A stretch of DNA of 64,000 bases, from assembly GCF_030159955.1 (NCBI RefSeq), contig NZ_BSNK01000001.1:1-64000 (forward strand), written 5' to 3'. The notes beneath the pieces were generated by a model. The model did not search any database, was not told the origin of the DNA, and saw only the letters and a program-made list of their open reading frames with translations. Shown one piece after another: positions 1 through 64,000 of the stretch. The translations under genes and the position numbers were made by a program. Source of the DNA: Algimonas ampicilliniresistens (GTDB taxonomy: Bacteria; Pseudomonadota; Alphaproteobacteria; Caulobacterales; Maricaulaceae). Each line of letters begins with the position of its first letter. The stretch's first letter is position 1.

Positions 1-104
1 TTGAGCTGATCGTCCCGATCGCGATGGAAGAGAAGCTCCGCTTCGCCATCCGCGAAGGTGGCCGCACAGTCGGCGCCGGCGTCGTCTCAAAAATCACGGA
101 TTAA
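1..104 (+). CDS. tuf: Elongation factor Tu, 3' end (partial)
   Basis: Only the last 33 codons are inside the window; the first complete codon is at base 3. The visible C-terminus, including [16 protein letters not shown], is the conserved end of EF-Tu domain 3, the GTPase that delivers aminoacyl-tRNA to the ribosome. It lies 86 bp upstream of rpsJ, the usual place for tuf in the str-S10 ribosomal region. The stop is TAA at 102-104. Confidence 0.96.
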
Positions 105-190
105 GCGTCAGCTTTCTCCTATACCAATCGCTGTCCCGGCATTCGGTCGGGATGGTTTGCTGTTTGAACCGTTAAGCTAGAGTCACACTC

Positions 191-505
191 ATGGATCGCC
201 AGAACATCCGCATCCGGTTGAAGTCGTTCGACCACCGCATCCTCGACAAATCGACCGGCGAAATCGTCGCAACGGCGAAGCGCACTGGCGCTTCTGTTCG
301 TGGCCCGATCCCGCTACCGACCCGTATCGAGAAATTTACCGTTAACCGGTCACCCCACGTAAATAAGAAATCGCGCGAGCAATTCGAAATCCGCACGCAT
401 AAGCGTATGCTCGACATTGTCGATCCAACGCCGCAAACGGTCGATGCGCTCATGAAACTCGACCTCGCCGCCGGCGTGGACGTGGAGATCAAGCTGGGCG
501 CGTAA
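191..505 (+). CDS. rpsJ: 30S ribosomal protein S10
   Basis: A 104-residue protein of the usual S10 length, starting [19 protein letters not shown], with the RGPIPLPTR loop and the [11 protein letters not shown] segment that binds 16S rRNA and NusB. S10 is a head protein of the small subunit and a NusG/NusB antitermination partner. It normally opens one operon with rplC, but here it is followed by a strong terminator and a 2.3-kb gap before rplC, so it may be transcribed with tuf instead of with the other S10-operon genes. Confidence 0.98.
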
Positions 506-533
506 GCGGATCAGTTGGAAACAAGATTGAAAA

Positions 534-560
534 AGGCGCCCTTCGGGACGCCTTTTTTTT
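534..560 (+). terminator. Rho-independent terminator after rpsJ
   Basis: Stem AGGCG(C)CC / GG(A)CGCCT with one C-A mismatch, a TTCG tetraloop and a run of eight T's. It lies 28 bp past the rpsJ stop. A terminator here is unusual, because rpsJ and rplC are normally cotranscribed. Confidence 0.88.
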
Positions 561-720
561 GTTTTGGGACCTGTTCATGTCCGGCTTGAGTGAGGCGGGT
601 CTTGCGAAAACGGATCCAAAATTGTCCCCTGCGACATTCTGACCGCCAATGTGACTTCATCATGATTTGTTAAGTGCCGATTTATAGCCAGATAGCATCT
701 CGAAATGCATCTGAGGCTCT

Positions 721-1350
721 ATGTACGGAATCATTCATAATGCTGTGAAAAGTACTGTCCTCCTCAATGCAGACGAGGGTGTATGGAAAAGTATTGTAGA
801 TGCAGCTGGTTTAACGGATCAGCATTTTTTGAGCCCAGCGAATTACTCTGATGAGACGACTTTTCGACTCATTGATACAGTGGCTGACGCGTTGGATGTA
901 GCTCGAGATGATGTCCTGCGTCTTGCCGGACAGCATTGGTGTGATTTCGCGATGAACGCGGGATATGGTAGTCTCTTCTCAATGGCTGGGAGTGATTTAG
1001 GGCAATTTCTGGCAAATCTTGATCGCATGCATCACAGTCTCAATGTGGCCCTGCCGGAAGCCATTATGCCATCTTTTGATTTGATCCGGTCAGATGCTGA
1101 CGGATTCGAAATCATTTATCGATCTCAACGGGGCGGGTTGGAATGTTTTGTTGAGGGAATTTTTGATGCCCTTTTCAAGCATTACGATGAAGCGATAAAC
1201 ATGGAATGGGAGATGAGGGGCGGTCATGCTCACTTCGTCTTGTCTCGGATCAAGATGACGGCAACCGCCGATCTCATGGACGACGCTCATAATCACGCGC
1301 CCGACATGTTTTCAAAGCGCTCTGTCATGACCAATGAAAACGCAGCCTAA
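721..1350 (+). CDS. H-NOX (heme-NO/O2-binding) sensor protein
   Basis: A 209-residue stand-alone H-NOX protein. Visible hallmarks are the MYGIIHNAV start, the helix LANLDRMHHSL carrying the proximal heme ligand (His104 by the LDxxH pattern) and the YRSQR form of the YxSxR motif (Tyr133, Ser135, Arg137) that holds the heme propionates. Bacterial H-NOX proteins bind NO (sometimes O2) through heme and control a partner kinase or cyclase. The start is set by GAGG 4 bp upstream. The next gene, a histidine kinase, begins 2 bp after the stop, so the two form a sensor/kinase unit. The pair sits inside the ribosomal superoperon and looks more AT-rich than its surroundings. Confidence 0.93.
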   Translation: MYGIIHNAVKSTVLLNADEGVWKSIVDAAGLTDQHFLSPANYSDETTFRLIDTVADALDVARDDVLRLAGQHWCDFAMNAGYGSLFSMAGSDLGQFLANLDRMHHSLNVALPEAIMPSFDLIRSDADGFEIIYRSQRGGLECFVEGIFDALFKHYDEAINMEWEMRGGHAHFVLSRIKMTATADLMDDAHNHAPDMFSKRSVMTNENAA

Positions 1351-1352
1351 CA

Positions 1353-2555
1353 GTGCCGCTAACTCTTACAGATAAGCACCTAAATGTTCTGATGCCGTCA
1401 TTTATTGTCATTAATCGGCACGCACAGATCGTTCGTATGGGGCCGTCTTTGCTGCATCATCTCGACTGTAATCCGATAGGTGAGAAATTATCGCGGTTTT
1501 TTGACATCACTGAAATCAAGAAAGTACGGAATGGCGGTCACAAAAAGCTAACACGGCAAGTTCAACTCTGTGGTCGAGCTGAAGCCGATGGGCTGCTTCT
1601 GCGAGGGAGTGCTGTTCCGAACGATGCGGTCGTCTATCTAATGATCCGGCATATCCCAGTTGGCCCAAATGAAAAAAACCGACGGGCGCTTCGATTTGAG
1701 GATTTTTCTCCGACTGATAGCGCCATGGACATGCAGATTGCCTCAAAATTATATTTTGCACTGATGAAAGAAGCCCAAATGCTGGGTGCTGAAGTGACAG
1801 AGAAGCGTATTTTGGCGGAAGCTGCCAGCGTGGCCAAGTCGCAGTTTTTGGCTACGATGAGCCATGAATTGCGGACCCCGCTCAATGGCATACTGGGCAT
1901 GGCTCAGCTGCTCAGCACGCGAAGCTTTGAAGATCAGGATCAGCAGATGGTGGATATCATCTTGAGTTCTGGAAACGCGCTTCTAGCCATTTTGAATGAT
2001 GTGCTTGATATGACGAAAATCGAAGCGGGGCAGGTTGATCTAGACCCGCAGAATGAAGACTTTGCCGCAATGGTGACGCGAATCGTAAGCCTTCACCACG
2101 CTACCGCCGTGCAGAAGGGTCTCAATTACACGCTGACAATTGACGATGGTTTCCCGCCTCTGGCCTGGATTGATGCTCATAGAGCGGGTCAGTGTGTGTC
2201 TAACATTATATCAAATGCGGTTAAGTTTACGCGCGAAGGATCTGTTTCGATCGTGCTATCAAGCGAAACAGTTCAGGGTGGCTATACGTTCTATGTCTCC
2301 GTAACAGACACAGGTATCGGTATCCCGGACACTGCCAAAGAAGTGCTTTTCGAGCGTTTCAGCCAGGTTGATAGCTCGACAACGCGAGAATATGGAGGAA
2401 CAGGCTTGGGTCTGTCGATTGCCCAGAACCTCGCGCGCATGATGGGCGGTGATATTCAGGTTAAAAGTGAAAGCGGATGCGGGTCAACCTTCACAATTTG
2501 TTTTCAGGCTGAGCGACCGCGTTCTGCTACGGATGAGGCAGGCGTGGCCGCTTAG
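1353..2555 (+). CDS. H-NOX-associated histidine kinase
   Basis: A 400-residue kinase starting with GTG. Residues 1-150 form a PAS-like region resembling the HNOBA (H-NOX-associated) domain and ending in a signalling helix. The HisKA box FLATMSHELRTPLNGI places the phospho-acceptor at His171. The catalytic domain has an N box (NIISNAVKF), G1 (DTGIGIP), F box (LFERFSQVD) and G2 (GGTGLGLSI). There is no membrane segment and no receiver domain, so it should be cytosolic and needs a separate response regulator, which is not in this window. In known H-NOX/kinase pairs the ligand-bound H-NOX inhibits autophosphorylation; the same role here is inference. Confidence 0.93.
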   Translation: MPLTLTDKHLNVLMPSFIVINRHAQIVRMGPSLLHHLDCNPIGEKLSRFFDITEIKKVRNGGHKKLTRQVQLCGRAEADGLLLRGSAVPNDAVVYLMIRHIPVGPNEKNRRALRFEDFSPTDSAMDMQIASKLYFALMKEAQMLGAEVTEKRILAEAASVAKSQFLATMSHELRTPLNGILGMAQLLSTRSFEDQDQQMVDIILSSGNALLAILNDVLDMTKIEAGQVDLDPQNEDFAAMVTRIVSLHHATAVQKGLNYTLTIDDGFPPLAWIDAHRAGQCVSNIISNAVKFTREGSVSIVLSSETVQGGYTFYVSVTDTGIGIPDTAKEVLFERFSQVDSSTTREYGGTGLGLSIAQNLARMMGGDIQVKSESGCGSTFTICFQAERPRSATDEAGVAA

Positions 2556-2852
2556 AGGGTTAATCTCCAAAGTCATAAATGTGACGTAGACTATGTTGAT
2601 AGCCCGATAATATTTTCTGCACCTCTTTGGTTGACGAGTGCGAGTCATCCTCGTATGCGCCGCAACGTTCATAGCTGGCAGTGCTTTAAGCAGACGCAGC
2701 TCACGATCTTGAACTCTGAATTGGCCAGACGTCTTTCGCGGCGTGCTGGCCCGGTTTTGTTAGATCGTTAGCTCTCTTCTCAAACGCTGTGCATATGACG
2801 CCTGATGGCCAATGAGGGTCGCCGGGCGATCTTCGTGAAGGATAACCTACTG
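2556..2852 (+). promoter_or_regulatory. Leader/promoter region of the rplC operon
   Basis: A 297-bp gene-free stretch between the kinase stop and rplC. Because rpsJ is terminated upstream, this region should carry the promoter for the rest of the ribosomal cluster or else allow read-through from the kinase. A GATAATAT stretch near 2605 could be part of a -10 element, but its -35 match is poor. The clearest structure is the hairpin at 2723-2757. Confidence 0.4.
2723..2757 (+). terminator. Hairpin with short U-run (terminator or attenuator) before rplC
   Basis: GGCCAGACG pairs with CGTGCTGGCC (one bulged C, loop of about 10 nt), followed by CGGTTTTG. It may end the H-NOX/kinase transcript. It may instead act as an attenuator; S10-operon leaders in other bacteria are attenuated by L4, but no such mechanism can be shown from sequence alone. 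Confidence 0.45.
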
Positions 2853-3632
2853 ATGCAACGATCAGGTTTATTGGCGCGGAAACTCGGGATGACCCGAGTT
2901 TATGACGACGCCGGCAATCATACAGCAGTCACCGTCCTAGCCCTAGAGGGCTGTCAGGTCGTGGCGCAAAAGACACCCGAGCGCGACGGCTATGCTGCTC
3001 TGCAGTTAGGGTCTGGTGAAGCTAAAGTGAAGCGCGTGGCCAAGGCCGAGCGTGAGCGTTTTGCCAAAGCGGGCGTGACGCCCAAACAGAAACTGGTCGA
3101 GTTCCGCGTCTCACCTGACAATATGATCGAAGTTGGTGCGGCCATGTCCGCCGAGCACTTTGTTCCCGGTCAGAAGATTGACGCATCCGGCATTACCGTC
3201 GGTAAGGGTTTTGCGGGCGCGATGAAGCGTCACAACTTTGGTGGTCTTCGCGCCACGCACGGTGTGTCTATCTCTCACCGTTCGCACGGGTCTACGGGTC
3301 AGTGTCAGGATCCGGGCCGCGTCTTCAAGGGTAAGAAGATGGCAGGTCATATGGGTGCGGTTCGCCGGACTCTGCAAAACCTGACTGTGGCTCGCGTTGA
3401 CGCTGAAGAGGGTTTGGTTTTGGTCCGGGGTCATGTCCCAGGATCCAAGGGTAGCTGGATTGAGCTGAAGGATGCCGTCAAAGGCACGAAAGCTGACGAT
3501 CTGCCAATGCCAGGTAAGTTCACAATGGAAGCGCCTGCCGCTTCTAAAAAGTCTGCTGCCAAAGATGATAAAGCTGACGCGGCTCCGGCTGTCGAAGCGC
3601 CCAAGGCCGCAGATAAAGCTGAGGAAGAGTAG
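2853..3632 (+). CDS. rplC: 50S ribosomal protein L3
   Basis: L3 binds the 3' end of 23S rRNA and initiates large-subunit assembly. The start is set at 2853 because family members begin M[13 protein letters not shown]; the in-frame ATG at 2805 adds 16 unrelated residues. The conserved central segment [15 protein letters not shown] (the glutamine methylated in E. coli) and the KMAGHMG loop are present. After about residue 215 there is an Ala/Lys/Glu-rich tail of some 35 residues, a common alphaproteobacterial extension. The gene ends 2 bp before rplD. Confidence 0.97.
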
Positions 3633-3634
3633 TC

Positions 3635-4255
3635 ATGAAGATCGATGTGACAACACTCGACGGCAAGAAGGGCGGCTCTGTCGACCTTGATGATGCCGTG
3701 TTCGGCCAAGAGCCGCGCAAAGACATTCTGCACCGTATGGTGCGTTACCAGCTGGCTAAGCGCCGGGCGGGTACACATCAAGTGCAAGAGCGCGGCGATG
3801 TGTCTAAAACAACGAAGCGTATCGGCAAGCAAAAAGGTGGCGGTACAGCGCGTCACGGTAACGGCTCTGTTTCACAGTTCCGCGGCGGCGCAAAAGCGCA
3901 CGGCCCACGTATGCGTGATCACTCGCATGACCTGACCAAAAAAGTCCGCAAGATGGCTCTTCGCCACGCTCTGTCTGCTAAGCAGTCAGCGGGTGAGTTG
4001 ATCATCGTTGATACGCTGGCGCTCAAGGAAGCCAAAACGGCTACTTTGCGTAAACAGCTTGAGGGCATGGGTGTTACCAATGCCTTGATCGTTGGTGGAA
4101 GCGAGATCGACGCCGTCTTCGGTCGTGCGGCTCGCAATATTCCGAATGTCGACGTGCTGCCGAGCCAAGGCGCTAACGTCTACGACATCCTACGTCGCCA
4201 CACGCTGGTGCTGTCCAAGGATGCCGTTGAAGCCCTGCAGGAGCGTCTAAAATGA
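3635..4255 (+). CDS. rplD: 50S ribosomal protein L4
   Basis: A 206-residue protein, family length. The Arg/Gly-rich loop around [18 protein letters not shown] reaches into the peptide exit tunnel. L4 is an early-assembly protein and, in enterobacteria, the autogenous regulator of the S10 operon. It starts 2 bp after rplC, and its last four bases (ATGA) overlap the rplW start, indicating translational coupling. Confidence 0.97.
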
Positions 4256-4548
4256 GCGCGAACGCCAAACATTACGATACGGTCCTGACTCCAGTCATCA
4301 CTGAGAAGTCGACGATCGTTGCTGAGCATAACCAGATCGTCTTTGAGGTGCCGTTGAGCGCGTCGAAGCCGGAAATTAAAGCGGCTGTTGAAAAGCTGTT
4401 CAACGTTTCGGTCACGGCTGTGAACACGATCTTGACCAAGGGTAAAGCCAAGCGCTTCCGCGGTCGTCCAGGTCGTCGTAACGACGTTAAGAAGGCCATC
4501 GTCACGCTGAAAGATGGCGACACCATCGATATTGCGACGGGGCTGTAG
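4252..4548 (+). CDS. rplW: 50S ribosomal protein L23
   Basis: A 98-residue L23 with [20 protein letters not shown] at its N-terminus and the [20 protein letters not shown] segment. L23 lines the exit of the peptide tunnel and docks trigger factor and SRP. It overlaps the end of rplD by 4 bp and ends 4 bp before the rplB start. Confidence 0.97.
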
Positions 4549-4552
4549 GACC

Positions 4553-5389
4553 ATGGCACTTAAGACATTTAATCCGACGAGCCCATCGCGCCGTCACCTC
4601 GTGCAGGTTGACCGCAGCGAGCTCCACAAAGGGCGTCCTGAAAAGTCGCTGACCGAAGGTCTGACGAAGACCGGTGGTCGGAACAATACAGGTCGCATCA
4701 CGTCCCGTCGTCAGGGTGGTGGCCACAAGCGTCTTTACCGCAAGATCGATTTCAAGCGGAACAAGATGGGCATGGAAGCCACAGTGTTGCGTTTGGAGTA
4801 TGATCCAAACCGGACGGCCTTTATCGCGCTGATCCAGTATAAAGACGGCGAGAAAGCTTACATCATTGCACCGCAGCGTTTGGCTGAGGGTGACACGGTT
4901 CTTGCCGCTGAACGCGCTGATGTGAAACCTGGTAATGCGATGCCTTTGCGCGCGATGCCGGTTGGTACAATCATTCATAATATCGAACTGAAGCCTGGTA
5001 AGGGTGCTCAGTTGGCTCGTTCTGCTGGGACTTATGCTCAGCTCGTGGGTCGTTCCGAAGGTTACGCGCAAATTCGTCTGAAGTCCGGCGAGATGCGTAT
5101 GGTTCACCAGACTTGCATGGCCACCGTTGGCGCTGTGTCAAATCCAGACCATATGAACATCAACCTCGGTAAAGCTGGTCGTAAACGCTGGCTCGGTGTT
5201 CGCCCATCCGTTCGCGGTGTGGCCATGAACCCGGTCGATCACCCCCATGGTGGTGGTGAAGGTCGGACGTCCGGTGGTCGTCACCCGGTTACGCCTTGGG
5301 GTAAGCCGACTAAGGGGGCGCGGACGCGTTCTAATAAGTCGACCGATAAATTCATCATCCGTTCGCGTCACGCGAAGAAGAAACGCTAG
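4553..5389 (+). CDS. rplB: 50S ribosomal protein L2
   Basis: A 278-residue L2, needed for subunit association and the peptidyl-transferase centre. The start at 4553 gives the family N-terminus [14 protein letters not shown]; an upstream in-frame ATG at 4514 lies inside rplW and is not used. The conserved [20 protein letters not shown] loop, with its essential histidine, is present. The next gene, rpsS, begins 15 bp downstream. Confidence 0.97.
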
Positions 5390-5404
5390 GAAAGGGACGA
5401 GACT

Positions 5405-5683
5405 ATGCCACGTTCCGTTTGGAAGGGTCCGTTTGTTGACGGTTACCTGCTCAAGAAGGCCGAAGCGTCTCACGCCGAAGGCCGCCGCAAACCGATCAAG
5501 ACCTGGTCGCGCCGCTCCACCATTATGCCAAACTTTGTTGGCCTGACATTCCAGGTCCACAACGGCAAAAAATTCGTGCCAGTTTTGGTTGACGAAGACA
5601 TGGTGGGTCACAAGCTCGGTGAGTTTGCGCCAACACGTACATATTACGGCCATGCTGCCGATAAAAAAGCCAAGCGGAGATAG
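5405..5683 (+). CDS. rpsS: 30S ribosomal protein S19
   Basis: A 92-residue S19, starting [18 protein letters not shown] and containing the [16 protein letters not shown] and [15 protein letters not shown] blocks. It binds 16S rRNA in the 30S head with S13. It has an AGGAAAGGGACGAG ribosome-binding region and is followed 6 bp later by rplV. Confidence 0.98.
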
Positions 5684-5689
5684 AGACCG

Positions 5690-6076
5690 ATGGCCAAACA
5701 AAAACAACCGCGTCGGCTTGCCGACAATGAGGCGCGCGCAAAACTGCGCATGATCCGCATCTCACCACAGAAGCTGAACCTCGTGGCTCAGTTGATCCGT
5801 GGTAAGAAAGTGGACAAAGCGCTGGCTGATCTGGAATTCTCTCACAAGCGCATTTCCGGCGATGTGAAGAAGGTTCTCGAGTCCGCCATCGCGAATGCCG
5901 AGAACAACCACAATCTGGACATCGACAATCTGATCGTTTCCGAAGCCTATGTTGGCAAGAACTTCGTGATGAAGCGGTTCCGGGCTCGCGCTCGTGGTCG
6001 CGGCGCGCAGATCTTGAAGCCATTTTCTGAACTGACAATTGTCGTGAAAGAAGTTTCCGAAGAGGAGGCCGCGTAA
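5690..6076 (+). CDS. rplV: 50S ribosomal protein L22
   Basis: A 128-residue L22 with the [19 protein letters not shown]-terminal block and the [10 protein letters not shown] hairpin that lines the peptide tunnel (the site of macrolide-resistance changes in other species). Its TAA stop overlaps the rpsC ATG by one base (TAATG), a coupling arrangement. Confidence 0.97.
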
Positions 6077-6807
6077 TGGGTCAGAAGATCAATCCGATCG
6101 GCCTTCGCCTCGGTATTAATCGCACATGGCAGTCGCGTTGGTACGCCAACACGAATGAGTATGGCGATCTCCTACATCAAGATTTGGCTATCCGTAGCTT
6201 TCTGCACAATGAGCTGAAGAACGCTTCCGTTTCACGCATCGTGATCGAGCGTCCGCACAAAACATGCCGCATCACTATCTACACGGCGCGTCCGGGTGTT
6301 GTGATTGGTAAAAAAGGTGCTGACATTGAATCACTGCGTAAGCGCGTCGCCTCAATGGTTGACGGCGAAGTGTTCATCAATCTGGTTGAGGTTCGTAAGC
6401 CGGAAGTTGACGCTAACCTCGTTGCTGAGGGCATTGCCCAACAGCTTGAGCGTCGTGTCTCATTCCGTCGCGCTATGAAGCGTTCGCTGCAGAGCGCGAT
6501 GCGCATGGGTGCCAAGGGCTGCAAAATCAAACTGGGTGGTCGTCTCGGCGGTGCCGAAATCGCTCGGGTTGAACAGTATCAAGAAGGTGCCGTGCCGCTG
6601 CATACGCTGCGCGCCGACATCGACTACGGGACCGCACGCGCGATGACTGCCATGGGCATCATCGGCATTAAAGTGTGGATCAACAAAGGCGAGATCATGG
6701 AGCATGACCCCTATGCTCATGAGCGCCGTATGACCGAGCAGGGCGATACGCGCTCTCGTGGCGCTGATCGCGGTGGCCGCGATCGCCGTCCGGCTCGCGC
6801 GAACTAG
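6076..6807 (+). CDS. rpsC: 30S ribosomal protein S3
   Basis: A 243-residue S3 beginning [18 protein letters not shown]. The KH RNA-binding motif ([15 protein letters not shown]) is near residues 75-90, and the conserved GAKGCKI and [10 protein letters not shown] blocks follow. The C-terminus is Arg/Asp/Gly-rich. S3 lies at the mRNA entry channel and contributes helicase activity. The start overlaps the rplV stop. Confidence 0.97.
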
Positions 6808-6819
6808 GAGGCAGGCGAG

Positions 6820-7239
6820 ATGCGTCAGCCAAAGAGAACCAAGTTCCGTAAAGCCCATAAGGGTCGGATTAAAGGTATGGCCAAGGGCGGCACGTCGCTG
6901 ACCTTTGGGTCCTATGGTCTGAAAACTATGGAGCCCGAGCGGATTACCGCGCGTCAGATCGAAGCGACTCGTCGTGCGATCACGCGTCACATGAAACGTG
7001 CTGGTCGTGTGTGGATCCGGATTTTCCCGGACATCCCTGTCACGAAGAAGCCGACCGAAGTCCGTATGGGTAAAGGTAAGGGTTCCGTTGAATTCTGGGC
7101 CGCCAAAGTGCGTCCGGGCCGGATCATGTTTGAAATCGACGGTGTGTCCGACGAGGTGGCTCGCGAAGCGCTGCGCCTGGGTGCCGCCAAATTGCCGGTC
7201 AAATGCAAGATCGTCACCCGTCCGGGTGAGGGAGCATAG
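6820..7239 (+). CDS. rplP: 50S ribosomal protein L16
   Basis: A 139-residue L16 that starts [16 protein letters not shown] and carries the conserved [26 protein letters not shown] core. L16 organises the A-site side of the peptidyl-transferase centre. AGGAGGCAGGCGAG precedes the ATG, an almost ideal ribosome-binding site. Confidence 0.98.
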
Positions 7240-7241
7240 TC

Positions 7242-7466
7242 ATGGCTGATAAGAACCTAAAAGTAGAAGAGCTGCGCCAGCTGTCCGACGATCAACTCGC
7301 CGATCAGTTGCTGACGCTCAAGAAAGAGCAATTCAACCTGCGCTTCCAGAACGCAACGGGCCAGCTGCAAAGCACGGCACGCGTTCGTGAAGTCCGCCGG
7401 GCTGTGGCTCGTGTGAAAACCTTGCAATCCGCACGTAAGTCGGTTGCTAAGAAGACAGAGGCGTAA
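7242..7466 (+). CDS. rpmC: 50S ribosomal protein L29
   Basis: A 74-residue L29. The [27 protein letters not shown] helical hairpin is typical (the family is 60-75 residues), followed by a short Lys/Ala tail. It sits beside L23 at the tunnel exit. It begins 2 bp after rplP and is followed 5 bp later by rpsQ. Confidence 0.96.
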
Positions 7467-7471
7467 GAGCT

Positions 7472-7705
7472 ATGCCCAAGCGCATTCTTCGCGGCACAGT
7501 CGTGTCCGACAAAGGTGACAAGACCATCGTGGTCAAAGTGGAGCGTCAGTTCCTGCACCCGTTGCTGAAAAAAACCATCCGCCGCTCTAAGCGCTATGCG
7601 GCTCATGATGAGAACAATGCGCATAAAGTCGGCGACAAGGTGCGCATCATTGAATGCCCACCCAAGAGCAAAACCAAGACCTGGGAAGTCGTCACCGCGT
7701 CCTAA
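7472..7705 (+). CDS. rpsQ: 30S ribosomal protein S17
   Basis: A 77-residue S17 with an OB fold. [21 protein letters not shown] and [17 protein letters not shown] are diagnostic. It is a primary 16S rRNA-binding protein of the 30S body. It lies between rpmC and rplN, with a 50-bp spacer before rplN. Confidence 0.97.
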
Positions 7706-7755
7706 GGCTCCGGCCTAAGATGTGATGATCGAAACTGCCAAGTTAGGAGAATACA

Positions 7756-8124
7756 ATGATTCAGATGCAATCCAATCTGGAGGTCGCGGATAACTCCGGC
7801 GCCCGCCGCGTGCAGTGCATCAAGGTGCTGGGCGGTTCCAAACGCCGTTACGCCCACGTCGGCGACACGATTGTCGTGTCCGTGAAGGAAGCGATTCCGC
7901 GCGGTAAGGTCAAGAAGGGTGATGTCCGTAAGGCTGTCGTCGTTCGCGTCCGCAAAGACATTCAGCGTCGTGACGGAAGCGTCATCCGCTTTGACGGCAA
8001 TGCTGCTGTCATCATCAATAATAATGGCGAGCCGATTGGCACACGGATTTTTGGCCCAGTTCCTCGTGAACTCCGCGCTAAAAACCACATGAAAATCGTC
8101 TCGCTCGCACCAGAGGTGCTGTAG
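7756..8124 (+). CDS. rplN: 50S ribosomal protein L14
   Basis: A 122-residue L14 ([19 protein letters not shown]), one of the most conserved ribosomal proteins, forming an intersubunit bridge and the RsfS binding site. It is preceded by TTAGGAGAATACA, giving a clear ribosome-binding site. It opens what is the spc operon in enterobacteria; here it simply continues the cluster. Confidence 0.98.
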
Positions 8125-8126
8125 TC

Positions 8127-8447
8127 ATGGCTGCGAAGATCAAAAAAGGCGATTATGTCGTCGTCATCGCCGGTGGGGATAAAGGCAAAAAGGGCAATGT
8201 CCTTCGCGTCATCCCAAAGGAAGATCGTGTTGTCGTCGAAGGCGTGGCCATCGTGAAGCGTCACGTGCGTCCGAGCCAAACCGATCCAGAGGGCGGCATT
8301 CGTACGTTCGAAGCGCCTATTCATATTTCCAACGTCGCGCATATCGACCCAACTGAAAACGTCCCGACTCGTGTCGGTTTCAAGACGCTTAAGGATGGTA
8401 AGAAAGTTCGCGTGGCGCGTAAGTCGGGAGAAGTCATCGATGGCTAA
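8127..8447 (+). CDS. rplX: 50S ribosomal protein L24
   Basis: A 106-residue L24 with an N-terminal KOW motif ([20 protein letters not shown]) and the [13 protein letters not shown] segment. It is an assembly-initiating protein. It starts 2 bp after rplN, and its stop overlaps the first 8 bases of rplE. Confidence 0.97.
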
Positions 8448-8994
8448 GCCGTACGAACCCCGCCTCGCGGCCGTCTATCGTGACGAGATCCGCCCGGCCC
8501 TTAAAGAGCAATTCGGTTACACGAACGAGCTGCAGATTCCAAAGGTCGAGAAAGTCGTCCTGAATATGGGTCTCGGCGAAGGCGTTGCTGATAAGAAGAA
8601 GGTTGAAGCCGCAATCGAAGAGCTCACGCTCATCGCTGGTCAGAAGCCTCTTCCAACGACATCCAAAAAATCCATTGCGGGCTTTAAGCTTCGCGATGGG
8701 ATGGTGATTGGCGCGAAGGTTACATTACGCCGTGACCGGATGTGGGAATTTATTGATCGCCTGACCAACATAGCTCTGCCGCGTGTTCGTGACTTCCGTG
8801 GACTGAACGCCAAGAGCTTCGATGGTAACGGGAATTTCGCCATGGGTCTGAACGACCTGCTGGTCTTCCCAGAGATCAATTATGATAAGTCCGATGCCAC
8901 GCGTGGTATGGATATCGTGGTGCAAACCAGCGCCAAAACAGATGAAGAAGCCAAAGCATTGTTGGCCGCGCTCAACTTCCCGTTCCGGAAGTAA
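8440..8994 (+). CDS. rplE: 50S ribosomal protein L5
   Basis: A 184-residue L5, which binds 5S rRNA and contacts P-site tRNA. The start at 8440 gives [17 protein letters not shown]; the in-frame ATG at 8371 lies inside rplX and would add 23 unrelated residues. The [13 protein letters not shown] and [18 protein letters not shown] blocks are conserved. It is followed by a 67-bp spacer with a small hairpin (GGGAG...CTCCC near 9018-9042). Confidence 0.97.
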
Positions 8995-9061
8995 GAGCGA
9001 ACGCAGCAAGCAAAGCGGGAGGCACCCTTTCGGGCGCTCCCAGCACCAGGAGAAAAATTGA

Positions 9062-9367
9062 ATGGCTAAAGTCAGTTCAGTCGAACGTAATATGAAGCGC
9101 CAGCGCCTTGTGGCTCAATATGCCGGCAAGCGCGCTTTGCTCAAAGATATTGCTCGTAACAAAGACCTGCCTGTTGAAGAGCGCTTTGCCGCTCAGCTCA
9201 AACTCGCAGCTTTGCCGCGCAATTCGGCAGAGACCCGTATTCGTAACCGTTGTCAGGTCACGGGTCGTCCGCGCGGATATTATCGTAAAATGAAAATGAG
9301 CCGGATCGCCCTACGCGAACTCGGCAGCCAGGGTCTGATCCCAGGCCTCACGAAATCCAGCTGGTAA
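9062..9367 (+). CDS. rpsN: 30S ribosomal protein S14 (zinc-independent form)
   Basis: A 101-residue S14 of the long, zinc-free type. It lacks the CxxC pairs of the short zinc-binding form but has the conserved [16 protein letters not shown] and [19 protein letters not shown]-terminal half. It is a head protein contacting S3 and S10. An AGGAG site lies upstream. Confidence 0.97.
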
Positions 9368-9380
9368 GGAGGAGAGATCA

Positions 9381-9779
9381 ATGTCTTTTTCCGATCCCCT
9401 CGGCGATATGCTCACACGTATCCGCAACGCGATCATGCGTAACCGTTCAAACGTGTCGACACCGGCCTCCAATCTTCGTGGACGCGTCCTCGATGTGTTG
9501 GCTGATGAAGGCTTCATCCGCGGTTATTCAGAATCCAAGGACGACAAAGGTTTCCGCGTCTTCAATGTCGAATTGAAGTATTTTGAAGGCGAAGCCGTTA
9601 TTCGCGACATTAAGCGGATTTCAAAGCCTGGCCGTCGTGTCTATTCATCCGTTAAAACACTGCCGCAGGTCCGCAATGGTCTCGGTATCTCCATCTTGTC
9701 CACGCCCAAGGGCGTCATGAGCGACACCGCTGCCCGCGAAAATAATGTCGGCGGCGAAGTCCTCTGCCAAGTCTCCTAG
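9381..9779 (+). CDS. rpsH: 30S ribosomal protein S8
   Basis: A 132-residue S8 starting [17 protein letters not shown], with the C-terminal [16 protein letters not shown] and GGEVLCQVS blocks. It binds the 16S central domain and is the spc-operon autorepressor in E. coli. AGGAGGAGAGATCA precedes the start. Confidence 0.98.
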
Positions 9780-9792
9780 GAAAGGGCGAGCT

Positions 9793-10326
9793 ATGTCACG
9801 TATCGGCAAAAAGCCCATTACGGTGCCGTCTGGCGTCACACTGACGCAATCCGGCCAAACTATTTCGGTCAAAGGGCCGAAAGGAGAGCTGTCTTTCGTT
9901 CTTCCCGACGCAGTCGTCGGAGAGTTCAAAGATAATGAGCTGACGATCACAGGCGTTGAAGGCGTCAAAAATGCAAGCGCTATGTGGGGCATGGCCCGCA
10001 CAATGGTGTCGAACATGATCGAAGGTGTAACCAACGGTTTCACCAAAGCTCTTGAGCTTCGCGGCGTTGGTTATCGGGCCCAATCTAAAGGCACAGGCCT
10101 GACGATGCAGCTCGGTTACAGCCACGATATCAATTACACACCGCCTGCCGGAATCACGATTGAGGCGCCAAAACCGACCTCCGTGATTGTCTCTGGAATC
10201 AATAAGCAACAAGTCGGTCAAGTCGCTGCCGAGATCCGCGCCTTCCGTAAGCCCGAGCCTTATAAAGGCAAAGGTGTTCGCTATGTTGGCGAGTATGTGC
10301 GTCAGAAAGAAGGGAAGAAGAAGTAA
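9793..10326 (+). CDS. rplF: 50S ribosomal protein L6
   Basis: A 177-residue L6 that begins [15 protein letters not shown]; the in-frame ATG at 9745 lies inside rpsH and is not used. The signature [24 protein letters not shown] ends the protein. L6 lies near the GTPase-associated centre. The TAATG junction at 10324-10328 couples it to rplR. Confidence 0.97.
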
Positions 10327-10679
10327 TGGCTTCCACTGCCCACTCATCCATGAAGCGTCGCGCGCAACGTGTGCGTCGCCGCCTCAAAAAGCATTCGCAG
10401 GGGCGTCCGCGCCTGTCTGTGCACCGCTCAGACAAGAATATTTCCGTTCAGCTCATCGACGATGCGAACGGCGTGACGGTTGCGTCCGCCTCGTCGCTCG
10501 AAGACAAGGGCCAGAAGGGTTCCGACGTTGCGGCGGCGGCGCGCATCGGCAAATTGATTGCCGAGCGCGCGACCAAAGCGGGCGTCACGGATGTCGTGTT
10601 CGATCGCGGCGCCTATCTTTATCACGGTCGCGTCAAGGCGTTGGCTGAGGCCGCGCGTGAAGCCGGCTTGAAGTTCTAG
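10326..10679 (+). CDS. rplR: 50S ribosomal protein L18
   Basis: A 117-residue L18, with the [22 protein letters not shown] 5S-rRNA-binding N-terminus and the [27 protein letters not shown]-terminus. Together with L5 it attaches 5S rRNA. The start overlaps the rplF stop by one base, and rpsE follows 9 bp after the stop. Confidence 0.97.
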
Positions 10680-10688
10680 GAAACGATT

Positions 10689-11255
10689 ATGGCACGTAGA
10701 GACGATAATCGCCGCGGTCGTGACGACCAGGACAATGAATTCATTGACCGGTTGGTGCACATCAACCGCGTTGCAAAAACGGTCAAAGGTGGCCGGAACA
10801 TGAGCTTCGCGGCTCTCGTCATAGTTGGTGACGAAAAAGGTCGCGTTGGCTTCGGTAAGGGTAAAGCCCGCGAAGTACCTGAAGCTATTCGCAAGGCAAC
10901 CGAAGAAGCCAAAAAGACCATGATCCGCGTGCCATTGCGCGAAGGTCGGACGTTGCACCATGATGTCAAAGGCCGTCACGGCGCTGGCAAAATCATGATG
11001 CGTGCAGCCCCTCCCGGGACTGGCGTGATTGCAGGGGGTCCAATGCGCGCTGTGTTGGAATGCCTCGGCATCCAGGACGTCGTTGCGAAGTCAATCGGTA
11101 CCTCAAACCCATACAACATGGTTCGCGCCACGTTTGACGGTCTGAAGCGTATGGAAAGCCCACGCACCGTCGCGTCTAAGCGCGGCAAGAAGGTCGCGGA
11201 TATCGTTGAGCGTCGCGCTGACGGCGCATCCGCTCCGGAAGCGTTGGAGGCTTAA
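10689..11255 (+). CDS. rpsE: 30S ribosomal protein S5
   Basis: A 188-residue S5. The double-stranded RNA-binding domain ([18 protein letters not shown]) is N-terminal, followed by [18 protein letters not shown]5 sits at the mRNA entrance and influences decoding accuracy. The stop codon abuts the rpmD ATG with no spacer. Confidence 0.97.
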
Positions 11256-11444
11256 ATGGCTGCCAAGAAAACTTTGAAGGTCCGCCAAACAGGCTCGCCG
11301 ATCCGTCGTAAGCCGGATCAACGTGCGACCCTGATCGGTCTCGGCTTGAACAAAATGGGCCGCGTTCGCGAGCTTGAAGATACACCGTCCGTTCGCGGAA
11401 TGGTCAACAAAGTCTCCCACCTCGTGGAGATCGTCGAAGAGTAG
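11256..11444 (+). CDS. rpmD: 50S ribosomal protein L30
   Basis: A 62-residue L30 of usual size, with [26 protein letters not shown] and the C-terminal [17 protein letters not shown]. It starts directly after the rpsE stop, so its translation probably depends on rpsE. Confidence 0.96.
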
Positions 11445-11490
11445 TCCTCGGCTCTTTTGAGCTAAGGAAACCTCTCGAAAGGTAAGAACA

Positions 11491-12465
11491 ATGCGTTTGA
11501 ACGAACTTTCAGACAATCCGGGTGCAACCAAAGCCCGCAAGCGCGTCGGCCGTGGTATCGGTTCCGGCAAAGGCAAGACCGCGGGTCGCGGCGTCAAAGG
11601 TCAGAAATCCCGTTCGGGTGTTTCGATCAATGGCTTTGAGGGCGGCCAAATGCCGATCCACATGCGCCTGCCTAAGCGTGGTTTTAACAATCCAAACCGC
11701 AAGCGTTATGCTGAGCTGTCCATCGCAAACCTCGAGCGCGCGATTCAGGCGGGTAAGATCAAAAAGGGCGATAAGCTCGATGCTGAAGCGCTTGTGCGCG
11801 CTGGTGTGATCCGTCGTTCCAATGATGGTGTACGCATCATCGGGGGTGGCGAGCTGAGCCAAGCGCTGGATCTGCATGTTGCGGGTGCGACTAAGGGTGC
11901 TCAAGGCATCATTGAGGGTGCCAAAGGCTCCATCACGATCGTCGAAGGCAAACCTGAGCGCGTTACGCGCGATGAGGATGCAGCTCCAGCCAAGCCGAAA
12001 GCTAAGCCAGCCGCGAAGAAAGCGGATGTGAAACCTGCTGCTAAAAAAGCAACTGCGAAACCTGCGGCCAAAAAGGCTGACGAAAAAGCAGCGCCTAAAA
12101 AAGAAACAGCTAAGAAAGCTCCGGCTAAGAAGGCAGCGAAAGCTGACGACGCTGAGAGCGAATATCTGGCTAAGACGCGTGAATATGACGCTGACGCAGA
12201 CAATGCGACTGTTACCAAGGTCGAGAAATATCTCGGCGGTTCGCTCGCGAATAAAGATGCGAAATATGTGTCATGCTCTGACGAAACTGAGCTCGACACC
12301 ATCGTCAAAGGCTTCATGAAAAAGAAGCTTGGCGTGGACGACAAGGACGCGGCTCTTGAAAAGGTCAAAGCTGTCTGCACAACCATGAAGCCGACACGGA
12401 TGAAAAACCGCGTCACCTTCTATTACCTGCTGGCCAAGAACGAAGGCAAGCTAGGCGAATTTTAA
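11491..12465 (+). CDS. rplO: 50S ribosomal protein L15 fused to a DUF2853-like domain
   Basis: Residues 1-160 are ordinary L15: the glycine-rich GRGIGSGKGKTAGRGVKGQKSRSG loop is conserved, as is GFEGGQMPIHMRLPKRGF. L15 is usually about 145-165 residues, but this protein has 324. Residues 164-221 are an Ala/Lys/Pro-rich linker of PAAKKAD-type repeats, and residues 222-324 (SEYLAKTREYDADAD ... KNRVTFYYLLAKNEGKL) resemble DUF2853, normally a small separate protein of unknown function. The frame is open throughout and there is no in-frame ATG between the linker and the start of the DUF-like domain. DUF2853 is assigned from remembered family features. Confidence 0.93.
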   Translation: MRLNELSDNPGATKARKRVGRGIGSGKGKTAGRGVKGQKSRSGVSINGFEGGQMPIHMRLPKRGFNNPNRKRYAELSIANLERAIQAGKIKKGDKLDAEALVRAGVIRRSNDGVRIIGGGELSQALDLHVAGATKGAQGIIEGAKGSITIVEGKPERVTRDEDAAPAKPKAKPAAKKADVKPAAKKATAKPAAKKADEKAAPKKETAKKAPAKKAAKADDAESEYLAKTREYDADADNATVTKVEKYLGGSLANKDAKYVSCSDETELDTIVKGFMKKKLGVDDKDAALEKVKAVCTTMKPTRMKNRVTFYYLLAKNEGKLGEF

Positions 12466-12472
12466 GCGTTTC

Positions 12473-12508
12473 ACCCACGCCCGTGATCTCACGATTACGG
12501 GCGTGGGT
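12473..12508 (+). terminator. Perfect 12-bp hairpin between rplO and secY
   Basis: ACCCACGCCCGT (12473-12484) pairs exactly with ACGGGCGTGGGT (12497-12508) across a 12-nt loop, 8 bp past the rplO stop. It is followed by CTTTCG, a poor U-run, so it may be a weak or Rho-assisted terminator or an mRNA-stabilising stem. A smaller hairpin, CCCGAA/TTCGGG, lies at 12557-12572 before secY. Confidence 0.5.
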
Positions 12509-12600
12509 CTTTCGTCCGCGACGGACACTTCCTAGTTAAGGAAGACTGCCGGACAGCCCGAACTTCTTCGGGACCGTTCGCGGCAAGGGACTTATCGATC

Positions 12601-13971
12601 ATGGTATCAGCCGCCGAACAGCTCGCTCAGAATTTCCGACCCGGAACATTCTTGAAAGCGAAAGAACTGCAGCAACGTCTGCTCTTCACACTCGGCATTC
12701 TGATTATCTATCGTCTTGGGACCTATATTCCCGTTCCTGGCGTCGATCTGGGTGTCTTCCAGGGCTTTCTCGACAGCGGCACATCAGGCGGTTTTGGTGA
12801 TCGTCTGAATATGTTCTCCGGCGGTGCGGTCGAACGCATGGCCGTTTTTGCGCTTAACGTGATGCCTTACATTTCGGCGTCGATCATCATGACGCTGATG
12901 AAGGGCTCCGTCCCCAGCCTCAAAGAGCTTGATAAAGAAGGCCAGCAAGGCCGTCAGCAGATCAACCAGTATACGCGCTATCTCACGCTCGTCCTCGCCG
13001 CGTTTCAAGCGTTTGGTGTGGCCAAGCTGATTGAAAATAGCGGTGCGGCCATTAATCCAGGCCTCTTCTTCCAAACCTCGACCGTGATTACGCTGGTTGG
13101 CGGGACTATGTTCCTGATGTGGCTGGGCGAACAAGTGACGGCACGCGGTGTCGGCAACGGTGTATCGCTGATCATTTTCGCCGGTATTGTCGCGGAGCTG
13201 CCTCGGGCTATCTTCCAAGTCTTCTCTTTGAATAGCTCCTCATCCGTTGTTTCAACGCAGTTGCTCTTATTCCTGATCGTGATGTTTATCGCCCTGTCGA
13301 TGCTGATTGTTTACGTCGAGCGGGCCCAGCGCCGTTTGCTGGTCCAATATCCAAAACGACAAATGGCGCGCGGCCAGCAGTTTGGCGGCGAAAGCTCCTT
13401 CATGCCGCTCAAGCTCAATACGGCCGGTGTGATCCCGCCAATTTTCGCCAGCTCTTTGCTGATCCTGCCGACCACGCTGGCGCCGTTGATGCTGGGCCAA
13501 GACGGTTCCGGAGCGTCCGGTATCGCCACGACGCTGCTCGCAGCTTTGGGTTATGGTCAGCCGATCTATCTCGCGCTCTACGGATTGCTGATCGTCTTTT
13601 TCTGTTACTTCTACGTGCCTTACGTCTTTAAACCGGATGATGTGGCGGACAATCTACGTAAGAATGGAGGGTTCCTGCCCGGTATTCGTCCAGGTGCTCG
13701 CACGGCCGACTATCTGACCTATGTTCTCTCTCGCCTGACCTTTATCGGCGCGTTCTATGTCGCCTTTGTCTGTGTGGTCCCGGAAATCGTGATTGCGCAG
13801 AATGACGGTATCCCACCGTCTGTTGCCATGCTGATCGGCGGGATGAGCTTGCTTATTATCGTCTCGGTGACGCTCGACACGGTCGCGCAAATTCAATCAC
13901 ATTTGATTGCCCACCAGTATGAAGGCCTGATCAAGAAATCTCGAATGCGCCGCAGAGCGAAAAAGAAATAG
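12601..13971 (+). CDS. secY: Protein translocase subunit SecY
   Basis: A 456-residue inner-membrane protein with about ten hydrophobic segments. It starts MVSAAEQLAQNFRPGTFLKAKELQQRL. SecY signatures include GIMPYISASI-like text (here VMPYISASIIMTLM) and the cytosolic loop PKRQMARGQQFGGESSFMPL. SecY forms the protein-conducting channel with SecE and SecG. The gene follows rplO after 135 bp and is followed 19 bp later by adk, the usual alphaproteobacterial order. Confidence 0.97.
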   Translation: MVSAAEQLAQNFRPGTFLKAKELQQRLLFTLGILIIYRLGTYIPVPGVDLGVFQGFLDSGTSGGFGDRLNMFSGGAVERMAVFALNVMPYISASIIMTLMKGSVPSLKELDKEGQQGRQQINQYTRYLTLVLAAFQAFGVAKLIENSGAAINPGLFFQTSTVITLVGGTMFLMWLGEQVTARGVGNGVSLIIFAGIVAELPRAIFQVFSLNSSSSVVSTQLLLFLIVMFIALSMLIVYVERAQRRLLVQYPKRQMARGQQFGGESSFMPLKLNTAGVIPPIFASSLLILPTTLAPLMLGQDGSGASGIATTLLAALGYGQPIYLALYGLLIVFFCYFYVPYVFKPDDVADNLRKNGGFLPGIRPGARTADYLTYVLSRLTFIGAFYVAFVCVVPEIVIAQNDGIPPSVAMLIGGMSLLIIVSVTLDTVAQIQSHLIAHQYEGLIKKSRMRRRAKKK

Positions 13972-13990
13972 GGCTGGGTAAGGGGCGATC

Positions 13991-14632
13991 ATGTCAACGC
14001 GTGACAAAACACTGAACCTGATCCTGTTTGGACCGCCCGCCGCCGGCAAAGGCACGCAGGCAAAAAAATTGGTTAAGGATCACGGTCTGATCCAACTCTC
14101 AACAGGCGACATGTTGCGCGCAGCTGTCGCGTCCGGCTCTGATCTCGGTGAACGCGTGAAGCTCATTATGGAGCGCGGCGATCTGGTTTCAGACGAAATC
14201 GTCATCGCCCTGATCGAAGAGCAGGTCGATAATAATACGGATGTGGCCGGGTTCATCTATGATGGTTTCCCACGCACGGTCGCTCAGGCTGAGGCACTCG
14301 ACGCCGCATTGACCGGCCGTGGCATGGCCATCGATTCGGTGATCCGCCTAAAGGTGGATGATGCCGCATTGATGGAACGGATCAGTTCGCGTTTCGCGGA
14401 GCAAGGTCGCAAAGACGATAACCCGGAAACTTTCGGGGTTCGTCTGGGGAACTATAATAAACAGACGGCTCCGTTGCTGCCTTACTATGCGGCTCAGGGT
14501 AAGCTGGCTGAAGTTAACGGCATGGAATCGATTGATAATGTGTCTGCTCAAGTCGCTGCCGTGCTGGAGATGGTGAAAGCCAAGAAAGCGTCGGAAAAGA
14601 AGGGTTTCTTTGCCCGGCTATTTGGCGGTTAA
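13991..14632 (+). CDS. adk: Adenylate kinase (short-LID form)
   Basis: A 213-residue enzyme converting ATP + AMP to two ADP in the cytosol. The P-loop GPPAAGKGTQAKKL is at about residues 14-27, followed by LSTGDMLRAAV and the AMP-binding DGFPRTVAQAEAL. The LID is the short type without zinc cysteines (SRFAEQGRKDDNPETF). The C-terminal KKGFFARLFGG tail is extra. Its place between secY and rpsM is standard. Confidence 0.97.
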   Translation: MSTRDKTLNLILFGPPAAGKGTQAKKLVKDHGLIQLSTGDMLRAAVASGSDLGERVKLIMERGDLVSDEIVIALIEEQVDNNTDVAGFIYDGFPRTVAQAEALDAALTGRGMAIDSVIRLKVDDAALMERISSRFAEQGRKDDNPETFGVRLGNYNKQTAPLLPYYAAQGKLAEVNGMESIDNVSAQVAAVLEMVKAKKASEKKGFFARLFGG

Positions 14633-14862
14633 AGACTGATGAAGGCTGCTGCGTTCCGGTTGACGGAACTGCGGTGGCAGACTAAGGGAGCGCCCTTCGC
14701 GAAGAGGCGGCGCGTTAATCCGCCCATATCCCTATGGGAAATCGCTCTCCACCTTTCTTGACTGAGAGGCGAGGGCAAAAAGAAACAAGCGGACCCGTAT
14801 GACGGTCCAAAGCGCGCCCGGCCATCCCGGCGTAGGCACGCCAGGCAAGAAGGAAGAGCAAC
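14633..14862 (+). promoter_or_regulatory. Hairpin-rich leader upstream of rpsM (alpha operon)
   Basis: A 230-bp stretch without a gene. It holds at least two clear inverted repeats: GTTCCG/CGGAAC (14653-14669) and GGACC/GGTCC (14791-14808). The alpha operon leader is the target of S4 autoregulation in E. coli; a comparable role here is possible but not shown. No promoter could be chosen with confidence. Confidence 0.35.
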
Positions 14863-15231
14863 GTGGCTCGTATCGCTGGGGTTAATATCCCGACCAATAA
14901 GCGCGTAAAAATCGCGCTCACTTATATTCACGGTATCGGTTCGACCAAAGCCGTCGAGATCTGCACCGCTGTCGGCATCGCTGATGATCGCCGCGTTCAG
15001 GATTTGACTGATGCTGAAATTCTTTCGATTCGTGAGACGATTGACCGCGACCATATGGTTGAGGGCGATCTACGCCGCGAAGTCAGCCAGAACATCAAAC
15101 GACTGATGGACATGGGTAACTATCGTGGTCTGCGTCACCGCCGTGGCCTTCCTGTCCGCGGTCAGCGGACTCACACCAATGCTCGTACCCGTAAGGGTCC
15201 TGCTAAAGCCATCGCCGGCAAGAAGAAGTAG
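14863..15231 (+). CDS. rpsM: 30S ribosomal protein S13
   Basis: A 122-residue S13 starting with GTG ([14 protein letters not shown]), preceded by AAGGAAG. The helix-two-turn-helix YIHGIG region and the C-terminal [20 protein letters not shown] are diagnostic. S13 forms bridges to the 50S subunit and contacts P-site tRNA. rpsK follows after 9 bp. Confidence 0.97.
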
Positions 15232-15240
15232 GGGCTGATC

Positions 15241-15630
15241 ATGGCTAAGGAACCAACACGCGTTCGTCGCGCCGACCGTAAGAACATCACCTCTGGCGTT
15301 GCCCATGTGAACTCTACGTTCAACAACACAATCATCACCATCACTGATGCTCAAGGCAATGCTGTGGCATGGTCTTCTGCGGGCACAATGGGCTTTAAAG
15401 GGTCGCGTAAATCGACGCCTTATGCAGCTCAGGTTGCAGCGGAAGATGCGGCGACAAAAGCGCAAGAGCACGGCATGAACACGCTGGAAGTCAATGTGAA
15501 CGGACCGGGTTCGGGCCGTGAATCAGCTGTCCGCGCGCTGCAGGCTGCTGGCTTTACGATCACAACAATCCGTGACGTCACACCGATCCCGCATAATGGC
15601 TGCCGCGCGCCAAAGCGTCGCAGAGTATAA
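15241..15630 (+). CDS. rpsK: 30S ribosomal protein S11
   Basis: A 129-residue S11, platform protein at the mRNA exit. Conserved blocks are [35 protein letters not shown] and the C-terminal [18 protein letters not shown]. It ends 106 bp before rpoA. Confidence 0.98.
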
Positions 15631-15638
15631 TCTGCGAC

Positions 15639-15715
15639 GTCGAGCTCGACTTTAGTTTTTTACGGCCTAGCGGGACGACGGTTCTACTAGGCTTACAGCC
15701 TCAACTAACGAGGCT
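15639..15715 (+). promoter_or_regulatory. Three consecutive stem-loops between rpsK and rpoA
   Basis: GTCGAGCTCGAC, a 12-bp palindrome at 15639-15650 followed by TTTAGTTTTTT, resembles a weak terminator. GCCTAG/CTAGGC (15665-15692) and AGCCTC/GAGGCT (15697-15715) follow, the last ending just before the rpoA ribosome-binding site AGGAGAGGG. This may tune rpoA expression relative to the ribosomal genes; no mechanism can be shown. Confidence 0.4.
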
Positions 15716-15736
15716 TCCTCAGGAGAGGGAACACCC

Positions 15737-16753
15737 ATGATCGAAAAGAACTGGCAAGAACTTATTCGTCCGATCAACCCGGAAATCGAACCGGGTCGCA
15801 ACCCAGAACGTAAAGCCACAATCACGGCTGAACCTTTGGAGCGCGGTTTTGGTATGACGCTTGGCAACGCGCTTCGTCGCGTTCTGCTGTCCTCGTTGCA
15901 GGGCTCTGCTGTCTCAGCTGTTCAGATTGACGGTATCGTTCACGAGTTCACGTCTATCCCAGGCGTGCGTGAGGACGTCACCAACATCGTTTTGAACTTG
16001 AAGGGTCTGACAGTGCGTTTGCACACAGATGGACCGAAGAAAGTTCTACTGCGTAAAACAGGCTCCGGTCCTGTGACTGGCCACGACATTGAAGAAACAG
16101 CGGATGTCGAGATCCTCAACAAAGATCACATCATCTGTACTGCTGATGAAGGCGCGGACATCCGCATGGAACTGACAGTTACGTCGGGCAAAGGCTACGT
16201 GCCTGCGTCTGCGTCGCGTCCGGAAGATGCGCCAATTGGCCTGATCAGCATTGATGCACTTTATTCGCCGGTCAAACGTGTGGCTTACCGCGTGGAAGAC
16301 ACGCGCGAAGGTCAAGTTCTCGACTATGATAAGCTGCTGATCGATATTGAAACAAACGGTGCTGTGAGCCCGGAAGATGCCATCGCCGTTGCGGCTCGCA
16401 TCCTACAGGATCAATTCCAGGTCTTCGTCAACTTCGACGATCCGGAAGACACAGTTCGCGGTGAAGAAAAACCAGAACTCGACTTCAACCCAGCGCTTCT
16501 GCGCAAGGTCGACGAGTTGGAATTGTCAGTCCGTTCAGCCAACTGCCTGAAGAACGACAATATCGTTTATATCGGCGACCTGATCCAAAAATCAGAAGCC
16601 GAAATGCTTCGCACGCCAAACTTCGGTCGCAAATCCCTGAACGAGATCAAAGAAGTTCTCGCTGCCATGGGTCTGCACCTCGGTATGGACGCTCCGAACT
16701 GGCCACCAGAAAACATTGAAGATCTCGCCAAGAAATACGACGACCACATTTAG
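15737..16753 (+). CDS. rpoA: DNA-directed RNA polymerase alpha subunit
   Basis: A 338-residue alpha subunit. The N-terminal assembly domain shows [22 protein letters not shown], and the C-terminal domain that contacts UP elements and activators shows [22 protein letters not shown] and [22 protein letters not shown] strong AGGAGAGGG site lies upstream. It is followed by rplQ as in most bacteria. Confidence 0.98.
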
Positions 16754-16806
16754 TCTTTTTCCGACTGAACTCAGGTCGCACGTTTTAAAGCACAAGGAAG
16801 ACAGCC

Positions 16807-17214
16807 ATGCGCCATCGCATTGCCCACCGCAAACTCAACCGTACCGCCTCGCACCGCAAGGCGATGTTCGCTAATATGTCCAGCTCGCTGGTCGAACACG
16901 AGCAAATCGTCACGACACTGCCGAAAGCGAAAGAGCTTCGTCCGTTCGTGGAAAAGCTCGTAACGCTTGCAAAAAAGGGTGACCTAAACTCCCGCCGCAT
17001 CGCGATTGCTCGCATGCGCAATAAGGAACAGGCCAAGAAGCTCTTTGATATTCTGGGCCCCCGTTATGCGGATCGCTCCGGCGGTTACATCCGTGTCCTG
17101 AAGGCTGGCTATCGCTACGGTGATAACGCGCCCATGGCCGTGATTGAATTCGTCGACCGTGACGAAAGCGCTAAAGGCAAGATCGACCGCGAACGTGCAG
17201 AGGCTGACGCCTAG
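16807..17214 (+). CDS. rplQ: 50S ribosomal protein L17
   Basis: A 135-residue L17 starting [21 protein letters not shown], with the [29 protein letters not shown]-terminal block. It sits at the peptide exit. It is the last gene of the ribosomal cluster, ended by the terminator at 17239. Confidence 0.98.
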
Positions 17215-17238
17215 TCGTTCAATCCCACACATTAGAGA

Positions 17239-17265
17239 AGCCCGCCCCTTGAGGCGGGCTTTTTT
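17239..17265 (+). terminator. Rho-independent terminator after rplQ
   Basis: AGCCCGCC (17239-17246) pairs with GGCGGGCT (17253-17260) around a 6-nt loop, followed by a T-run. It lies 24 bp past the rplQ stop and ends the ribosomal superoperon. Confidence 0.93.
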
Positions 17266-17369
17266 GTGAGCTGAGCATAGAGCGTCTGTGCAAGTCTCCG
17301 CGGACATAATGCGTCCCTACGCCGTACGCCGCGGTGAATCGCAGGGTTCGGGCGTAGATATGGAGATTA

Positions 17370-17405
17370 TTGACACTCATGAAATGTTATGTAATATAGT
17401 TACAT
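17370..17405 (+). promoter_or_regulatory. Promoter with overlapping palindromic operator
   Basis: A perfect -35 TTGACA (17370-17375) and a -10 TAATAT (17392-17397) are separated by 16 bp. The palindrome ATGTAA-tatag-TTACAT (17389-17405) covers the -10 box and the expected start site, the place where a repressor would bind. It faces the TonB-like gene that starts at 17430. Confidence 0.65.
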
Positions 17406-17429
17406 TATGGCCTCAAAGGGGGAGATGAC

Positions 17430-18083
17430 GTGACGACTGCAACTTTCGCGATGGACCATACGGGCCGTCGCTACATTTCGGCTATCCTTCCCGCGACTGT
17501 CGTAACGGCGGTCCTGTTCAGTCTTATGATTGGGTTGATTGCCGAAGACTTTCAGCCACAAGATGTGGTTCCCATCGGCGACCTCGCTATTCATCCGGAG
17601 CCCATTGATATCGACATCATGGAGCCGCGGATAAAAATGGTTGTGCTCGAAAAGATCGAGACACCGCCCGCACCGCCGCCCGTCGAGATTGCCGTGACAG
17701 AGAAGCCAGCTGAACCGCTTCATAGTCTGACGGGGTCGAAGCCCAGCTTCGGCGGACCGATCATTGAACCCAGCATTTTTGTAGTGTCGGTCGTTGATCG
17801 TGATCCTGAACCGATCGTCCGTATCCCGCCGAACATGCCAGCGCGCGCGGACCGCTCCGGACATTGCCAGATGCGCTTTAGCGTCAGCCCCGGTGGGCGA
17901 CCCTATGACGTGACGGCGATGTCCTGCTCGCAGGAATTGTTCGCTCGCGCCTCGGTCCGTGCTGTTCAGTCTTGGACATACAGGCCCAAAATCGCAGATG
18001 GTCGGCCTGTCGAGCGAACAGGACTCCAGACGCGGATCAGTTTTCGTCTCACGGATGATCGCGGCGTAGATATTCCTGAATAG
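17430..18083 (+). CDS. TonB-like energy-transducing periplasmic protein
   Basis: A 217-residue protein starting with GTG after GGGGGAGA. It has one N-terminal membrane anchor (about residues 16-36), a Pro-rich stretch (ETPPAPPPVEIAV) and a C-terminal TonB-type domain from about residue 120, in which CQMRFSVSPGGRPYDV and SVRAVQSWTYRPK match the TonB C-terminal pattern. TonB couples the proton gradient to outer-membrane receptors; no exbB or exbD is nearby, although a TonB-dependent receptor lies at 26.7-28.8 kb. Two cysteines (HCQM, MSCS) may form a disulfide, as seen in alphaproteobacterial homologues. Confidence 0.8.
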   Translation: MTTATFAMDHTGRRYISAILPATVVTAVLFSLMIGLIAEDFQPQDVVPIGDLAIHPEPIDIDIMEPRIKMVVLEKIETPPAPPPVEIAVTEKPAEPLHSLTGSKPSFGGPIIEPSIFVVSVVDRDPEPIVRIPPNMPARADRSGHCQMRFSVSPGGRPYDVTAMSCSQELFARASVRAVQSWTYRPKIADGRPVERTGLQTRISFRLTDDRGVDIPE

Positions 18084-18097
18084 AGCGTGGCTGTGGT

Positions 18098-19510
18098 TTA
18101 AGCCGTTCCACCGACCGTCAATTCTTCGACGTAAAGGCTCGGTTGGCCAACGCCTACGGGCACGCCTTGACCCGCCTTGCCGCACACGCCGATGCCAGGG
18201 TCGAGTTCCATATCATCCCCAACGTGACGAATTTGACCGAGGACTTTGGGGCCGTCGCCAATCAATGTGACGCCCTTTAGGGCTTCTTCGATCTTTCCAT
18301 TACGAACGCGGTAAGCCTCCGTGCATTGGAAGACGAATTTTCCGGATGTGATATCGACCTGGCCGCCGCCAAAGTTGGATGCAAAAATACCGTCTTTCAT
18401 TTCGCTGATCATCTGCGCCTGCGGGATATCACCGCCCAGCATGAAGGTGTTCGTCATGCGCGGCATCGGCGCATGGGCGAAGCTTTCGCGTCGGCCATTG
18501 CCGGTCGGTGCGACACCCATCAAACGCGCATTCAATCGGTCCTGCATGTAACCGACGAGCTTACCATCTTCGATTAGAACGGTCCGTTCTGTCGGCGTGC
18601 CCTCATCATCAACGCTGAGTGACCCGCGCCGACCCGGCAGAGTGCCGTCATCGACAATGGTGACGCCCCGGCTCGCAACCTGATCGCCCAATCGACCAGC
18701 GAAGGCGCTGGTTCCCTTGCGAATGAAATCACCTTCCAGGCCGTGTCCCATGGCTTCGTGCAACAACACACCTGGCCAGCCGGGGCCTAAAACGACGTCG
18801 AACTGTCCAGCGGGCGCATCGACTGATTCGAGATTGACCTGAGCTTGGCGCAAAGCTTCGCGCGCCATAGGCTGCCAGATGGAGGGGTCTGTGATCGCGT
18901 CATAAGGTTTCCGGCCGCCTGTGCCGACATATCCGCTTTCGCGCCGACCGTTGCGCTCCGCGATGACCATGATGTTGAGCCGTACCATCGGGCGGACGTC
19001 ATTGATGCGCGCGCCGTCTTGTTTGAGGATAGCAATGCCGCGACGTGTCCCGGACAGCGTCGCTGTGACTTGAACCACTTCCGGATCGAGCGCCCGGACG
19101 AATCCGTCAATTTGTTGCAATAGGCTGACCTTATCCTTGAAAATAGGATCCTCGGTCGGATCGATGTCAGGATAGAGAGACATATTCGTGCGGCGGGGGA
19201 TCTCGCTCATCACACCATCATGGCCAACTTTGACCAATTGAACGGCGTCAGACGCACGCTTGAGTGAGTCGGGTGATAGCTCGGAGCTTTGCGCAAATCC
19301 TGACGCTTCGCCGGCGACGCAGCGCAGGCCAAAGCCTCGGGATGTGTCGAAACTCGCCGTTTTCAGTCGCCCATCGTCAAAAGTCAGCGCCTCTGAAGAT
19401 GACCGTTCAACAAAAAGTTCGCCGTCATCAGCGCCGCGCAACGTGTCTGACAGGATACGCTCCGCCGCGACAGCGTCCAAATCACTGTCTTCAAAGACAA
19501 AATCGGCCAT
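18098..19510 (-). CDS. tldD: Metalloprotease TldD
   Basis: A 470-residue TldD of family length. The zinc-binding HExxxH motif (HEAMGHGLEGDFIRKGTSAF) and the following DDGTLPGRRGSLSVDDEGTP block are clear. TldD with TldE cleaves unfolded peptides, matures some microcins and degrades CcdA; tldE is not in this window. It is transcribed divergently from the cox operon and convergently with the TonB-like gene. Confidence 0.95.
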   Translation of the reverse strand: MADFVFEDSDLDAVAAERILSDTLRGADDGELFVERSSSEALTFDDGRLKTASFDTSRGFGLRCVAGEASGFAQSSELSPDSLKRASDAVQLVKVGHDGVMSEIPRRTNMSLYPDIDPTEDPIFKDKVSLLQQIDGFVRALDPEVVQVTATLSGTRRGIAILKQDGARINDVRPMVRLNIMVIAERNGRRESGYVGTGGRKPYDAITDPSIWQPMAREALRQAQVNLESVDAPAGQFDVVLGPGWPGVLLHEAMGHGLEGDFIRKGTSAFAGRLGDQVASRGVTIVDDGTLPGRRGSLSVDDEGTPTERTVLIEDGKLVGYMQDRLNARLMGVAPTGNGRRESFAHAPMPRMTNTFMLGGDIPQAQMISEMKDGIFASNFGGGQVDITSGKFVFQCTEAYRVRNGKIEEALKGVTLIGDGPKVLGQIRHVGDDMELDPGIGVCGKAGQGVPVGVGQPSLYVEELTVGGTA

Positions 19511-19626
19511 TCAAATCTCTTTAAATTTGTCGAGAGCGGTGGACAGTCACCCGCCTTTTCGGTTCTCATGCAGGTAACAGGGGTTTATTCCCGCAACAAG
19601 CCGGGATAAGAGCCGCGAAGTGTCAC

Positions 19627-19641
19627 ATTGTCTGCGACAAT
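19627..19641. promoter_or_regulatory. Inverted repeat in the tldD-ctaC divergent region
   Basis: ATTGTC-TGC-GACAAT is a perfect 6-bp inverted repeat in the 228-bp space between tldD and ctaC, about 100 bp upstream of ctaC. It could be an operator for the oxidase operon; the cognate regulator is unknown. Confidence 0.3.
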
Positions 19642-19738
19642 CCGCGTCCATTCGGACCATCGGATTGAGGGAGCATCGTGGCTATAGAGGGACCGGGCGC
19701 GCCACGTTGAGCTAGCCTAAGTTTATAATGAGGATTTC

Positions 19739-20596
19739 ATGCGCGCGTTAAACGCCATGCTGAGCACAGCCGGAACGGGTTTTCTGACCCTTATGTCCGC
19801 TGGTGCCGCTTTCGCCCAAGACCGGCAGGTCGGCCCAACACAAGATGGTTGGTATCTTCAGGAGGCGGCGACGCCTGTGATGGAGGAGCTAACTCGGGTT
19901 CACGATATTGTTCAGGTGATCATCACGTTGATCGTGATTTTCGTCGTTGGCCTGATGGCCTACATTATGATCCGCTTCCGGGAGAGTAAGAACCCGGTGC
20001 CGTCTAAGACGTCTCACAATACGCTGATCGAGGTTATCTGGACGGTGGTTCCGGTCATCATCTTGGTGATCATCGCGATCCCGTCGATGAACTTGCTCTA
20101 CATGCAGGACCGTCTGCCGCAGACCCAAATGACGGTGAAGGTGGTCGGCAACACGTGGAATTGGCTTTATAGCTATCCGGACTACGAAAATGTCGAAGAA
20201 TATGTGTCCAATCCGTTGGACGAAACGCAGTCCAAACAGGTTGGTCAGCCCTATCTACTGGCGACAGATGCGCCCCTGATTGTGCCGATCAATACTAAGG
20301 TCAAAGTGTTGGTGACGTCAGTCAACAATATGCATGCTTGGGCCGTTCCAAGCTTTGGCGTCAAGATGGACGCTGTGCCGGGCATCATCAATGAAACCTG
20401 GTTCGAAGTGTTCGAAGAGGGCACATATTACGGTCAGTGTTCCGAAATATGCGGCATCAATCACTATTACATGCCGATTGAGGTCAAGGCGGTGAGCCAG
20501 GCCGAATTCGCTCGGTTCATCGCTGGTGGCGGTGAAGTTGAAGACAAATTTGCGAAACTAGAAGGCGGCGCGGCTGTGTCCGCGGCCAACGACTAG
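19739..20596 (+). CDS. ctaC: Cytochrome c oxidase subunit II
   Basis: A 285-residue subunit II of an aa3-type terminal oxidase. It has a signal peptide (about residues 1-26), two membrane helices (about 54-78 and 96-120) and a periplasmic cupredoxin domain with the CuA site CSEICGINHYYMP (two Cys, His, Met). It accepts electrons from cytochrome c. GAGGA lies 6 bp upstream of ATG. It is the first gene of the operon ctaC-ctaD-ctaB-(small ORF)-ctaG-ctaE. Confidence 0.97.
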   Translation: MRALNAMLSTAGTGFLTLMSAGAAFAQDRQVGPTQDGWYLQEAATPVMEELTRVHDIVQVIITLIVIFVVGLMAYIMIRFRESKNPVPSKTSHNTLIEVIWTVVPVIILVIIAIPSMNLLYMQDRLPQTQMTVKVVGNTWNWLYSYPDYENVEEYVSNPLDETQSKQVGQPYLLATDAPLIVPINTKVKVLVTSVNNMHAWAVPSFGVKMDAVPGIINETWFEVFEEGTYYGQCSEICGINHYYMPIEVKAVSQAEFARFIAGGGEVEDKFAKLEGGAAVSAAND

Positions 20597-20611
20597 GACA
20601 AGAGAAGACTC

Positions 20612-22261
20612 ATGGTTGCTATTTCCGGCGAAGATATTCCGGTCGTTCATGACGATCACGATGAAAAGCCCCGCTTTTTCGAGCGTTGGTTCTATTCCAC
20701 AAACCATAAGGATATCGGGACACTCTACCTGATTTTCGGGATCATCTCCGGCCTCGTGGGTGGTTTCCTGTCCTTCATGATGCGTTTGGAGCTGATGGCT
20801 CCGGGGATCGACATCTTCACCAACGAACACACTTATCTAGTGTTTGTCTCTATGCACGGCCTGATCATGATCTTCTTCATGGTGATGCCCGCCTTGATTG
20901 GGGGGTTCGGCAACTGGTTCATCCCGATTATGATCGGCGCACCGGATATGGCCTTCCCACGGATGAACAATTTGTCGTTCTGGCTCCTGCCCGTCGCGTT
21001 TATCTGCTTGATGATCAGTTTCTTTGTGCCCGGGGCTGCGGAAGGGAACGGTTTCGGCGGTTCCTGGGTGATGTATCCACCGCTCTCGACCACCGGGTCT
21101 CCCGGACCCGCCTTTGACTTCATTATTATTGGTCTTCTAGCGGCGGGCTTCTCGTCCATCTTCGGCGCGATCAACTTCATCACGACGATCCTAAATATGC
21201 GCGCGCCCGGCATGACCATGCACAAGATGCCGCTCTTCGCGTGGTCAGTTCTGGTCACAGCGTTCCTGCTGCTCTTAGCTTTGCCTGTTTTGGCGGCCGC
21301 TTTGTTCATGTTGCTGACTGACCGAATCGAAGGCGGCACAGCCTTCTTCGATCCGGCCCGTGGCGGCGACCCGCAAATGTTCCAGCATCTGTTCTGGTTC
21401 TTTGGTCACCCAGAAGTTTACATCATGATCTTGCCGGCCTTCGGTATTGTGTCCCACATCATCTCGACCTTCTCCAAGAAACCGATCTTCGGTTATCTCG
21501 GCATGGCTTACGCGATGGTTGCAATCGGTGTGGTCGGCTTCGTGGTCTGGGCGCACCATATGTACACGATCGGGATGGATGTGAATGTGAAGGCCTACTT
21601 CGTGCTCGCCACCCTTGTGATTGCGGTGCCGACGGGCGTGAAAGTCTTCTCTTGGCTTGCCACCATGTGGGGCGGCTCGATTCGCTTCACTGTGCCAATG
21701 ATCTGGGCGCTGGGCTTTATCTTCCTATTCGTCGTTGGCGGCGTGACAGGTGTGATGCTCGCCAATGCTGGCGTCGATACCTATCTGCACGACACATATT
21801 ATGTAGTCGCGCACTTCCACTATGTTCTGTCTATGGGTGCAGTCTTCGGTATCTTTGCGGCTTGGTATTACTGGCACGGCAAGATGTTTGGCTATCACTA
21901 TAGCGGTTTCCTATCGCGCCTGCACTTCTGGCTATTCTTCATTGGCGTGAACATGATCTTCTTTCCGCAGCACTTCCTCGGGTTGAACGGCATGCCGCGT
22001 CGCTATGTCGACTATCCGGTTGAGTTTGAATTCTGGAACCAGGTCAGCTCTTGGGGCGCGTTTGTGACCCTAGCGTCTGTTGTCGTCTTCTTCCTCGTCA
22101 TGGCTGAAGCCTTCCTGATGCGGAAGAAACGCAAAGTCGGAAACAATTATTGGGGTGAAGGGGCAACGACACTGGAATGGACGATTTCCAGCCCGCCGCC
22201 CTACCACCAGTTCAGCGTCCTGCCGCGTATCGATGGCGGTGACGAGGATCACGCGCACTAG
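20612..22261 (+). CDS. ctaD: Cytochrome c oxidase subunit I
   Basis: A 549-residue catalytic subunit with about twelve membrane helices. Key residues are visible in the low-spin heme ligand region [14 protein letters not shown], the binuclear-centre motif [10 protein letters not shown] (CuB His and the cross-linked Tyr) and [12 protein letters not shown] (heme a3/a ligands). It reduces O2 to water and pumps protons. It lies 15 bp after ctaC. Confidence 0.98.
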
Positions 22262-22265
22262 AGCT

Positions 22266-23282
22266 GTGGTTTCCCACTCTGACACTATTCAAGAGGCCGC
22301 CGGCGACACACCGGCGGCCTTCATTGCGACTGGCGGGGCTGGTCTGTCCTTGGCCGGACCGAGGGACTATTTCGCCTTGATGAAACCGCGCGTGATGAGC
22401 CTTGTGGTATTCACAGCGATTTGTGGCCTCCTTCTCGCGCCTGGGTCCTTGTCCGGTTCGATCGGCTTTGGGTCAGCGTTCATTGCGATTTTCTGTATCG
22501 CTGTTGGTGCCGGCGCCTCCGGTGCGCTCAATATGTGGTATGATAGCGACATTGACGGGGCGATGGCCCGAACCTCGCAACGCCCCATTCCCAAAGGCGT
22601 TCTCAGCCCGCGTGCGGCCCTTGGCTTCGGCACGGTTATGTCTGTCGGGTCGGTTTGGTTGCTCTTAGTGGCCACCAATTGGGTCGCAGCAGGCCTGCTC
22701 GCCTTCACTATCTTCTTCTATCTCGTCATTTACACGATCTGGCTTAAACGCAGCACGCCACAAAACATCGTCATTGGCGGGGCAGCTGGTGCGTTTCCAC
22801 CGATGGTGGCCTATGCCGCCGTTACAGGCACAATTACCCTTGATAGTGTGATCTTGTTCGCCATCATCTTCTTCTGGACGCCACCGCATTTCTGGGCACT
22901 CGCCCTCTATAAGCAGACCGATTATGGCCGGGTCGGTATTCCGATGATGCCTAATGTGCGCGGCGCCAAATCGACCCGCCTGCAGATTTTCGTCTATTCT
23001 CTGATCTTGCTGGCGATCAGCCTCTTGCCTCTGGCGACGGGACTTGGCGGCTGGATTTATGGGGTTGTTGGTGGCGCGTTGAGTGCTGTGTTTGTCGCAC
23101 TCGCTTGGCGGGTCTTCGAGTCGCGTGCGGGCGATAAGCCAACTGAGACTGATAGCGATACGCTCTATGCGGTCCGTAATGGCAATCAGTCGGCCCGCAA
23201 TTTGTTCCTCTATTCCATTCTGTACCTATTCGCCCTGTTTGCGGTTCTGACGGTCGACCATTTGATTTTCGGAGGTCTCTAA
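22266..23282 (+). CDS. ctaB: Protoheme IX farnesyltransferase (heme O synthase)
   Basis: A 338-residue UbiA-family membrane prenyltransferase that makes heme O from heme B, a step toward heme A of the oxidase. The first Asp-rich motif NMWYDSDIDGAMARTSQRP is clear, as is the second region YKQTDYGRVGIPMMP. The proposed start is GTG at 22266, 5 bp after the ctaD stop; an in-frame ATG at 22155 lies inside ctaD and adds unrelated residues. The N-terminal 30 residues are non-conserved, so a later start is possible. Confidence 0.93.
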   Translation: MVSHSDTIQEAAGDTPAAFIATGGAGLSLAGPRDYFALMKPRVMSLVVFTAICGLLLAPGSLSGSIGFGSAFIAIFCIAVGAGASGALNMWYDSDIDGAMARTSQRPIPKGVLSPRAALGFGTVMSVGSVWLLLVATNWVAAGLLAFTIFFYLVIYTIWLKRSTPQNIVIGGAAGAFPPMVAYAAVTGTITLDSVILFAIIFFWTPPHFWALALYKQTDYGRVGIPMMPNVRGAKSTRLQIFVYSLILLAISLLPLATGLGGWIYGVVGGALSAVFVALAWRVFESRAGDKPTETDSDTLYAVRNGNQSARNLFLYSILYLFALFAVLTVDHLIFGGL

Positions 23283-23283
23283 A

Positions 23284-23436
23284 ATGCCAGAATATCGTGA
23301 CGAACCTACCGAATTTGCGGCCCCGACCCGCGAAGAGGTGCGCGCCCGCAGTTGGCGTAATGTCGCTATTGCGCTCGGCTTAGTCGGCTTCATGGTGCTA
23401 GTCGCCATTTCAATCATTCTGCGACAACCTGTTTAG
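23284..23436 (+). CDS. Small single-helix protein of the cox operon
   Basis: A 50-residue reading frame starting MPEYRDEPTEFAAP, with one membrane helix (about residues 26-46) and the C-terminus ILRQPV. It starts one base after the ctaB stop and ends 14 bp before ctaG. Alphaproteobacterial cox operons usually have a small membrane protein at this place (called CoxF in some genomes). Assignment rests on position, size and topology only. Confidence 0.8.
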   Translation: MPEYRDEPTEFAAPTREEVRARSWRNVAIALGLVGFMVLVAISIILRQPV

Positions 23437-23450
23437 AGGCCTTTGATCTC

Positions 23451-24020
23451 ATGACTCGTAATACCAAGACCCAGATGCTTCTGATCGGCCTCGCGGTCGC
23501 GATGCTAGGCCTCGGCTTTTCTTCCAAAACGCTTTACGACACGTTCTGCCGCGTCACAGGCTTTGGCGGCACGCCTCAGATCGCGATGAACGAAGAAAAC
23601 CTCTCCGTTGTGCTTGACCGCAAAGTGACGGTGAAATTCGACAGTAATGTCAGCCCGGATCTGCCGTGGGAGTTCAAACCGACCCAACGCGCGATGGAGG
23701 TCAATCTCGGTCAGACGGGCCTCGCTTATTACACAGCCAAAAATACATCGGACAAACCCATTACGGGCGTCGCCACATTCAATGTCACGCCGACAAAAGC
23801 TGCGCCCTATTTTGTCAAAACCGAATGTTTCTGTTTTACGGATCAGACGTTGCAGCCGGGCGAGGAGATGACCATGCCGGTTCTATTCTTCGTTGATCCA
23901 GAATTGGATGCGAGTGAACGGCATTCTGATATTACCGAAGTTGTGCTGAGCTACACTTTTTTTGAATCTGAGAACCAACCCCAAATCACTGCGGCTATTC
24001 AACTAGACGCGCTGCCCTAA
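23451..24020 (+). CDS. ctaG: Cytochrome c oxidase assembly protein CtaG/Cox11
   Basis: A 189-residue copper chaperone that helps insert CuB into subunit I. It has an N-terminal membrane anchor (about residues 9-27) followed by the FCRVTGFGG motif. The periplasmic domain carries the copper-binding KTECFCFTDQTLQPGE (the CxC pair) and MPVLFFVDPE. It lies between the small cox ORF and ctaE. Confidence 0.96.
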   Translation: MTRNTKTQMLLIGLAVAMLGLGFSSKTLYDTFCRVTGFGGTPQIAMNEENLSVVLDRKVTVKFDSNVSPDLPWEFKPTQRAMEVNLGQTGLAYYTAKNTSDKPITGVATFNVTPTKAAPYFVKTECFCFTDQTLQPGEEMTMPVLFFVDPELDASERHSDITEVVLSYTFFESENQPQITAAIQLDALP

Positions 24021-24033
24021 TCCCCTGACTTTG

Positions 24034-24053
24034 CGGGTGGGAATTCACCCGCG
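24034..24053 (+). other. Hairpin between ctaG and ctaE
   Basis: GCGGGTG (24034-24040) pairs with CACCCGC (24047-24053) with a 6-nt loop. There is no U-run, so it is more likely an mRNA-processing or stabilising stem than a full terminator within this operon. Confidence 0.4.
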
Positions 24054-24143
24054 TGGTTGCGAAGCAAAAGCGCCGTCGGTATAGGCGGTGAAAAGAATAA
24101 CCGGTCAGTGCGTTATCTCGTACGGCCTATCAAGGACATGCTC

Positions 24144-25085
24144 ATGGCTGGCGCCGTCGAACACGACTATCACATCCTTCCGCCGAGCCCGTGGCCGTTC
24201 CTATCGGGGATAGCTGCTCTGATCTGGGGTTTGGGCATGGTGACACTGTTCACCGGGCTCGTGCCGCGTAATGGCGACAGCCCAATGTTGGAGTTTTTCT
24301 TCGCACGGGGCTTGGATACAATCCAAGGCCGCGAGGGCGCAGGCGGTGGCTGGATCATCGTCGTGCTTGGCACGTTGTTCGCCGCCTATTGTATGTTTGG
24401 TTGGTGGAAAGACGTGGCGGCTGAAAGTGCCCGCGGCGAGCACACACCGGTGATCGACCTCGGTCTGCGCTACGGCATGATCATGTTCATTATGCAGGAA
24501 GCCATGTTCTTTGTGGGCTGGTTCTGGATGTTCTTCGAACTGGGTCTGTTCCATAAGTTCCGCGCTGGTTGGAACCCTGATGTTCTCGAAAACTCGACAG
24601 AATATGCCTCATGGCCCCCGCCGTCTATCGAGACTGTCGATCCATGGCATCTGCCCCTGATCAACACGCTGATCCTTTTATTGTCGGGCACGACTGTGAC
24701 ATGGGCGCACCACGCGCTGATCCACGGCAATCGTAAACACGCCAAATGGGGTCTCGGTCTGACCGTCATCCTTGGTGTTCTGTTTACGTCCGTTCAGGCT
24801 TACGAATATCTACACCTGTTCCATTATCGTCTCGAAGACGGTCTGCACGGCACGTTCTGGCTCTCGACCAATGTCTATGGGTCGGCCTTCTTCATGGCGA
24901 CAGGCTTCCACGGTTTGCATGTTCTGATCGGGACGATCTTCCTGTTTGCGATTTGGGCACGCCTGATGAATGGCGGCATGACACCAGAGAAGCATTTTGG
25001 TCTCGAAGCGGCCGCTTGGTATTGGCACTTTGTCGATGTGGTCTGGTTGTTCCTGTTCGCCTTCGTCTACGTCGCTTTCGTCTGA
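24144..25085 (+). CDS. ctaE: Cytochrome c oxidase subunit III
   Basis: A 313-residue subunit III with seven hydrophobic helices. MAGAVEHDYHILPPSPWP is the typical N-terminus, and GFHGLHVLIGT and AAWYWHFVDVVWLFLF close the protein. The start at 24144 is chosen because AAGGA lies 7 bp upstream; in-frame ATGs at 24138 and 24057 lack this spacing. It is somewhat longer than the usual 260-280 residues owing to a larger loop around residues 55-95. Confidence 0.95.
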   Translation: MAGAVEHDYHILPPSPWPFLSGIAALIWGLGMVTLFTGLVPRNGDSPMLEFFFARGLDTIQGREGAGGGWIIVVLGTLFAAYCMFGWWKDVAAESARGEHTPVIDLGLRYGMIMFIMQEAMFFVGWFWMFFELGLFHKFRAGWNPDVLENSTEYASWPPPSIETVDPWHLPLINTLILLLSGTTVTWAHHALIHGNRKHAKWGLGLTVILGVLFTSVQAYEYLHLFHYRLEDGLHGTFWLSTNVYGSAFFMATGFHGLHVLIGTIFLFAIWARLMNGGMTPEKHFGLEAAAWYWHFVDVVWLFLFAFVYVAFV

Positions 25086-25098
25086 CGCAGGTTAGCCC

Positions 25099-25422
25099 GT
25101 GACCCGGCGGCGCCCTGCGCCGATGGAAGCGGGCCTGTCGGGCCGATGCCTCGAATGTGGAGAAGGGCGGCTCTTCTCTCGATGGCTTACGTTTGAGCCG
25201 CGCTGCTTAGCTTGCGGCGCGGATTTCGCTTCCTTTGAAGATGCAGGGGACGGCCCAGCCGTCTTTGTGATTTTCATTGTCGGCATTCTTATTGTGCCGA
25301 TACCCGTATTATTATCGCTCGCGCTCGGTTGGTCGATCTGGCTTCTGCGCGTGTTACGCGGTGTTATATTCGCGCAGGGCTGGGCCAAACATGCACGCGA
25401 ACAACAGTTCAAGAATACATAA
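25099..25422 (+). CDS. DUF983 membrane protein with zinc ribbon
   Basis: A 107-residue protein starting with GTG. Two CxxCG pairs (CLECGEG, CLACGAD) form a likely zinc ribbon, followed by two membrane helices (about residues 54-90). DUF983 proteins commonly sit between ctaE and surf1 in alphaproteobacteria; the function is unknown, with a link to oxidase assembly inferred from position. The stop overlaps the SURF1 start (TAATG). Confidence 0.88.
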   Translation: MTRRRPAPMEAGLSGRCLECGEGRLFSRWLTFEPRCLACGADFASFEDAGDGPAVFVIFIVGILIVPIPVLLSLALGWSIWLLRVLRGVIFAQGWAKHAREQQFKNT

Positions 25423-26117
25423 TGTCTCTTCGCTTTAGACCAATGCCGGGCCTGTCGCTCGCCGTGCTGATCTGCCTGCCAATCCTGCTTGGTCTCGGTA
25501 TTTGGCAGTATCAACGTTGGCAGTGGAAGAAGGACATTCTCGCTGAAGTCGAAGCGTCTGTAACCGCGCCACCCATCGTCGGTTTAAGAGCCTTGGCCAT
25601 TGCCCGGACCAGCAGCACACGGCTCGATTTTCGTCGTATTGAATTTGACGCAGAGGCCGTTGGGCCAACTTGGCACGTCTACCGTCCTGAGGGTGCCATT
25701 CAGTGGCAGCCCTTCCGACAGGTCGAAATGGATGGCGATACGGCTTTGGTCGGCTTTCCCAGTTTTGCAGATCAATCAAAAGACACAGTGATGCCGCCCG
25801 AACTCAGCGGCCCTCGTGCGGGTTATGTGCGCCGGGTTCGACCCCGAAACGGTGCTGCAACATGGTTCGGGACAGAGAGTGATGCCGAGCGTAATCGCTG
25901 GTTTGAGATCAATCCAGACGGTGCCTGGGTCCAAGGGGATGCGCTCTATATCGACCTTCACCCGACGGAAACCAATGCGAATGATCTTCCGGTGCGACGC
26001 CCCGAGATCGCCAATAACCATGTCAGCTATATGCTGACATGGTGGTCCTTCGCGGCGATTTTGCTGATCATCTACGCCATCCTCCACCGCCGTGCGGGAC
26101 GGCTGAACTGGTCATGA
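25422..26117 (+). CDS. SURF1-family oxidase assembly protein
   Basis: A 231-residue SURF1 protein with one membrane helix at each end. The N-terminal GLGIWQYQRWQWKKDI and the C-terminal NNHVSYMLTWWSFAAILLIIY motifs are typical. SURF1 helps heme a insertion into subunit I. The start at 25422 overlaps the preceding stop; an in-frame GTG further upstream is inside the DUF983 gene. The stop overlaps the next gene by 4 bp (ATGA). Confidence 0.93.
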   Translation: MSLRFRPMPGLSLAVLICLPILLGLGIWQYQRWQWKKDILAEVEASVTAPPIVGLRALAIARTSSTRLDFRRIEFDAEAVGPTWHVYRPEGAIQWQPFRQVEMDGDTALVGFPSFADQSKDTVMPPELSGPRAGYVRRVRPRNGAATWFGTESDAERNRWFEINPDGAWVQGDALYIDLHPTETNANDLPVRRPEIANNHVSYMLTWWSFAAILLIIYAILHRRAGRLNWS

Positions 26118-26698
26118 GCCGTTTATCGACACGTGTCACAACGACGACAGAAATTGCCGTGCATGCCGCCAGTGGGCCGCTGATTTTACGCCACCCGCGT
26201 TGGTCTGATTATGAACAATGGGCAGCGATCCGGCAGGCGGACGCCGACTATCTCAGGCCATGGGAGCCGGATTGGCTAGAGGGTCATTTATCACGGTCGA
26301 GTTATCGGATGCGCCTGTTGCGGTTCAAAAAGATGGTGGCGAGCGACAGTGCTTATCCATTCCATATTGTCCGCGCGGATACTGACGCACTGATCGGCGC
26401 GGTCAATCTGACCCATATCGAACGTGGTGCAGCGCAATCCGCCAAGCTTGGATATTGGATAGCCCAAGCGCATATGAGCCGAGGTCACGGGCGGGCGTCG
26501 GTCCGGGCTTTAACGCGATTTGCTTTTGATACGCTGGCCTTACATCGGATCGAGGCGGCCGTTCAGACAGAGAATGAGCCGTCGATACGTGTTCTTGAAA
26601 CCAATGGCTACCAGCTCGAAGGACGTGCGCGCGGCCTATTACGGATCAATGGAGCTTGGGCAGATCATGCCATTTATGCGCGTCTCAGAACGGATTAA
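26114..26698 (+). CDS. GNAT-family N-acetyltransferase (RimJ-like)
   Basis: A 194-residue GNAT enzyme. LILRHPRWSDYEQWAAIR is the N-terminal strand-helix block, and SRGHGRASVRALTRFAFDTLALHRIEA contains the acetyl-CoA-binding Q/RxxGxG/A-type loop. The pattern resembles RimJ/RimL protein N-terminal acetyltransferases; the substrate is not known. The ATGA overlap with SURF1 makes it the last gene of the cox operon. Confidence 0.88.
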   Translation: MSRLSTRVTTTTEIAVHAASGPLILRHPRWSDYEQWAAIRQADADYLRPWEPDWLEGHLSRSSYRMRLLRFKKMVASDSAYPFHIVRADTDALIGAVNLTHIERGAAQSAKLGYWIAQAHMSRGHGRASVRALTRFAFDTLALHRIEAAVQTENEPSIRVLETNGYQLEGRARGLLRINGAWADHAIYARLRTD

Positions 26699-26704
26699 AC
26701 GCCT

Positions 26705-28789
26705 CTAGAACGTGTCGGTTAAGGTGATCGATAAACGTCGCCCACGCTGCCGCTCAAACCGCTCACTTCGAATTAATGGCCCTAAGCGGCGATCTGGTGT
26801 CAGGAAGCGATCTCGTTCCTGAATGACCGTATTATCGAGCAGGTTTGTGCCGCTAATGGTCAGTTGCATCCCGAAGACATTTTTATGGATCAACCCCAAA
26901 GAAAGGAAGGGGCGCCGCACGTCAATGGTTCGAATATCGTCCAGCCGATAGAAGGGGCTCGACTCATCATTATTGACCCGACCTGTTAGGGCGATGTTGG
27001 ATTGGGGAATGTCGTAACGTGCGAACAGGCTGTAACTATATTCTTCGTTGAAATTAATCTGTCGCTGTTCACCGGTTAGAGGATCGTCGATCTCTGACTC
27101 ACCAATGCCGCCGCTGGCCTCCAAGCGCAGCCCGGGTACACCGAGCGTATCGAACAGAAGCGTGGCGTTCGCTTCGATACCGTATCGTGTGGCACTGTCC
27201 AAATTTCCGGGGGCCTCAGCATTGTTACTGAGTAAAATTCGGTCAATCGGATCTTCGATTAATTCCAAATAGGGGCGAATCCGCCCAGAGAGTAATTTGT
27301 CGTCAGTGCGTTCAAACTCCAATGAAAGTTCAGTGGACTGGGATGGCTTGATTTCCGCATTGCCAGAGGTGAGCAAATTATCGACCAAGTTGCGGGTCGA
27401 AACAAACGTGTCGAAATCTAACTGTCCGACGCTTCGATCCGCTTTGGCGCGCAAGGTATAGCGATCGGACACTCTATAGCTGACAGCCGCAAAGCCTTTC
27501 GGTCGGAAAAAATTCCGTGCATCGCTTAGTGGGTTGACGACTTGAAGGCTTGAGTATTCAGCTCCGATTGATGTCTGCAAGGATAGGTCTGATGAGATTT
27601 GCCAGCTATCCGTGATCCGCGCATTGAAGCGGTCTTCTTCAACTCGGACTTCATCGATGATCGGCGCGGTAAAACTGTTCTGGAACGTCGTTGCGGACTC
27701 GAGGAAGTTATAGGCATATTCGACAGAGATTTGGACATCGTGACCTGACCCGGCCTTGAAGCCATATTCGGCGCGACCGATCAGTTCGCCTTCTTTGAAA
27801 TCCTCAGAAAACTTTGTGCGGAGCGGTATCGAGCCGTCGCGGGCACTGACGAAAACCACACCGCTTTCGCCGTCATCAAGTTGGTTTAGCGCGATGAGTT
27901 TTAGGGTGCCGTCAAGCCCCGCGATTGGAAGAGGCAACGCGTAATCACCGCCAATTTCGATCTGGATTTCATCTTCGCCAATGTCGGCGAAGCTCTCGCC
28001 TGAAGTCCTGGTCGGATCAATGGCCGTGAATATTTCACGCAGCCCGTTATTCTCATTATCCTTTTCAATTGATGCATTGAGGTTGGCGACGTGGCCAGCA
28101 AAGCGCCCGATAGTCGGCGTCCAAGTTAGATTGAGATTGGCACTAGGCGCCACATTGCGCAGATAAACATCCTCCGTCCGATCCTCAATCAGAGCGCCGC
28201 TTGAGTCAAAAAACCGCTCAACTGAATCTTCCGTGAGTGTGAATTGACGGTTTTTAAGCCCAACTGAAAAACCAAGATCGCCGCGTCGTCCTGACAGGAC
28301 GACCTCGCCCTCGAGGATCTGTGGTTCTGTTCCTTCTTCGAACCGAGCTGAGTAGCGCCAACGGCCTGAGAGTTCCACGGCTCGCGCGACCACATTGACA
28401 ACCTGTCCCGACAAGCCCGGAATATCGAGCGAAGCTCCGTCCAGGACTTCGATGCGCACAACGGTCCCAGCCGGGATACGAGATAGAATGTCCTCAGCGT
28501 CCTGACTTTTGGTCGATGGACGCCGTCCATTGATGAGAAAATTTGTATCGGCTACCCCGAAACCGCGTTCATCGTCGCCGCTTCGAAGCGTGAAGCCGGG
28601 GATGCGCTCGACCATATCCAGCGCTGTATTGGGCTGAAATTGTGTGAAGAATGACGGCGCGAAACTGTCAAGGTTAGCGGCCTGTTCGGCCGGCACAGCC
28701 ACGTCTTGACGCGCGAACACAGGCGCAGCTGTGCTCGCCAAAACGACCGCAATAATAGTAAAATCTCTGGCTCCCAAACCGATCCCCAT
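26705..28789 (-). CDS. TonB-dependent outer-membrane receptor
   Basis: A 694-residue protein with a signal peptide (cleavage near residue 26, after VFA). The plug domain (about 40-140) includes MVERIPGFTLRSGDDERGFG and the INGRRPS / VRIEVLDGAS segments typical of TonB receptors. The rest alternates as an outer-membrane barrel ending in aromatic F. It lies alone, convergent with the GNAT gene, with no transporter nearby, so the ligand cannot be inferred. The plug has the INGRRPS and IPAGTV features of the receptor subgroup common in marine Caulobacterales relatives. Confidence 0.88.
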   Translation of the reverse strand: MGIGLGARDFTIIAVVLASTAAPVFARQDVAVPAEQAANLDSFAPSFFTQFQPNTALDMVERIPGFTLRSGDDERGFGVADTNFLINGRRPSTKSQDAEDILSRIPAGTVVRIEVLDGASLDIPGLSGQVVNVVARAVELSGRWRYSARFEEGTEPQILEGEVVLSGRRGDLGFSVGLKNRQFTLTEDSVERFFDSSGALIEDRTEDVYLRNVAPSANLNLTWTPTIGRFAGHVANLNASIEKDNENNGLREIFTAIDPTRTSGESFADIGEDEIQIEIGGDYALPLPIAGLDGTLKLIALNQLDDGESGVVFVSARDGSIPLRTKFSEDFKEGELIGRAEYGFKAGSGHDVQISVEYAYNFLESATTFQNSFTAPIIDEVRVEEDRFNARITDSWQISSDLSLQTSIGAEYSSLQVVNPLSDARNFFRPKGFAAVSYRVSDRYTLRAKADRSVGQLDFDTFVSTRNLVDNLLTSGNAEIKPSQSTELSLEFERTDDKLLSGRIRPYLELIEDPIDRILLSNNAEAPGNLDSATRYGIEANATLLFDTLGVPGLRLEASGGIGESEIDDPLTGEQRQINFNEEYSYSLFARYDIPQSNIALTGRVNNDESSPFYRLDDIRTIDVRRPFLSLGLIHKNVFGMQLTISGTNLLDNTVIQERDRFLTPDRRLGPLIRSERFERQRGRRLSITLTDTF

Positions 28790-28917
28790 TATCCCGACTT
28801 ATTGGTGCCAGTGTCTTTAATTTACATGGCGAATTCTGCCCTATCCGGGGGCTGTGCTCAGGTCTAGGGCGAAACTATCATAGGGTGTAAAAACGCCTCT
28901 ATACGTTTTCATCGACA

Positions 28918-29538
28918 TCACGCTAATGTTTCGACCGATACGTCGCGTAGTGTCAGTGGTGTGCGTTTAATTGGGTTTTGAATCCGTTCCGTTATGACGT
29001 CGAATGCTTCATCAATTGATGAAGCAGAAAGAATATCGTTCGCCATCTCTTTGCTCGCAAAGCCTTCGGTGATGATACGGCTGAACTCATCAAGAAGTTT
29101 ATCCCAATAGCCCGTATTTGAGAGGAACAGAATTGGTTTGTCGTGCAGGTTCAGCCGTTGCCAAGACAAGACTTCGACGGCTTCTTCCAGCGTGCCAATC
29201 CCGCCCGGTAGAATGATAAAGGCATCGGACGCGCCATACATGCGGATTTTTCGAGTGTGCATGTCGGTGACAATTTCGTGCTCAATTTCCGGCAATAAGG
29301 CCTCGGCCTCGCGCAGAACCTCAGGAATAACACCAAGGACAGCGCCGCCTTCAGAATGAGCCGCACGGGCAACGGCACCCATCAGGCCCAACCCGCCTCC
29401 ACCGTAGACAAGTTTAAGTCCACGAGCCGCGATGGCTTCGCCGAGTTCGCTCGCCAGCAGAACATGGTGGGGCATCCGGCCCGGGGAAGAGCCACAAAAG
29501 ACGGCAATGGATTTTAGGTTTGGGTGGGCTTCATTCAC
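28918..29538 (-). CDS. LOG-family protein (cytokinin riboside phosphoribohydrolase-like)
   Basis: A 206-residue Rossmann-like protein with the YGGGGLGLMGAVARAA and PGGIGTLEEAVEVLSW motifs of the LOG/TIGR00730 family, which cleaves nucleoside 5'-monophosphates to the free base; bacterial roles are often uncertain. The start is set at GTG 29538 because AGGAG lies 8 bp upstream (29547-29551); the longer frame from 29616 adds unrelated residues. It is divergent from the Ig-like secreted protein. Confidence 0.9.
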   Translation of the reverse strand: MNEAHPNLKSIAVFCGSSPGRMPHHVLLASELGEAIAARGLKLVYGGGGLGLMGAVARAAHSEGGAVLGVIPEVLREAEALLPEIEHEIVTDMHTRKIRMYGASDAFIILPGGIGTLEEAVEVLSWQRLNLHDKPILFLSNTGYWDKLLDEFSRIITEGFASKEMANDILSASSIDEAFDVITERIQNPIKRTPLTLRDVSVETLA

Positions 29539-29644
29539 TCTGATATCTCCTCTTATCATTACGCTAAGCTGCAGGCATGATTGAGGGGTTAAGATAGACT
29601 GCCGACAGCACCGCAACTGTCACGACGCTAGAATCAAGGATGTC

Positions 29645-30586
29645 ATGAAAAAAACGCGTGTTGCAGGGATGATTGGCGGCGGGTTAGCTTTGGCGCTCGC
29701 CTTGTTTGCTGGGGTGAGCCTCAGCGGTCGAACCAACGGGCCGGATATACCCGTTTCTGATTCTCCCAATCAAGTCGCGGCATCGTTGACACCGGTTACG
29801 TTCACTCGCGTTGCAGAGCTTTATAGCGAAGGTCGGCTCGTGCTTCGACTGTCTGGTATCGCGGAGCCATCATCCGTGATTGTTCTGCTGGATCGCGGCG
29901 AACGGATCAGGCAGGTCAGGACGACCGAACAGGGGATCTGGTCCGCAACCGTCGATGTGTCGGGCCAAGGTATGGCCATCGAAGCGATCATGTTTGATGT
30001 CAGCAGCAACACGGATATTGAGGAAACGGATCTGACTGAGACGGATCCAGTCTCCGGTGCGATCAGCATTCGCGGGCTCGAAACGATATTCAGAATTCAA
30101 CGTCCGACCGAAGACGCCCCTGACGCTCCGGCTCTTGTGATGATCAGCGCGCCGGGCGCAGCCACACGCCTCGTACAAAGTCCATTTGGCGGGCTTCCCA
30201 ATTCAGGGCCGTTGGCCATCGGGGCCATTGATTATGATGATGCAGGCGGCGTTATTTTCTCTGGACTGTCGGAAGCGCAGGGCCGCATTCGGCTGTATGT
30301 GTCCAATGCGGCGATTGGCGAAACACGGGTCGGCCCCGATGGGCGCTGGACCTATATCGCCAGCTCCGTAATGCCGCTCGGTGAATATCAGGTGCGCGCC
30401 CAATTATTAAATGAGGCGGGCGAGGGTCCAATTGTGTCGGTTCCGTTTGAACGACTTCCGCCTGTGCCCTCTTCCGATTCGAATGATGGAACGCTGTCCG
30501 TGAATTTTGAGCCTTTCAGATGGCAAATCCGCCGCTCATTGATCGGTGGCGGCGTACAGAGCACGGCGATTTTCGCGCCTGAATAA
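29645..30586 (+). CDS. Secreted Ig-like protein with a degenerate LysM-like C-terminus
   Basis: A 313-residue protein with a signal peptide/anchor (residues 1-27). Two or three beta-rich Ig-like repeats follow (RLSGIAEPSSVIVLLDRGE; GRIRLYVSNAAIGETRVGPDGRW). The last 26 residues include FRWQIRRSLIGGGVQSTAIF, which recalls the first half of a LysM module (normally LWxIARRxYGxGxxYTxIYxAN) but lacks its end. Alphaproteobacterial Ig-like/LysM proteins often bind peptidoglycan. The frame stops 12 bp before the end of the convergent RND gene. The function is not established. Confidence 0.7.
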   Translation: MKKTRVAGMIGGGLALALALFAGVSLSGRTNGPDIPVSDSPNQVAASLTPVTFTRVAELYSEGRLVLRLSGIAEPSSVIVLLDRGERIRQVRTTEQGIWSATVDVSGQGMAIEAIMFDVSSNTDIEETDLTETDPVSGAISIRGLETIFRIQRPTEDAPDAPALVMISAPGAATRLVQSPFGGLPNSGPLAIGAIDYDDAGGVIFSGLSEAQGRIRLYVSNAAIGETRVGPDGRWTYIASSVMPLGEYQVRAQLLNEAGEGPIVSVPFERLPPVPSSDSNDGTLSVNFEPFRWQIRRSLIGGGVQSTAIFAPE

Positions 30587-30598
30587 AGCCGCTTTGCT

Positions 30599-33500
30599 CT
30601 ATTCCGCAGCCTGCGGCACAGGCACAGCTGCTGTGCTGCCCTTGCCACGCCATTTCTTGATCCGCTGCGTCCAAACATAAGGGGCCGCCAAAAGTACGGG
30701 CGTCAGAAGCAGGGTGAGGATGGTCGCAAAGGATAGGCCGCAAACTAGCGCATAAGACAGAGGCTTCCAGATATCTGACGTTCCTGACCCGCGCGCATCG
30801 AAATGACCTGTGGTCACGTTAGCGTCGAAACCGATAACAAGAGGCATCAAACCTACAACTGTCGTGATGGTTGTCAGCAGGACCGGACGCAGGCGTTGGG
30901 CAGATGTCCGGATCGCGGCGTCAATGGGGTCAGATCCTTTTTCTAACAGACGCTGATAAGTGTCGATCAGAACGATATTATTGTTCACGACAATCCCCAT
31001 CAGGGCGATCACGCCTGTCATGGTCAAAACCATCGACACGTAAGGGTAGAAGATCAGACCGAGCAACACGCCAAAGACGGATAAGATCACAGCAGAGAGC
31101 GTCAGCAGGACGTGGTAGAAGCTGTTAAACTGCAGCAGCAAGATCACACTCATCATGAACATAATCGCGGCGAGTGCTGCTATACCGAAGGCAGCGGCTT
31201 CAGCATTTTCTTCCTGCTGGCCTAAGAAACGCCAATTTACGTCTTTAGGCAAGTCCGCTTGGGTGTTGAGCCATTCGCGTAACTCTTCAACCTGAACATT
31301 GGGCGCATAACCATCCGCTGTATTGGCTTTGACCTCGAACACAGCCGCCTGATTGCGACGGGCGATGCTGTCTTCACGCGGGCGGGCCGTACGTTCGACG
31401 ACAGAGGCGAGGGGTATAGCCCCGCGCGGCGTTTGGATGCGGAGTTCATCAAGCGCGCGGATATCGCGAGCTGATTCTGGCAAGCGGATGCGGATATCGA
31501 CTTCTTCGTCATTATCCAGCGGTCGGAAATAACCAACGAGAGCTCCTTCAGTGACGAACTGGACCGTCTGGCCGATCCGGTTCACGTCGAGGCCCAAGCG
31601 ACCTGCTTCCTCTTGATTGACGTTCAGTTGCCATTCGATGCCCGGCAGAGGCAAAGTTGTTTCAATGTCGAGCACGCCTTCCATCTGACTGAGATAGGCT
31701 TCGGCGGATCGCGTCGCCTGAGCGACGGCTATACGGTCGCGTCCGGTGAACTCAATACCGATATCTTTGCCGATTGGCGGACCATTACTGGCCGCTGTCA
31801 CTTCTGGAATGACGCCGGGCATATCGGCAACGGCGACACGAATATCCTCTAAAATAGTTTTCACCCCGCGACGGTCGGCGAAATCTTCCAATTGGAAGAA
31901 GACTTTGACCACAGCGTCGCCCGGCTCATCCGCTAGCCCGTCCATCTGTGCGCCGCCGCCGCCATTCATACCGGCAACAGCGTAAACGCCTTCAATACCC
32001 TCAATGTTGGCTTCGGTGATCCGGCGCTCGACTTCTAAGGCAAGATTGCGCTTGGCTTCGGGGGTCGAGTTACCCCGAGCGCGAATAAACACATAAACCT
32101 GATCAGACGGCGTTTGCGTAAAAAATTCAACTGGTTTGGGCGGAGGACCGGACATTGATTTACCGAAGGCGAGAACGATCACAAAGCATAGCGCGATGGC
32201 TGCGCCGAGCACGATGAGCGGGAATCGGATCAACCGCTTGACCAGCCGGACATAGATGCCAGTCATCCCAGTAAGCTTCGTTGGATCACCGCCTTCGCCG
32301 GCGAGCGCCAGAGCTTGAGCTTTGGCTTCCTCTGACATCGTGCCCGAATTACGGCTGAACCGTTCACGGAGGCCACCGACTAGCGCGCCAATGGTCGGTA
32401 GGAATATGAGCGCCATCAACACAGAGGCTGACAACACATAGATCATGGTCAATGGGAAATAGGCCATGAACTTGCCTGTGATAGTTTCCCAGAACAGCAG
32501 CGGCAGGAAGGCGGCCAGTGTTGTTGCGGTAGAGCTAATGATCGGCCAGAACATGCGCTCACCAGCCATTTTGTAAGCTTCTTTGGCTTTCAGCCCTTCG
32601 GCTAATTTTCGATCGGCATATTCGATAATGACGATGGCGCTATCGACCAGAACCCCCACGGACAGGATCAACCCGAACAGGATCATCATATTGATGGTCT
32701 CGCCCTGTATCCACATGATGCAGAGAGAGATCAGGAATGAACCGGGAATAGCAAAGCCGACGAAAAGCGCAGAGCGCAGCCCCAGTGCAATCAGGCAGAC
32801 GATGAAGACCAGTAAAATCGCATTGATGATGGAGGATGAGAGAGACCTCACCATGTCCAGAATGTAGCGCGATTTGTCCTGACTATATTCGACGCTGATC
32901 GTGTCCGGCCAACCATCACTGGTTTGGTACTCCTCGACCACTTCGCGCACCGCAGCGATTGTATCGAGGATGTTCTCACCATTGCGCTTGGTGATTTCGA
33001 CTGAGACAGAGTTATTATTATTGTAGCGCGCATAACTTTGCGGGTCTTTATAAGTCCGGCGCACGACGGCGATATCGGACATGCGCACCACCGCGCCGCT
33101 ATCATCCGTGCGAACAATGAGCTTAGATAAATCATCAGCATTCTCGATCAGGCCGGGCAGCTTCACGTTGAACTGACCATTACTAGTTTCGAGCGAACCC
33201 GCCGTGATGAGGGTGTTATTACGCGAAATTGCGGCGGCAAGTTCGTCAAAGGTGATGCCAGCAGATTCCAATAAAGTTGGATCGATGACGGCTTCGAGCA
33301 CATCCGTGCGTTCACCGCTAATATCAGCTGCCAAGATCGACGGAATGCCTTCGATCCGCTGCTGCAGCTCTTTAGCCGTATTCTGTAGTGTGCGTTCGGG
33401 CGCGTCGCCAAACAGGTTGACGACAAAAATCGGCATGCTCGATGTGTCGATTTCTTCGACGATTGGTTCTTTGGCTTCGTCGGGGAATTCGGCGCGGGCG

Positions 33501-33844
33501 CGATCTACCGCTTCCTGCACATCAAGAACGGCCTGATCCTGGTCGAAAGACGGTGTAAATTCGAGAATTACATAGGCGACATTATTAGCCGCTACGGCGT
33601 CCATCTGTTTTAGCCCGTCAATGGATTTAAGTTCAGTCTCCAGAGGCCGAATAAGCAGACGTTCGGAGTCAGCGGGCGAAACGCCGGGCAGAACAACACG
33701 AACATTGACAAAGGGCACGGGAATATCAGGTTCGGCATCGAGCGGGAGCTGGTTAATCGCCACCAAGCCGCCAACAATGATGAATAGCATGACGCCCAGC
33801 GTCACCCGCCAGGCATTAATCGCAAAACCGACAATCCGTTCCAT
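30599..33844 (-). CDS. RND-family efflux transporter permease
   Basis: A 1081-residue AcrB/HAE1-type inner-membrane pump with about twelve helices and two large periplasmic domains. The N-terminus (AINQLPLDAEPDIPVPFVNV) and GVLVDSAIVIIEYADRKLAEGLKAKEA (helix 4 region) are typical; PSFDQDQAVLDVQEAVDRA marks the porter domain. It exports hydrophobic compounds or metals using the proton gradient. The adaptor gene ends 4 bp upstream. No outer-membrane channel or regulator is adjacent. Confidence 0.95.
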   Translation of the reverse strand: MERIVGFAINAWRVTLGVMLFIIVGGLVAINQLPLDAEPDIPVPFVNVRVVLPGVSPADSERLLIRPLETELKSIDGLKQMDAVAANNVAYVILEFTPSFDQDQAVLDVQEAVDRARAEFPDEAKEPIVEEIDTSSMPIFVVNLFGDAPERTLQNTAKELQQRIEGIPSILAADISGERTDVLEAVIDPTLLESAGITFDELAAAISRNNTLITAGSLETSNGQFNVKLPGLIENADDLSKLIVRTDDSGAVVRMSDIAVVRRTYKDPQSYARYNNNNSVSVEITKRNGENILDTIAAVREVVEEYQTSDGWPDTISVEYSQDKSRYILDMVRSLSSSIINAILLVFIVCLIALGLRSALFVGFAIPGSFLISLCIMWIQGETINMMILFGLILSVGVLVDSAIVIIEYADRKLAEGLKAKEAYKMAGERMFWPIISSTATTLAAFLPLLFWETITGKFMAYFPLTMIYVLSASVLMALIFLPTIGALVGGLRERFSRNSGTMSEEAKAQALALAGEGGDPTKLTGMTGIYVRLVKRLIRFPLIVLGAAIALCFVIVLAFGKSMSGPPPKPVEFFTQTPSDQVYVFIRARGNSTPEAKRNLALEVERRITEANIEGIEGVYAVAGMNGGGGAQMDGLADEPGDAVVKVFFQLEDFADRRGVKTILEDIRVAVADMPGVIPEVTAASNGPPIGKDIGIEFTGRDRIAVAQATRSAEAYLSQMEGVLDIETTLPLPGIEWQLNVNQEEAGRLGLDVNRIGQTVQFVTEGALVGYFRPLDNDEEVDIRIRLPESARDIRALDELRIQTPRGAIPLASVVERTARPREDSIARRNQAAVFEVKANTADGYAPNVQVEELREWLNTQADLPKDVNWRFLGQQEENAEAAAFGIAALAAIMFMMSVILLLQFNSFYHVLLTLSAVILSVFGVLLGLIFYPYVSMVLTMTGVIALMGIVVNNNIVLIDTYQRLLEKGSDPIDAAIRTSAQRLRPVLLTTITTVVGLMPLVIGFDANVTTGHFDARGSGTSDIWKPLSYALVCGLSFATILTLLLTPVLLAAPYVWTQRIKKWRGKGSTAAVPVPQAAE

Positions 33845-33848
33845 GGTG

Positions 33849-34979
33849 CTAATTCAATTCGGCGTTAGGGCTGACGCTGACCGATGAGGCCCCGTCTCGC
33901 GCGGCGTCAGCTTCTGTCTTTGGATCGACTTCTGTGCCGACAGAGACGTAATCTTGGCCTTCGACGATGATCCGGGTTCGTTCCGGTAGGCCGAGCACCC
34001 AGAGGCCTGCAGCGGTTTCATCAACCTGTCGGATGGCTGCGAAGCGCACGCGATTAGACGCATCAATATAGCGAATACCTGTCGCACCATCATCGTTTAA
34101 GGCCAGAATTCCGGATGGGATCAGGCTTGCCTTAGCCTCACCGATCTTCAGATCTAGCGTGGCGGACACGCCCGCTTTCAACGCATAGTCTGCGTTCGGG
34201 ATAGTCATTTCCATCTCAAAGGTGCGTGTTGCCGGATTGGCGACAGATTCGATGAAGGACACAGTCCCGGTCACGGCTTCGCCCGTGGCAAGGCGGATAT
34301 TGACGTCTTGTCCGATCGCAACTTGTCCGACCTGGGTTTCGGTCAGTTCGGCTTCCAGCTTGAGCGGGTCCAGCTCTACAATTAGGGCACAAGGCTGACC
34401 GGGAGATAGATAGTCGCCGACTTCCGCCATGCGCATTTCATAAATGCCCGCAAACGGCGCGCGTAGGACGATATTGCCCAGTTCGATCTGCGCCTGTTTT
34501 AACTGCGCGCGGGCCGCATCCACGGCCGCCCGGTCACCATTCAGTGATGTGGCAGAGCGGTAGCCTTTATCGACCAAAACCGTCGTCGCGGCCAGATCGG
34601 CCTCAACCTTAGACAATTGGGCTTTGGCCTGATCGACCATGGCTTGGCGCGCGTCTGTATCTTGGCGGCAAATAACGTCACCGCGATTGACGCGCGCGCC
34701 TTCGCGCACAGGGGTTGAGGTTAGGGACGCGGCCGTCTTGGCTTTCACTTCGACACGGCGATTGGGCATGGTACGCCCATAATTGGTCAGGCGGATCGGG
34801 TGGGTCTGGGCGGTGACACTGCGCACGACGACGGTCGGCAAGGCCTGTTCAGCCTTTTGCGCGTTCGGATCAACATCCGCATAAATGTCTGGATCATAGC
34901 CGATAGAGCTAATCGCAAACCAAGCGCCCAAGCCGATAACGGCGATCGCAGCGAGGATATAGGATCTATTGAGTTTCAT
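33849..34979 (-). CDS. RND efflux periplasmic adaptor (membrane fusion protein)
   Basis: A 376-residue adaptor with an N-terminal anchor (about residues 7-27), a lipoyl-like region (VEVKAKTAASLTSTPVREGARVNRGDVIC), a coiled-coil hairpin (about residues 110-165) and beta-barrel parts (VGDYLSPGQPCALIVELDPLKLEAEL). It links the pump to an outer-membrane channel. It is the first gene of the two-gene unit with the permease. Confidence 0.94.
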   Translation of the reverse strand: MKLNRSYILAAIAVIGLGAWFAISSIGYDPDIYADVDPNAQKAEQALPTVVVRSVTAQTHPIRLTNYGRTMPNRRVEVKAKTAASLTSTPVREGARVNRGDVICRQDTDARQAMVDQAKAQLSKVEADLAATTVLVDKGYRSATSLNGDRAAVDAARAQLKQAQIELGNIVLRAPFAGIYEMRMAEVGDYLSPGQPCALIVELDPLKLEAELTETQVGQVAIGQDVNIRLATGEAVTGTVSFIESVANPATRTFEMEMTIPNADYALKAGVSATLDLKIGEAKASLIPSGILALNDDGATGIRYIDASNRVRFAAIRQVDETAAGLWVLGLPERTRIIVEGQDYVSVGTEVDPKTEADAARDGASSVSVSPNAELN

Positions 34980-35290
34980 AGCGGCCTTCTTACGCCCCAG
35001 CGTCTAAACGAGACGCAAAAACTGGACGTCTAATCCAGTCGCTCGCCCCTTCATTATTGCATGAATGTGACGAGGCAACGACTATTCCTGCAAGTCCCGC
35101 GCTCAATAACGCATAGGTTTGGTCGCGCCAGTCACGTTCTTATACAAAATTGGCTTAAATCGGGCTTGCACCACCCGTTTCGTCTCGTCAGGTTGAGCGG
35201 ACGCAAACGCGTGCAGAAAAGACGGGCGTAAACAGGCGGATGGCCAAGATTTTGGCCAAATCAGGATTAGAATTAGGGTTGAATAAGCGT
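34980..35290. promoter_or_regulatory. Divergent promoter region between the efflux unit and pccB
   Basis: A 311-bp stretch with no convincing gene. It must carry the promoters for the efflux pair (minus) and pccB (plus). Inverted repeats present are ACTGGA/TCCAGT near 35022-35040 and TGGCCAA-gatt-TTGGCCA (35241-35258). No strong -10/-35 pair could be fixed. Confidence 0.4.
35241..35258. promoter_or_regulatory. Inverted repeat 33 bp upstream of pccB
   Basis: TGGCCAA-GATT-TTGGCCA is a perfect 7-bp inverted repeat just before the pccB start. It may be an operator for propionate-responsive control. It does not match the TTTGCAAA motif reported for PccR, so the regulator is unknown. Confidence 0.35.
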
Positions 35291-36823
35291 ATGAGCTCCA
35301 TTCTCGATCAGTTGCATGACCGGCGCGACAAAGCACGCGAAGGCGGGGGGCAGAAACGGATCGACGCGCAGCATGCCAAAGGCAAGCTGACCGCGCGTGA
35401 ACGTCTGTCGCTGCTGCTCGACCCCGGATCATTCGAAGAATTCGACATGTTCGTGACGCACCGGAGCACAGATTTCGGCATGGAAGCATCCAAACCGGCG
35501 GGCGACGGCGTGGTGACGGGCTGGGGCACGATTAATGGGCGCAAGACCTTTGTCTTTGCGCAAGACTTCACCGTCTTTGGCGGATCCTTGTCAGAAACCC
35601 ACGCACAGAAGATCAACAAGGTGCAGGAAATGGCGATGCGCCACGGCGCGCCGATCATCGGCCTGCAAGATTCAGGCGGCGCGCGTATCCAAGAAGGCGT
35701 CGCAGCGCTGGCGGGTTACACCTCCGTCTTCCAGAACAATATCCTCGCCTCTGGCGTGATCCCACAGATTAGCGTCATCATGGGGCCAAGTGCGGGCGGG
35801 GCGGTCTATTCCCCCGCATTGACCGACTTTGTCTTTATGGTGCGCGATACGTCCTACATGTTCCTGACCGGGCCGGATGTGCTCAAGACCGTGACAAATG
35901 AAGTCGTCACGGCTGAAGAACTGGGCGGGGCGAAGACCCACACGACCAAATCCTCCGTCGCGGACGGCGCGTTTGATAATGATATGGAAGCGCTGGCGGA
36001 AATTCGCCGCCTGTTCGACTTCCTCCCGCTCAATAATCAGGCTGAGGTACCGAAACGGCCGTTTTTTGACAATCATGACCGGATTGATGAGTCCCTCGAT
36101 ACGCTGGTCCCGGATAATCCGAACCTGCCCTATGATATGCATGAGCTGGTGCGGAAGATCGCGGATGAGGGCGATTTCTTTGAAATTCAAAAGGACTTCG
36201 CCAAGAATATCCTCTGCGGCTTTATCCGGCTCGAAGGTCAGACAGTCGGCGTGGTTGCGAACCAGCCCATGGTGCTGGCGGGCTGCCTTGATAGCGATGC
36301 GTCTCGCAAAGCCGGACGCTTTGTGCGCTTCTGCGACTGTTTCGATATTCCGATCCTGACGCTGGTCGATGTGCCCGGCTTCCTGCCCGGCACGGATCAG
36401 GAATATGGCGGCGTCATCAAACACGGCGCGAAACTGCTCTACGCCTACGGCGAAGCGACCGTGCCGAAAGTCACGGTCATCACCCGCAAAGCTTACGGCG
36501 GCGCTTATTGCGTCATGGCCCCCAAACATCTGCGCGGCGACATCAATTATGCCTGGCCGACCGCCCAAATCGCGGTGATGGGCGCAAAAGGCGCGGTTGA
36601 AATTCTGCACCGTAAAGACTTAGGCGACGCCGAAAAAACGGCAGAGCATGTCGCCAGTTACGAAGAGAAATTCCTCAGCCCGTTCCGCGCCGCCGAACGC
36701 GGCTATATCGACGAAGTCATCCAGCCGCACTCGACACGGCGGCGGGTGTGTCGGGCGCTGGCATTGGCGAAGGACAAGCAGCTCGAGAACCCGTGGAAGA
36801 AGCATGGGAACTTGCCGCTGTGA
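35291..36823 (+). CDS. pccB: Propionyl-CoA carboxylase beta subunit
   Basis: A 510-residue carboxyltransferase, the length usual for PccB. It transfers carboxyl from biotin to propionyl-CoA, giving methylmalonyl-CoA for the TCA cycle. Start ATG 35291 gives [20 protein letters not shown], aligning with the family; an in-frame ATG at 35240 is a longer alternative. [15 protein letters not shown] and [16 protein letters not shown] form the oxyanion and acyl-CoA region. The C-terminus [11 protein letters not shown] is intact. The stop overlaps the start of the next gene (GTGA). Confidence 0.96.
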
Positions 36824-37746
36824 GTGAAGGAAACGATTTTCTTGAACGCACATATGCAGTTGAAAGAAATTTTTATTTAGCAAGTCTGATAAGTATGGCT
36901 TTGTCTTTCTTTAATCTTGAAGATGATGCTTCTGTGTTTGGATTTAAATTTTCGGGAAACAATGAGATTCCTTTGGAGATTGCTTCACTTACTATAGCTG
37001 TTTGTTTGTGGCTAAACTTCTTTCTTCGATACAAATCAGAATTGCTTAAATTAGAAACCATCGAAGCAAGTATCTCGACACTAAAAAATACGCTGGAGAG
37101 TAAAATATCAGAGGTAAGAGAAGTGCAGTCTGCGGCTGCAAATTGGTTCGAAATGAATAATCCGGCGGAACAGGTTTTAGCTCCAATTGTTAACGCACTT
37201 TCTGACTTACCGGGTGATTTAAAGAGAAATGAGGTCGAGGCTAGAAAGGCACTTTCTAGATGTAGAATGCCTTATGAAAAATGGGATGAAGTGCGTGATA
37301 GCTCCAAGGAAGAAGAAATAGCTTCATGGGCAGTGAGTATTACGCGACCTCACAGAAAGCTGTTTGATCGCGCCAACAAAAACACTCTTCAGAAAGTAGA
37401 AATCATATCTAGTTCCTTGCAGAGATCCATAGATGAATTTCATAAAGTTGACGAAAAAATATCTGAGCTTGACGCTAAAACTCTTTCCGTTGCCAGTTCG
37501 TTCGTGGAATTCAAACAAAGTTTGGGAAAGGTTGGTGAGGCATTAGACGAGCTAAAGATTGGTATTGTGCAGCAAAGAAATTTTGTTGGCTACGATAAAG
37601 TTAGAATATTTATCTTCAACTCTGTGTTCCCGTGGATTGTCTTAACCGCAGTAGGTTTCTTTTTTGTGTTTGAGTCGGAGGCTTTACACGAACTTAGAAA
37701 TTATTTTTCACGCTTATTATATCCATACTATTCCGTTCTTAACTGA
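36820..37746 (+). CDS. Coiled-coil membrane protein of unknown function inside the pcc operon
   Basis: Not recognised. A 308-residue protein with GTG start overlapping the pccB stop (GTGA) and GGGAA 8 bp upstream. Two hydrophobic helices lie near the N-terminus ([29 protein letters not shown]), a long Lys/Glu/Ser-rich coiled-coil follows (about 75-265), and a final helix sits near the C-terminus ([16 protein letters not shown]). The gene is visibly AT-rich (many AAA, AAT, TTT codons) against GC-rich pccB and pccA, which points to horizontal transfer. A membrane-tethered coiled-coil role is plausible; no function is claimed. Confidence 0.85.
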
Positions 37747-37762
37747 TAGATCGAGTGCTAGA

Positions 37763-39787
37763 ATGATCTCTAAAATCCTCATCGCCAACCGGGGCGAGAT
37801 TGCGTGTCGGGTTATCAAGACCGCGCGGCGCATGGGCATTAAGACCGTTGCCGTCTATTCCGACGCGGACCGCAATGCCTTGCATGTCGAGATGGCGGAT
37901 GAAGCCGTTCACATCGGCCCGTCTCCAGCGAACCAATCCTATCTGATTCAAGACAAGATCATCGATGCGGTCAAACAGACGGGCGCGGATGCGGTGCATC
38001 CGGGCTATGGTTTCCTGTCGGAAAATCCGGACTTTGCCGAACGGCTCAAGGCTGAGGGCGTCACCTTTATTGGCCCCAACCCACATGCGGTGGTGTCGAT
38101 GGGTGATAAGATCACGTCCAAGAAGCTGGCGATGGAGGCGGGCGTCTCCACCGTGCCGGGACATATGGGCCTGATCGAAGACGCCGAAGACGCGGTCAAA
38201 ATTTCCCAGAAAGTCGGCTATCCCGTCATGATCAAAGCCTCTGCAGGCGGTGGCGGCAAGGGCATGCGCATTGCGTGGAATGACGATGATGCGCGCGAAG
38301 GTTTCGCGGCCTCCAAGGCCGAAGCGGCGAGCAGCTTTGGCGATGACCGTATCTTCATTGAAAAATTCGTCACCTCGCCGCGCCATATCGAAATCCAAGT
38401 GCTGGGCGATAAGCATGGCAATGTGATTTATCTCGGCGAGCGCGAATGTTCGATCCAACGCCGCAATCAGAAAGTCATCGAAGAAGCGCCGTCGCCGTTT
38501 CTGGACGAGGAAACCCGCGCCGCCATGGGCGCAGAATCCGTCGCCCTCGCCAAAGCCGTCGATTACGATAGCGCCGGGACGGTCGAATTTATCGTTGATG
38601 GCGACCGCAATTTCTACTTCTTGGAGATGAACACACGGCTGCAGGTCGAACATCCGGTCACGGAATTGATCACCGGTGTTGATCTGGTCGAACAGATGAT
38701 CCGTTCCGCGCAGGGCGAGAAACTGTCGATGAGCCAAAAGGACGTGAAGCTAAATGGTTGGGCGCTCGAATCCCGTATTTATGCCGAAGATCCGTTCCGC
38801 AATTTCCTCCCCTCCATTGGTCGCCTGACCCGCTACCGTCCGCCCGTCGAAGGCGACCGCGAGAGCGGCGCGATTGTCCGCAATGATACAGGCGTGTTCG
38901 AAGGCGGTGAAATCTCGATGTATTATGATCCGATGATCGCCAAGCTCTGCACGTGGGGGCCAGACCGCGGCATCGCGCTCGAAGCCATGCGCGATGCGCT
39001 CGATGTGTTTGAACTGGACGGCATCGGTCACAATATCCCGTTCCTGCAAGCCGTCTATGACCATGACCGCTTCATTCGCGGCGACATCACCACGGGTTTC
39101 ATCGCCGAAGAATATCCTGACGGTTTTATGGGCGCGGAGCAGAATGCGGGCGTGATGCGCAAGCTCGGCGCGGTCTGCGCGCTGATGCATGACATCGCCG
39201 AACATCGCGCGGCGGAAATTTCGGGCAGCCTGCCCAACCATACCCGCCATGTGCCGGATATTTGGTGCGTCGAAATCGGCGATAAAAACTATCACGCCGA
39301 TATTCGCGGCGAGCGCGGGCTGCGCACCATCGTCATGGATGACGATACGGACAAAGCCGCAATCGAAATGGAAGTGCTGATCAATTGGGTGCCGGGGCAG
39401 CCTCTGGTCCGGGCGCTGATCGATAATAAGCCACTTAATTTCCGCGCCGATCGCAGCCCAGAAGGCTACCGTGTGCGTCACCGCGGCTGTGCCTTCTGCG
39501 TCAAAGTCCGCACACCGGAAGCCGCGCAGCTCGCCAAGCACATGCCGATCAAGGTGGCTGCCGATACGTCCAATCTACTGCTCTGCCCGATGCCCGGCGT
39601 GGTCGTGCGCGTGATGGTGGAAGAGGGCGATGTGGTCGAAGACGGCCAAGCCCTCGCCGTGGTCGAAGCCATGAAAATGGAAAACACACTCCGCGCCGAA
39701 AAACGCGCCAAAGTGTCCTCGATCAAGGCCGTGGCCGGCGATAATCTCGCCGTGGACGCTGTGATTATGGAATTTGAAGCGGTTTGA
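37763..39787 (+). CDS. pccA: Propionyl-CoA carboxylase alpha subunit (biotin carboxylase/BCCP)
   Basis: A 674-residue protein. It holds a biotin carboxylase N-terminal part (MISKILIANRGEIACRVI), an ATP-grasp with the glycine loop ASAGGGGKGMRI (about residues 159-170), a BT linker domain and a C-terminal biotinyl domain with VVEAMKMENTL (Lys about residue 638 biotinylated). Start 37763 gives the family N-terminus; an upstream ATG at 37664 lies in the preceding AT-rich gene. No clear ribosome-binding site precedes it, so coupling to the inserted gene is possible. Confidence 0.96.
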   Translation: MISKILIANRGEIACRVIKTARRMGIKTVAVYSDADRNALHVEMADEAVHIGPSPANQSYLIQDKIIDAVKQTGADAVHPGYGFLSENPDFAERLKAEGVTFIGPNPHAVVSMGDKITSKKLAMEAGVSTVPGHMGLIEDAEDAVKISQKVGYPVMIKASAGGGGKGMRIAWNDDDAREGFAASKAEAASSFGDDRIFIEKFVTSPRHIEIQVLGDKHGNVIYLGERECSIQRRNQKVIEEAPSPFLDEETRAAMGAESVALAKAVDYDSAGTVEFIVDGDRNFYFLEMNTRLQVEHPVTELITGVDLVEQMIRSAQGEKLSMSQKDVKLNGWALESRIYAEDPFRNFLPSIGRLTRYRPPVEGDRESGAIVRNDTGVFEGGEISMYYDPMIAKLCTWGPDRGIALEAMRDALDVFELDGIGHNIPFLQAVYDHDRFIRGDITTGFIAEEYPDGFMGAEQNAGVMRKLGAVCALMHDIAEHRAAEISGSLPNHTRHVPDIWCVEIGDKNYHADIRGERGLRTIVMDDDTDKAAIEMEVLINWVPGQPLVRALIDNKPLNFRADRSPEGYRVRHRGCAFCVKVRTPEAAQLAKHMPIKVAADTSNLLLCPMPGVVVRVMVEEGDVVEDGQALAVVEAMKMENTLRAEKRAKVSSIKAVAGDNLAVDAVIMEFEAV

Positions 39788-39838
39788 TTGGTTTGGTTGT
39801 GGTTGCGTTCGCGCGGCCACGACCCCACATCCGTTTGA

Positions 39839-41671
39839 ATGTCACCGCCCACCCATCCTGATGCTGTAGAGACCGAAGAACGCGGATTGCTTGAGCAGTT
39901 ATCCGCCCTACGCGGGCTGGTGCCTTATGTGCTGCCACCCGGTGATCTGTCGGCCAAGGTGAGGACCGCGCTGGCGATTTTCCTTGTTATCGTCAGCCAG
40001 TTTATTCTCGTCGGCGCGCCGTTCTTTCTCGGTCGGGCGCAAGACGCGGTGGCCGATGCGGCCGGGCGTGATGAGGCGTTTGCGCAAGTCGGCCTATTCA
40101 TCGCCTTCTTCGTTGTCGGTTATGGCGCGCTGCGATTGCTCTCGACACTGTTTTCCGAAGCCCGCGAATATGTCTTCGCCCCGGTTGCGCAGCAGGCGCA
40201 ACGCAAAATCGCGACGGAGACGTTCGCGCATCTGCACCGTCTCTCTCTGCGCTACCATTTGGCCAAACGCACGGGCGGCTTGTCGCGCATTATCGAACGC
40301 GGTGTGCGGGCGATTGATTTCCTGTTCCGCTTTTTGCTGTTCAATATCGGGCCGACGCTACTCCAACTGGTGATCGCGGGCGCCGCCTTTGCGGTGGCTT
40401 ATAATGGCTGGTTCGCGGTCATCGCGATCGTCGTGGTCGTTGCCTATGTAACCTTTACCGTAATGACGACGGAGTGGCGGCTGAAGTTCCGGCGCGAAAT
40501 GAACAAGCGCGACACGGAAAGCTGGGCCCGCGCGGTGGACAGCCTGCTTAACTATGAAACGGTCAAATATTTCGACGCCGAACGTCGCGAGGTGAAACGC
40601 TACGACGTGGCGATGGAAGCCTATGCCAAGGCTGCGATCCGTTCGCGCACCTCGCTGGCGACCGTCAATATTGGACAAAGCCTGTTGATGAATGCCGGGA
40701 TCGTGGCCAGCATGGTGCTGGCGGCGGCCTTTATTCTTGGCGGTGATATGAGCACGGGCGACATGCTGACGATCACGCTGGTTCTGAATCAGCTTTACCG
40801 CCCGCTCAATATTCTCGGCTTTGCTTACCGCGAGATCAAGCAAGCGCTCACGGACTTGGAGCGCATGTTCCAACTGCTCGAAGAACCGCCAGAAGTAATC
40901 GATGCTGAACAAGCGACGGACATTAAAAATGTGCGCGGACAGGTCGAATTCGACGCGGTCGATTTTCATTATGAGCCAGACCGCGAAATATTGCGCGGCC
41001 TGAGCTTCAAGGCGGAACCCGGTCAGACGGTCGCCGTTGTCGGCCCCACAGGGGCGGGCAAGTCGACCCTGTCGCGTATCCTCTACCGATTTTACGATAT
41101 TGCGGGCGGCAGCGTACGGATCGATGGGCGCGATATTCGCGACATTACACAAGCGAGTTTGCGCGCTGCTATCGGCATGGTGCCGCAGGACACAGTGCTG
41201 TTCAACGACACGATTGGCTATAACATTGCCTATGCGCGCCCAGACGCCTCGCAGGCCGAGATCGAACAGGCCGCGCGCGATGCGCAGATTCACGACTTCA
41301 TCGCTAGCCTACCGCTCGGCTATGACACGATGGTCGGCGAACGCGGGTTGAAGCTTTCAGGCGGGGAGAAGCAGCGCGTCGCGATTGCGCGGACCCTGCT
41401 CAAAAACCCGGCTATCCTTATTCTGGACGAAGCGACGAGCGCGCTGGATAGCGCAACAGAAGTCGACATTCAGGCAGCGCTTGGGCTTGCCAGTCAGGGC
41501 CGGACGACGTTGGTCGTGGCGCACAGATTGTCGACTATTCAGGATGCAGACCTGATCTTGGTTATGGATCAAGGGCAGATTGTAGAGCGCGGCACCCATG
41601 CTGAATTGCTAGCAAAGGCCGGGCTCTATGCGGATTTGTGGACCCGACAGGATACGACAGAGCTTGCCTAA
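39839..41671 (+). CDS. Atm1/HMT1-type ABC transporter (ATPase-permease)
   Basis: A 610-residue half-transporter. The membrane domain of about six helices spans residues 40-330, with the Atm1-like sequence LSLRYHLAKRTGGLSRIIERGVRAIDFL. The ATPase follows: Walker A GPTGAGKST (about 400), signature LSGGEKQR (about 506), Walker B ILILDEATSALD (about 525). Bacterial Atm1 relatives export glutathione conjugates or metals and support Fe-S homeostasis. It follows pccA after 51 bp in the same direction. Confidence 0.93.
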   Translation: MSPPTHPDAVETEERGLLEQLSALRGLVPYVLPPGDLSAKVRTALAIFLVIVSQFILVGAPFFLGRAQDAVADAAGRDEAFAQVGLFIAFFVVGYGALRLLSTLFSEAREYVFAPVAQQAQRKIATETFAHLHRLSLRYHLAKRTGGLSRIIERGVRAIDFLFRFLLFNIGPTLLQLVIAGAAFAVAYNGWFAVIAIVVVVAYVTFTVMTTEWRLKFRREMNKRDTESWARAVDSLLNYETVKYFDAERREVKRYDVAMEAYAKAAIRSRTSLATVNIGQSLLMNAGIVASMVLAAAFILGGDMSTGDMLTITLVLNQLYRPLNILGFAYREIKQALTDLERMFQLLEEPPEVIDAEQATDIKNVRGQVEFDAVDFHYEPDREILRGLSFKAEPGQTVAVVGPTGAGKSTLSRILYRFYDIAGGSVRIDGRDIRDITQASLRAAIGMVPQDTVLFNDTIGYNIAYARPDASQAEIEQAARDAQIHDFIASLPLGYDTMVGERGLKLSGGEKQRVAIARTLLKNPAILILDEATSALDSATEVDIQAALGLASQGRTTLVVAHRLSTIQDADLILVMDQGQIVERGTHAELLAKAGLYADLWTRQDTTELA

Positions 41672-41689
41672 ATAGGGTCCTGATGCGTC

Positions 41690-41708
41690 AGGTCCTATGA
41701 ACGGACCT
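41690..41708. terminator. Hairpin between convergent genes
   Basis: AGGTCC (41690-41695) pairs with GGACCT (41703-41708), loop TATGAAC. It lies where the Atm1-like gene and the DUF6265-like gene converge. It overlaps the last base of the downstream minus-strand stop and lacks a good U-run, so confidence is moderate. Confidence 0.4.
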
Positions 41709-42205
41709 TAGTCTGGGGCCTCTGCCCGGGCGATCTGCGCCGTTCGCCTGAAACTGAACGGCATGAGGCGGGTTTCGCCATTCTTCATCGTCATCTTCAA
41801 TTCGGTTCGCAGTTTATCGTCACCGTCAAAGATCAAGACTAATCCCTTAAATGTGAGAGTGTCTGCGTCAGCAGAGACAAGCTTGAACGAGACATAGTCA
41901 TCCTTCTCTTCCCAGCCGGTCATGTCACCATACACATGCTTAAGTCGCATTTCCGGCCCGTCACCAAAATCATCGATGGTGAGGATTTCGGCAAAGTTGG
42001 GCTTGTCGTTTTTGCGCATTAGGAACATGCCATCTGCACGACCATCGTCCGCGATCAGCCAACATTCGGACACTTGGCCGCCCAAACCTTCGCCTTCCCA
42101 ACAACCTTCCAGCCTGGGCGTGACATCAGTCCAAGACGTGTCCGCCGCCCATGTCGGAGACGACATGGCGCAGAGTGATAAAGCGAGACTTATCGAGCGG
42201 ATCAT
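41708..42205 (-). CDS. Periplasmic DUF6265-like protein
   Basis: A 165-residue protein with a signal peptide (about residues 1-20, ending TWAAD). RLEGCWEGEGLGGQVSECWL and GMFLMRKNDKPNFAE fit the DUF6265 beta-rich pattern (remembered family). The function is unknown. It is convergent with the Atm1-like transporter. Confidence 0.72.
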   Translation of the reverse strand: MIRSISLALSLCAMSSPTWAADTSWTDVTPRLEGCWEGEGLGGQVSECWLIADDGRADGMFLMRKNDKPNFAEILTIDDFGDGPEMRLKHVYGDMTGWEEKDDYVSFKLVSADADTLTFKGLVLIFDGDDKLRTELKMTMKNGETRLMPFSFRRTAQIARAEAPD

Positions 42206-42275
42206 ATCGGTGTCCTATCCAACCACTTGCTGGATAGGGTAGCCGTTTAGGCCGCGTCTGACCAGATAGATGGGT

Positions 42276-43283
42276 TTAGAAGCGGCGCAAGTAAGCGAGC
42301 GAGACGGAGTTCATGCCGCTCACATCATTATCATAACGCGTATAGTCAGCACGGATCGCATCGACTGGGGTCAGGCCGAACTCCATACCCGCGCCATAGG
42401 CAATCCCATCAAGCGTGGTCGAGGTCTTCTGCTCAGCCCCATTGATGCTAACGTCGTTGGAAAACTGGGTTGTATGATAACCGACCCGCGCATGGGCGGA
42501 GATATTCGGTGAGATCGGCATACGCGCGACGGCGAATCCGGCGAGGGAATAATCGACGCTATCATTGAACTCGCCGACAAGGTTGGGTCCGGGTGGGTTG
42601 GCTTGGTTGAACGGGCTTTTCTCACCGATCACACCAATCGAGGCTTCGGCTTCTGCGCCAAAGTTCGACCGGCTTTGATAGCCAACCCGACCTTGAACGC
42701 CCGCATAGGCTTCGTCGATATCGTACCAGACTGCGCCGAGTGTGCCGTACATATATTTCTGCTTCGGGGCCATGAAGCCATAGCCCCTCTGACCATATGT
42801 CGAGCCATGCGGCGATGTATGCGTCCCATAAGCATAAGGGCTTGGCGTTTGTGGCTGATAAGCCACGGGCTGCGACCCATAATGTTGCGATGAATAACCG
42901 CCTTGATGGGCTCCGGCTGGGTAGCCGTTTCCTGAATAAGCGGCACCAGAATAGGCTGCCCCAGAATATGCATGTGGCGAGACCGCGTATGAGCCACCGC
43001 AAGGATTAGCGTGACAGGTCGGAGCGGGGATTGTGGGCGGTTGGTAGACAGGAGGCTGGTAGACGGGTGGCTGGTAAACAGGCGGTTGATATACGGGCGG
43101 CTGTTGGACAGCAGCACATGGATCGAGATTGCACGGCGATCCGTACCCTTGACCTTGCCAGACGCCGTAGCTTGACCCGTGACCATAGCTGGTGCCGGTA
43201 TTGGCACCATAGCCATAACCGCTACCATTGAAGCTACACGCGCCGAGTGCGAGTCCAGAAATGCCAAGAATGAGAAGACGCAT
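42276..43283 (-). CDS. Outer-membrane beta-barrel lipoprotein with PPVYQ repeats
   Basis: A 335-residue protein. MRLLILGISGLALGAC is a lipoprotein signal with lipobox LGAC; the start at 43283 has AAAAGGAAAAGAC upstream. Residues 18-150 are low-complexity and Gly/Tyr/Ser/Pro-rich, including about five PPVYQ repeats; residues about 180-335 alternate as an OmpA-like or porin-like 8-stranded barrel ending in RRF. Four cysteines (CNLDPCA, CHANPCG) may form disulfides. The function is unknown. Confidence 0.78.
   Translation of the reverse strand: MRLLILGISGLALGACSFNGSGYGYGANTGTSYGHGSSYGVWQGQGYGSPCNLDPCAAVQQPPVYQPPVYQPPVYQPPVYQPPTIPAPTCHANPCGGSYAVSPHAYSGAAYSGAAYSGNGYPAGAHQGGYSSQHYGSQPVAYQPQTPSPYAYGTHTSPHGSTYGQRGYGFMAPKQKYMYGTLGAVWYDIDEAYAGVQGRVGYQSRSNFGAEAEASIGVIGEKSPFNQANPPGPNLVGEFNDSVDYSLAGFAVARMPISPNISAHARVGYHTTQFSNDVSINGAEQKTSTTLDGIAYGAGMEFGLTPVDAIRADYTRYDNDVSGMNSVSLAYLRRF
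43035..43110 (-). repeat. Tandem 15-bp repeat encoding PPVYQ
   Basis: About four to five imperfect copies of a 15-bp unit read as CCGCCCGTCTACCAG-like on the minus strand, within the lipoprotein gene. They encode a proline/tyrosine stalk. The copies differ by several bases, so they are an old coding repeat and not a CRISPR-like array. Confidence 0.8.
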
Positions 43284-43441
43284 TGTCTTTTCCTTTTGTG
43301 TCAATTTGGGGACGGTTTGGCAGCTGACGCTTAAAGCGACGTTCAGAGGCATGGTTAATGAGATGTGAGCGCATGGCGTTGCGTGACCCTGCGGCTTCGC
43401 CTAACCGAAGGCCTATCCACTCAGTATGCGAAGGCTTATCC

Positions 43442-44323
43442 ATGTCATTCAAAGGTCGAACTCTCATCATGTCCGGCGGGTCGCGCGGGATCGGACTCGC
43501 GATTGCCAAAAAGATCGCGGCGGACGGGGCCAATATTGCGATCTGCGCCAAGACGGCTGAGCCGCATCCGAAACTGGCGGGTACAATCTACACGGCGGCC
43601 GAGGAGATCGAAGCGGCAGGCGGGCAGTGTCTGCCTATCGTTTGCGATATTCGCGACGAAGAGACGGTCAAGTCAGCGGTCGCTCAGACAGTGGAGCGTT
43701 TTGGCGGCATCGACATCCTCGTCAATAATGCGTCGGCGATCTCTCTCACGCCGACGACAGCCACACCGATGAAGCGGTTTGACCTGATGAACCAGGTCAA
43801 TGCGCGCGGCACGTTTTTGATGAGCCAAGCTTGCCACCCACATTTGAAGACAGGCACGAACGCTCACATTCTAAACATTGCGCCGCCTTTGCTGATGGAG
43901 CCGCGCTGGTTTCGCAATCATGTGGCTTACACGATGGCGAAATACGGCATGAGCCTTTGCACGCTCGGCATGGCGGGTGAATTTGCCGGCGACGGTATCG
44001 CCGTGAACTCGCTCTGGCCGATGACCTCGATCGACACAGCGGCTGTGCGTAATGTATTGGGCGGTGACAGTATGGCGAAGATGAGCCGTACGCCCGACAT
44101 CATGTCTGACGCGGCCTATGAGGTCCTGTCGCGACCGTCCGCAGAGGCGACGGGCAATTTCTACATTGATGAGTTCGTTCTGGCCGAAGCGGGCGTCACC
44201 AACTTCGATCAATATAATCAACCCGGTTATGACGGTCCGCTCGCCGCGGATTTCTTTGTCTCGTCAGACATGGTTTCGCGCTCTGCCAGTCATGTGCTCG
44301 AACATCCCGGATATAAGGAATAG
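43442..44323 (+). CDS. HSDL2-like short-chain dehydrogenase
   Basis: A 293-residue SDR whose closest pattern is hydroxysteroid dehydrogenase-like 2. TLIMSGGSRGIGLAIAKKIA binds the dinucleotide, NNASAISL follows, and YTMAK supplies the active-site Tyr/Lys. At the ILNIAPPLLMEP position HSDL2 relatives usually have NISPP; here Ser is Ala. The start 43442 is chosen from the family N-terminus MSFKGRTLIMSG. A DUF1330 gene follows 4 bp downstream. The substrate is unknown, likely a fatty or steroid-like ketone. Confidence 0.9.
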   Translation: MSFKGRTLIMSGGSRGIGLAIAKKIAADGANIAICAKTAEPHPKLAGTIYTAAEEIEAAGGQCLPIVCDIRDEETVKSAVAQTVERFGGIDILVNNASAISLTPTTATPMKRFDLMNQVNARGTFLMSQACHPHLKTGTNAHILNIAPPLLMEPRWFRNHVAYTMAKYGMSLCTLGMAGEFAGDGIAVNSLWPMTSIDTAAVRNVLGGDSMAKMSRTPDIMSDAAYEVLSRPSAEATGNFYIDEFVLAEAGVTNFDQYNQPGYDGPLAADFFVSSDMVSRSASHVLEHPGYKE

Positions 44324-44327
44324 TGCA

Positions 44328-44750
44328 ATGACCACGAAGAATGCGCTCGAACCGACATCGGAACAGATCCGGGATTTCCTCGACAGTCATGAAGACGGTG
44401 CGCCGATCTACATGCTGAACCTGCTCAAGTTCAAAAAGACGTCGACTTATAAGGACGGCGAACAGGTCAGCGGGGCGGAGGCCTATGCTCGCTACGCCAA
44501 GGCTTTCGGCGCCATGCTACGCGATCTCGGATTAGACGGTGTTGAGACGGTGTTCGGCGGGAAGGTTGACCGCTTCCTGATTGGCGCGGGCGCGGAAGAA
44601 TGGGACGCGGTTGCTATCGTTCGCTATCCCGACAAAAAGAGCATGTTCGACGCGGTTAGCAACGAGACCTATCGCAGCTTTCACTTCCACAGGAAGGCCG
44701 GACTTGAGGGTCAGCTGTTGATCGCGTGTGACAGCTCCGGTGTTTTCTAG
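44328..44750 (+). CDS. DUF1330 family protein
   Basis: A 140-residue ferredoxin-like dimeric domain. GAPIYMLNLLKFKK at the N-terminus and WDAVAIVRYPDKKSMFDAVSNETYRSFHFHRKAGLEGQLLIAC at the C-terminus fit DUF1330. The function is unknown. It starts 4 bp after the SDR stop, so the two are likely cotranscribed. Confidence 0.85.
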   Translation: MTTKNALEPTSEQIRDFLDSHEDGAPIYMLNLLKFKKTSTYKDGEQVSGAEAYARYAKAFGAMLRDLGLDGVETVFGGKVDRFLIGAGAEEWDAVAIVRYPDKKSMFDAVSNETYRSFHFHRKAGLEGQLLIACDSSGVF

Positions 44751-44755
44751 CCCGG

Positions 44756-45082
44756 CTATTTTGGTGGCAAACTTTCCACATAGGCTTTAGCCTGACGGAG
44801 GTAGATCACGAGCCTGTCGTGATCACTGAGCATCGCATCAGGTATCAGCACATAGCCGCGCATAGTCGCTCCATGCGAGAGAAATGGCCCGCTATCATGC
44901 TCGGCGAAGAAATTGGCCATCCCGTCTGGCCCAAGCCGAAAGCCTATCTCTCCGTCTTTATTGACCAGTGAGAACATGTGTCCGTTGGTCGAGGTGTAAG
45001 GCATTGTCTTGCCCTTGCGGTCGATCTCCGGGCATCGCGCAACCACTGAGTCATAAATGGCCACCCGATTTTCATAGGTCAT
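44756..45082 (-). CDS. TfoX/Sxy-like small protein
   Basis: A 108-residue cytosolic protein. KGKTMPYTSTNGHMFSLVNKDG, followed by FRLGPDGMANFF and MRGYVLIPDAML, matches the TfoX N-terminal-like family as I recall it; the full ComEA-regulatory TfoX role is not implied. The start is placed at MTYENRVAIYD, with GGAGG 5 bp upstream; a longer frame to 45133 is less likely. It is convergent with DUF1330, 5 bp apart. Confidence 0.7.
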   Translation of the reverse strand: MTYENRVAIYDSVVARCPEIDRKGKTMPYTSTNGHMFSLVNKDGEIGFRLGPDGMANFFAEHDSGPFLSHGATMRGYVLIPDAMLSDHDRLVIYLRQAKAYVESLPPK

Positions 45083-45274
45083 GTGAGCCTCCTTATATGC
45101 CGCTATACCTACCAGGATCGACAAAATTGGCAATTCTGCCGTATCTATGATGGGTCGATGAAGTTTGCTGTTACATTACCAAATCATGACGGCGATCTTG
45201 AGATGATTTAAAGCAGTTTACCTTGTGCGATTCAAAGCGACCTGCGTAGCTATGCGCAAGTAAGGGGCCTGCGC

Positions 45275-46783
45275 ATGAAATATTTCTCAGCATCATTAGC
45301 GACGACGATAGCCACAGCGATGACTTTGGCCGGATGTGGCGGCGGCAGTGGCGGTACCTCTGGCGCAACGGGCGGTGCAACGAATAATGCGAACGTTGCG
45401 CCGACTGTGTCGAACGCTGTGGCCAATCAGAGCGCCAATGTTGGCAATGATTTTTCTTTCGACGCGACACAGAACGGTGTGACCTTCACAGATAGCAATG
45501 GCGACGCGTTGACGATCGCGGTCACATTCAGCGCAGATATCGGCCTATCGGCGACGGGCGGCAGCATCACGGGGGTTCCGAACCGCGCGGGGGACATTAC
45601 GGTCACTTGTACGGCGACCGATCCATCTGGACTGAGCGCGACGGATAGTTTCGTCCTCTCAGTCGGAATTGATCAGGATGCAATCTTAGCGACCTTCGGC
45701 GCTAACATTGATCTGGAAGCGTTGGCAAACTACGCGAACCAGCCCGTGCCCGCCTATATTGGCGCTGCTCTGGTGAACGGCAATCCGGTTACGGATGCGG
45801 GCGCGACCTTGGGCCGAGTTTTGTTTTATGACGTCAATCTGTCGATCGACAATTCGGTCTCATGTTCATCCTGCCATGTTCAATCCAACGGATTTTCCGA
45901 TTTGGCGGTTGTCAGCGGCGGCGTTGGCGGTGGCGTGACCGGCCGCCATTCTATGCGCTTGATTAATGGCGGTTTCGGCCATGACGGTCCTGGCGGCGGT
46001 GCGACGACACAGTTCTGGGATCAACGCGCCGCAACACATGAGGATCAGGAAACGCAACCGATCCAAGACGCGAATGAGCACGGATTTTCAGGCCAGAACG
46101 GCGCGCCGGATTTTGACGATTTAATCGTAAAAATGCAGGGCCTCGATTATTATGATGAGCTGTTCCGTTTCATCTTCCTAGACCCCAATATCACCGAAGC
46201 GCGGATTGGTCAGGCGCTGGCGCAATTCACCAAATCGATCCAATCCTTCGATAGTAAATATGACGAAGGCCGCGCGGCGACGGGAAACGATAATGATCCG
46301 TTCCCGAATTTCACCGCGCAGGAAAATCAGGGTAAGAATAATTTCCGCGGGCAGGGCACCGGGCTGAATTGTGCGGCTTGTCACCAGCCGCCCGAGTTCA
46401 CGATCCAGACCGGAAATAATCGCGGCCATAACGGCGTGGTCGGTGTGGCGAGTGACCCGCTCAGCTTCGACTTCACCAATACGCGCGCGCCGTCGCTGCG
46501 GGATCTGGTCTCGACCAATGGCACGCTGAACGGGCCGCTAATGCATGATGGTTCGTTGCCGACGATCCGGGCCATGCTGGATCATTATAGCAATATTCCG
46601 ACGCCGGGTGGCGAACCCGCGCGCACTGATTTCCTCGCCACGCTCGACGGTCGGTTGCGACAAGGTAATGCCGCGCGGCAATTTAATCTGACCAATGCCG
46701 AGAAAGCCGACATCGAAGCCTTCTTGCGTACCCTGTCCGGCACGACGGTTTACACAGACCCGAAATGGAGCGACCCGTTTTAG
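45275..46783 (+). CDS. Diheme cytochrome c peroxidase/MauG-like lipoprotein with Ig-like domain
   Basis: A 502-residue protein. It has a lipoprotein signal (LAGC) followed by a Gly/Ser/Thr-rich linker, then an Ig/cadherin-like domain (about 40-130, with VANQSANVGNDFSFDA and TCTATDPSGLSATDSFVLSV). Two c-type heme sites follow: CSSCH at about residue 196 and CAACH at about 366. The peroxidase-fold text RNTRAPSLRDLV-like (here NTRAPSLRDLVSTNG) and MHDGSLPTIRAMLDHY is typical. It may reduce H2O2 or oxidise a periplasmic substrate. Confidence 0.9.
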   Translation: MKYFSASLATTIATAMTLAGCGGGSGGTSGATGGATNNANVAPTVSNAVANQSANVGNDFSFDATQNGVTFTDSNGDALTIAVTFSADIGLSATGGSITGVPNRAGDITVTCTATDPSGLSATDSFVLSVGIDQDAILATFGANIDLEALANYANQPVPAYIGAALVNGNPVTDAGATLGRVLFYDVNLSIDNSVSCSSCHVQSNGFSDLAVVSGGVGGGVTGRHSMRLINGGFGHDGPGGGATTQFWDQRAATHEDQETQPIQDANEHGFSGQNGAPDFDDLIVKMQGLDYYDELFRFIFLDPNITEARIGQALAQFTKSIQSFDSKYDEGRAATGNDNDPFPNFTAQENQGKNNFRGQGTGLNCAACHQPPEFTIQTGNNRGHNGVVGVASDPLSFDFTNTRAPSLRDLVSTNGTLNGPLMHDGSLPTIRAMLDHYSNIPTPGGEPARTDFLATLDGRLRQGNAARQFNLTNAEKADIEAFLRTLSGTTVYTDPKWSDPF

Positions 46784-46806
46784 TGTGGCTGTGCTAGCCC
46801 GCCAGC

Positions 46807-47184
46807 ATGTTTCGACCCATCATCTGCTGGTTGCTCGCCCTGTTCTTCCTTCTCGCTGGGCTCGCCCATTTTACAGCGACGGATAGCTTTGCCGCTATCG
46901 TCCCGCCGCCGCTGCCGTTCAAACATCAGATCGTGCAGCTGACAGGCGCGATGGAGCTAGTCTTTGCCATCGGCCTGATCATCCCGCGCTGGCGGCGGCT
47001 CACGGGCTGGCTGCTCTCAGCTTACCTACTCGCCGTCCTGCCCGCCAATATCTTCATGGCCCTTGAAGGCATGCCGCTCGGTTCGATGCAGAGTCCGGCG
47101 GCGCTGTGGTTTCGTGTATTCCTTCAGCTCCCGCTGATCGCGCTCATCCTCTGGGCATGCGGAAGCCTCCAACGTTCATCCTGA
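46807..47184 (+). CDS. DoxX-like membrane protein
   Basis: A 125-residue protein with four hydrophobic helices. LLALFFLLAGLAHF, LTGAMELVFAIGLIIPRWRRLTGWLL and a C-terminal helix fit the DoxX/DoxD-like family, sometimes involved in thiol or oxidative stress. Its last 9 bp overlap the end of the convergent flavoprotein gene. Confidence 0.82.
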   Translation: MFRPIICWLLALFFLLAGLAHFTATDSFAAIVPPPLPFKHQIVQLTGAMELVFAIGLIIPRWRRLTGWLLSAYLLAVLPANIFMALEGMPLGSMQSPAALWFRVFLQLPLIALILWACGSLQRSS

Positions 47185-47757
47185 CGCCACTTTGCGCCCA
47201 CGCGCTTCGGCCCTTTCAAGCCAGCGCTCAAATGTCTCGGGTTTGTTTTTGCGAACCGGCGCGAAATAGAATTGTTTGATCGGCTTGAACCCCGAAAAGC
47301 CGAGCACTTGTCCCTTCATCTGGCGTAGCACGGGCGAGCCATATTTCAGCTTCAGATAAAATCCCGGCGTGTCCCCTGTGATTAAAACATCCGCGCTTCG
47401 CCCCGCGAGCAAACGATCCCAGAACGGGTCGTCTTTGTGATACTTAAACGCAAATCCGGGCAGGAAAACGCGGTCAAAAAACCCCTTGAGCAGAGCCGGT
47501 TGCGCGCCCCACCAGAGCGGGAAACCGACCACCAGATGATCGCAATCCGTGATGGCGGCCTGTGCCCGCACTAGATCAGGCTCTAACGGTTGTTCGCCGC
47601 GATAACCGACATGCAGAACCGGATCGAAATCCATATCGCGCAAATTCAGCCGCGTAACAGTGGCGCCGGACGTCTCTGCCGCCGCCAAATAACGATCCAA
47701 CATTGCGCTGACCAATCGGTCGTTGCCCGGATGCCCGTCAATCGCAGTAATCTTCAT
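47176..47757 (-). CDS. Flavodoxin-fold NAD(P)H:quinone oxidoreductase
   Basis: A 193-residue flavoprotein. DGHPGNDRLVSAMLDRYL binds FMN/FAD phosphate, and HLVVGFPLWWGAQPALLKGFFDRVFLPGFAF is the signature of the MdaB/KefF/NQO1-like family. It likely reduces quinones with two electrons, giving detoxification. It is convergent and overlapping with the DoxX-like gene. Confidence 0.9.
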   Translation of the reverse strand: MKITAIDGHPGNDRLVSAMLDRYLAAAETSGATVTRLNLRDMDFDPVLHVGYRGEQPLEPDLVRAQAAITDCDHLVVGFPLWWGAQPALLKGFFDRVFLPGFAFKYHKDDPFWDRLLAGRSADVLITGDTPGFYLKLKYGSPVLRQMKGQVLGFSGFKPIKQFYFAPVRKNKPETFERWLERAEARGRKVASG

Positions 47758-47873
47758 CGTGTTTCCTTCTCGCGCGACATCTTGTATCTGTACTGTGACG
47801 ATCTTTACACGAACAGCGCAGGAAACGCGCCTATGGTCCGTTTAAATAGTGACCCCTTCGCGAAAGCCCGTTC

Positions 47874-48806
47874 ATGATCCGATCTGTCCCTTTATATCTC
47901 TCCGTCGCCACACTGGCGCTCGTCTCTGGGCTGGCTGTGTTCGCCGCACCGGATAGCGAGGCCGCCGCCTCTGATTCCGCCACTTCCAATTCCAAAGGCT
48001 GGGTCGAAATCACGCTGACGGATACGCAGCGCTGCTTCGCAACCAATGGCCTGCCCGATCACCCGACCGGCACCTTCCCGAACCGCGGCAATCCCAACGC
48101 GATTGAGGCGCAAGAGGTACGGGTTTGCACCCCGCTCCAGCCCGAAAAAGCGATGACCATCACGCCGATCCGCGGGACGATGGGCATTGCGATCAATGGC
48201 GTCGTCTTCCGTCCCAATACAGCAGGCTTCTATGACGCTGACGCGCCGCGCGGCCACAGCCCGGATGGCGACCGCAAATGGAGCCTCGATATTCACGGCG
48301 CGCCCGGCAAGCTCGGCCTCGACTTTAATAACGCCCATGTCGGCCCCGGCGGGCTTTATCATTATCACGGCATCGCCAATAGTTTGGTCGAAACGTCGGG
48401 CTCCAGCCTGATCGGTTTCGCCGGAGACGGCTACTCGATCCATTATATCGGCGAAGACGCGCAAGCAGGCTATGATCTGCGGTCCGGCACGCGCACCGAC
48501 AGTTTCGGGGCGCTAACCCCCGGTCCGGGCGGCACCTATGACGGCACCTATAATGAGGATTATGTCTATGTCGGCGGTGAGGGGCGGCTTGACCCTTGTA
48601 ACGGGGGACAGCTCGACGGCCAATATGTTTACTTCGTCACCGATAGCTACCCCTTTGTGCCGCGCTGCCTGACCGGCAAAGTCAGTCCTGATTTCAATAC
48701 GGCCAATCACCGCGAAGAGCGTGGCGAGCGGCGGCGCAGAGACACGGATCGGGCTGAGCGCTTCCGGGCCAGACGCGGCGGAACCGGCCGCCCACGCGGC
48801 AATTAG
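47874..48806 (+). CDS. Secreted YHYH-domain protein
   Basis: A 310-residue protein with a signal peptide (about residues 1-30). The YHYH domain includes GLYHYHGIAN at about residue 160 and GFAGDGYSIHY. The last 40 residues are Arg/Glu-rich. YHYH proteins are found in marine bacteria; their function is unknown, with possible metal binding by His. The stop at 48806 begins a long gene-free stretch. Confidence 0.85.
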   Translation: MIRSVPLYLSVATLALVSGLAVFAAPDSEAAASDSATSNSKGWVEITLTDTQRCFATNGLPDHPTGTFPNRGNPNAIEAQEVRVCTPLQPEKAMTITPIRGTMGIAINGVVFRPNTAGFYDADAPRGHSPDGDRKWSLDIHGAPGKLGLDFNNAHVGPGGLYHYHGIANSLVETSGSSLIGFAGDGYSIHYIGEDAQAGYDLRSGTRTDSFGALTPGPGGTYDGTYNEDYVYVGGEGRLDPCNGGQLDGQYVYFVTDSYPFVPRCLTGKVSPDFNTANHREERGERRRRDTDRAERFRARRGGTGRPRGN

Positions 48807-48889
48807 CCTGACGAGCGGATAGGCGTTCACGTCCAACCGGGCATCAAGGCCACGGCGACGCTGCGTTGCGTGCCGAAAGATGACACGAG

Positions 48890-48956
48890 GCGCGGGCTCC
48901 TGCCGTTGATGGCAAAAGCGAAAAAATACCAATTTACAACGGGCAGGCGCCCGCGC
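48890..48956. ncRNA. Candidate structured RNA or long stem-loop
   Basis: GCGCGGGC-T-CCTGCC-GTTG (48890-48908) pairs with CAAC-G-GGCAGG-C-GCCCGCGC (48937-48956), with one mismatch and one bulge, around a 28-nt A-rich loop. The stem is far longer than a typical terminator and has no U-run on either strand, so a stable RNA or a protein-binding palindrome is plausible. Strand and function are unknown. Confidence 0.35.
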
Positions 48957-49320
48957 GGAAAGCTCAGTTCATGCTGCCGCCAAGGTAAGCCCCATATCCA
49001 CCCGAATAATCCCGGTTGAGGGATCCGCGGCCTAAGGGCAGGCGGGCGGGACTCGCCCATCAACCCCTGCTTGGCTCTCGCGCGGTCCGGATGGACCTGT
49101 ATCTCACACCGACGAAGCGATGAAGGCCGTCCGGCGCCGTACGAGACGCCATCCTGCCGCTTGCATCTCTGTGACCCAATGGCTTTCACCAATCGGATCA
49201 GCGCCGCTTAGTCCCGGCTCAGACACACACGCCCTCACTTCCACCCATCACACCGAAGGCCGTACACTCCCTCATGTCCGCGATGGACAGGGTGGAAACT
49301 GACACGGTTTGGGAGAGGGG

Positions 49321-49358
49321 GGATTGGTTTCCGGCTTAAGCTTCCAATCCGCGGATTG
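49321..49358. other. Mutually exclusive hairpins
   Basis: GGATTGG (49321-49327) can pair with CCAATCC (49344-49350). The same CAATCC segment also forms a palindrome with GGATTG (49345-49358). Only one of the two folds can form at a time. It lies downstream of the YHYH gene (plus) and of the DUF2971 gene (minus). Confidence 0.4.
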
Positions 49359-49476
49359 AAATTAGTGTTCTGCCGAACAGGACGTAATGACTAGGTGGCG
49401 TTAATATGTATTCAGAGGAAGATGACGAGTAGGGTAAGTTTGGAAGTAAAAAGTAGCTCTGGCTTCAGATAACACG

Positions 49477-50460
49477 CTAAGTTCTCAAAGGGATTTCCGA
49501 AAAATACAGCTTATTGTTCGGATCAGTGATACCAGCGTCGGCAAGAATTTCTGTAAGTGCGGTTTTCATTTCGAATACAGCTGAGCTTGGGCCGATTATG
49601 ACCCTGTTGACGAGATCGTCTAAAGCAGTTCCATAACGTTTTTCTAATGGCACCTTGTAAACGATTTGCGGCGCTGTTCCGATAATCTCAATAGACTTCT
49701 TAACAGCGTTCTTAGTTTGTTTTGTTGGTCTAAAGACAAGACGAAGTTCAAGTTCTTCTTCAAATCCCGGGTGTTTTAGGCAGATTGCGAATGAAGTGAA
49801 TAGTTCGACTATGATGTTGACGACGACCATTCTTTCAGTGGTTTCAATGATGTTTTTTTTATTTGTTATTCCAACTGTTAGACTATCAAAATTGTGTTTT
49901 ATTTCATGGTCTGACCAGTAGAGAGCAGGATAAGAAAGCACATCGATCCTATTTTCTTCTCTATAAAATACTTCAGGATTTAAAATCAGTGCAACCCCAT
50001 TTTTTGGGGCGTATGCACGCCACATGGAGAGTCTTCCCGTAAAGTCCTCTCTATCATAGTGAGCCGATAGGCTAGCCATGAACGTGTTGGCCCGAAGATC
50101 TTCCAGAGAACTAATGTAAACCGATTTTATTTCTTCTTGAATGCCGCTGTGGCAAGCATCCAGTATCTCCCAAAACTCTTTACAAGCGGCATTGGAGTTG
50201 TCGGAAAAATAGTTAGTAACGGCAGCTATTCCCCTCTCAATCTCATGATAATCATTCATGAGACGAGTGGTTCTTAGCCAAAGTTCTTTTGTTTTAACTA
50301 TTTCAATTAGATTTTCTGAGGAAGTGTAATGAACGAATCGGAAGTTGCCTTTCTTAAATTCTTCCATTCGAGCGGTTATGTGCGGAAAAAACACATTTTT
50401 TAATGCTCCTATTGGATCGTCAGCTTTGAAAGTTTGACTGTCTAGTCTCAATGTGATCAC
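49477..50460 (-). CDS. DUF2971 family protein
   Basis: A 327-residue protein starting with GTG. FRFVHYTSSENLIEIVKTKELWLRTTRLMNDYHE is the N-terminal DUF2971 signature, and FTGRLSMWRAYAPKNGVALIL is the second conserved block. The function is unknown; DUF2971 genes are often found in variable and defence-rich regions. The gene is AT-rich with codons unlike its neighbours, flanked by a hairpin cluster and by a gene-free stretch, suggesting transfer. No partner gene is adjacent. Confidence 0.85.
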   Translation of the reverse strand: MITLRLDSQTFKADDPIGALKNVFFPHITARMEEFKKGNFRFVHYTSSENLIEIVKTKELWLRTTRLMNDYHEIERGIAAVTNYFSDNSNAACKEFWEILDACHSGIQEEIKSVYISSLEDLRANTFMASLSAHYDREDFTGRLSMWRAYAPKNGVALILNPEVFYREENRIDVLSYPALYWSDHEIKHNFDSLTVGITNKKNIIETTERMVVVNIIVELFTSFAICLKHPGFEEELELRLVFRPTKQTKNAVKKSIEIIGTAPQIVYKVPLEKRYGTALDDLVNRVIIGPSSAVFEMKTALTEILADAGITDPNNKLYFSEIPLRT

Positions 50461-50511
50461 CTTGATGATTACCTAAGCTATCCGCGCTAAACCGTTCGCT
50501 AACGCTCCCGG

Positions 50512-50570
50512 CGACGATTTATTTTGTGTCCCCCGGACACAAAATTCCGCCTTTGGCGGATCAATCGTCG
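50512..50570 (-). terminator. Nested tandem hairpins at the lepA 3' end
   Basis: Arms CGACGATT (50512-50519) and AATCGTCG (50563-50570) enclose two perfect hairpins: TTTTGTGTCC/GGACACAAAA (50522-50544) and TCCGCC/GGCGGA (50546-50560). The right arm lies in the last lepA codons. On the minus strand the hairpins follow the lepA stop directly and could end its transcript; the outer arms make a three-way-junction-like fold. Confidence 0.55.
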
Positions 50571-52381
50571 TCCATCTTAAGCGCCGCGATAAATGCTTCC
50601 TGCGGGATTTCCACGCGGCCGAACTGGCGCATCCGCTTCTTCCCTTTTTTCTGCTTATCCAGCAGCTTCCGCTTCCTCGACGCGTCGCCGCCATAGCATT
50701 TGGCGGTCACGTCTTTGCGCATCGCGGCGATAGTTTCGCGGGCGATGACTTTGCCGCCAATGGCGGCTTGGACGGGGATTTTGAACAAATGACGCGGGAT
50801 CAGGTCTTTGAGCCGTTCGCACATATGCCGGCCCCGGCTTTCCGCATTATTGCGGTGAACCAGCATGGAGAGCGCGTCGACGGGTTCACCGTTGACGAGG
50901 ATGCTCATCTTGACGAGGTCGCCTTCGCGCACGCCAATGGCTTGATAGTCAAAGGACGCATAGCCTTTGGACACGGATTTTAGCCGGTCATAGAAATCGA
51001 ATACGACTTCATTGAGCGGCAGCTCATATTCCACCATCGCCCGCGACCCGACATAGGTCAGGGCGGTCTGAACGCCGCGCCGGTCTTGGCAGAGTTTGAG
51101 GATGCCGCCGAGATAGTCATCCGGCGTCATGATGGTCGCCTTGATCCACGGCTCTTCAATATGTTCAATCGCCATCACGTCCGGCATGTCGGCGGGATTG
51201 TGCAATTGCACCGGATCGCCCTTTTTCATGACCAGCGTATAGACGACGGACGGGGCGGTGGTGATCAGGTCGAGGTCGAACTCGCGCTCCAGCCGCTCTT
51301 GAATAATCTCTAGGTGCAGCAAGCCAAGGAAGCCGCAGCGGAAGCCAAAACCAAGCGCGGCGGAGGTTTCCATTTCGTAGCTGAAGCTCGCATCGTTCAG
51401 GCGCAGGCGGCCCATCGCGTTGCGCAAATCTTCAAAGTCAGCGGCATCGACCGGGAAGATGCCGCAGAACACAACCGGCTGCGCGGGTTTAAAGCCAACA
51501 AGCGCGGTCTCCGTCGGGCGTTTATCCTCGGTGATCGTATCGCCGACGGCGGCGTCCGCGACTTCTTTGATCGACCCGGTGAAGAACCCAATCTCGCCGG
51601 GGCCGATGGATTTGGCGTCGGTCGGCTTGGGTTTGAACACGCCGACTTTATCGACGGTATAGCTCGCGCCCGTATTCATGGTGCGGATGCGCATGCCCTT
51701 GGTGATCGTGCCTTCGATCACGCGGAAAAGCACGATCACGCCCATATAGGTGTCGTACCACGCATCGACGAGCATCGCTTTGAGAGGCGCGTCCGGATCG
51801 GCCTCCGCCGGCGGCGGCAGGCGCAGCGCGATGGCCTCCAGCACATCTTCAATGCCGATGCCGTTCTTGGCAGAGCATTCGACCGCGTCGCTTGTGTCGA
51901 GGCCAATCACCTCTTCGATTTGCGCCTTCACGCGCTCCGGCTCCGCAGCGGGAAGATCGATCTTGTTGAGCACCGTGACGATTTCGTGGTCATGGTCGAT
52001 GGCTTGATAAACATTGGCGAGGGTCTGGGCTTCGACGCCTTGGCTCGCATCGACGACGAGGATCGAGCCTTCGCAGGCTGATAGTGAGCGTGAGACTTCA
52101 TAGGCGAAGTCAACATGGCCCGGCGTGTCCATCAGGTTCAGAACATAGTCCTGACCATCTTTGGCGGTATAATCGAGGCGCACGGTCTGTGCTTTAATCG
52201 TGATGCCGCGTTCTTTTTCAATGTCCATATTATCGAGCACTTGCTCGGACATTTCGCGGTCGGTCAGCCCGCCGCAATGGGCGATCAATCGGTCAGCCAG
52301 CGTGCTTTTCCCGTGGTCGATATGCGCCACAATGGAGAAGTTGCGGATCTTGCTTTGATCGGTTTTATTATCGGTGCTCAT
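50561..52381 (-). CDS. lepA: Elongation factor 4 (LepA)
   Basis: A 606-residue translational GTPase. G1 is [10 protein letters not shown]3 DTPGHVDF and G4 NKIDLP, followed by the LepA-specific C-terminal domain ([17 protein letters not shown]). EF4 back-translocates or remodels stalled ribosomes and aids initiation. The start gives [22 protein letters not shown]. Usually followed by lepB; here lepB is absent and a DUF2971 gene lies beyond the hairpins. Confidence 0.98.
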
Positions 52382-52440
52382 GGTTCTCGCGAGGTAGGGC
52401 CGAGTGGGGCCGGGCGCAAGCGGCTTGCGCGGTTTGCGCG

Positions 52441-52968
52441 CTAATGTCTCGCGGGCTTTTTCGAATAGGGGAGCTGTTTTCTCAGGATGAGGAAGAGCAG
52501 GGCGGAGGACAGGGCCGTAAACACGGAGAGACCATTATAAAGCAGAGAAGGGCTGAGGCTGATCACCTCAGACCGAACCAGGCTGAAGGTGACTTGCCAG
52601 ACTCCAGCCATGAACAGGCCAAAATAGGCCCACACCATGAAATGTTGATGGATGGTGACGTAGCCGCGCTTGCGTGTGCGTTTGAACTGCCAGATCGCCC
52701 ACAAGCCCGCGCTCATCGTGATCAGGCTGACCAGCGCGAAAAAGTGGAATAGGTTCGGACCGCCGTCCAGCTCGTACATAGAAAAGGCGCTGACGATGAT
52801 GACGGCCATCATCACGGCCCAGATCCGCCCCAGCCAGCGATGCGTCTGATCCCCTTTGCGCCGCAATAGAATGATCGGGCCTAGGATGAGTGCGCCGAGC
52901 GCGCAGACAAAATGAAAGCTGCCGAGCCAATCATCCGTCCAGTAGGACCATGTTAGCCAGTCCTGCAT
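52441..52968 (-). CDS. DUF2306 membrane protein
   Basis: A 175-residue protein with four to five helices. [32 protein letters not shown] and [22 protein letters not shown] carry the paired histidines typical of DUF2306, which may bind heme or metal. The start MQDWLTW is preferred; a longer frame begins at 52983. One copy of the 54-bp repeat lies just upstream. Confidence 0.82.
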
Positions 52969-53051
52969 GCCGCCTCCAATCATGACCCTTCGGTCTGATC
53001 GCTAACAGGAAAGCGAGAGCGTCACAACGCAACGGTGAGACGCGGCTTAAG

Positions 53052-53105
53052 ATGACAAATCCTGTCATCTGCCGACTAACAAGGTTTGTCACAATTATGC
53101 GGCGC
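53052..53105 (+). repeat. 54-bp direct repeat, left copy
   Basis: Identical over 41 bp and 51 of 54 bp to 53861-53914, in the same orientation. The unit has TGACAAA/TTTGTCA ends and an internal TGACA-aatcc-TGTCA... dyad. It lies between the EF-hand gene stop and the DUF2306 gene. Confidence 0.95.
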
Positions 53106-53109
53106 TACG

Positions 53110-53784
53110 TCAGTAGGCAAACAGGCCTCTAGATGGCAGCTCGTCTCCAGACAGTAGGCCATCGCCATCCAGGTCTCTCTGATTAAACCTGATCCGCATC
53201 ACGCGGCGGCTTTCGTTGAGCGTCACGACGCCGTCCCTATCGCAGTCGAAGCCGTTGGACCGCAGAATAGTCTTTTTGTCTGTGACATCACTCGGGCAAA
53301 TGCCCATTTCGTTAGAGGCGGCGGTAATGATCCGTGAGATCCGGGTTTCGTTTCCCTTCCGTTTTTCGATTTGCAACTTCGTGGCGATTTTCCGCTCCTC
53401 TTGAGAGATCACACCATCTCCATCCGCGTCGAAACTGGCGTTACTCTTTTTCATAGCGTTCATCGCGAACTCCATACGCTCTCGGTTTTGCGCGATGAAT
53501 TCGGCTTCATCAGTATAGCCGTCGCCATTGCTATCTGCGGTCCTGAAGAAATAGATCATGTCCGCTTCCCGCAGTCTTTGGTTCAACTGCATGATTTCGG
53601 TCGGGTCGGTTAGTGATCCGTCGAAATTCGTGTCGGCTTCGATGAAACTATGCGCTGCGATCTTGGCGTATTCTTCCCACGCGATCGCACCGTCTTGGTC
53701 TGTGTCAATCTCAGGGAAGCGAAATGTCGGCGTCGCGGCCAGAAGGCAGGTGGCGGCTGAAAGCAGGAGAATACGGACTATCAT
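53110..53784 (-). CDS. Secreted EF-hand calcium-binding protein
   Basis: A 224-residue protein with a signal peptide (MIVRILLLSAATCLLAA). Six EF-hand loops are visible: DTDQDGAIAWEE, DTNFDGSLTD, DSNGDGYTDEAE, DADGDGVISQEE, DCDRDGVVTLNE and DLDGDGLLSGDE. It probably binds calcium in the periplasm or outside. The start 53784 is chosen for the signal peptide; a GTG frame to 53901 is longer. The gene is enclosed by the two 54-bp repeats. Confidence 0.88.
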   Translation of the reverse strand: MIVRILLLSAATCLLAATPTFRFPEIDTDQDGAIAWEEYAKIAAHSFIEADTNFDGSLTDPTEIMQLNQRLREADMIYFFRTADSNGDGYTDEAEFIAQNRERMEFAMNAMKKSNASFDADGDGVISQEERKIATKLQIEKRKGNETRISRIITAASNEMGICPSDVTDKKTILRSNGFDCDRDGVVTLNESRRVMRIRFNQRDLDGDGLLSGDELPSRGLFAY

Positions 53785-53860
53785 CTGTGTGGCCTTATCA
53801 TGCAACCTAGACGTGATCAACGTGTTCGGATCTGCCGGCTCGTTGTCGCCCCCGCTTTCC

Positions 53861-53914
53861 ATGACAAATCCTGTCATCTGCCGACTAACAAGGTTTGTCA
53901 CTGTTATGCCGCGC
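53861..53914 (+). repeat. 54-bp direct repeat, right copy
   Basis: Second copy of the repeat at 53052-53105, 809 bp downstream. It lies in the divergent space between the EF-hand gene and the lipoprotein gene, where it could also act as promoter or operator DNA. Sequences immediately outside the two copies do not match. Confidence 0.95.
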
Positions 53915-53967
53915 GGCGCCCGCGCAAATTCCCGTCACTTCTGGGAGTCTTTGAAAGGGCGAATATC

Positions 53968-55155
53968 ATGAAAAAGCTTATCCTCACCGCGGCTGTGCTG
54001 CCGCTCGTCGCAGCAGGCATCACGGGCTGCTCCGCCTCTGGCATCACCAAGGTCGCGCAAATGGCCGACCAAGCGCGCAAGGTTCAGAAAACCGCCGCGA
54101 CGGTCGAGCAGGTCACGGGGCAAGATATGGGCATGATCGCCGATCCGCTGAACATGAAGGGCCGGGCCGAAGCGGCGGAGGCCGCAGCAACGGCTGAAAC
54201 CGTTGCCGCACTCGAAAATGCTGCGCCGATCAGTGCCGCGCCGATGGCCGTCGAGATGCGCAAAACCAGCGGCAAGACAAAGGTCCTGTCCATGCGGCCG
54301 AAACTCGCCATTGTCGGCTATAATGTCGCCGCCTTCACCGAAGGCAAAGTCAAAGGCACGGCGCGCGGCGGCCTGTTCGGCAATAGCCAAGGCGCGTCCT
54401 CGACCATGGAATTGATCAGCTCGGGCATTGATGCGGGTCTAGTCCAGCGCGTCGCAGACGCTGCGTCCGACGATCTCGTCGCGCAGCTAACCGCCGCTGG
54501 TTTCGATGTGGTCGAGCCTTACGGCGTGTCCCAAGCGGCGAATAATAGCGTCATGAAAGCGGGCGCCGCGCCGATGATGCGCAAGCTGATGACCTATAAG
54601 GGCGAGAAGATGAATGCCATCGTCGCCGGGCCGTCCACTTACGGCTTCCGCGTGGTCAATAGTGGTGTCGCCAAAGGCGGTTTTGCGGGTCTGTCAGAAA
54701 TTGGCGGCAATGCTCCGGCCAAGCTGGGCGCGGAACTGGATGCGGTTCTGGTTCAACCGACCATCGTGCTCGACTTCGCCAATATGAAAGCCAACCGAAC
54801 CATCGGGACGAAAGCGACCTCATCCGCTGAGCTGGCTTTCTCGCTCGACCCGATGTCCTCTATTCAGGTCCATGCCTCCAAGGGCAAAGGCCTGAACTGG
54901 CTGACTTACGGAACCAAGAAAGGGGCTGCGTCCGACGCACCTTTTGCGATCCTTGGCGACAAAGACTCAAAGAGCAATTCTCTGGAACAAGGTCTCGGCG
55001 CGGCGCTCGGCATGGGCGTTCGCAATAAGAAGACCACGACCCAATCCGTGATCATCGACTCAGAGCGGTACGAAGCGCTCGCGCTCTCAGCGGCCAAAGG
55101 CTGGAACACAGCCTTCGTCGCCCAAGCCGTCGCAGCGCGCACCGCACAAAGCTGA
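53968..55155 (+). CDS. Lipoprotein of unknown function
   Basis: A 395-residue lipoprotein: signal MKKLILTAAVLPLVAAGITGC with lipobox, start supported by GAAAGGGCG. The mature part has a helical segment (VAQMADQARKVQKTAATVEQV) and then alternating beta-rich sequence (KLAIVGYNVAAFTEGKVKG; PTIVLDFANMK). No family is recognised. It ends with a good terminator before the BlaI gene. Confidence 0.8.
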   Translation: MKKLILTAAVLPLVAAGITGCSASGITKVAQMADQARKVQKTAATVEQVTGQDMGMIADPLNMKGRAEAAEAAATAETVAALENAAPISAAPMAVEMRKTSGKTKVLSMRPKLAIVGYNVAAFTEGKVKGTARGGLFGNSQGASSTMELISSGIDAGLVQRVADAASDDLVAQLTAAGFDVVEPYGVSQAANNSVMKAGAAPMMRKLMTYKGEKMNAIVAGPSTYGFRVVNSGVAKGGFAGLSEIGGNAPAKLGAELDAVLVQPTIVLDFANMKANRTIGTKATSSAELAFSLDPMSSIQVHASKGKGLNWLTYGTKKGAASDAPFAILGDKDSKSNSLEQGLGAALGMGVRNKKTTTQSVIIDSERYEALALSAAKGWNTAFVAQAVAARTAQS

Positions 55156-55212
55156 TCTCCTCAGCCATTTGCGGCCCCCTGTCGTCCACGGGGCGCAATT
55201 CCGGGACGATAG

Positions 55213-55243
55213 CCGGTCTCTTCGAAAGGAGAGGCCGGTTTTT
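55213..55243 (+). terminator. Rho-independent terminator after the lipoprotein gene
   Basis: CCGGTCTCT (55213-55221) pairs with AGAGGCCGG (55230-55238, one G-T pair), followed by TTTTT. It separates the lipoprotein gene from the BlaI unit. Confidence 0.82.
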
Positions 55244-55279
55244 CTTGCCGGATCATCGGCAATCCACCCCCGTGATATT

Positions 55280-55314
55280 TATAATTGACTTATGGTGACA
55301 CGTGTCACCATAAG
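55280..55314 (+). promoter_or_regulatory. blaI-type promoter with 26-bp perfect palindrome
   Basis: A TATAAT -10 box (55280-55285) is followed directly by a 26-bp perfect palindrome (55289-55314; half-site GTGTCACCATAAG) that covers the expected start site. It is immediately upstream of a BlaI-family repressor gene and is its probable autoregulatory operator. A TTGACT at 55285-55290 is an alternative -35. Confidence 0.75.
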
Positions 55315-55319
55315 GCGAC

Positions 55320-55712
55320 ATGAAACCGTCTTCGTCTGAACTTGTCATCCTCAAACATCTTTGGGCCTGTGGCGCGCAGAGCGTTGGTGAGATTCATACG
55401 GCGATTAAGGATGGCCTCGGGTGGTCTCGGTCTTCCTCACGCAAAACGATTGAGCGGATGGTGGAGAAGGGCCTGTTGAGTGTTCGCGAAGAACATGGGC
55501 TCAACATCTACCGCGCCAAAGCCAAAAAGATCCCGACCCTTGCGGGTCTGATCCAGAGTTTCGCCGCCGACGTGCTCGCGCTGGATGGGCCGCTCCCGGT
55601 CTCCAACCTCGTCAAAAGTCAATTGCTCTCGGACGAAGAACTGGCCGAACTCGACGCGGTTCTGAAAGATGCCGCTGATACAGACGACGACACGCAAGAC
55701 GGGGAAGAGTAG
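55320..55712 (+). CDS. BlaI/MecI/CopY-family transcriptional repressor
   Basis: A 130-residue winged-helix repressor. SSELVILKHLWACGAQSVGEIH and the recognition part WSRSSSRKTIERMVEKGLLSV fit the BlaI family; the C-terminal half should dimerise and be cleaved by the partner protease. The ATG lies 6 bp past the palindrome. The M56 peptidase gene starts at the next base after its stop. Confidence 0.93.
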   Translation: MKPSSSELVILKHLWACGAQSVGEIHTAIKDGLGWSRSSSRKTIERMVEKGLLSVREEHGLNIYRAKAKKIPTLAGLIQSFAADVLALDGPLPVSNLVKSQLLSDEELAELDAVLKDAADTDDDTQDGEE

Positions 55713-57269
55713 ATGACCCTGCTGCTCACCTTCCTGCTTGGCATGGCCTGTGTCAGCGCCGCGCTCTATGCGGGCGCGCGCCTGTTCCTCCACCTGGATG
55801 AACGGGCCGAGCAATGGCCGCTGCTCTGGGCAACAGGACTGTTGCTCAGCGTATTGATCCCGCTTGCCGGCATTGCGCTGCTGCTGATGCCGGACTGGGC
55901 GCCGACCCCGAGCTTCGAAATACTATCATTGCATGAACCGCTCAATTCGTTGGGACATTCGCTCGGGTTCATCCCCGACCTTGAGCCAACAACCGCCTAT
56001 AGTGCGGAGATTGTCACTCTGGCGACGGTGAGCAAATTCCTCGCCGTAATCTACTTGATCGGTCTTGCCGTAAACCTCGTGAAGCTGGCCTTCGGGCGCG
56101 TTCGCATTCACCGCCTGATCGACTTAGCGGACCCGCTCGGCCCGTGGAGCGGAGACGACGTTTTACTCTCGCCCGCCGCCCAATCGCCCTTTGCTTGGAC
56201 CCCTTTCGGCCAGCCGCAGCATTCCAGAATCGTCATTCCCGAAAGCTATACGCGGCAAATGAGCCAAGACAGTTTGAACGATATTCTAACCCATGAACGC
56301 ACGCATATTGAACGGCGTGACGATGAGTGCGGGCTAATCCTGCGGACCTTGCTCTGTATGTGCTGGATCTCACCCTTCGCACATGGCCTGTTTGGGCGTT
56401 GGTCTCAAAGTACAGAAATTCGGTGCGACATGGCGGTCACGGATGGTCGCACCCCCAAAATGCGGAAAGCCTATGCAGACACATTGCTGCGGGCGCTCCA
56501 CATAGTGGCGGGCCGGGTAGTGCAATACCCGGCCGCCTCCTTCTCAACCCACCGTATTAGGAACGAAAAGATGAGAATTACGCATATCATGAAGGGCACG
56601 CGCCCAACATACAAGCGCGGCCGCGATAAGGCCCTGCTCGGTCTAGCGGCCACGGCGATTACCGTTGTCGGCATGATCAGCATTTCCACCACGGCCAGCG
56701 CCGGAGACTCCGCATCCCAAACCACAAGCGCTCCCGACACGTCTAAAGCCGATAAAGCGACCAAGGCACCAAAATCCCCCAAAGCAGATAAGGCTACGAA
56801 AACCGACAAATCCAGTAAGGCACACAAAGCGACCAAGGCCCTCAAGGTGGGCAAGAAACATGTGTCCAGCGCGATGGTCTCGGGTCGTTTGACATCAACC
56901 TTTGGCCCCGCCGCTGACCCGTTCAATAAGGGCAAAATGCGGGACCATTATGGGATCGATATCGCCGCCCCGCTCGGCACGCCGATCTACGCCCCGGCCA
57001 ACGGGATCATCACCGCCGCAACCAACGTCTATGACGGGAAACCCGCTTACGGAACTGTCGTGGTTCTGCAGACGGATGACGGGGTTCAAACCGTGTTCGC
57101 CCATCTGGACAGCTACACGGTCCGCGCAGGCCAGAGCGTCACGCAAGGCACCCAAATCGCTACGGTCGGCAGTAGTGGAAAAAGCACCGGACCCCACGTC
57201 CATATCGAGACTTATCAGAACGGAACCCGGCTTGATCCGCAGGGCGTCTGGCCGCTGCAAGGCGGATAG
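55713..57269 (+). CDS. BlaR1-like M56 peptidase fused to M23 endopeptidase
   Basis: A 518-residue protein. The N-terminal part has several membrane helices (about 1-60 and 100-125) and the M56 zinc motif HERTH at residues 194-198. A helix near 308-325 follows, then a Lys/Ala/Asp-rich linker (345-378). The C-terminus (390-515) is an M23 peptidase with HYGID (His412, Asp416), AHLD (His464) and HVHIE (His495, His497). BlaR1 homologues sense beta-lactam and cleave BlaI, but here the penicillin-binding domain is replaced by a peptidoglycan-hydrolase module. It should sense or cut cell wall outside the membrane. Confidence 0.92.
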   Translation: MTLLLTFLLGMACVSAALYAGARLFLHLDERAEQWPLLWATGLLLSVLIPLAGIALLLMPDWAPTPSFEILSLHEPLNSLGHSLGFIPDLEPTTAYSAEIVTLATVSKFLAVIYLIGLAVNLVKLAFGRVRIHRLIDLADPLGPWSGDDVLLSPAAQSPFAWTPFGQPQHSRIVIPESYTRQMSQDSLNDILTHERTHIERRDDECGLILRTLLCMCWISPFAHGLFGRWSQSTEIRCDMAVTDGRTPKMRKAYADTLLRALHIVAGRVVQYPAASFSTHRIRNEKMRITHIMKGTRPTYKRGRDKALLGLAATAITVVGMISISTTASAGDSASQTTSAPDTSKADKATKAPKSPKADKATKTDKSSKAHKATKALKVGKKHVSSAMVSGRLTSTFGPAADPFNKGKMRDHYGIDIAAPLGTPIYAPANGIITAATNVYDGKPAYGTVVVLQTDDGVQTVFAHLDSYTVRAGQSVTQGTQIATVGSSGKSTGPHVHIETYQNGTRLDPQGVWPLQGG

Positions 57270-57287
57270 AGGCGCGAAACCTTGGAG

Positions 57288-57317
57288 GCCCGTTCGATGA
57301 TTAAGAGTCGGACGGGC
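57288..57317. terminator. Hairpin between convergent genes
   Basis: GCCCGTTCGA (57288-57297) pairs with TCGGACGGGC (57308-57317), with one mismatch and a 10-nt loop. It sits between the M56-M23 gene and the convergent lipoprotein gene. The U-run is weak on both sides. Confidence 0.4.
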
Positions 57318-57905
57318 TTATTGGCCCATCTGTTGTTCGCGGGCTTTGCGGCCGCCGAGGCGGATGATCAGAATGACCGCTGTGGCTAGGGTCGTGATCA
57401 GCAGGAACAGGGCAAGAAATTTGAACAGGCGGGTGCGGCGCACTTGATCCTCTCGCATGGGCGACGTGTCTGAGCGGGATGCATTGATGGCGCGCAGGGC
57501 GCAGCAATCCCCATCATCGGTCAGCGTATGCGCGGTCTGGACCAAGAAATAGCCGTCTTCAAAGGCCAGTTCATAGGCCAAATTATAAGTCCCGCGCCGG
57601 ACCGCGCCTTGCGTGTCGGAATAGGCCTGCTCAGTCGAGCCGATCACGCCGACCACATCGCGCGAAACTTCTTCGCCGTTCGGCACATTGGCGGCCATAC
57701 GCTCGATCTGTTCTCGGAATTCGGGATTGTCCCGCTCTTCCGGGAAGGCATCGAAAATGAACTCCGTGTCGCCCGCGATCAGTTGGTCAATCTGCGCATT
57801 GATCTCAGCGCGCACATCATCCGGCACACGCTTTTCGCTCATCGCCTCCATCGAGCAGGCGGAGAGCAGGGCGGCGGTGAGCAGAAGGAGAAAAGCGCGG
57901 ATCAT
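57318..57905 (-). CDS. Lipoprotein with C-terminal membrane helix
   Basis: A 195-residue protein. MIRAFLLLLTAALLSAC is a lipoprotein signal; the longer frame to 57992 adds unrelated residues. The middle (about 40-150) has no recognised family, and a hydrophobic helix (FKFLALFLLITTLATAVILII) precedes the C-terminal RLGGRKAREQQMGQ. Two adjacent cysteines (GDCCAL) are present. The function is unknown. Confidence 0.75.
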   Translation of the reverse strand: MIRAFLLLLTAALLSACSMEAMSEKRVPDDVRAEINAQIDQLIAGDTEFIFDAFPEERDNPEFREQIERMAANVPNGEEVSRDVVGVIGSTEQAYSDTQGAVRRGTYNLAYELAFEDGYFLVQTAHTLTDDGDCCALRAINASRSDTSPMREDQVRRTRLFKFLALFLLITTLATAVILIIRLGGRKAREQQMGQ

Positions 57906-58029
57906 GCGCGCTCCATAACGGGCGAAACAAACCGCTCCAAGATGAAAGCGCTGAGAAAGCTCTATCCGCCAAGGGCCGCGCAGTAGCCACACCTCTTAAA
58001 GGTGTGCTGCGACAGACATCTTGTTTCTG

Positions 58030-59430
58030 TTATTCGTTTCCAGAAAAAATCAGTGTCGTGCGTGTTCCCTCATCTCCGCTTTCTAAGCGAGTCTCAGCTT
58101 TGAGTTGGTCGGAGAACGAATCGATAAGTCTCTGCCCCAGGCCAGAATCAACCCGTGCCGATGGGTCAATACCCACACCATCATCCCATATTTCTAGGAC
58201 TAAATTATCATCCTCCTGTTTAAGCGATACGCCCAGTTCGCCTGTCTCTCGATCCTTGAAGGCATATTTTAAACTATTCGTCGCTAATTCATTGACGATT
58301 AAGCCGAGCGGAACAGCGATAGCTGTCGACAAGGGCATCGCAGCGACATCTGTTGTTACAGCAATATCGATCTCGCGCGTTTCAGATGACGACTCCAAAA
58401 GATTGCTCAGCACACCTTCCAAATATTTCTGTGAATCGACCTCAGCGACAGCACCCGTTCGAGACAGGGTTTTGTAGAGCAGGCCCAACGATGTGATGCG
58501 TGCGCGCATGCGTTCGAATGCGGTCCGGCATTCCTTATCCGTCATTTTGGAACGCTCTGCGCCGACTATGGCGCCAACCATGGCCAGATTGTTCATCACG
58601 CGATGGTTCAATTCTTCAAGAAGCGTGTTGGAAAGCTCGAGCGCGTGTTCGCGTGCCTGTTCCGCCGCCTTGCGTTCGGTAATGTCCTGCATGGCCAGAA
58701 GCAGCGTTTTCGTGCCGTTGCCTTTGCGATAGATCTTCCGTGCATTGAGCAGAATGGTTTTATGCCCGATCTCTGGAAAGGTGTGACTGACTTCGTAGTC
58801 CACGACCTCCGATTGCGTAGGAATTACGCTGGTCAAGAGGTGAATAAGTTCCGGTACCGCCCATTGGCCGTTTCCGAGGTCCCAAAGCTTTTCGCCAATT
58901 GTATCGTCCGGCTCGACCAAGAAAGTTTGATAAAATGCGCGACTAGCCTCGATAATGCGGAGGTCCCCATCCAGCACCAGCATGGGTTCGCGTAAGGTCT
59001 GCACCATGCCCGTCATGATCCGCTTCTGTCGGTCTAGCTCATGGGCCATGAGCTCGGTTTCGGTAATGTCTTCAATCGCGACAAGAATGCGTTTTGATCC
59101 ATTCCCGCGTCGGACAGTCTTGCGCGCATTGAGACGCATGACCCGCCGACCAATGTCTTCAAAGACATGGTCGACCTTATGCTCCTCAATCGACTCATTT
59201 TTTTCGATGATCGTGTTCAAGGGGTCTAACAAGGCCGGAATGTTCCATTGACCGTTGCCGAGATCCTTAAGGGGACGTCCGATTGTGGCCTCGCGAGAGA
59301 CATGAAACGTCTCAAAAAAGCGATCATTGGCATATTCGACGACAAGATCGATATCGAGCACGAGTAGACTTTCCCGCAATGTCGCGACAATTTCTTCGGC
59401 GTCAATCAACTCTATGACTCGTTCATTCAT
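58030..59430 (-). CDS. PAS-PAS histidine kinase of HisKA_2/HWE-like type
   Basis: A 466-residue soluble kinase. Two PAS-like domains (about residues 10-125 and 140-255) share the LGNGQW motif. The dimerisation helix ELNHRVMNNLAMVGAIV carries the phospho-acceptor His of the HisKA_2/HWE class, and LIVNELATNSLKYAFKD plus EIWDDGVGID form the ATPase. Such kinases often feed the general stress response in alphaproteobacteria, which is inference here. The start is uncertain; a TTG at 59487 in frame gives 485 residues. It lies next to dnaA. Confidence 0.88.
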   Translation of the reverse strand: MNERVIELIDAEEIVATLRESLLVLDIDLVVEYANDRFFETFHVSREATIGRPLKDLGNGQWNIPALLDPLNTIIEKNESIEEHKVDHVFEDIGRRVMRLNARKTVRRGNGSKRILVAIEDITETELMAHELDRQKRIMTGMVQTLREPMLVLDGDLRIIEASRAFYQTFLVEPDDTIGEKLWDLGNGQWAVPELIHLLTSVIPTQSEVVDYEVSHTFPEIGHKTILLNARKIYRKGNGTKTLLLAMQDITERKAAEQAREHALELSNTLLEELNHRVMNNLAMVGAIVGAERSKMTDKECRTAFERMRARITSLGLLYKTLSRTGAVAEVDSQKYLEGVLSNLLESSSETREIDIAVTTDVAAMPLSTAIAVPLGLIVNELATNSLKYAFKDRETGELGVSLKQEDDNLVLEIWDDGVGIDPSARVDSGLGQRLIDSFSDQLKAETRLESGDEGTRTTLIFSGNE

Positions 59431-59626
59431 TATGTGGGCTCGACTGCTTCCGTTACGAAGTGCGGAAAGCAATCGTTTCTTAGGCAATCCTATAACAGGT
59501 AAATCCTATTGGAATAGGCTCGCTTACGCGGCCATCTCAGTAGGCATACGTCCCACAGAGCGTGCGAGGTTGAGCGTAAGGGCGAGGTAGCGGTCTTCAC
59601 CGCCGAGCCGCTATTTAGCACACCAT

Positions 59627-61120
59627 TTACCCCTTTAGCGCGTCTTCGACAGCCTTGACCTGCGCGTCGAATGTCACGTCGTCACTGCGCAATTGGGTGA
59701 TGCGTTTGACGGCATGCATGACGGTGGTGTGGTCGCGTCCCCCGAAGCGACGACCAATGTCGGGCAGGGACCGTTTGGTCAGCTTCTTGGACAGATACAT
59801 GGCGACTTGGCGCGGACGGGCAACGGCCCGGGCGCGGCGTTTAGAACTCATATCTGTCAGGCTGATCGAAAACGCTTCGCATACGGTGCGTTGGATGCGG
59901 TCCACGGTCAGGCGTTGACCCGTCATATAGCGACTATCCGACAGGGTTTCCTGCACAGTTTCGAGCGTGATCGGTGTGCCGAGAAATTCGCTCTGCGCGA
60001 CGATCTGATTAAACGCGCCTTCGAGGTCGCGCGGCGTGACATTCATGCGCGCGGCGAGATGATCGCGAGCCGGTTGCGGAATAGCGAGGCTGGCGTGACC
60101 CTGTTCGCGGCGACGCGCAATTAGTCGGTCGAGAATGCGCAAGCGCAGCTCATAATCAGCCGGGCCGATTTTGCAGACGAGGCCTGACGACAGATAGCTT
60201 TTTAACCGATCAGACGCTTTCTCGATTGTATCGGGATGGCGATCGGACGCGATTAGGATCTGGCGGCCGGCACCGACCATGCTGATGATCGTGTGCAGTA
60301 GTTCTTCTTGGCTCGCGCTTTTGTCGGCGATGAAATGGCAGTCATCGATGATGAGCAGGTCAACATCGCGTAGCGAGGCTTTGAAGGCACTCATGCCCTC
60401 GCGGCCTGATCCGCGCACGCTGGCGACGAATTGAGCGACGAAATCTTCAGCCGAGACAAATTTGACGCGGCGGGCTGGGTCACGCTCTGTGACTTCCGCC
60501 TCAATCGCGTGGAGAATATGGGTTTTGCCCATGCCGTTCGCGCCGTGAAGCATGATTGGGTTATATTGCGGGACCTGATTGCCGATCACTTGCCGCGCGA
60601 CAGCAACGGCGAGCTCATTGGAGGCACCGACAACGAAATTTTCGAGCGTAAAGCGTTTGCGAGCCAGTTCGGACACAGGGGCGAGCGTCATTTTTGTCGC
60701 CCGTGCCGCAGGGCTTGATCCACTGCGTGCGCCGGGAATGCCGGGCAGGCTTGGACGGGCGCTATCGGGGTCCGCCCCCCGGCGTGAAGTCGGGCGTGAG
60801 CCAGAGACAACGCGAACCGCACGCGGCGGGTCAACCCGGTCATGCTTTTCCCACAGCCGACTGATTGTATCCGCATAATGCGTGTTGATTTTCGTGGCGA
60901 CGAAACTGGACGGGGCCGACAGGGTCACCGTGTGCGCATCCGCTGTCTGGATGAAGAGTTGACCCGTCCAAGCGCGGTGGACATTGCGACCGAGTGCTCG
61001 ACCTAAGTCGGCATCCACGGCCTTCCACGTATTATGCGCACTCTGGATCGGCGGCTCTCCTGTATAGAGATCCGGTACCGTTTCAGTCTGCGGTTTGACC
61101 GGATCACTGACGTTAGCCAT
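59627..61120 (-). CDS. dnaA: Chromosomal replication initiator DnaA
   Basis: A 497-residue DnaA. Domain I (1-95) is divergent, and domain II (about 96-150) is Arg/Ser/Pro-rich. The AAA+ domain has Walker A GANGMGKT (193-200) and LLIIDDCHFI. Domain IV ends with GGRDHTTVMHAVKRI, which contacts DnaA boxes. DnaA opens oriC. Upstream lies a 464-bp intergenic region with seven GANTC sites, then rpsT. Confidence 0.98.
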   Translation of the reverse strand: MANVSDPVKPQTETVPDLYTGEPPIQSAHNTWKAVDADLGRALGRNVHRAWTGQLFIQTADAHTVTLSAPSSFVATKINTHYADTISRLWEKHDRVDPPRAVRVVSGSRPTSRRGADPDSARPSLPGIPGARSGSSPAARATKMTLAPVSELARKRFTLENFVVGASNELAVAVARQVIGNQVPQYNPIMLHGANGMGKTHILHAIEAEVTERDPARRVKFVSAEDFVAQFVASVRGSGREGMSAFKASLRDVDLLIIDDCHFIADKSASQEELLHTIISMVGAGRQILIASDRHPDTIEKASDRLKSYLSSGLVCKIGPADYELRLRILDRLIARRREQGHASLAIPQPARDHLAARMNVTPRDLEGAFNQIVAQSEFLGTPITLETVQETLSDSRYMTGQRLTVDRIQRTVCEAFSISLTDMSSKRRARAVARPRQVAMYLSKKLTKRSLPDIGRRFGGRDHTTVMHAVKRITQLRSDDVTFDAQVKAVEDALKG

Positions 61121-61584
61121 CTACATCACTCCAAACGCAACAAGTGGGTTCACATAGGTAAACCCTTGGAATTCAACAATTTTTAAAGGGGAGTTTCCTG
61201 CTTCGGGCCCCATCCGATGCTTGAAAACTCCGAAAGCGGTCTACCCTGACTGCCCTCCCGTCGATCTGTTAAACACGACTCTTTCGGGCACCGTCAACGG
61301 CAGAATTATGCGAATCGGCAGGAAAGAAAAGTTGACTCTAAAAAAGGCAAGAATCGCAAGATTCTAGCCGTCAGAAAAACGTCACATCCACAGAAAAAAA
61401 TTTTCGAGACTCAGCTTTTGTTTCGGTTCCGAAACGCTGACGCGGTCTGGATCAGGATAGAATCGGTTTTGTTGCGACAAAAATGAACAGGTTCAGCCTG
61501 CGTCGTGGTTCTCCGTAGACCAGATACAAAAAAGCCGGGCAAAGGGCGCCCGGCTTTTTAAACATCAATGTCGGACGCAGAGCT
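61121..61584. promoter_or_regulatory. dnaA upstream control region with GANTC cluster
   Basis: A 464-bp AT-rich stretch between dnaA and rpsT, both on the minus strand. It carries seven GANTC sites within 188 bp (61277, 61312, 61334, 61351, 61360, 61408, 61460) and one DnaA-box-like ACATCCACA (61384-61392, 7 of 9 to TTATCCACA). It must hold the dnaA promoter; an origin role is possible but only one box was found. CcrM methylation of GANTC regulates dnaA in Caulobacter. Confidence 0.65.
61529..61559 (-). terminator. Rho-independent terminator after rpsT
   Basis: AAAAAGCCGGGC (61529-61540) pairs with GCCCGGCTTTTT (61548-61559) around a 7-nt loop. On the minus strand the T-run follows the stem, 26 bp past the rpsT stop. 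It isolates rpsT from the dnaA promoter region. Confidence 0.92.
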
Positions 61585-61848
61585 CTAGCTGAGCGCCTTA
61601 CACCGTGATGACAGGCGGGAGATTTTCCGCGCTGCCGTGTTCTTGTGATAGACGCCGCGGGAAACCGCGCGCATCAATTCCGGCTCGGCCAGTTTCAGAG
61701 CCGCGTTTGCCGCAGACTTGTCGCCCGCGCTCAATGCGTCTTCGACGCGGCGCAGGAAGGTCCGAACGCGTGAGCGACGAGCCTGATTGACCGCCGTTTT
61801 GCGTTCCATCTTACGGACATTTTTCTTTGCAGATGACGTATTCGCCAT
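61585..61848 (-). CDS. rpsT: 30S ribosomal protein S20
   Basis: An 87-residue S20. [39 protein letters not shown] is a typical Lys/Arg-rich start, and [18 protein letters not shown] is the conserved end. It binds 16S rRNA helix 44. Location upstream of dnaA is common in alphaproteobacteria. Confidence 0.98.
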
Positions 61849-62054
61849 GATTGTCTTTCGTCAGTGTTCAAAATAAAGAGAGGCCCGCCACCAGAGAAAT
61901 TCGGAGGGCAGGCCGTCATTCGGTGGGCGAGATAGGCGGCGGTGACGGGTCTGTCAACTGTCAGCGGCACAGGAATAGGCCACCAGCCTTAACCGTCTCA
62001 TCTTCTTATATCCCTACACAGGGATAAGCCCAAAGAGAAAGCGTGGTCTAAGCT

Positions 62055-62831
62055 CTACCGGTGCTTGAAGTGCGGCTTACGCTTCTCAATGAAGGCGTTC
62101 ATGCCTTCTTTCTGATCTTCGGTGGCAAAGAGGGATTGGAACATGCGGCGTTCGAACCGAATGCCTTCGCGCAAGGTCAGCTCGTAGCCTGCATCGATCA
62201 CTTCTTTGAGAATCATATTGGCCGGTTGACTGTGACCTGCAATTTTATTGGCGGCGCCCCGCGCTGTATCCATAAGGTCATCGACGGGGACGACGCGCGC
62301 GACGAGACCTGAATGTTCGGCTTCGGCCGCATCCATCATCCGGCCCGTGAGGCACAAGTCCATCGCTTTGGCTTTGCCGATAGCGCGCGCCAAACGCTGC
62401 GTGCCGCCAATGCCCGGAATAACGCCGAGATTAATCTCAGGCTGGCCGAATTTGGCGGTGTTCGACGCAATGATGAAATCGCACATCATCGCAATCTCGC
62501 AGCCACCGCCCAGCGCATAGCCGGAGACAGCGGCAATGATCGGCTTGCGAAACCGCTCAATGCTACAATGGTTCTGCTCAAAGCGATCCGTCTTGTAGAT
62601 GTCGAGATAATTGTCATCGACCATCTCTTTAATGTCGGCCCCGGCGGCAAAGGCTTTGTCACTGCCGGTCAGGATGACGCAGCCAATGCCGTCATCTGCT
62701 TCCAGCTCGGCCAAGGCGCGCGCGACTTCGCTCATCATCTCGGCATTCAGCGCGTTCAGCGCTTTTGGGCGATTAAGGCGCAGGGTGGCGACGCGGCCAT
62801 CCCGGTCCAGCTCGATCAGCTCGTAAGCCAT
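62055..62831 (-). CDS. Enoyl-CoA hydratase
   Basis: A 258-residue crotonase-family enzyme. AAGADIKEM forms the oxyanion hole, [15 protein letters not shown] has the first catalytic Glu (about residue 115), and [20 protein letters not shown] the second (about 135). It hydrates trans-2-enoyl-CoA in fatty-acid oxidation. Its place between rpsT and mutM is conserved in many alphaproteobacteria. Confidence 0.94.
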
Positions 62832-62915
62832 AAAAAGTCTCTCTCGTCTTTGGACGTATAGTTTGGCGAGGGAGCTACACCCGCAGGCTTGGCGCTGGCA
62901 AGAGCGTCAAAGCGG

Positions 62916-63752
62916 CTAGCGCTGACACATCTTACAATAAAATGTGCTGCGCCCGCCTTGCACGCGGCGCGCGATCTGCGTGGTGCAGACCGGGCAGGGC
63001 TCGCTCTCGCGGCCATAGACGGCGAAGGTTTTCTGGAAGTAGCCGAGCGCGCCATTGGCTTGGCGGTGGTCGCGCAAGGATGACCCGCCTGCCGCGATCG
63101 CTTCGATGAGGACAGCCTTGATGTGGCTGACCAGTGTTTCGGTTTCCGCCACAGTGAGGCGACCTGCGCCGCGGCCCGGACTGATCCCTGCGCGAAACAA
63201 GGCCTCGCAGACATAGATGTTCCCTAATCCCGCGACGACGCGCTGATCCAGCAGTGCAATCTTGATCGCTGACTTCTTGCCTTTCAACCGCGCGCGCAGG
63301 TCCGGTGCGTTGAAACTATTCGACAGAGGTTCAGGGCCGAGATCATCAAGGCGGTATGGTTCGCCTTGGCTAACCAGCTCCATAAAGCCGAACCGTCTCG
63401 GGTCATTATAGGTGACTCTATTGCCGTCTTCGGTCTCAAAGATGACATGGTGATGTTTCGGATTGGCGTCATGATCGTGGGTGAACTCGCCGAGCTGCTC
63501 GCCACTTAGAACGAACCGACCGCTCATACCCAAATGCATGAATAGCCGTTCGCCAGAGGTCAGGTCGGCTTGTAGGAATTTGGCGCGACGCGACAGACGC
63601 TCGACGCGCTGGCCTTCAATGCGCTCCCGGAAATCCGGCGCGAACGGAAACCGTAGGTCAGGACGGTTGAGTTGCACCCGCCGAATGATCCGGCCTTCAA
63701 GCACGGGCGCGAGCCCACGACGGACCGTTTCAACTTCGGGGAGCTCGGGCAC
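62916..63752 (-). CDS. mutM: Formamidopyrimidine-DNA glycosylase
   Basis: A 278-residue MutM/Fpg. [14 protein letters not shown] provides the catalytic Pro2 and Glu3, Lys in SRRAKFLQ lies near residue 58, and the C-terminal zinc finger is [12 protein letters not shown]...CKMCQR. It removes 8-oxoguanine and cuts the strand. It lies 84 bp upstream of the enoyl-CoA hydratase gene. Confidence 0.97.
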
Positions 63753-63774
63753 CTATGCGTTTAGCACTGTATCA

Positions 63775-64000
63775 TTAAGCGGGGCCGGTGCTGACCGCGA
63801 CCATGGCGGCGCGCAGCGTGCGGTCGCCAATGGTGAAACCTTGTTGCATCACAGCGGCAACATAACCTTTTTCCACATCAGGGTGTGGAATATTGGCGAC
63901 GGCCTGATGCACATTGGGGTCGAATTTTTCACCAAAGCCCGCCACCGGTTTGATCTGGTGACGCATCAGAGCGGCTGTCAGATCTTTCTCGGTCAGCTCA
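63775..64000 (-). CDS. grpE: GrpE nucleotide exchange factor, 3' end (partial)
   Basis: The gene runs off the right edge; about 74 C-terminal residues are visible. ELTEKDLTAALMRHQIKPV, FGEKFDPNVHQAVANIP and VMQQGFTIGDRTLRAAMVAVSTG match the beta domain of GrpE, which releases ADP from DnaK. The stop is at 63775. Its 22-bp gap to mutM is short. Confidence 0.9.
   Translation of the reverse strand, partial: ELTEKDLTAALMRHQIKPVAGFGEKFDPNVHQAVANIPHPDVEKGYVAAVMQQGFTIGDRTLRAAMVAVSTGPA

Follow-up and report, generated by a model that had tools for sequence, protein, structure and literature searches.

The gene for ribosomal protein L15 (uL15) of Algimonas ampicilliniresistens, which we read in a window of 64,000 nucleotides (the whole stretch of DNA analysed), continues in frame beyond L15 into a domain of the uncharacterised family DUF2853. 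This raises the question of whether such a fusion is genuine and, if so, what a DUF2853 domain does at the end of a ribosomal protein.

Results

The fused gene and its parts

The gene is a single open frame of 324 codons on the forward strand, running from the ATG at 11491 to the stop codon at 12463..12465 with no internal stop. Its L15 core (residues 1–150; 11491..11940) matches TIGR01071 over residues 2–148 with 144 bits, which passes the curated cut-off of 77.95 bits, and PF00828 over residues 76–149. The linker that follows (residues 151–221; 11941..12153) comprises 71 residues, is rich in Ala, Lys and Pro and carries a net charge of +11; the figure of 58 residues given in the original prediction corresponds to its Ala/Lys/Pro-rich portion, and its proximal part can be aligned across relatives with different tails. 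The remaining residues, 222–324 (12154..12462), had been likened to DUF2853, and Pfam bears this out: scanned alone, they match PF11015 with 100.8 bits against a curated cut-off of 25 bits, and in the whole protein the match (97 bits, residues 224–321) covers positions 1–100 of the 101 in the profile, approximately its full length. The sole strong PDB match to this domain by sequence is 2pyq (E 2e-12); a match to 2m7b (E 0.015) was discarded as too weak. Profile scans found no HHH match in this L15 protein at E up to 1, and the tail is DUF2853.

In the whole genome the fused gene is the one match to L15, and there are two matches to DUF2853, the L15 fusion and one other. The flanking open reading frames look by eye like ribosomal proteins on both sides, followed by SecY-like and adenylate-kinase-like ones, which marks the locus as a ribosomal protein operon; the next gene in the list of open reading frames, SecY-looking by eye, lies at 12601..13971 on the same strand. 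Since the genome holds no second match to L15 and the linker is long, we can fairly infer that the DUF2853 domain would be displayed on the ribosome.

The fusion is genuine

We surveyed L15 in related genomes, a check proposed with the original prediction, and found DUF2853 in frame in 25 of the 54 L15 genes read from DUF2853-bearing genera, including those of the named cultured strains Algimonas arctica KCTC 32513 and Litorimonas cladophorae KCTC 23968. Because the same fusion recurs in so many related genes, cultured strains among them, and because neither a stop nor a start signal lies between L15 and DUF2853, the possibility that a sequencing error, a frameshift or a chimeric assembly joined two separate genes is ruled out for all practical purposes. 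The single open frame and the fused relatives together confirm the in-frame fusion as genuine.

Three other origins of the domain product were considered and rejected. Separate translation of DUF2853 would need a start site of its own, but in 40 L15–DUF2853 locus sequences, several of them copies of a single gene, neither the linker nor the first ten domain residues contain an in-frame start accompanied by an SD-like 4-mer. A phage origin was dropped, with no phage match and no PHROG for the fused domain. So was a plasmid origin; relatives occur on seven plasmid records, all below 60% identity, and three of them are annotated as 'DUF2853 family protein'.

Distribution across genomes

Among 138 genomes sharing the family code of the window's genome, many of which resemble MAGs, L15 was found in 126, S2 in 132 and L21 in 117; DUF2853 is present in 59, and in eight of the 19 genera (hereafter the branch). 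The 54 L15 genes read represent seven of these eight genera; the single genome of the eighth gave no L15, one L15 fragment (G129) was left out, and the other omitted branch genomes gave no L15. A scan of named records returned 21 fusion loci, 11 on L15 and 10 on S2, and the S2 fusion is present in the named strain Hellea balneolensis DSM 19091. NCBI taxonomy places Algimonas in the Robiginitomaculaceae, Alphaproteobacteria. In a class-wide sample of 385 genomes DUF2853 was found in nine, and in eight of these (all but the window's genome) it occurs only in frames of 106–157 residues, which are too short for a fusion. Within our sample, fusion of DUF2853 to ribosomal proteins is confined to one branch.

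L15 and S2 tails as a slot for domains

When tail domains were labelled from phmmer matches at E < 1e-3, the 54 branch L15 genes were found to end in DUF2853 alone (24), HHH together with DUF2853 (1), HHH of type 1 (8) or type 2 (11), or low-complexity sequence only (7), with the remaining three cut by the sequence end; type 1 is called HHH on account of its kinship with other HHH tails. S2 was read from 56 branch genes, of which 11 carry DUF2853, 30 HHH and 14 a low-complexity tail, one being cut, and four genomes bear DUF2853 on both L15 and S2. These readings show that the C-termini of L15 and S2 in the branch are a slot for exchangeable domains, which may hold DUF2853, either of two HHH types, both, or none.

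L21 provides a contrast between the branch and its sister genera. All 19 branch L21 proteins read are without a tail; 25 further branch L21 genes lie in open frames of 103–151 residues, which are too short for a linker and HHH beyond a core of about 103 residues, and one more match is a fragment. In the eleven other genera of the family, 12 of the 18 L21 genes read carry an HHH tail, five a low-complexity tail, one of these with HHH out of frame, and one no tail to the locus end; the L15 (12 of 12) and S2 (11 of 11) genes read there are without a domain. As this contrast amounts to one unreplicated event on the tree, it is suggestive.

Several further tails deserve mention. The S2 of the window's own genome (L170, C1:1387200-1388900) has an acidic linker and an HHH end, so that the two ribosomal subunits of this species would bear different tethered domains. 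In another family of the order, the HHH tail of the L21 of genome G056 (L228) groups with S2 HHH tails, which may be a sign of L21/S2 exchange elsewhere. The L21 tail of G064 (L274) appears frame-shifted, with HHH in another reading frame, through either an error or a real break. In addition, scans of L074 and L170 pointed to a further class of S2 tail in NCBIfam, the 'sunset domain variant' NF051451; given this class, the use of the S2 C-terminus as a domain slot may be more widespread.

Tail exchange and selection

On an L15 + S2 core tree of 59 genomes, we counted changes by parsimony over the 46 branch genomes in which L15 and S2 were both read and neither tail was cut. The tail of L15 underwent a minimum of 18 state changes and that of S2 a minimum of 10; these counts take in whole-gene transfer too and come from parsimony without a shuffle control. 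A tail domain is present on L15, S2 or both in 43 of these 46 genomes and on neither in three. In five of five same-genus pairs with unlike tails (L055, L086 and L059, each against L056; L055 against L051; and L092 against L140), the tail region has been replaced between kept, homologous DNA flanks. Homology spans L15 and the proximal linker for 494–548 bases, is absent from the remaining tail, except in one pair where short pieces of linker match, and returns about 80–140 bases beyond the stop codon, around the start of the next gene (the SecY-looking gene in the window). In the case of L055 and L056, a first stretch of 494 bases aligns at 86% and a second of 852 columns at 80%. Two pairs with like tails align throughout.

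One explanation of this exchange is that the domains are tolerated passengers: repeat-rich Ala/Lys linkers would recombine and shuffle C-terminal domains, which the ribosome bears unused. The many L15 tail changes, several of them losses to low-complexity sequence, are in line with this, as is the start of the exchanged region in the repetitive linker. However, the median dN/dS of the L15-borne DUF2853 domain is 0.059 (34 pairs with dS < 2), lower than the 0.126 of the L15 core (74 pairs), with 0.183 for the linker (15 pairs); these are simple pairwise Nei–Gojobori values from 84 within-genus pairs among 24 genes, computed for L15-borne domains only, and are rough owing to high synonymous change. 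DUF2853 on L15 is under purifying selection and is maintained as a protein. Retention of a domain on L15 or S2 in nearly all the genomes counted also speaks against an unused passenger, as does the absence of tails from L21 in the branch, though the latter is one tree event. Overall, we regard the passenger explanation as unlikely.

Another explanation is a post-synthesis cut in the linker, by which one gene would give rise to L15 and a free DUF2853 protein. The linker is Lys-rich and relatives have standalone DUF2853 proteins, as such a cut might suggest, but on S2 this domain follows an acidic Ala/Glu/Pro linker, and among the 46 genomes relatives swap DUF2853 for HHH rather than retain a separate product. 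We consider cleavage very improbable.

Descent of the domains and their other hosts

The trees of these short domains were built with FastTree and rooted at the midpoint. In the tree of 92 DUF2853 domains, the copies from membrane proteins, phasin-like proteins and ribosomal proteins form separate groups, and the standalone copies form two. The ribosomal clade, which includes the window's domain, holds 25 L15 and 11 S2 copies with a support of 0.967 and inner supports of 0.72–1.0; its joining with the phasin-like copies (0.454) is unsupported. Ten of the S2 copies form one clade (0.952) and the eleventh lies beside other L15 copies. Because the S2 copies are nested within those of L15, S2 probably acquired its DUF2853 domain from L15. 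In the HHH tree that includes NuoE, type 1 of L15 falls together with NuoE and the membrane protein (0.966); type 2 adjoins the S2 HHH domains (0.906). A descent of type 1 from L21, drawn from a tree without NuoE, was withdrawn, as the addition of NuoE moves type 1 to the NuoE/membrane group. Comparison of DUF2853 with HHH by hhalign, using shallow alignments, found no kinship.

Off the ribosome, DUF2853 is carried by a protein with a membrane segment and coiled coil and by a phasin-like protein, the latter a weak label since its matches to phasin models fall below cut-off. HHH is found on NuoE and on the same type of membrane protein that bears DUF2853. The second DUF2853 gene of the window's genome (L002, around C1:1337576-1338097) is a long frame whose product combines a membrane segment, by eye, a coiled coil, an H1-like (PF07382) linker and, at its end, DUF2853; the open reading frames nearby include two that look by eye like a peptidase M15 and a small phage protein. 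A NuoE-like protein, also named by eye (L317, C1:1412662-1412859), has the HHH tail type seen on some L15 proteins.

Discussion

As DUF2853 fills places like those of HHH, on L15, S2, a membrane protein and phasin-like proteins, the economical reading is that it is an HHH-equivalent, interchangeable docking domain on L15 and S2, to which we assign a probability of about 0.6. The C-terminus of L15 would present DUF2853 on a flexible arm, where it would do the job of an HHH tail, that of a tethered docking domain through which a large assembly is held to a shared ligand. Since three of the 46 genomes have neither domain and seven of the 54 L15 proteins end in low-complexity sequence only, no tail domain is essential. 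The original prediction saw in the fusion a possible case of a factor brought to the ribosome; the domain does sit on L15, but that account was too narrow, since the same slot holds HHH in sister species and DUF2853 also occurs off the ribosome. DUF2853 resembles a docking module that several proteins share and exchange more than it does a single translation factor.

A more specific role, in part that of the original prediction, would be the recruitment by DUF2853 on L15 of a translation-linked protein such as a chaperone, a protease or a membrane or assembly factor, with a different partner for HHH. A neutral domain on a long flexible arm would suit such a recruiter, and so would the presence of DUF2853 on a protein with a membrane segment. 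Nevertheless, the interchange of DUF2853 and HHH on the same two ribosomal proteins suggests an equivalent role, and DUF2853 is present on non-ribosomal proteins; we therefore consider a dedicated recruiter rather improbable.

As to what the docking domain would bind, our best guess, a tentative one made by analogy with the Caulobacter granule protein PhaH, is nucleic acid or the nucleoid. According to a review (PMC13052382), the N-terminal end of PhaH binds granules and its C-terminal end binds DNA nonspecifically through an HHH domain, and a part in granule placement has also been reported. The L15 linkers are basic (median charge +11) and the S2 linkers acidic (median -7), as are the S2 HHH domains (median -6); DUF2853 is close to neutral in its L15, S2 and phasin-like copies and basic (+9) in those of the membrane protein. 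Nucleic acid is the natural candidate, but these charges do not decide the matter: the acidic S2 linkers and S2 HHH domains and the nearly neutral ribosomal DUF2853 lend it no support. The ligand may instead be a shared protein, or the domains may self-associate. In its fullest form, the proposal makes DUF2853 a second docking domain for nucleic acid or the nucleoid, unrelated to HHH and replacing it, in a common tether that ties both ribosomal subunits, storage granules and a membrane protein to the nucleoid or nucleoid RNA and whose ribosomal site differs by lineage (L21, L15 or S2); taken as a whole, it is doubtful.

Few proteins are as conserved as those of the ribosomal core, yet here their C-termini swap whole domains between sister species, and DUF2853 on L15 stays under selection despite the swapping. 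This suggests that bacteria fasten their ribosomes to something through interchangeable arms, and if the ligand were the nucleoid, it would bear on the placement of translation relative to DNA. In addition, HHH offers a known proxy by which the uncharacterised DUF2853 can be put to the test.

Ribosomal proteins with HHH tails are already represented in NCBIfam, whose models of L21, S2, NuoE and PhaH have C-terminal ends that match the HHH tails found here. We scanned six proteins that bear HHH (three L15, one L21, one S2 and one membrane protein), and each matched all five NCBIfam models, mostly in part and below the whole-protein cut-offs; Pfam HHH_5 was above its cut-off in one of the six (L092) and below it in two. 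The window's L15 shares with HHH-tailed ribosomal proteins the long low-complexity linker and the small C-terminal domain but lacks a C-terminal HHH. L21-HHH (NF008915/NF008916, PRK12278) likewise has a basic low-complexity (Ala/Lys) linker before its small domain, and some L15 tails fall into one HHH group with its tail; it differs in its host, L21, which in the branch is tailless, and in its domain, HHH. S2-HHH (NF008966, PRK12311) embodies the same slot idea, and the S2 of the window's genome matches positions 1–330 of the 334 in its profile with 476 bits (cut-off 526). It differs from the L15 fusion in its acidic linker and in having an HHH tail rather than DUF2853, the domain that 11 of 56 branch S2 proteins bear. 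PhaH of Caulobacter crescentus (NF045508) ends in an HHH tail of the family seen here, by partial matches, but is a granule protein, and the phasin-like DUF2853 proteins match phasin models weakly. Standalone DUF2853 proteins (PF11015; PDB 2pyq) belong to the same domain family by sequence match, but are unfused and lie in two tree groups apart from the ribosomal clade. Archaeal eL32 (PDB 9l94 chain Q) likewise belongs to the ribosome and weakly matches the HHH profile (E 0.0005), but it is an unrelated ribosomal protein, and the match lies near its N-terminus (residues 7–58). In the literature searched, no L15–DUF2853 or S2–DUF2853 fusion and no L15 tail swap was listed, and a single paper (PMC3595295) mentioned DUF2853, as a table entry. 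As far as we have searched, three things are new relative to these known systems: DUF2853 serves as a tail of this kind, it and HHH have repeatedly replaced one another on L15, and L21 stands in contrast.
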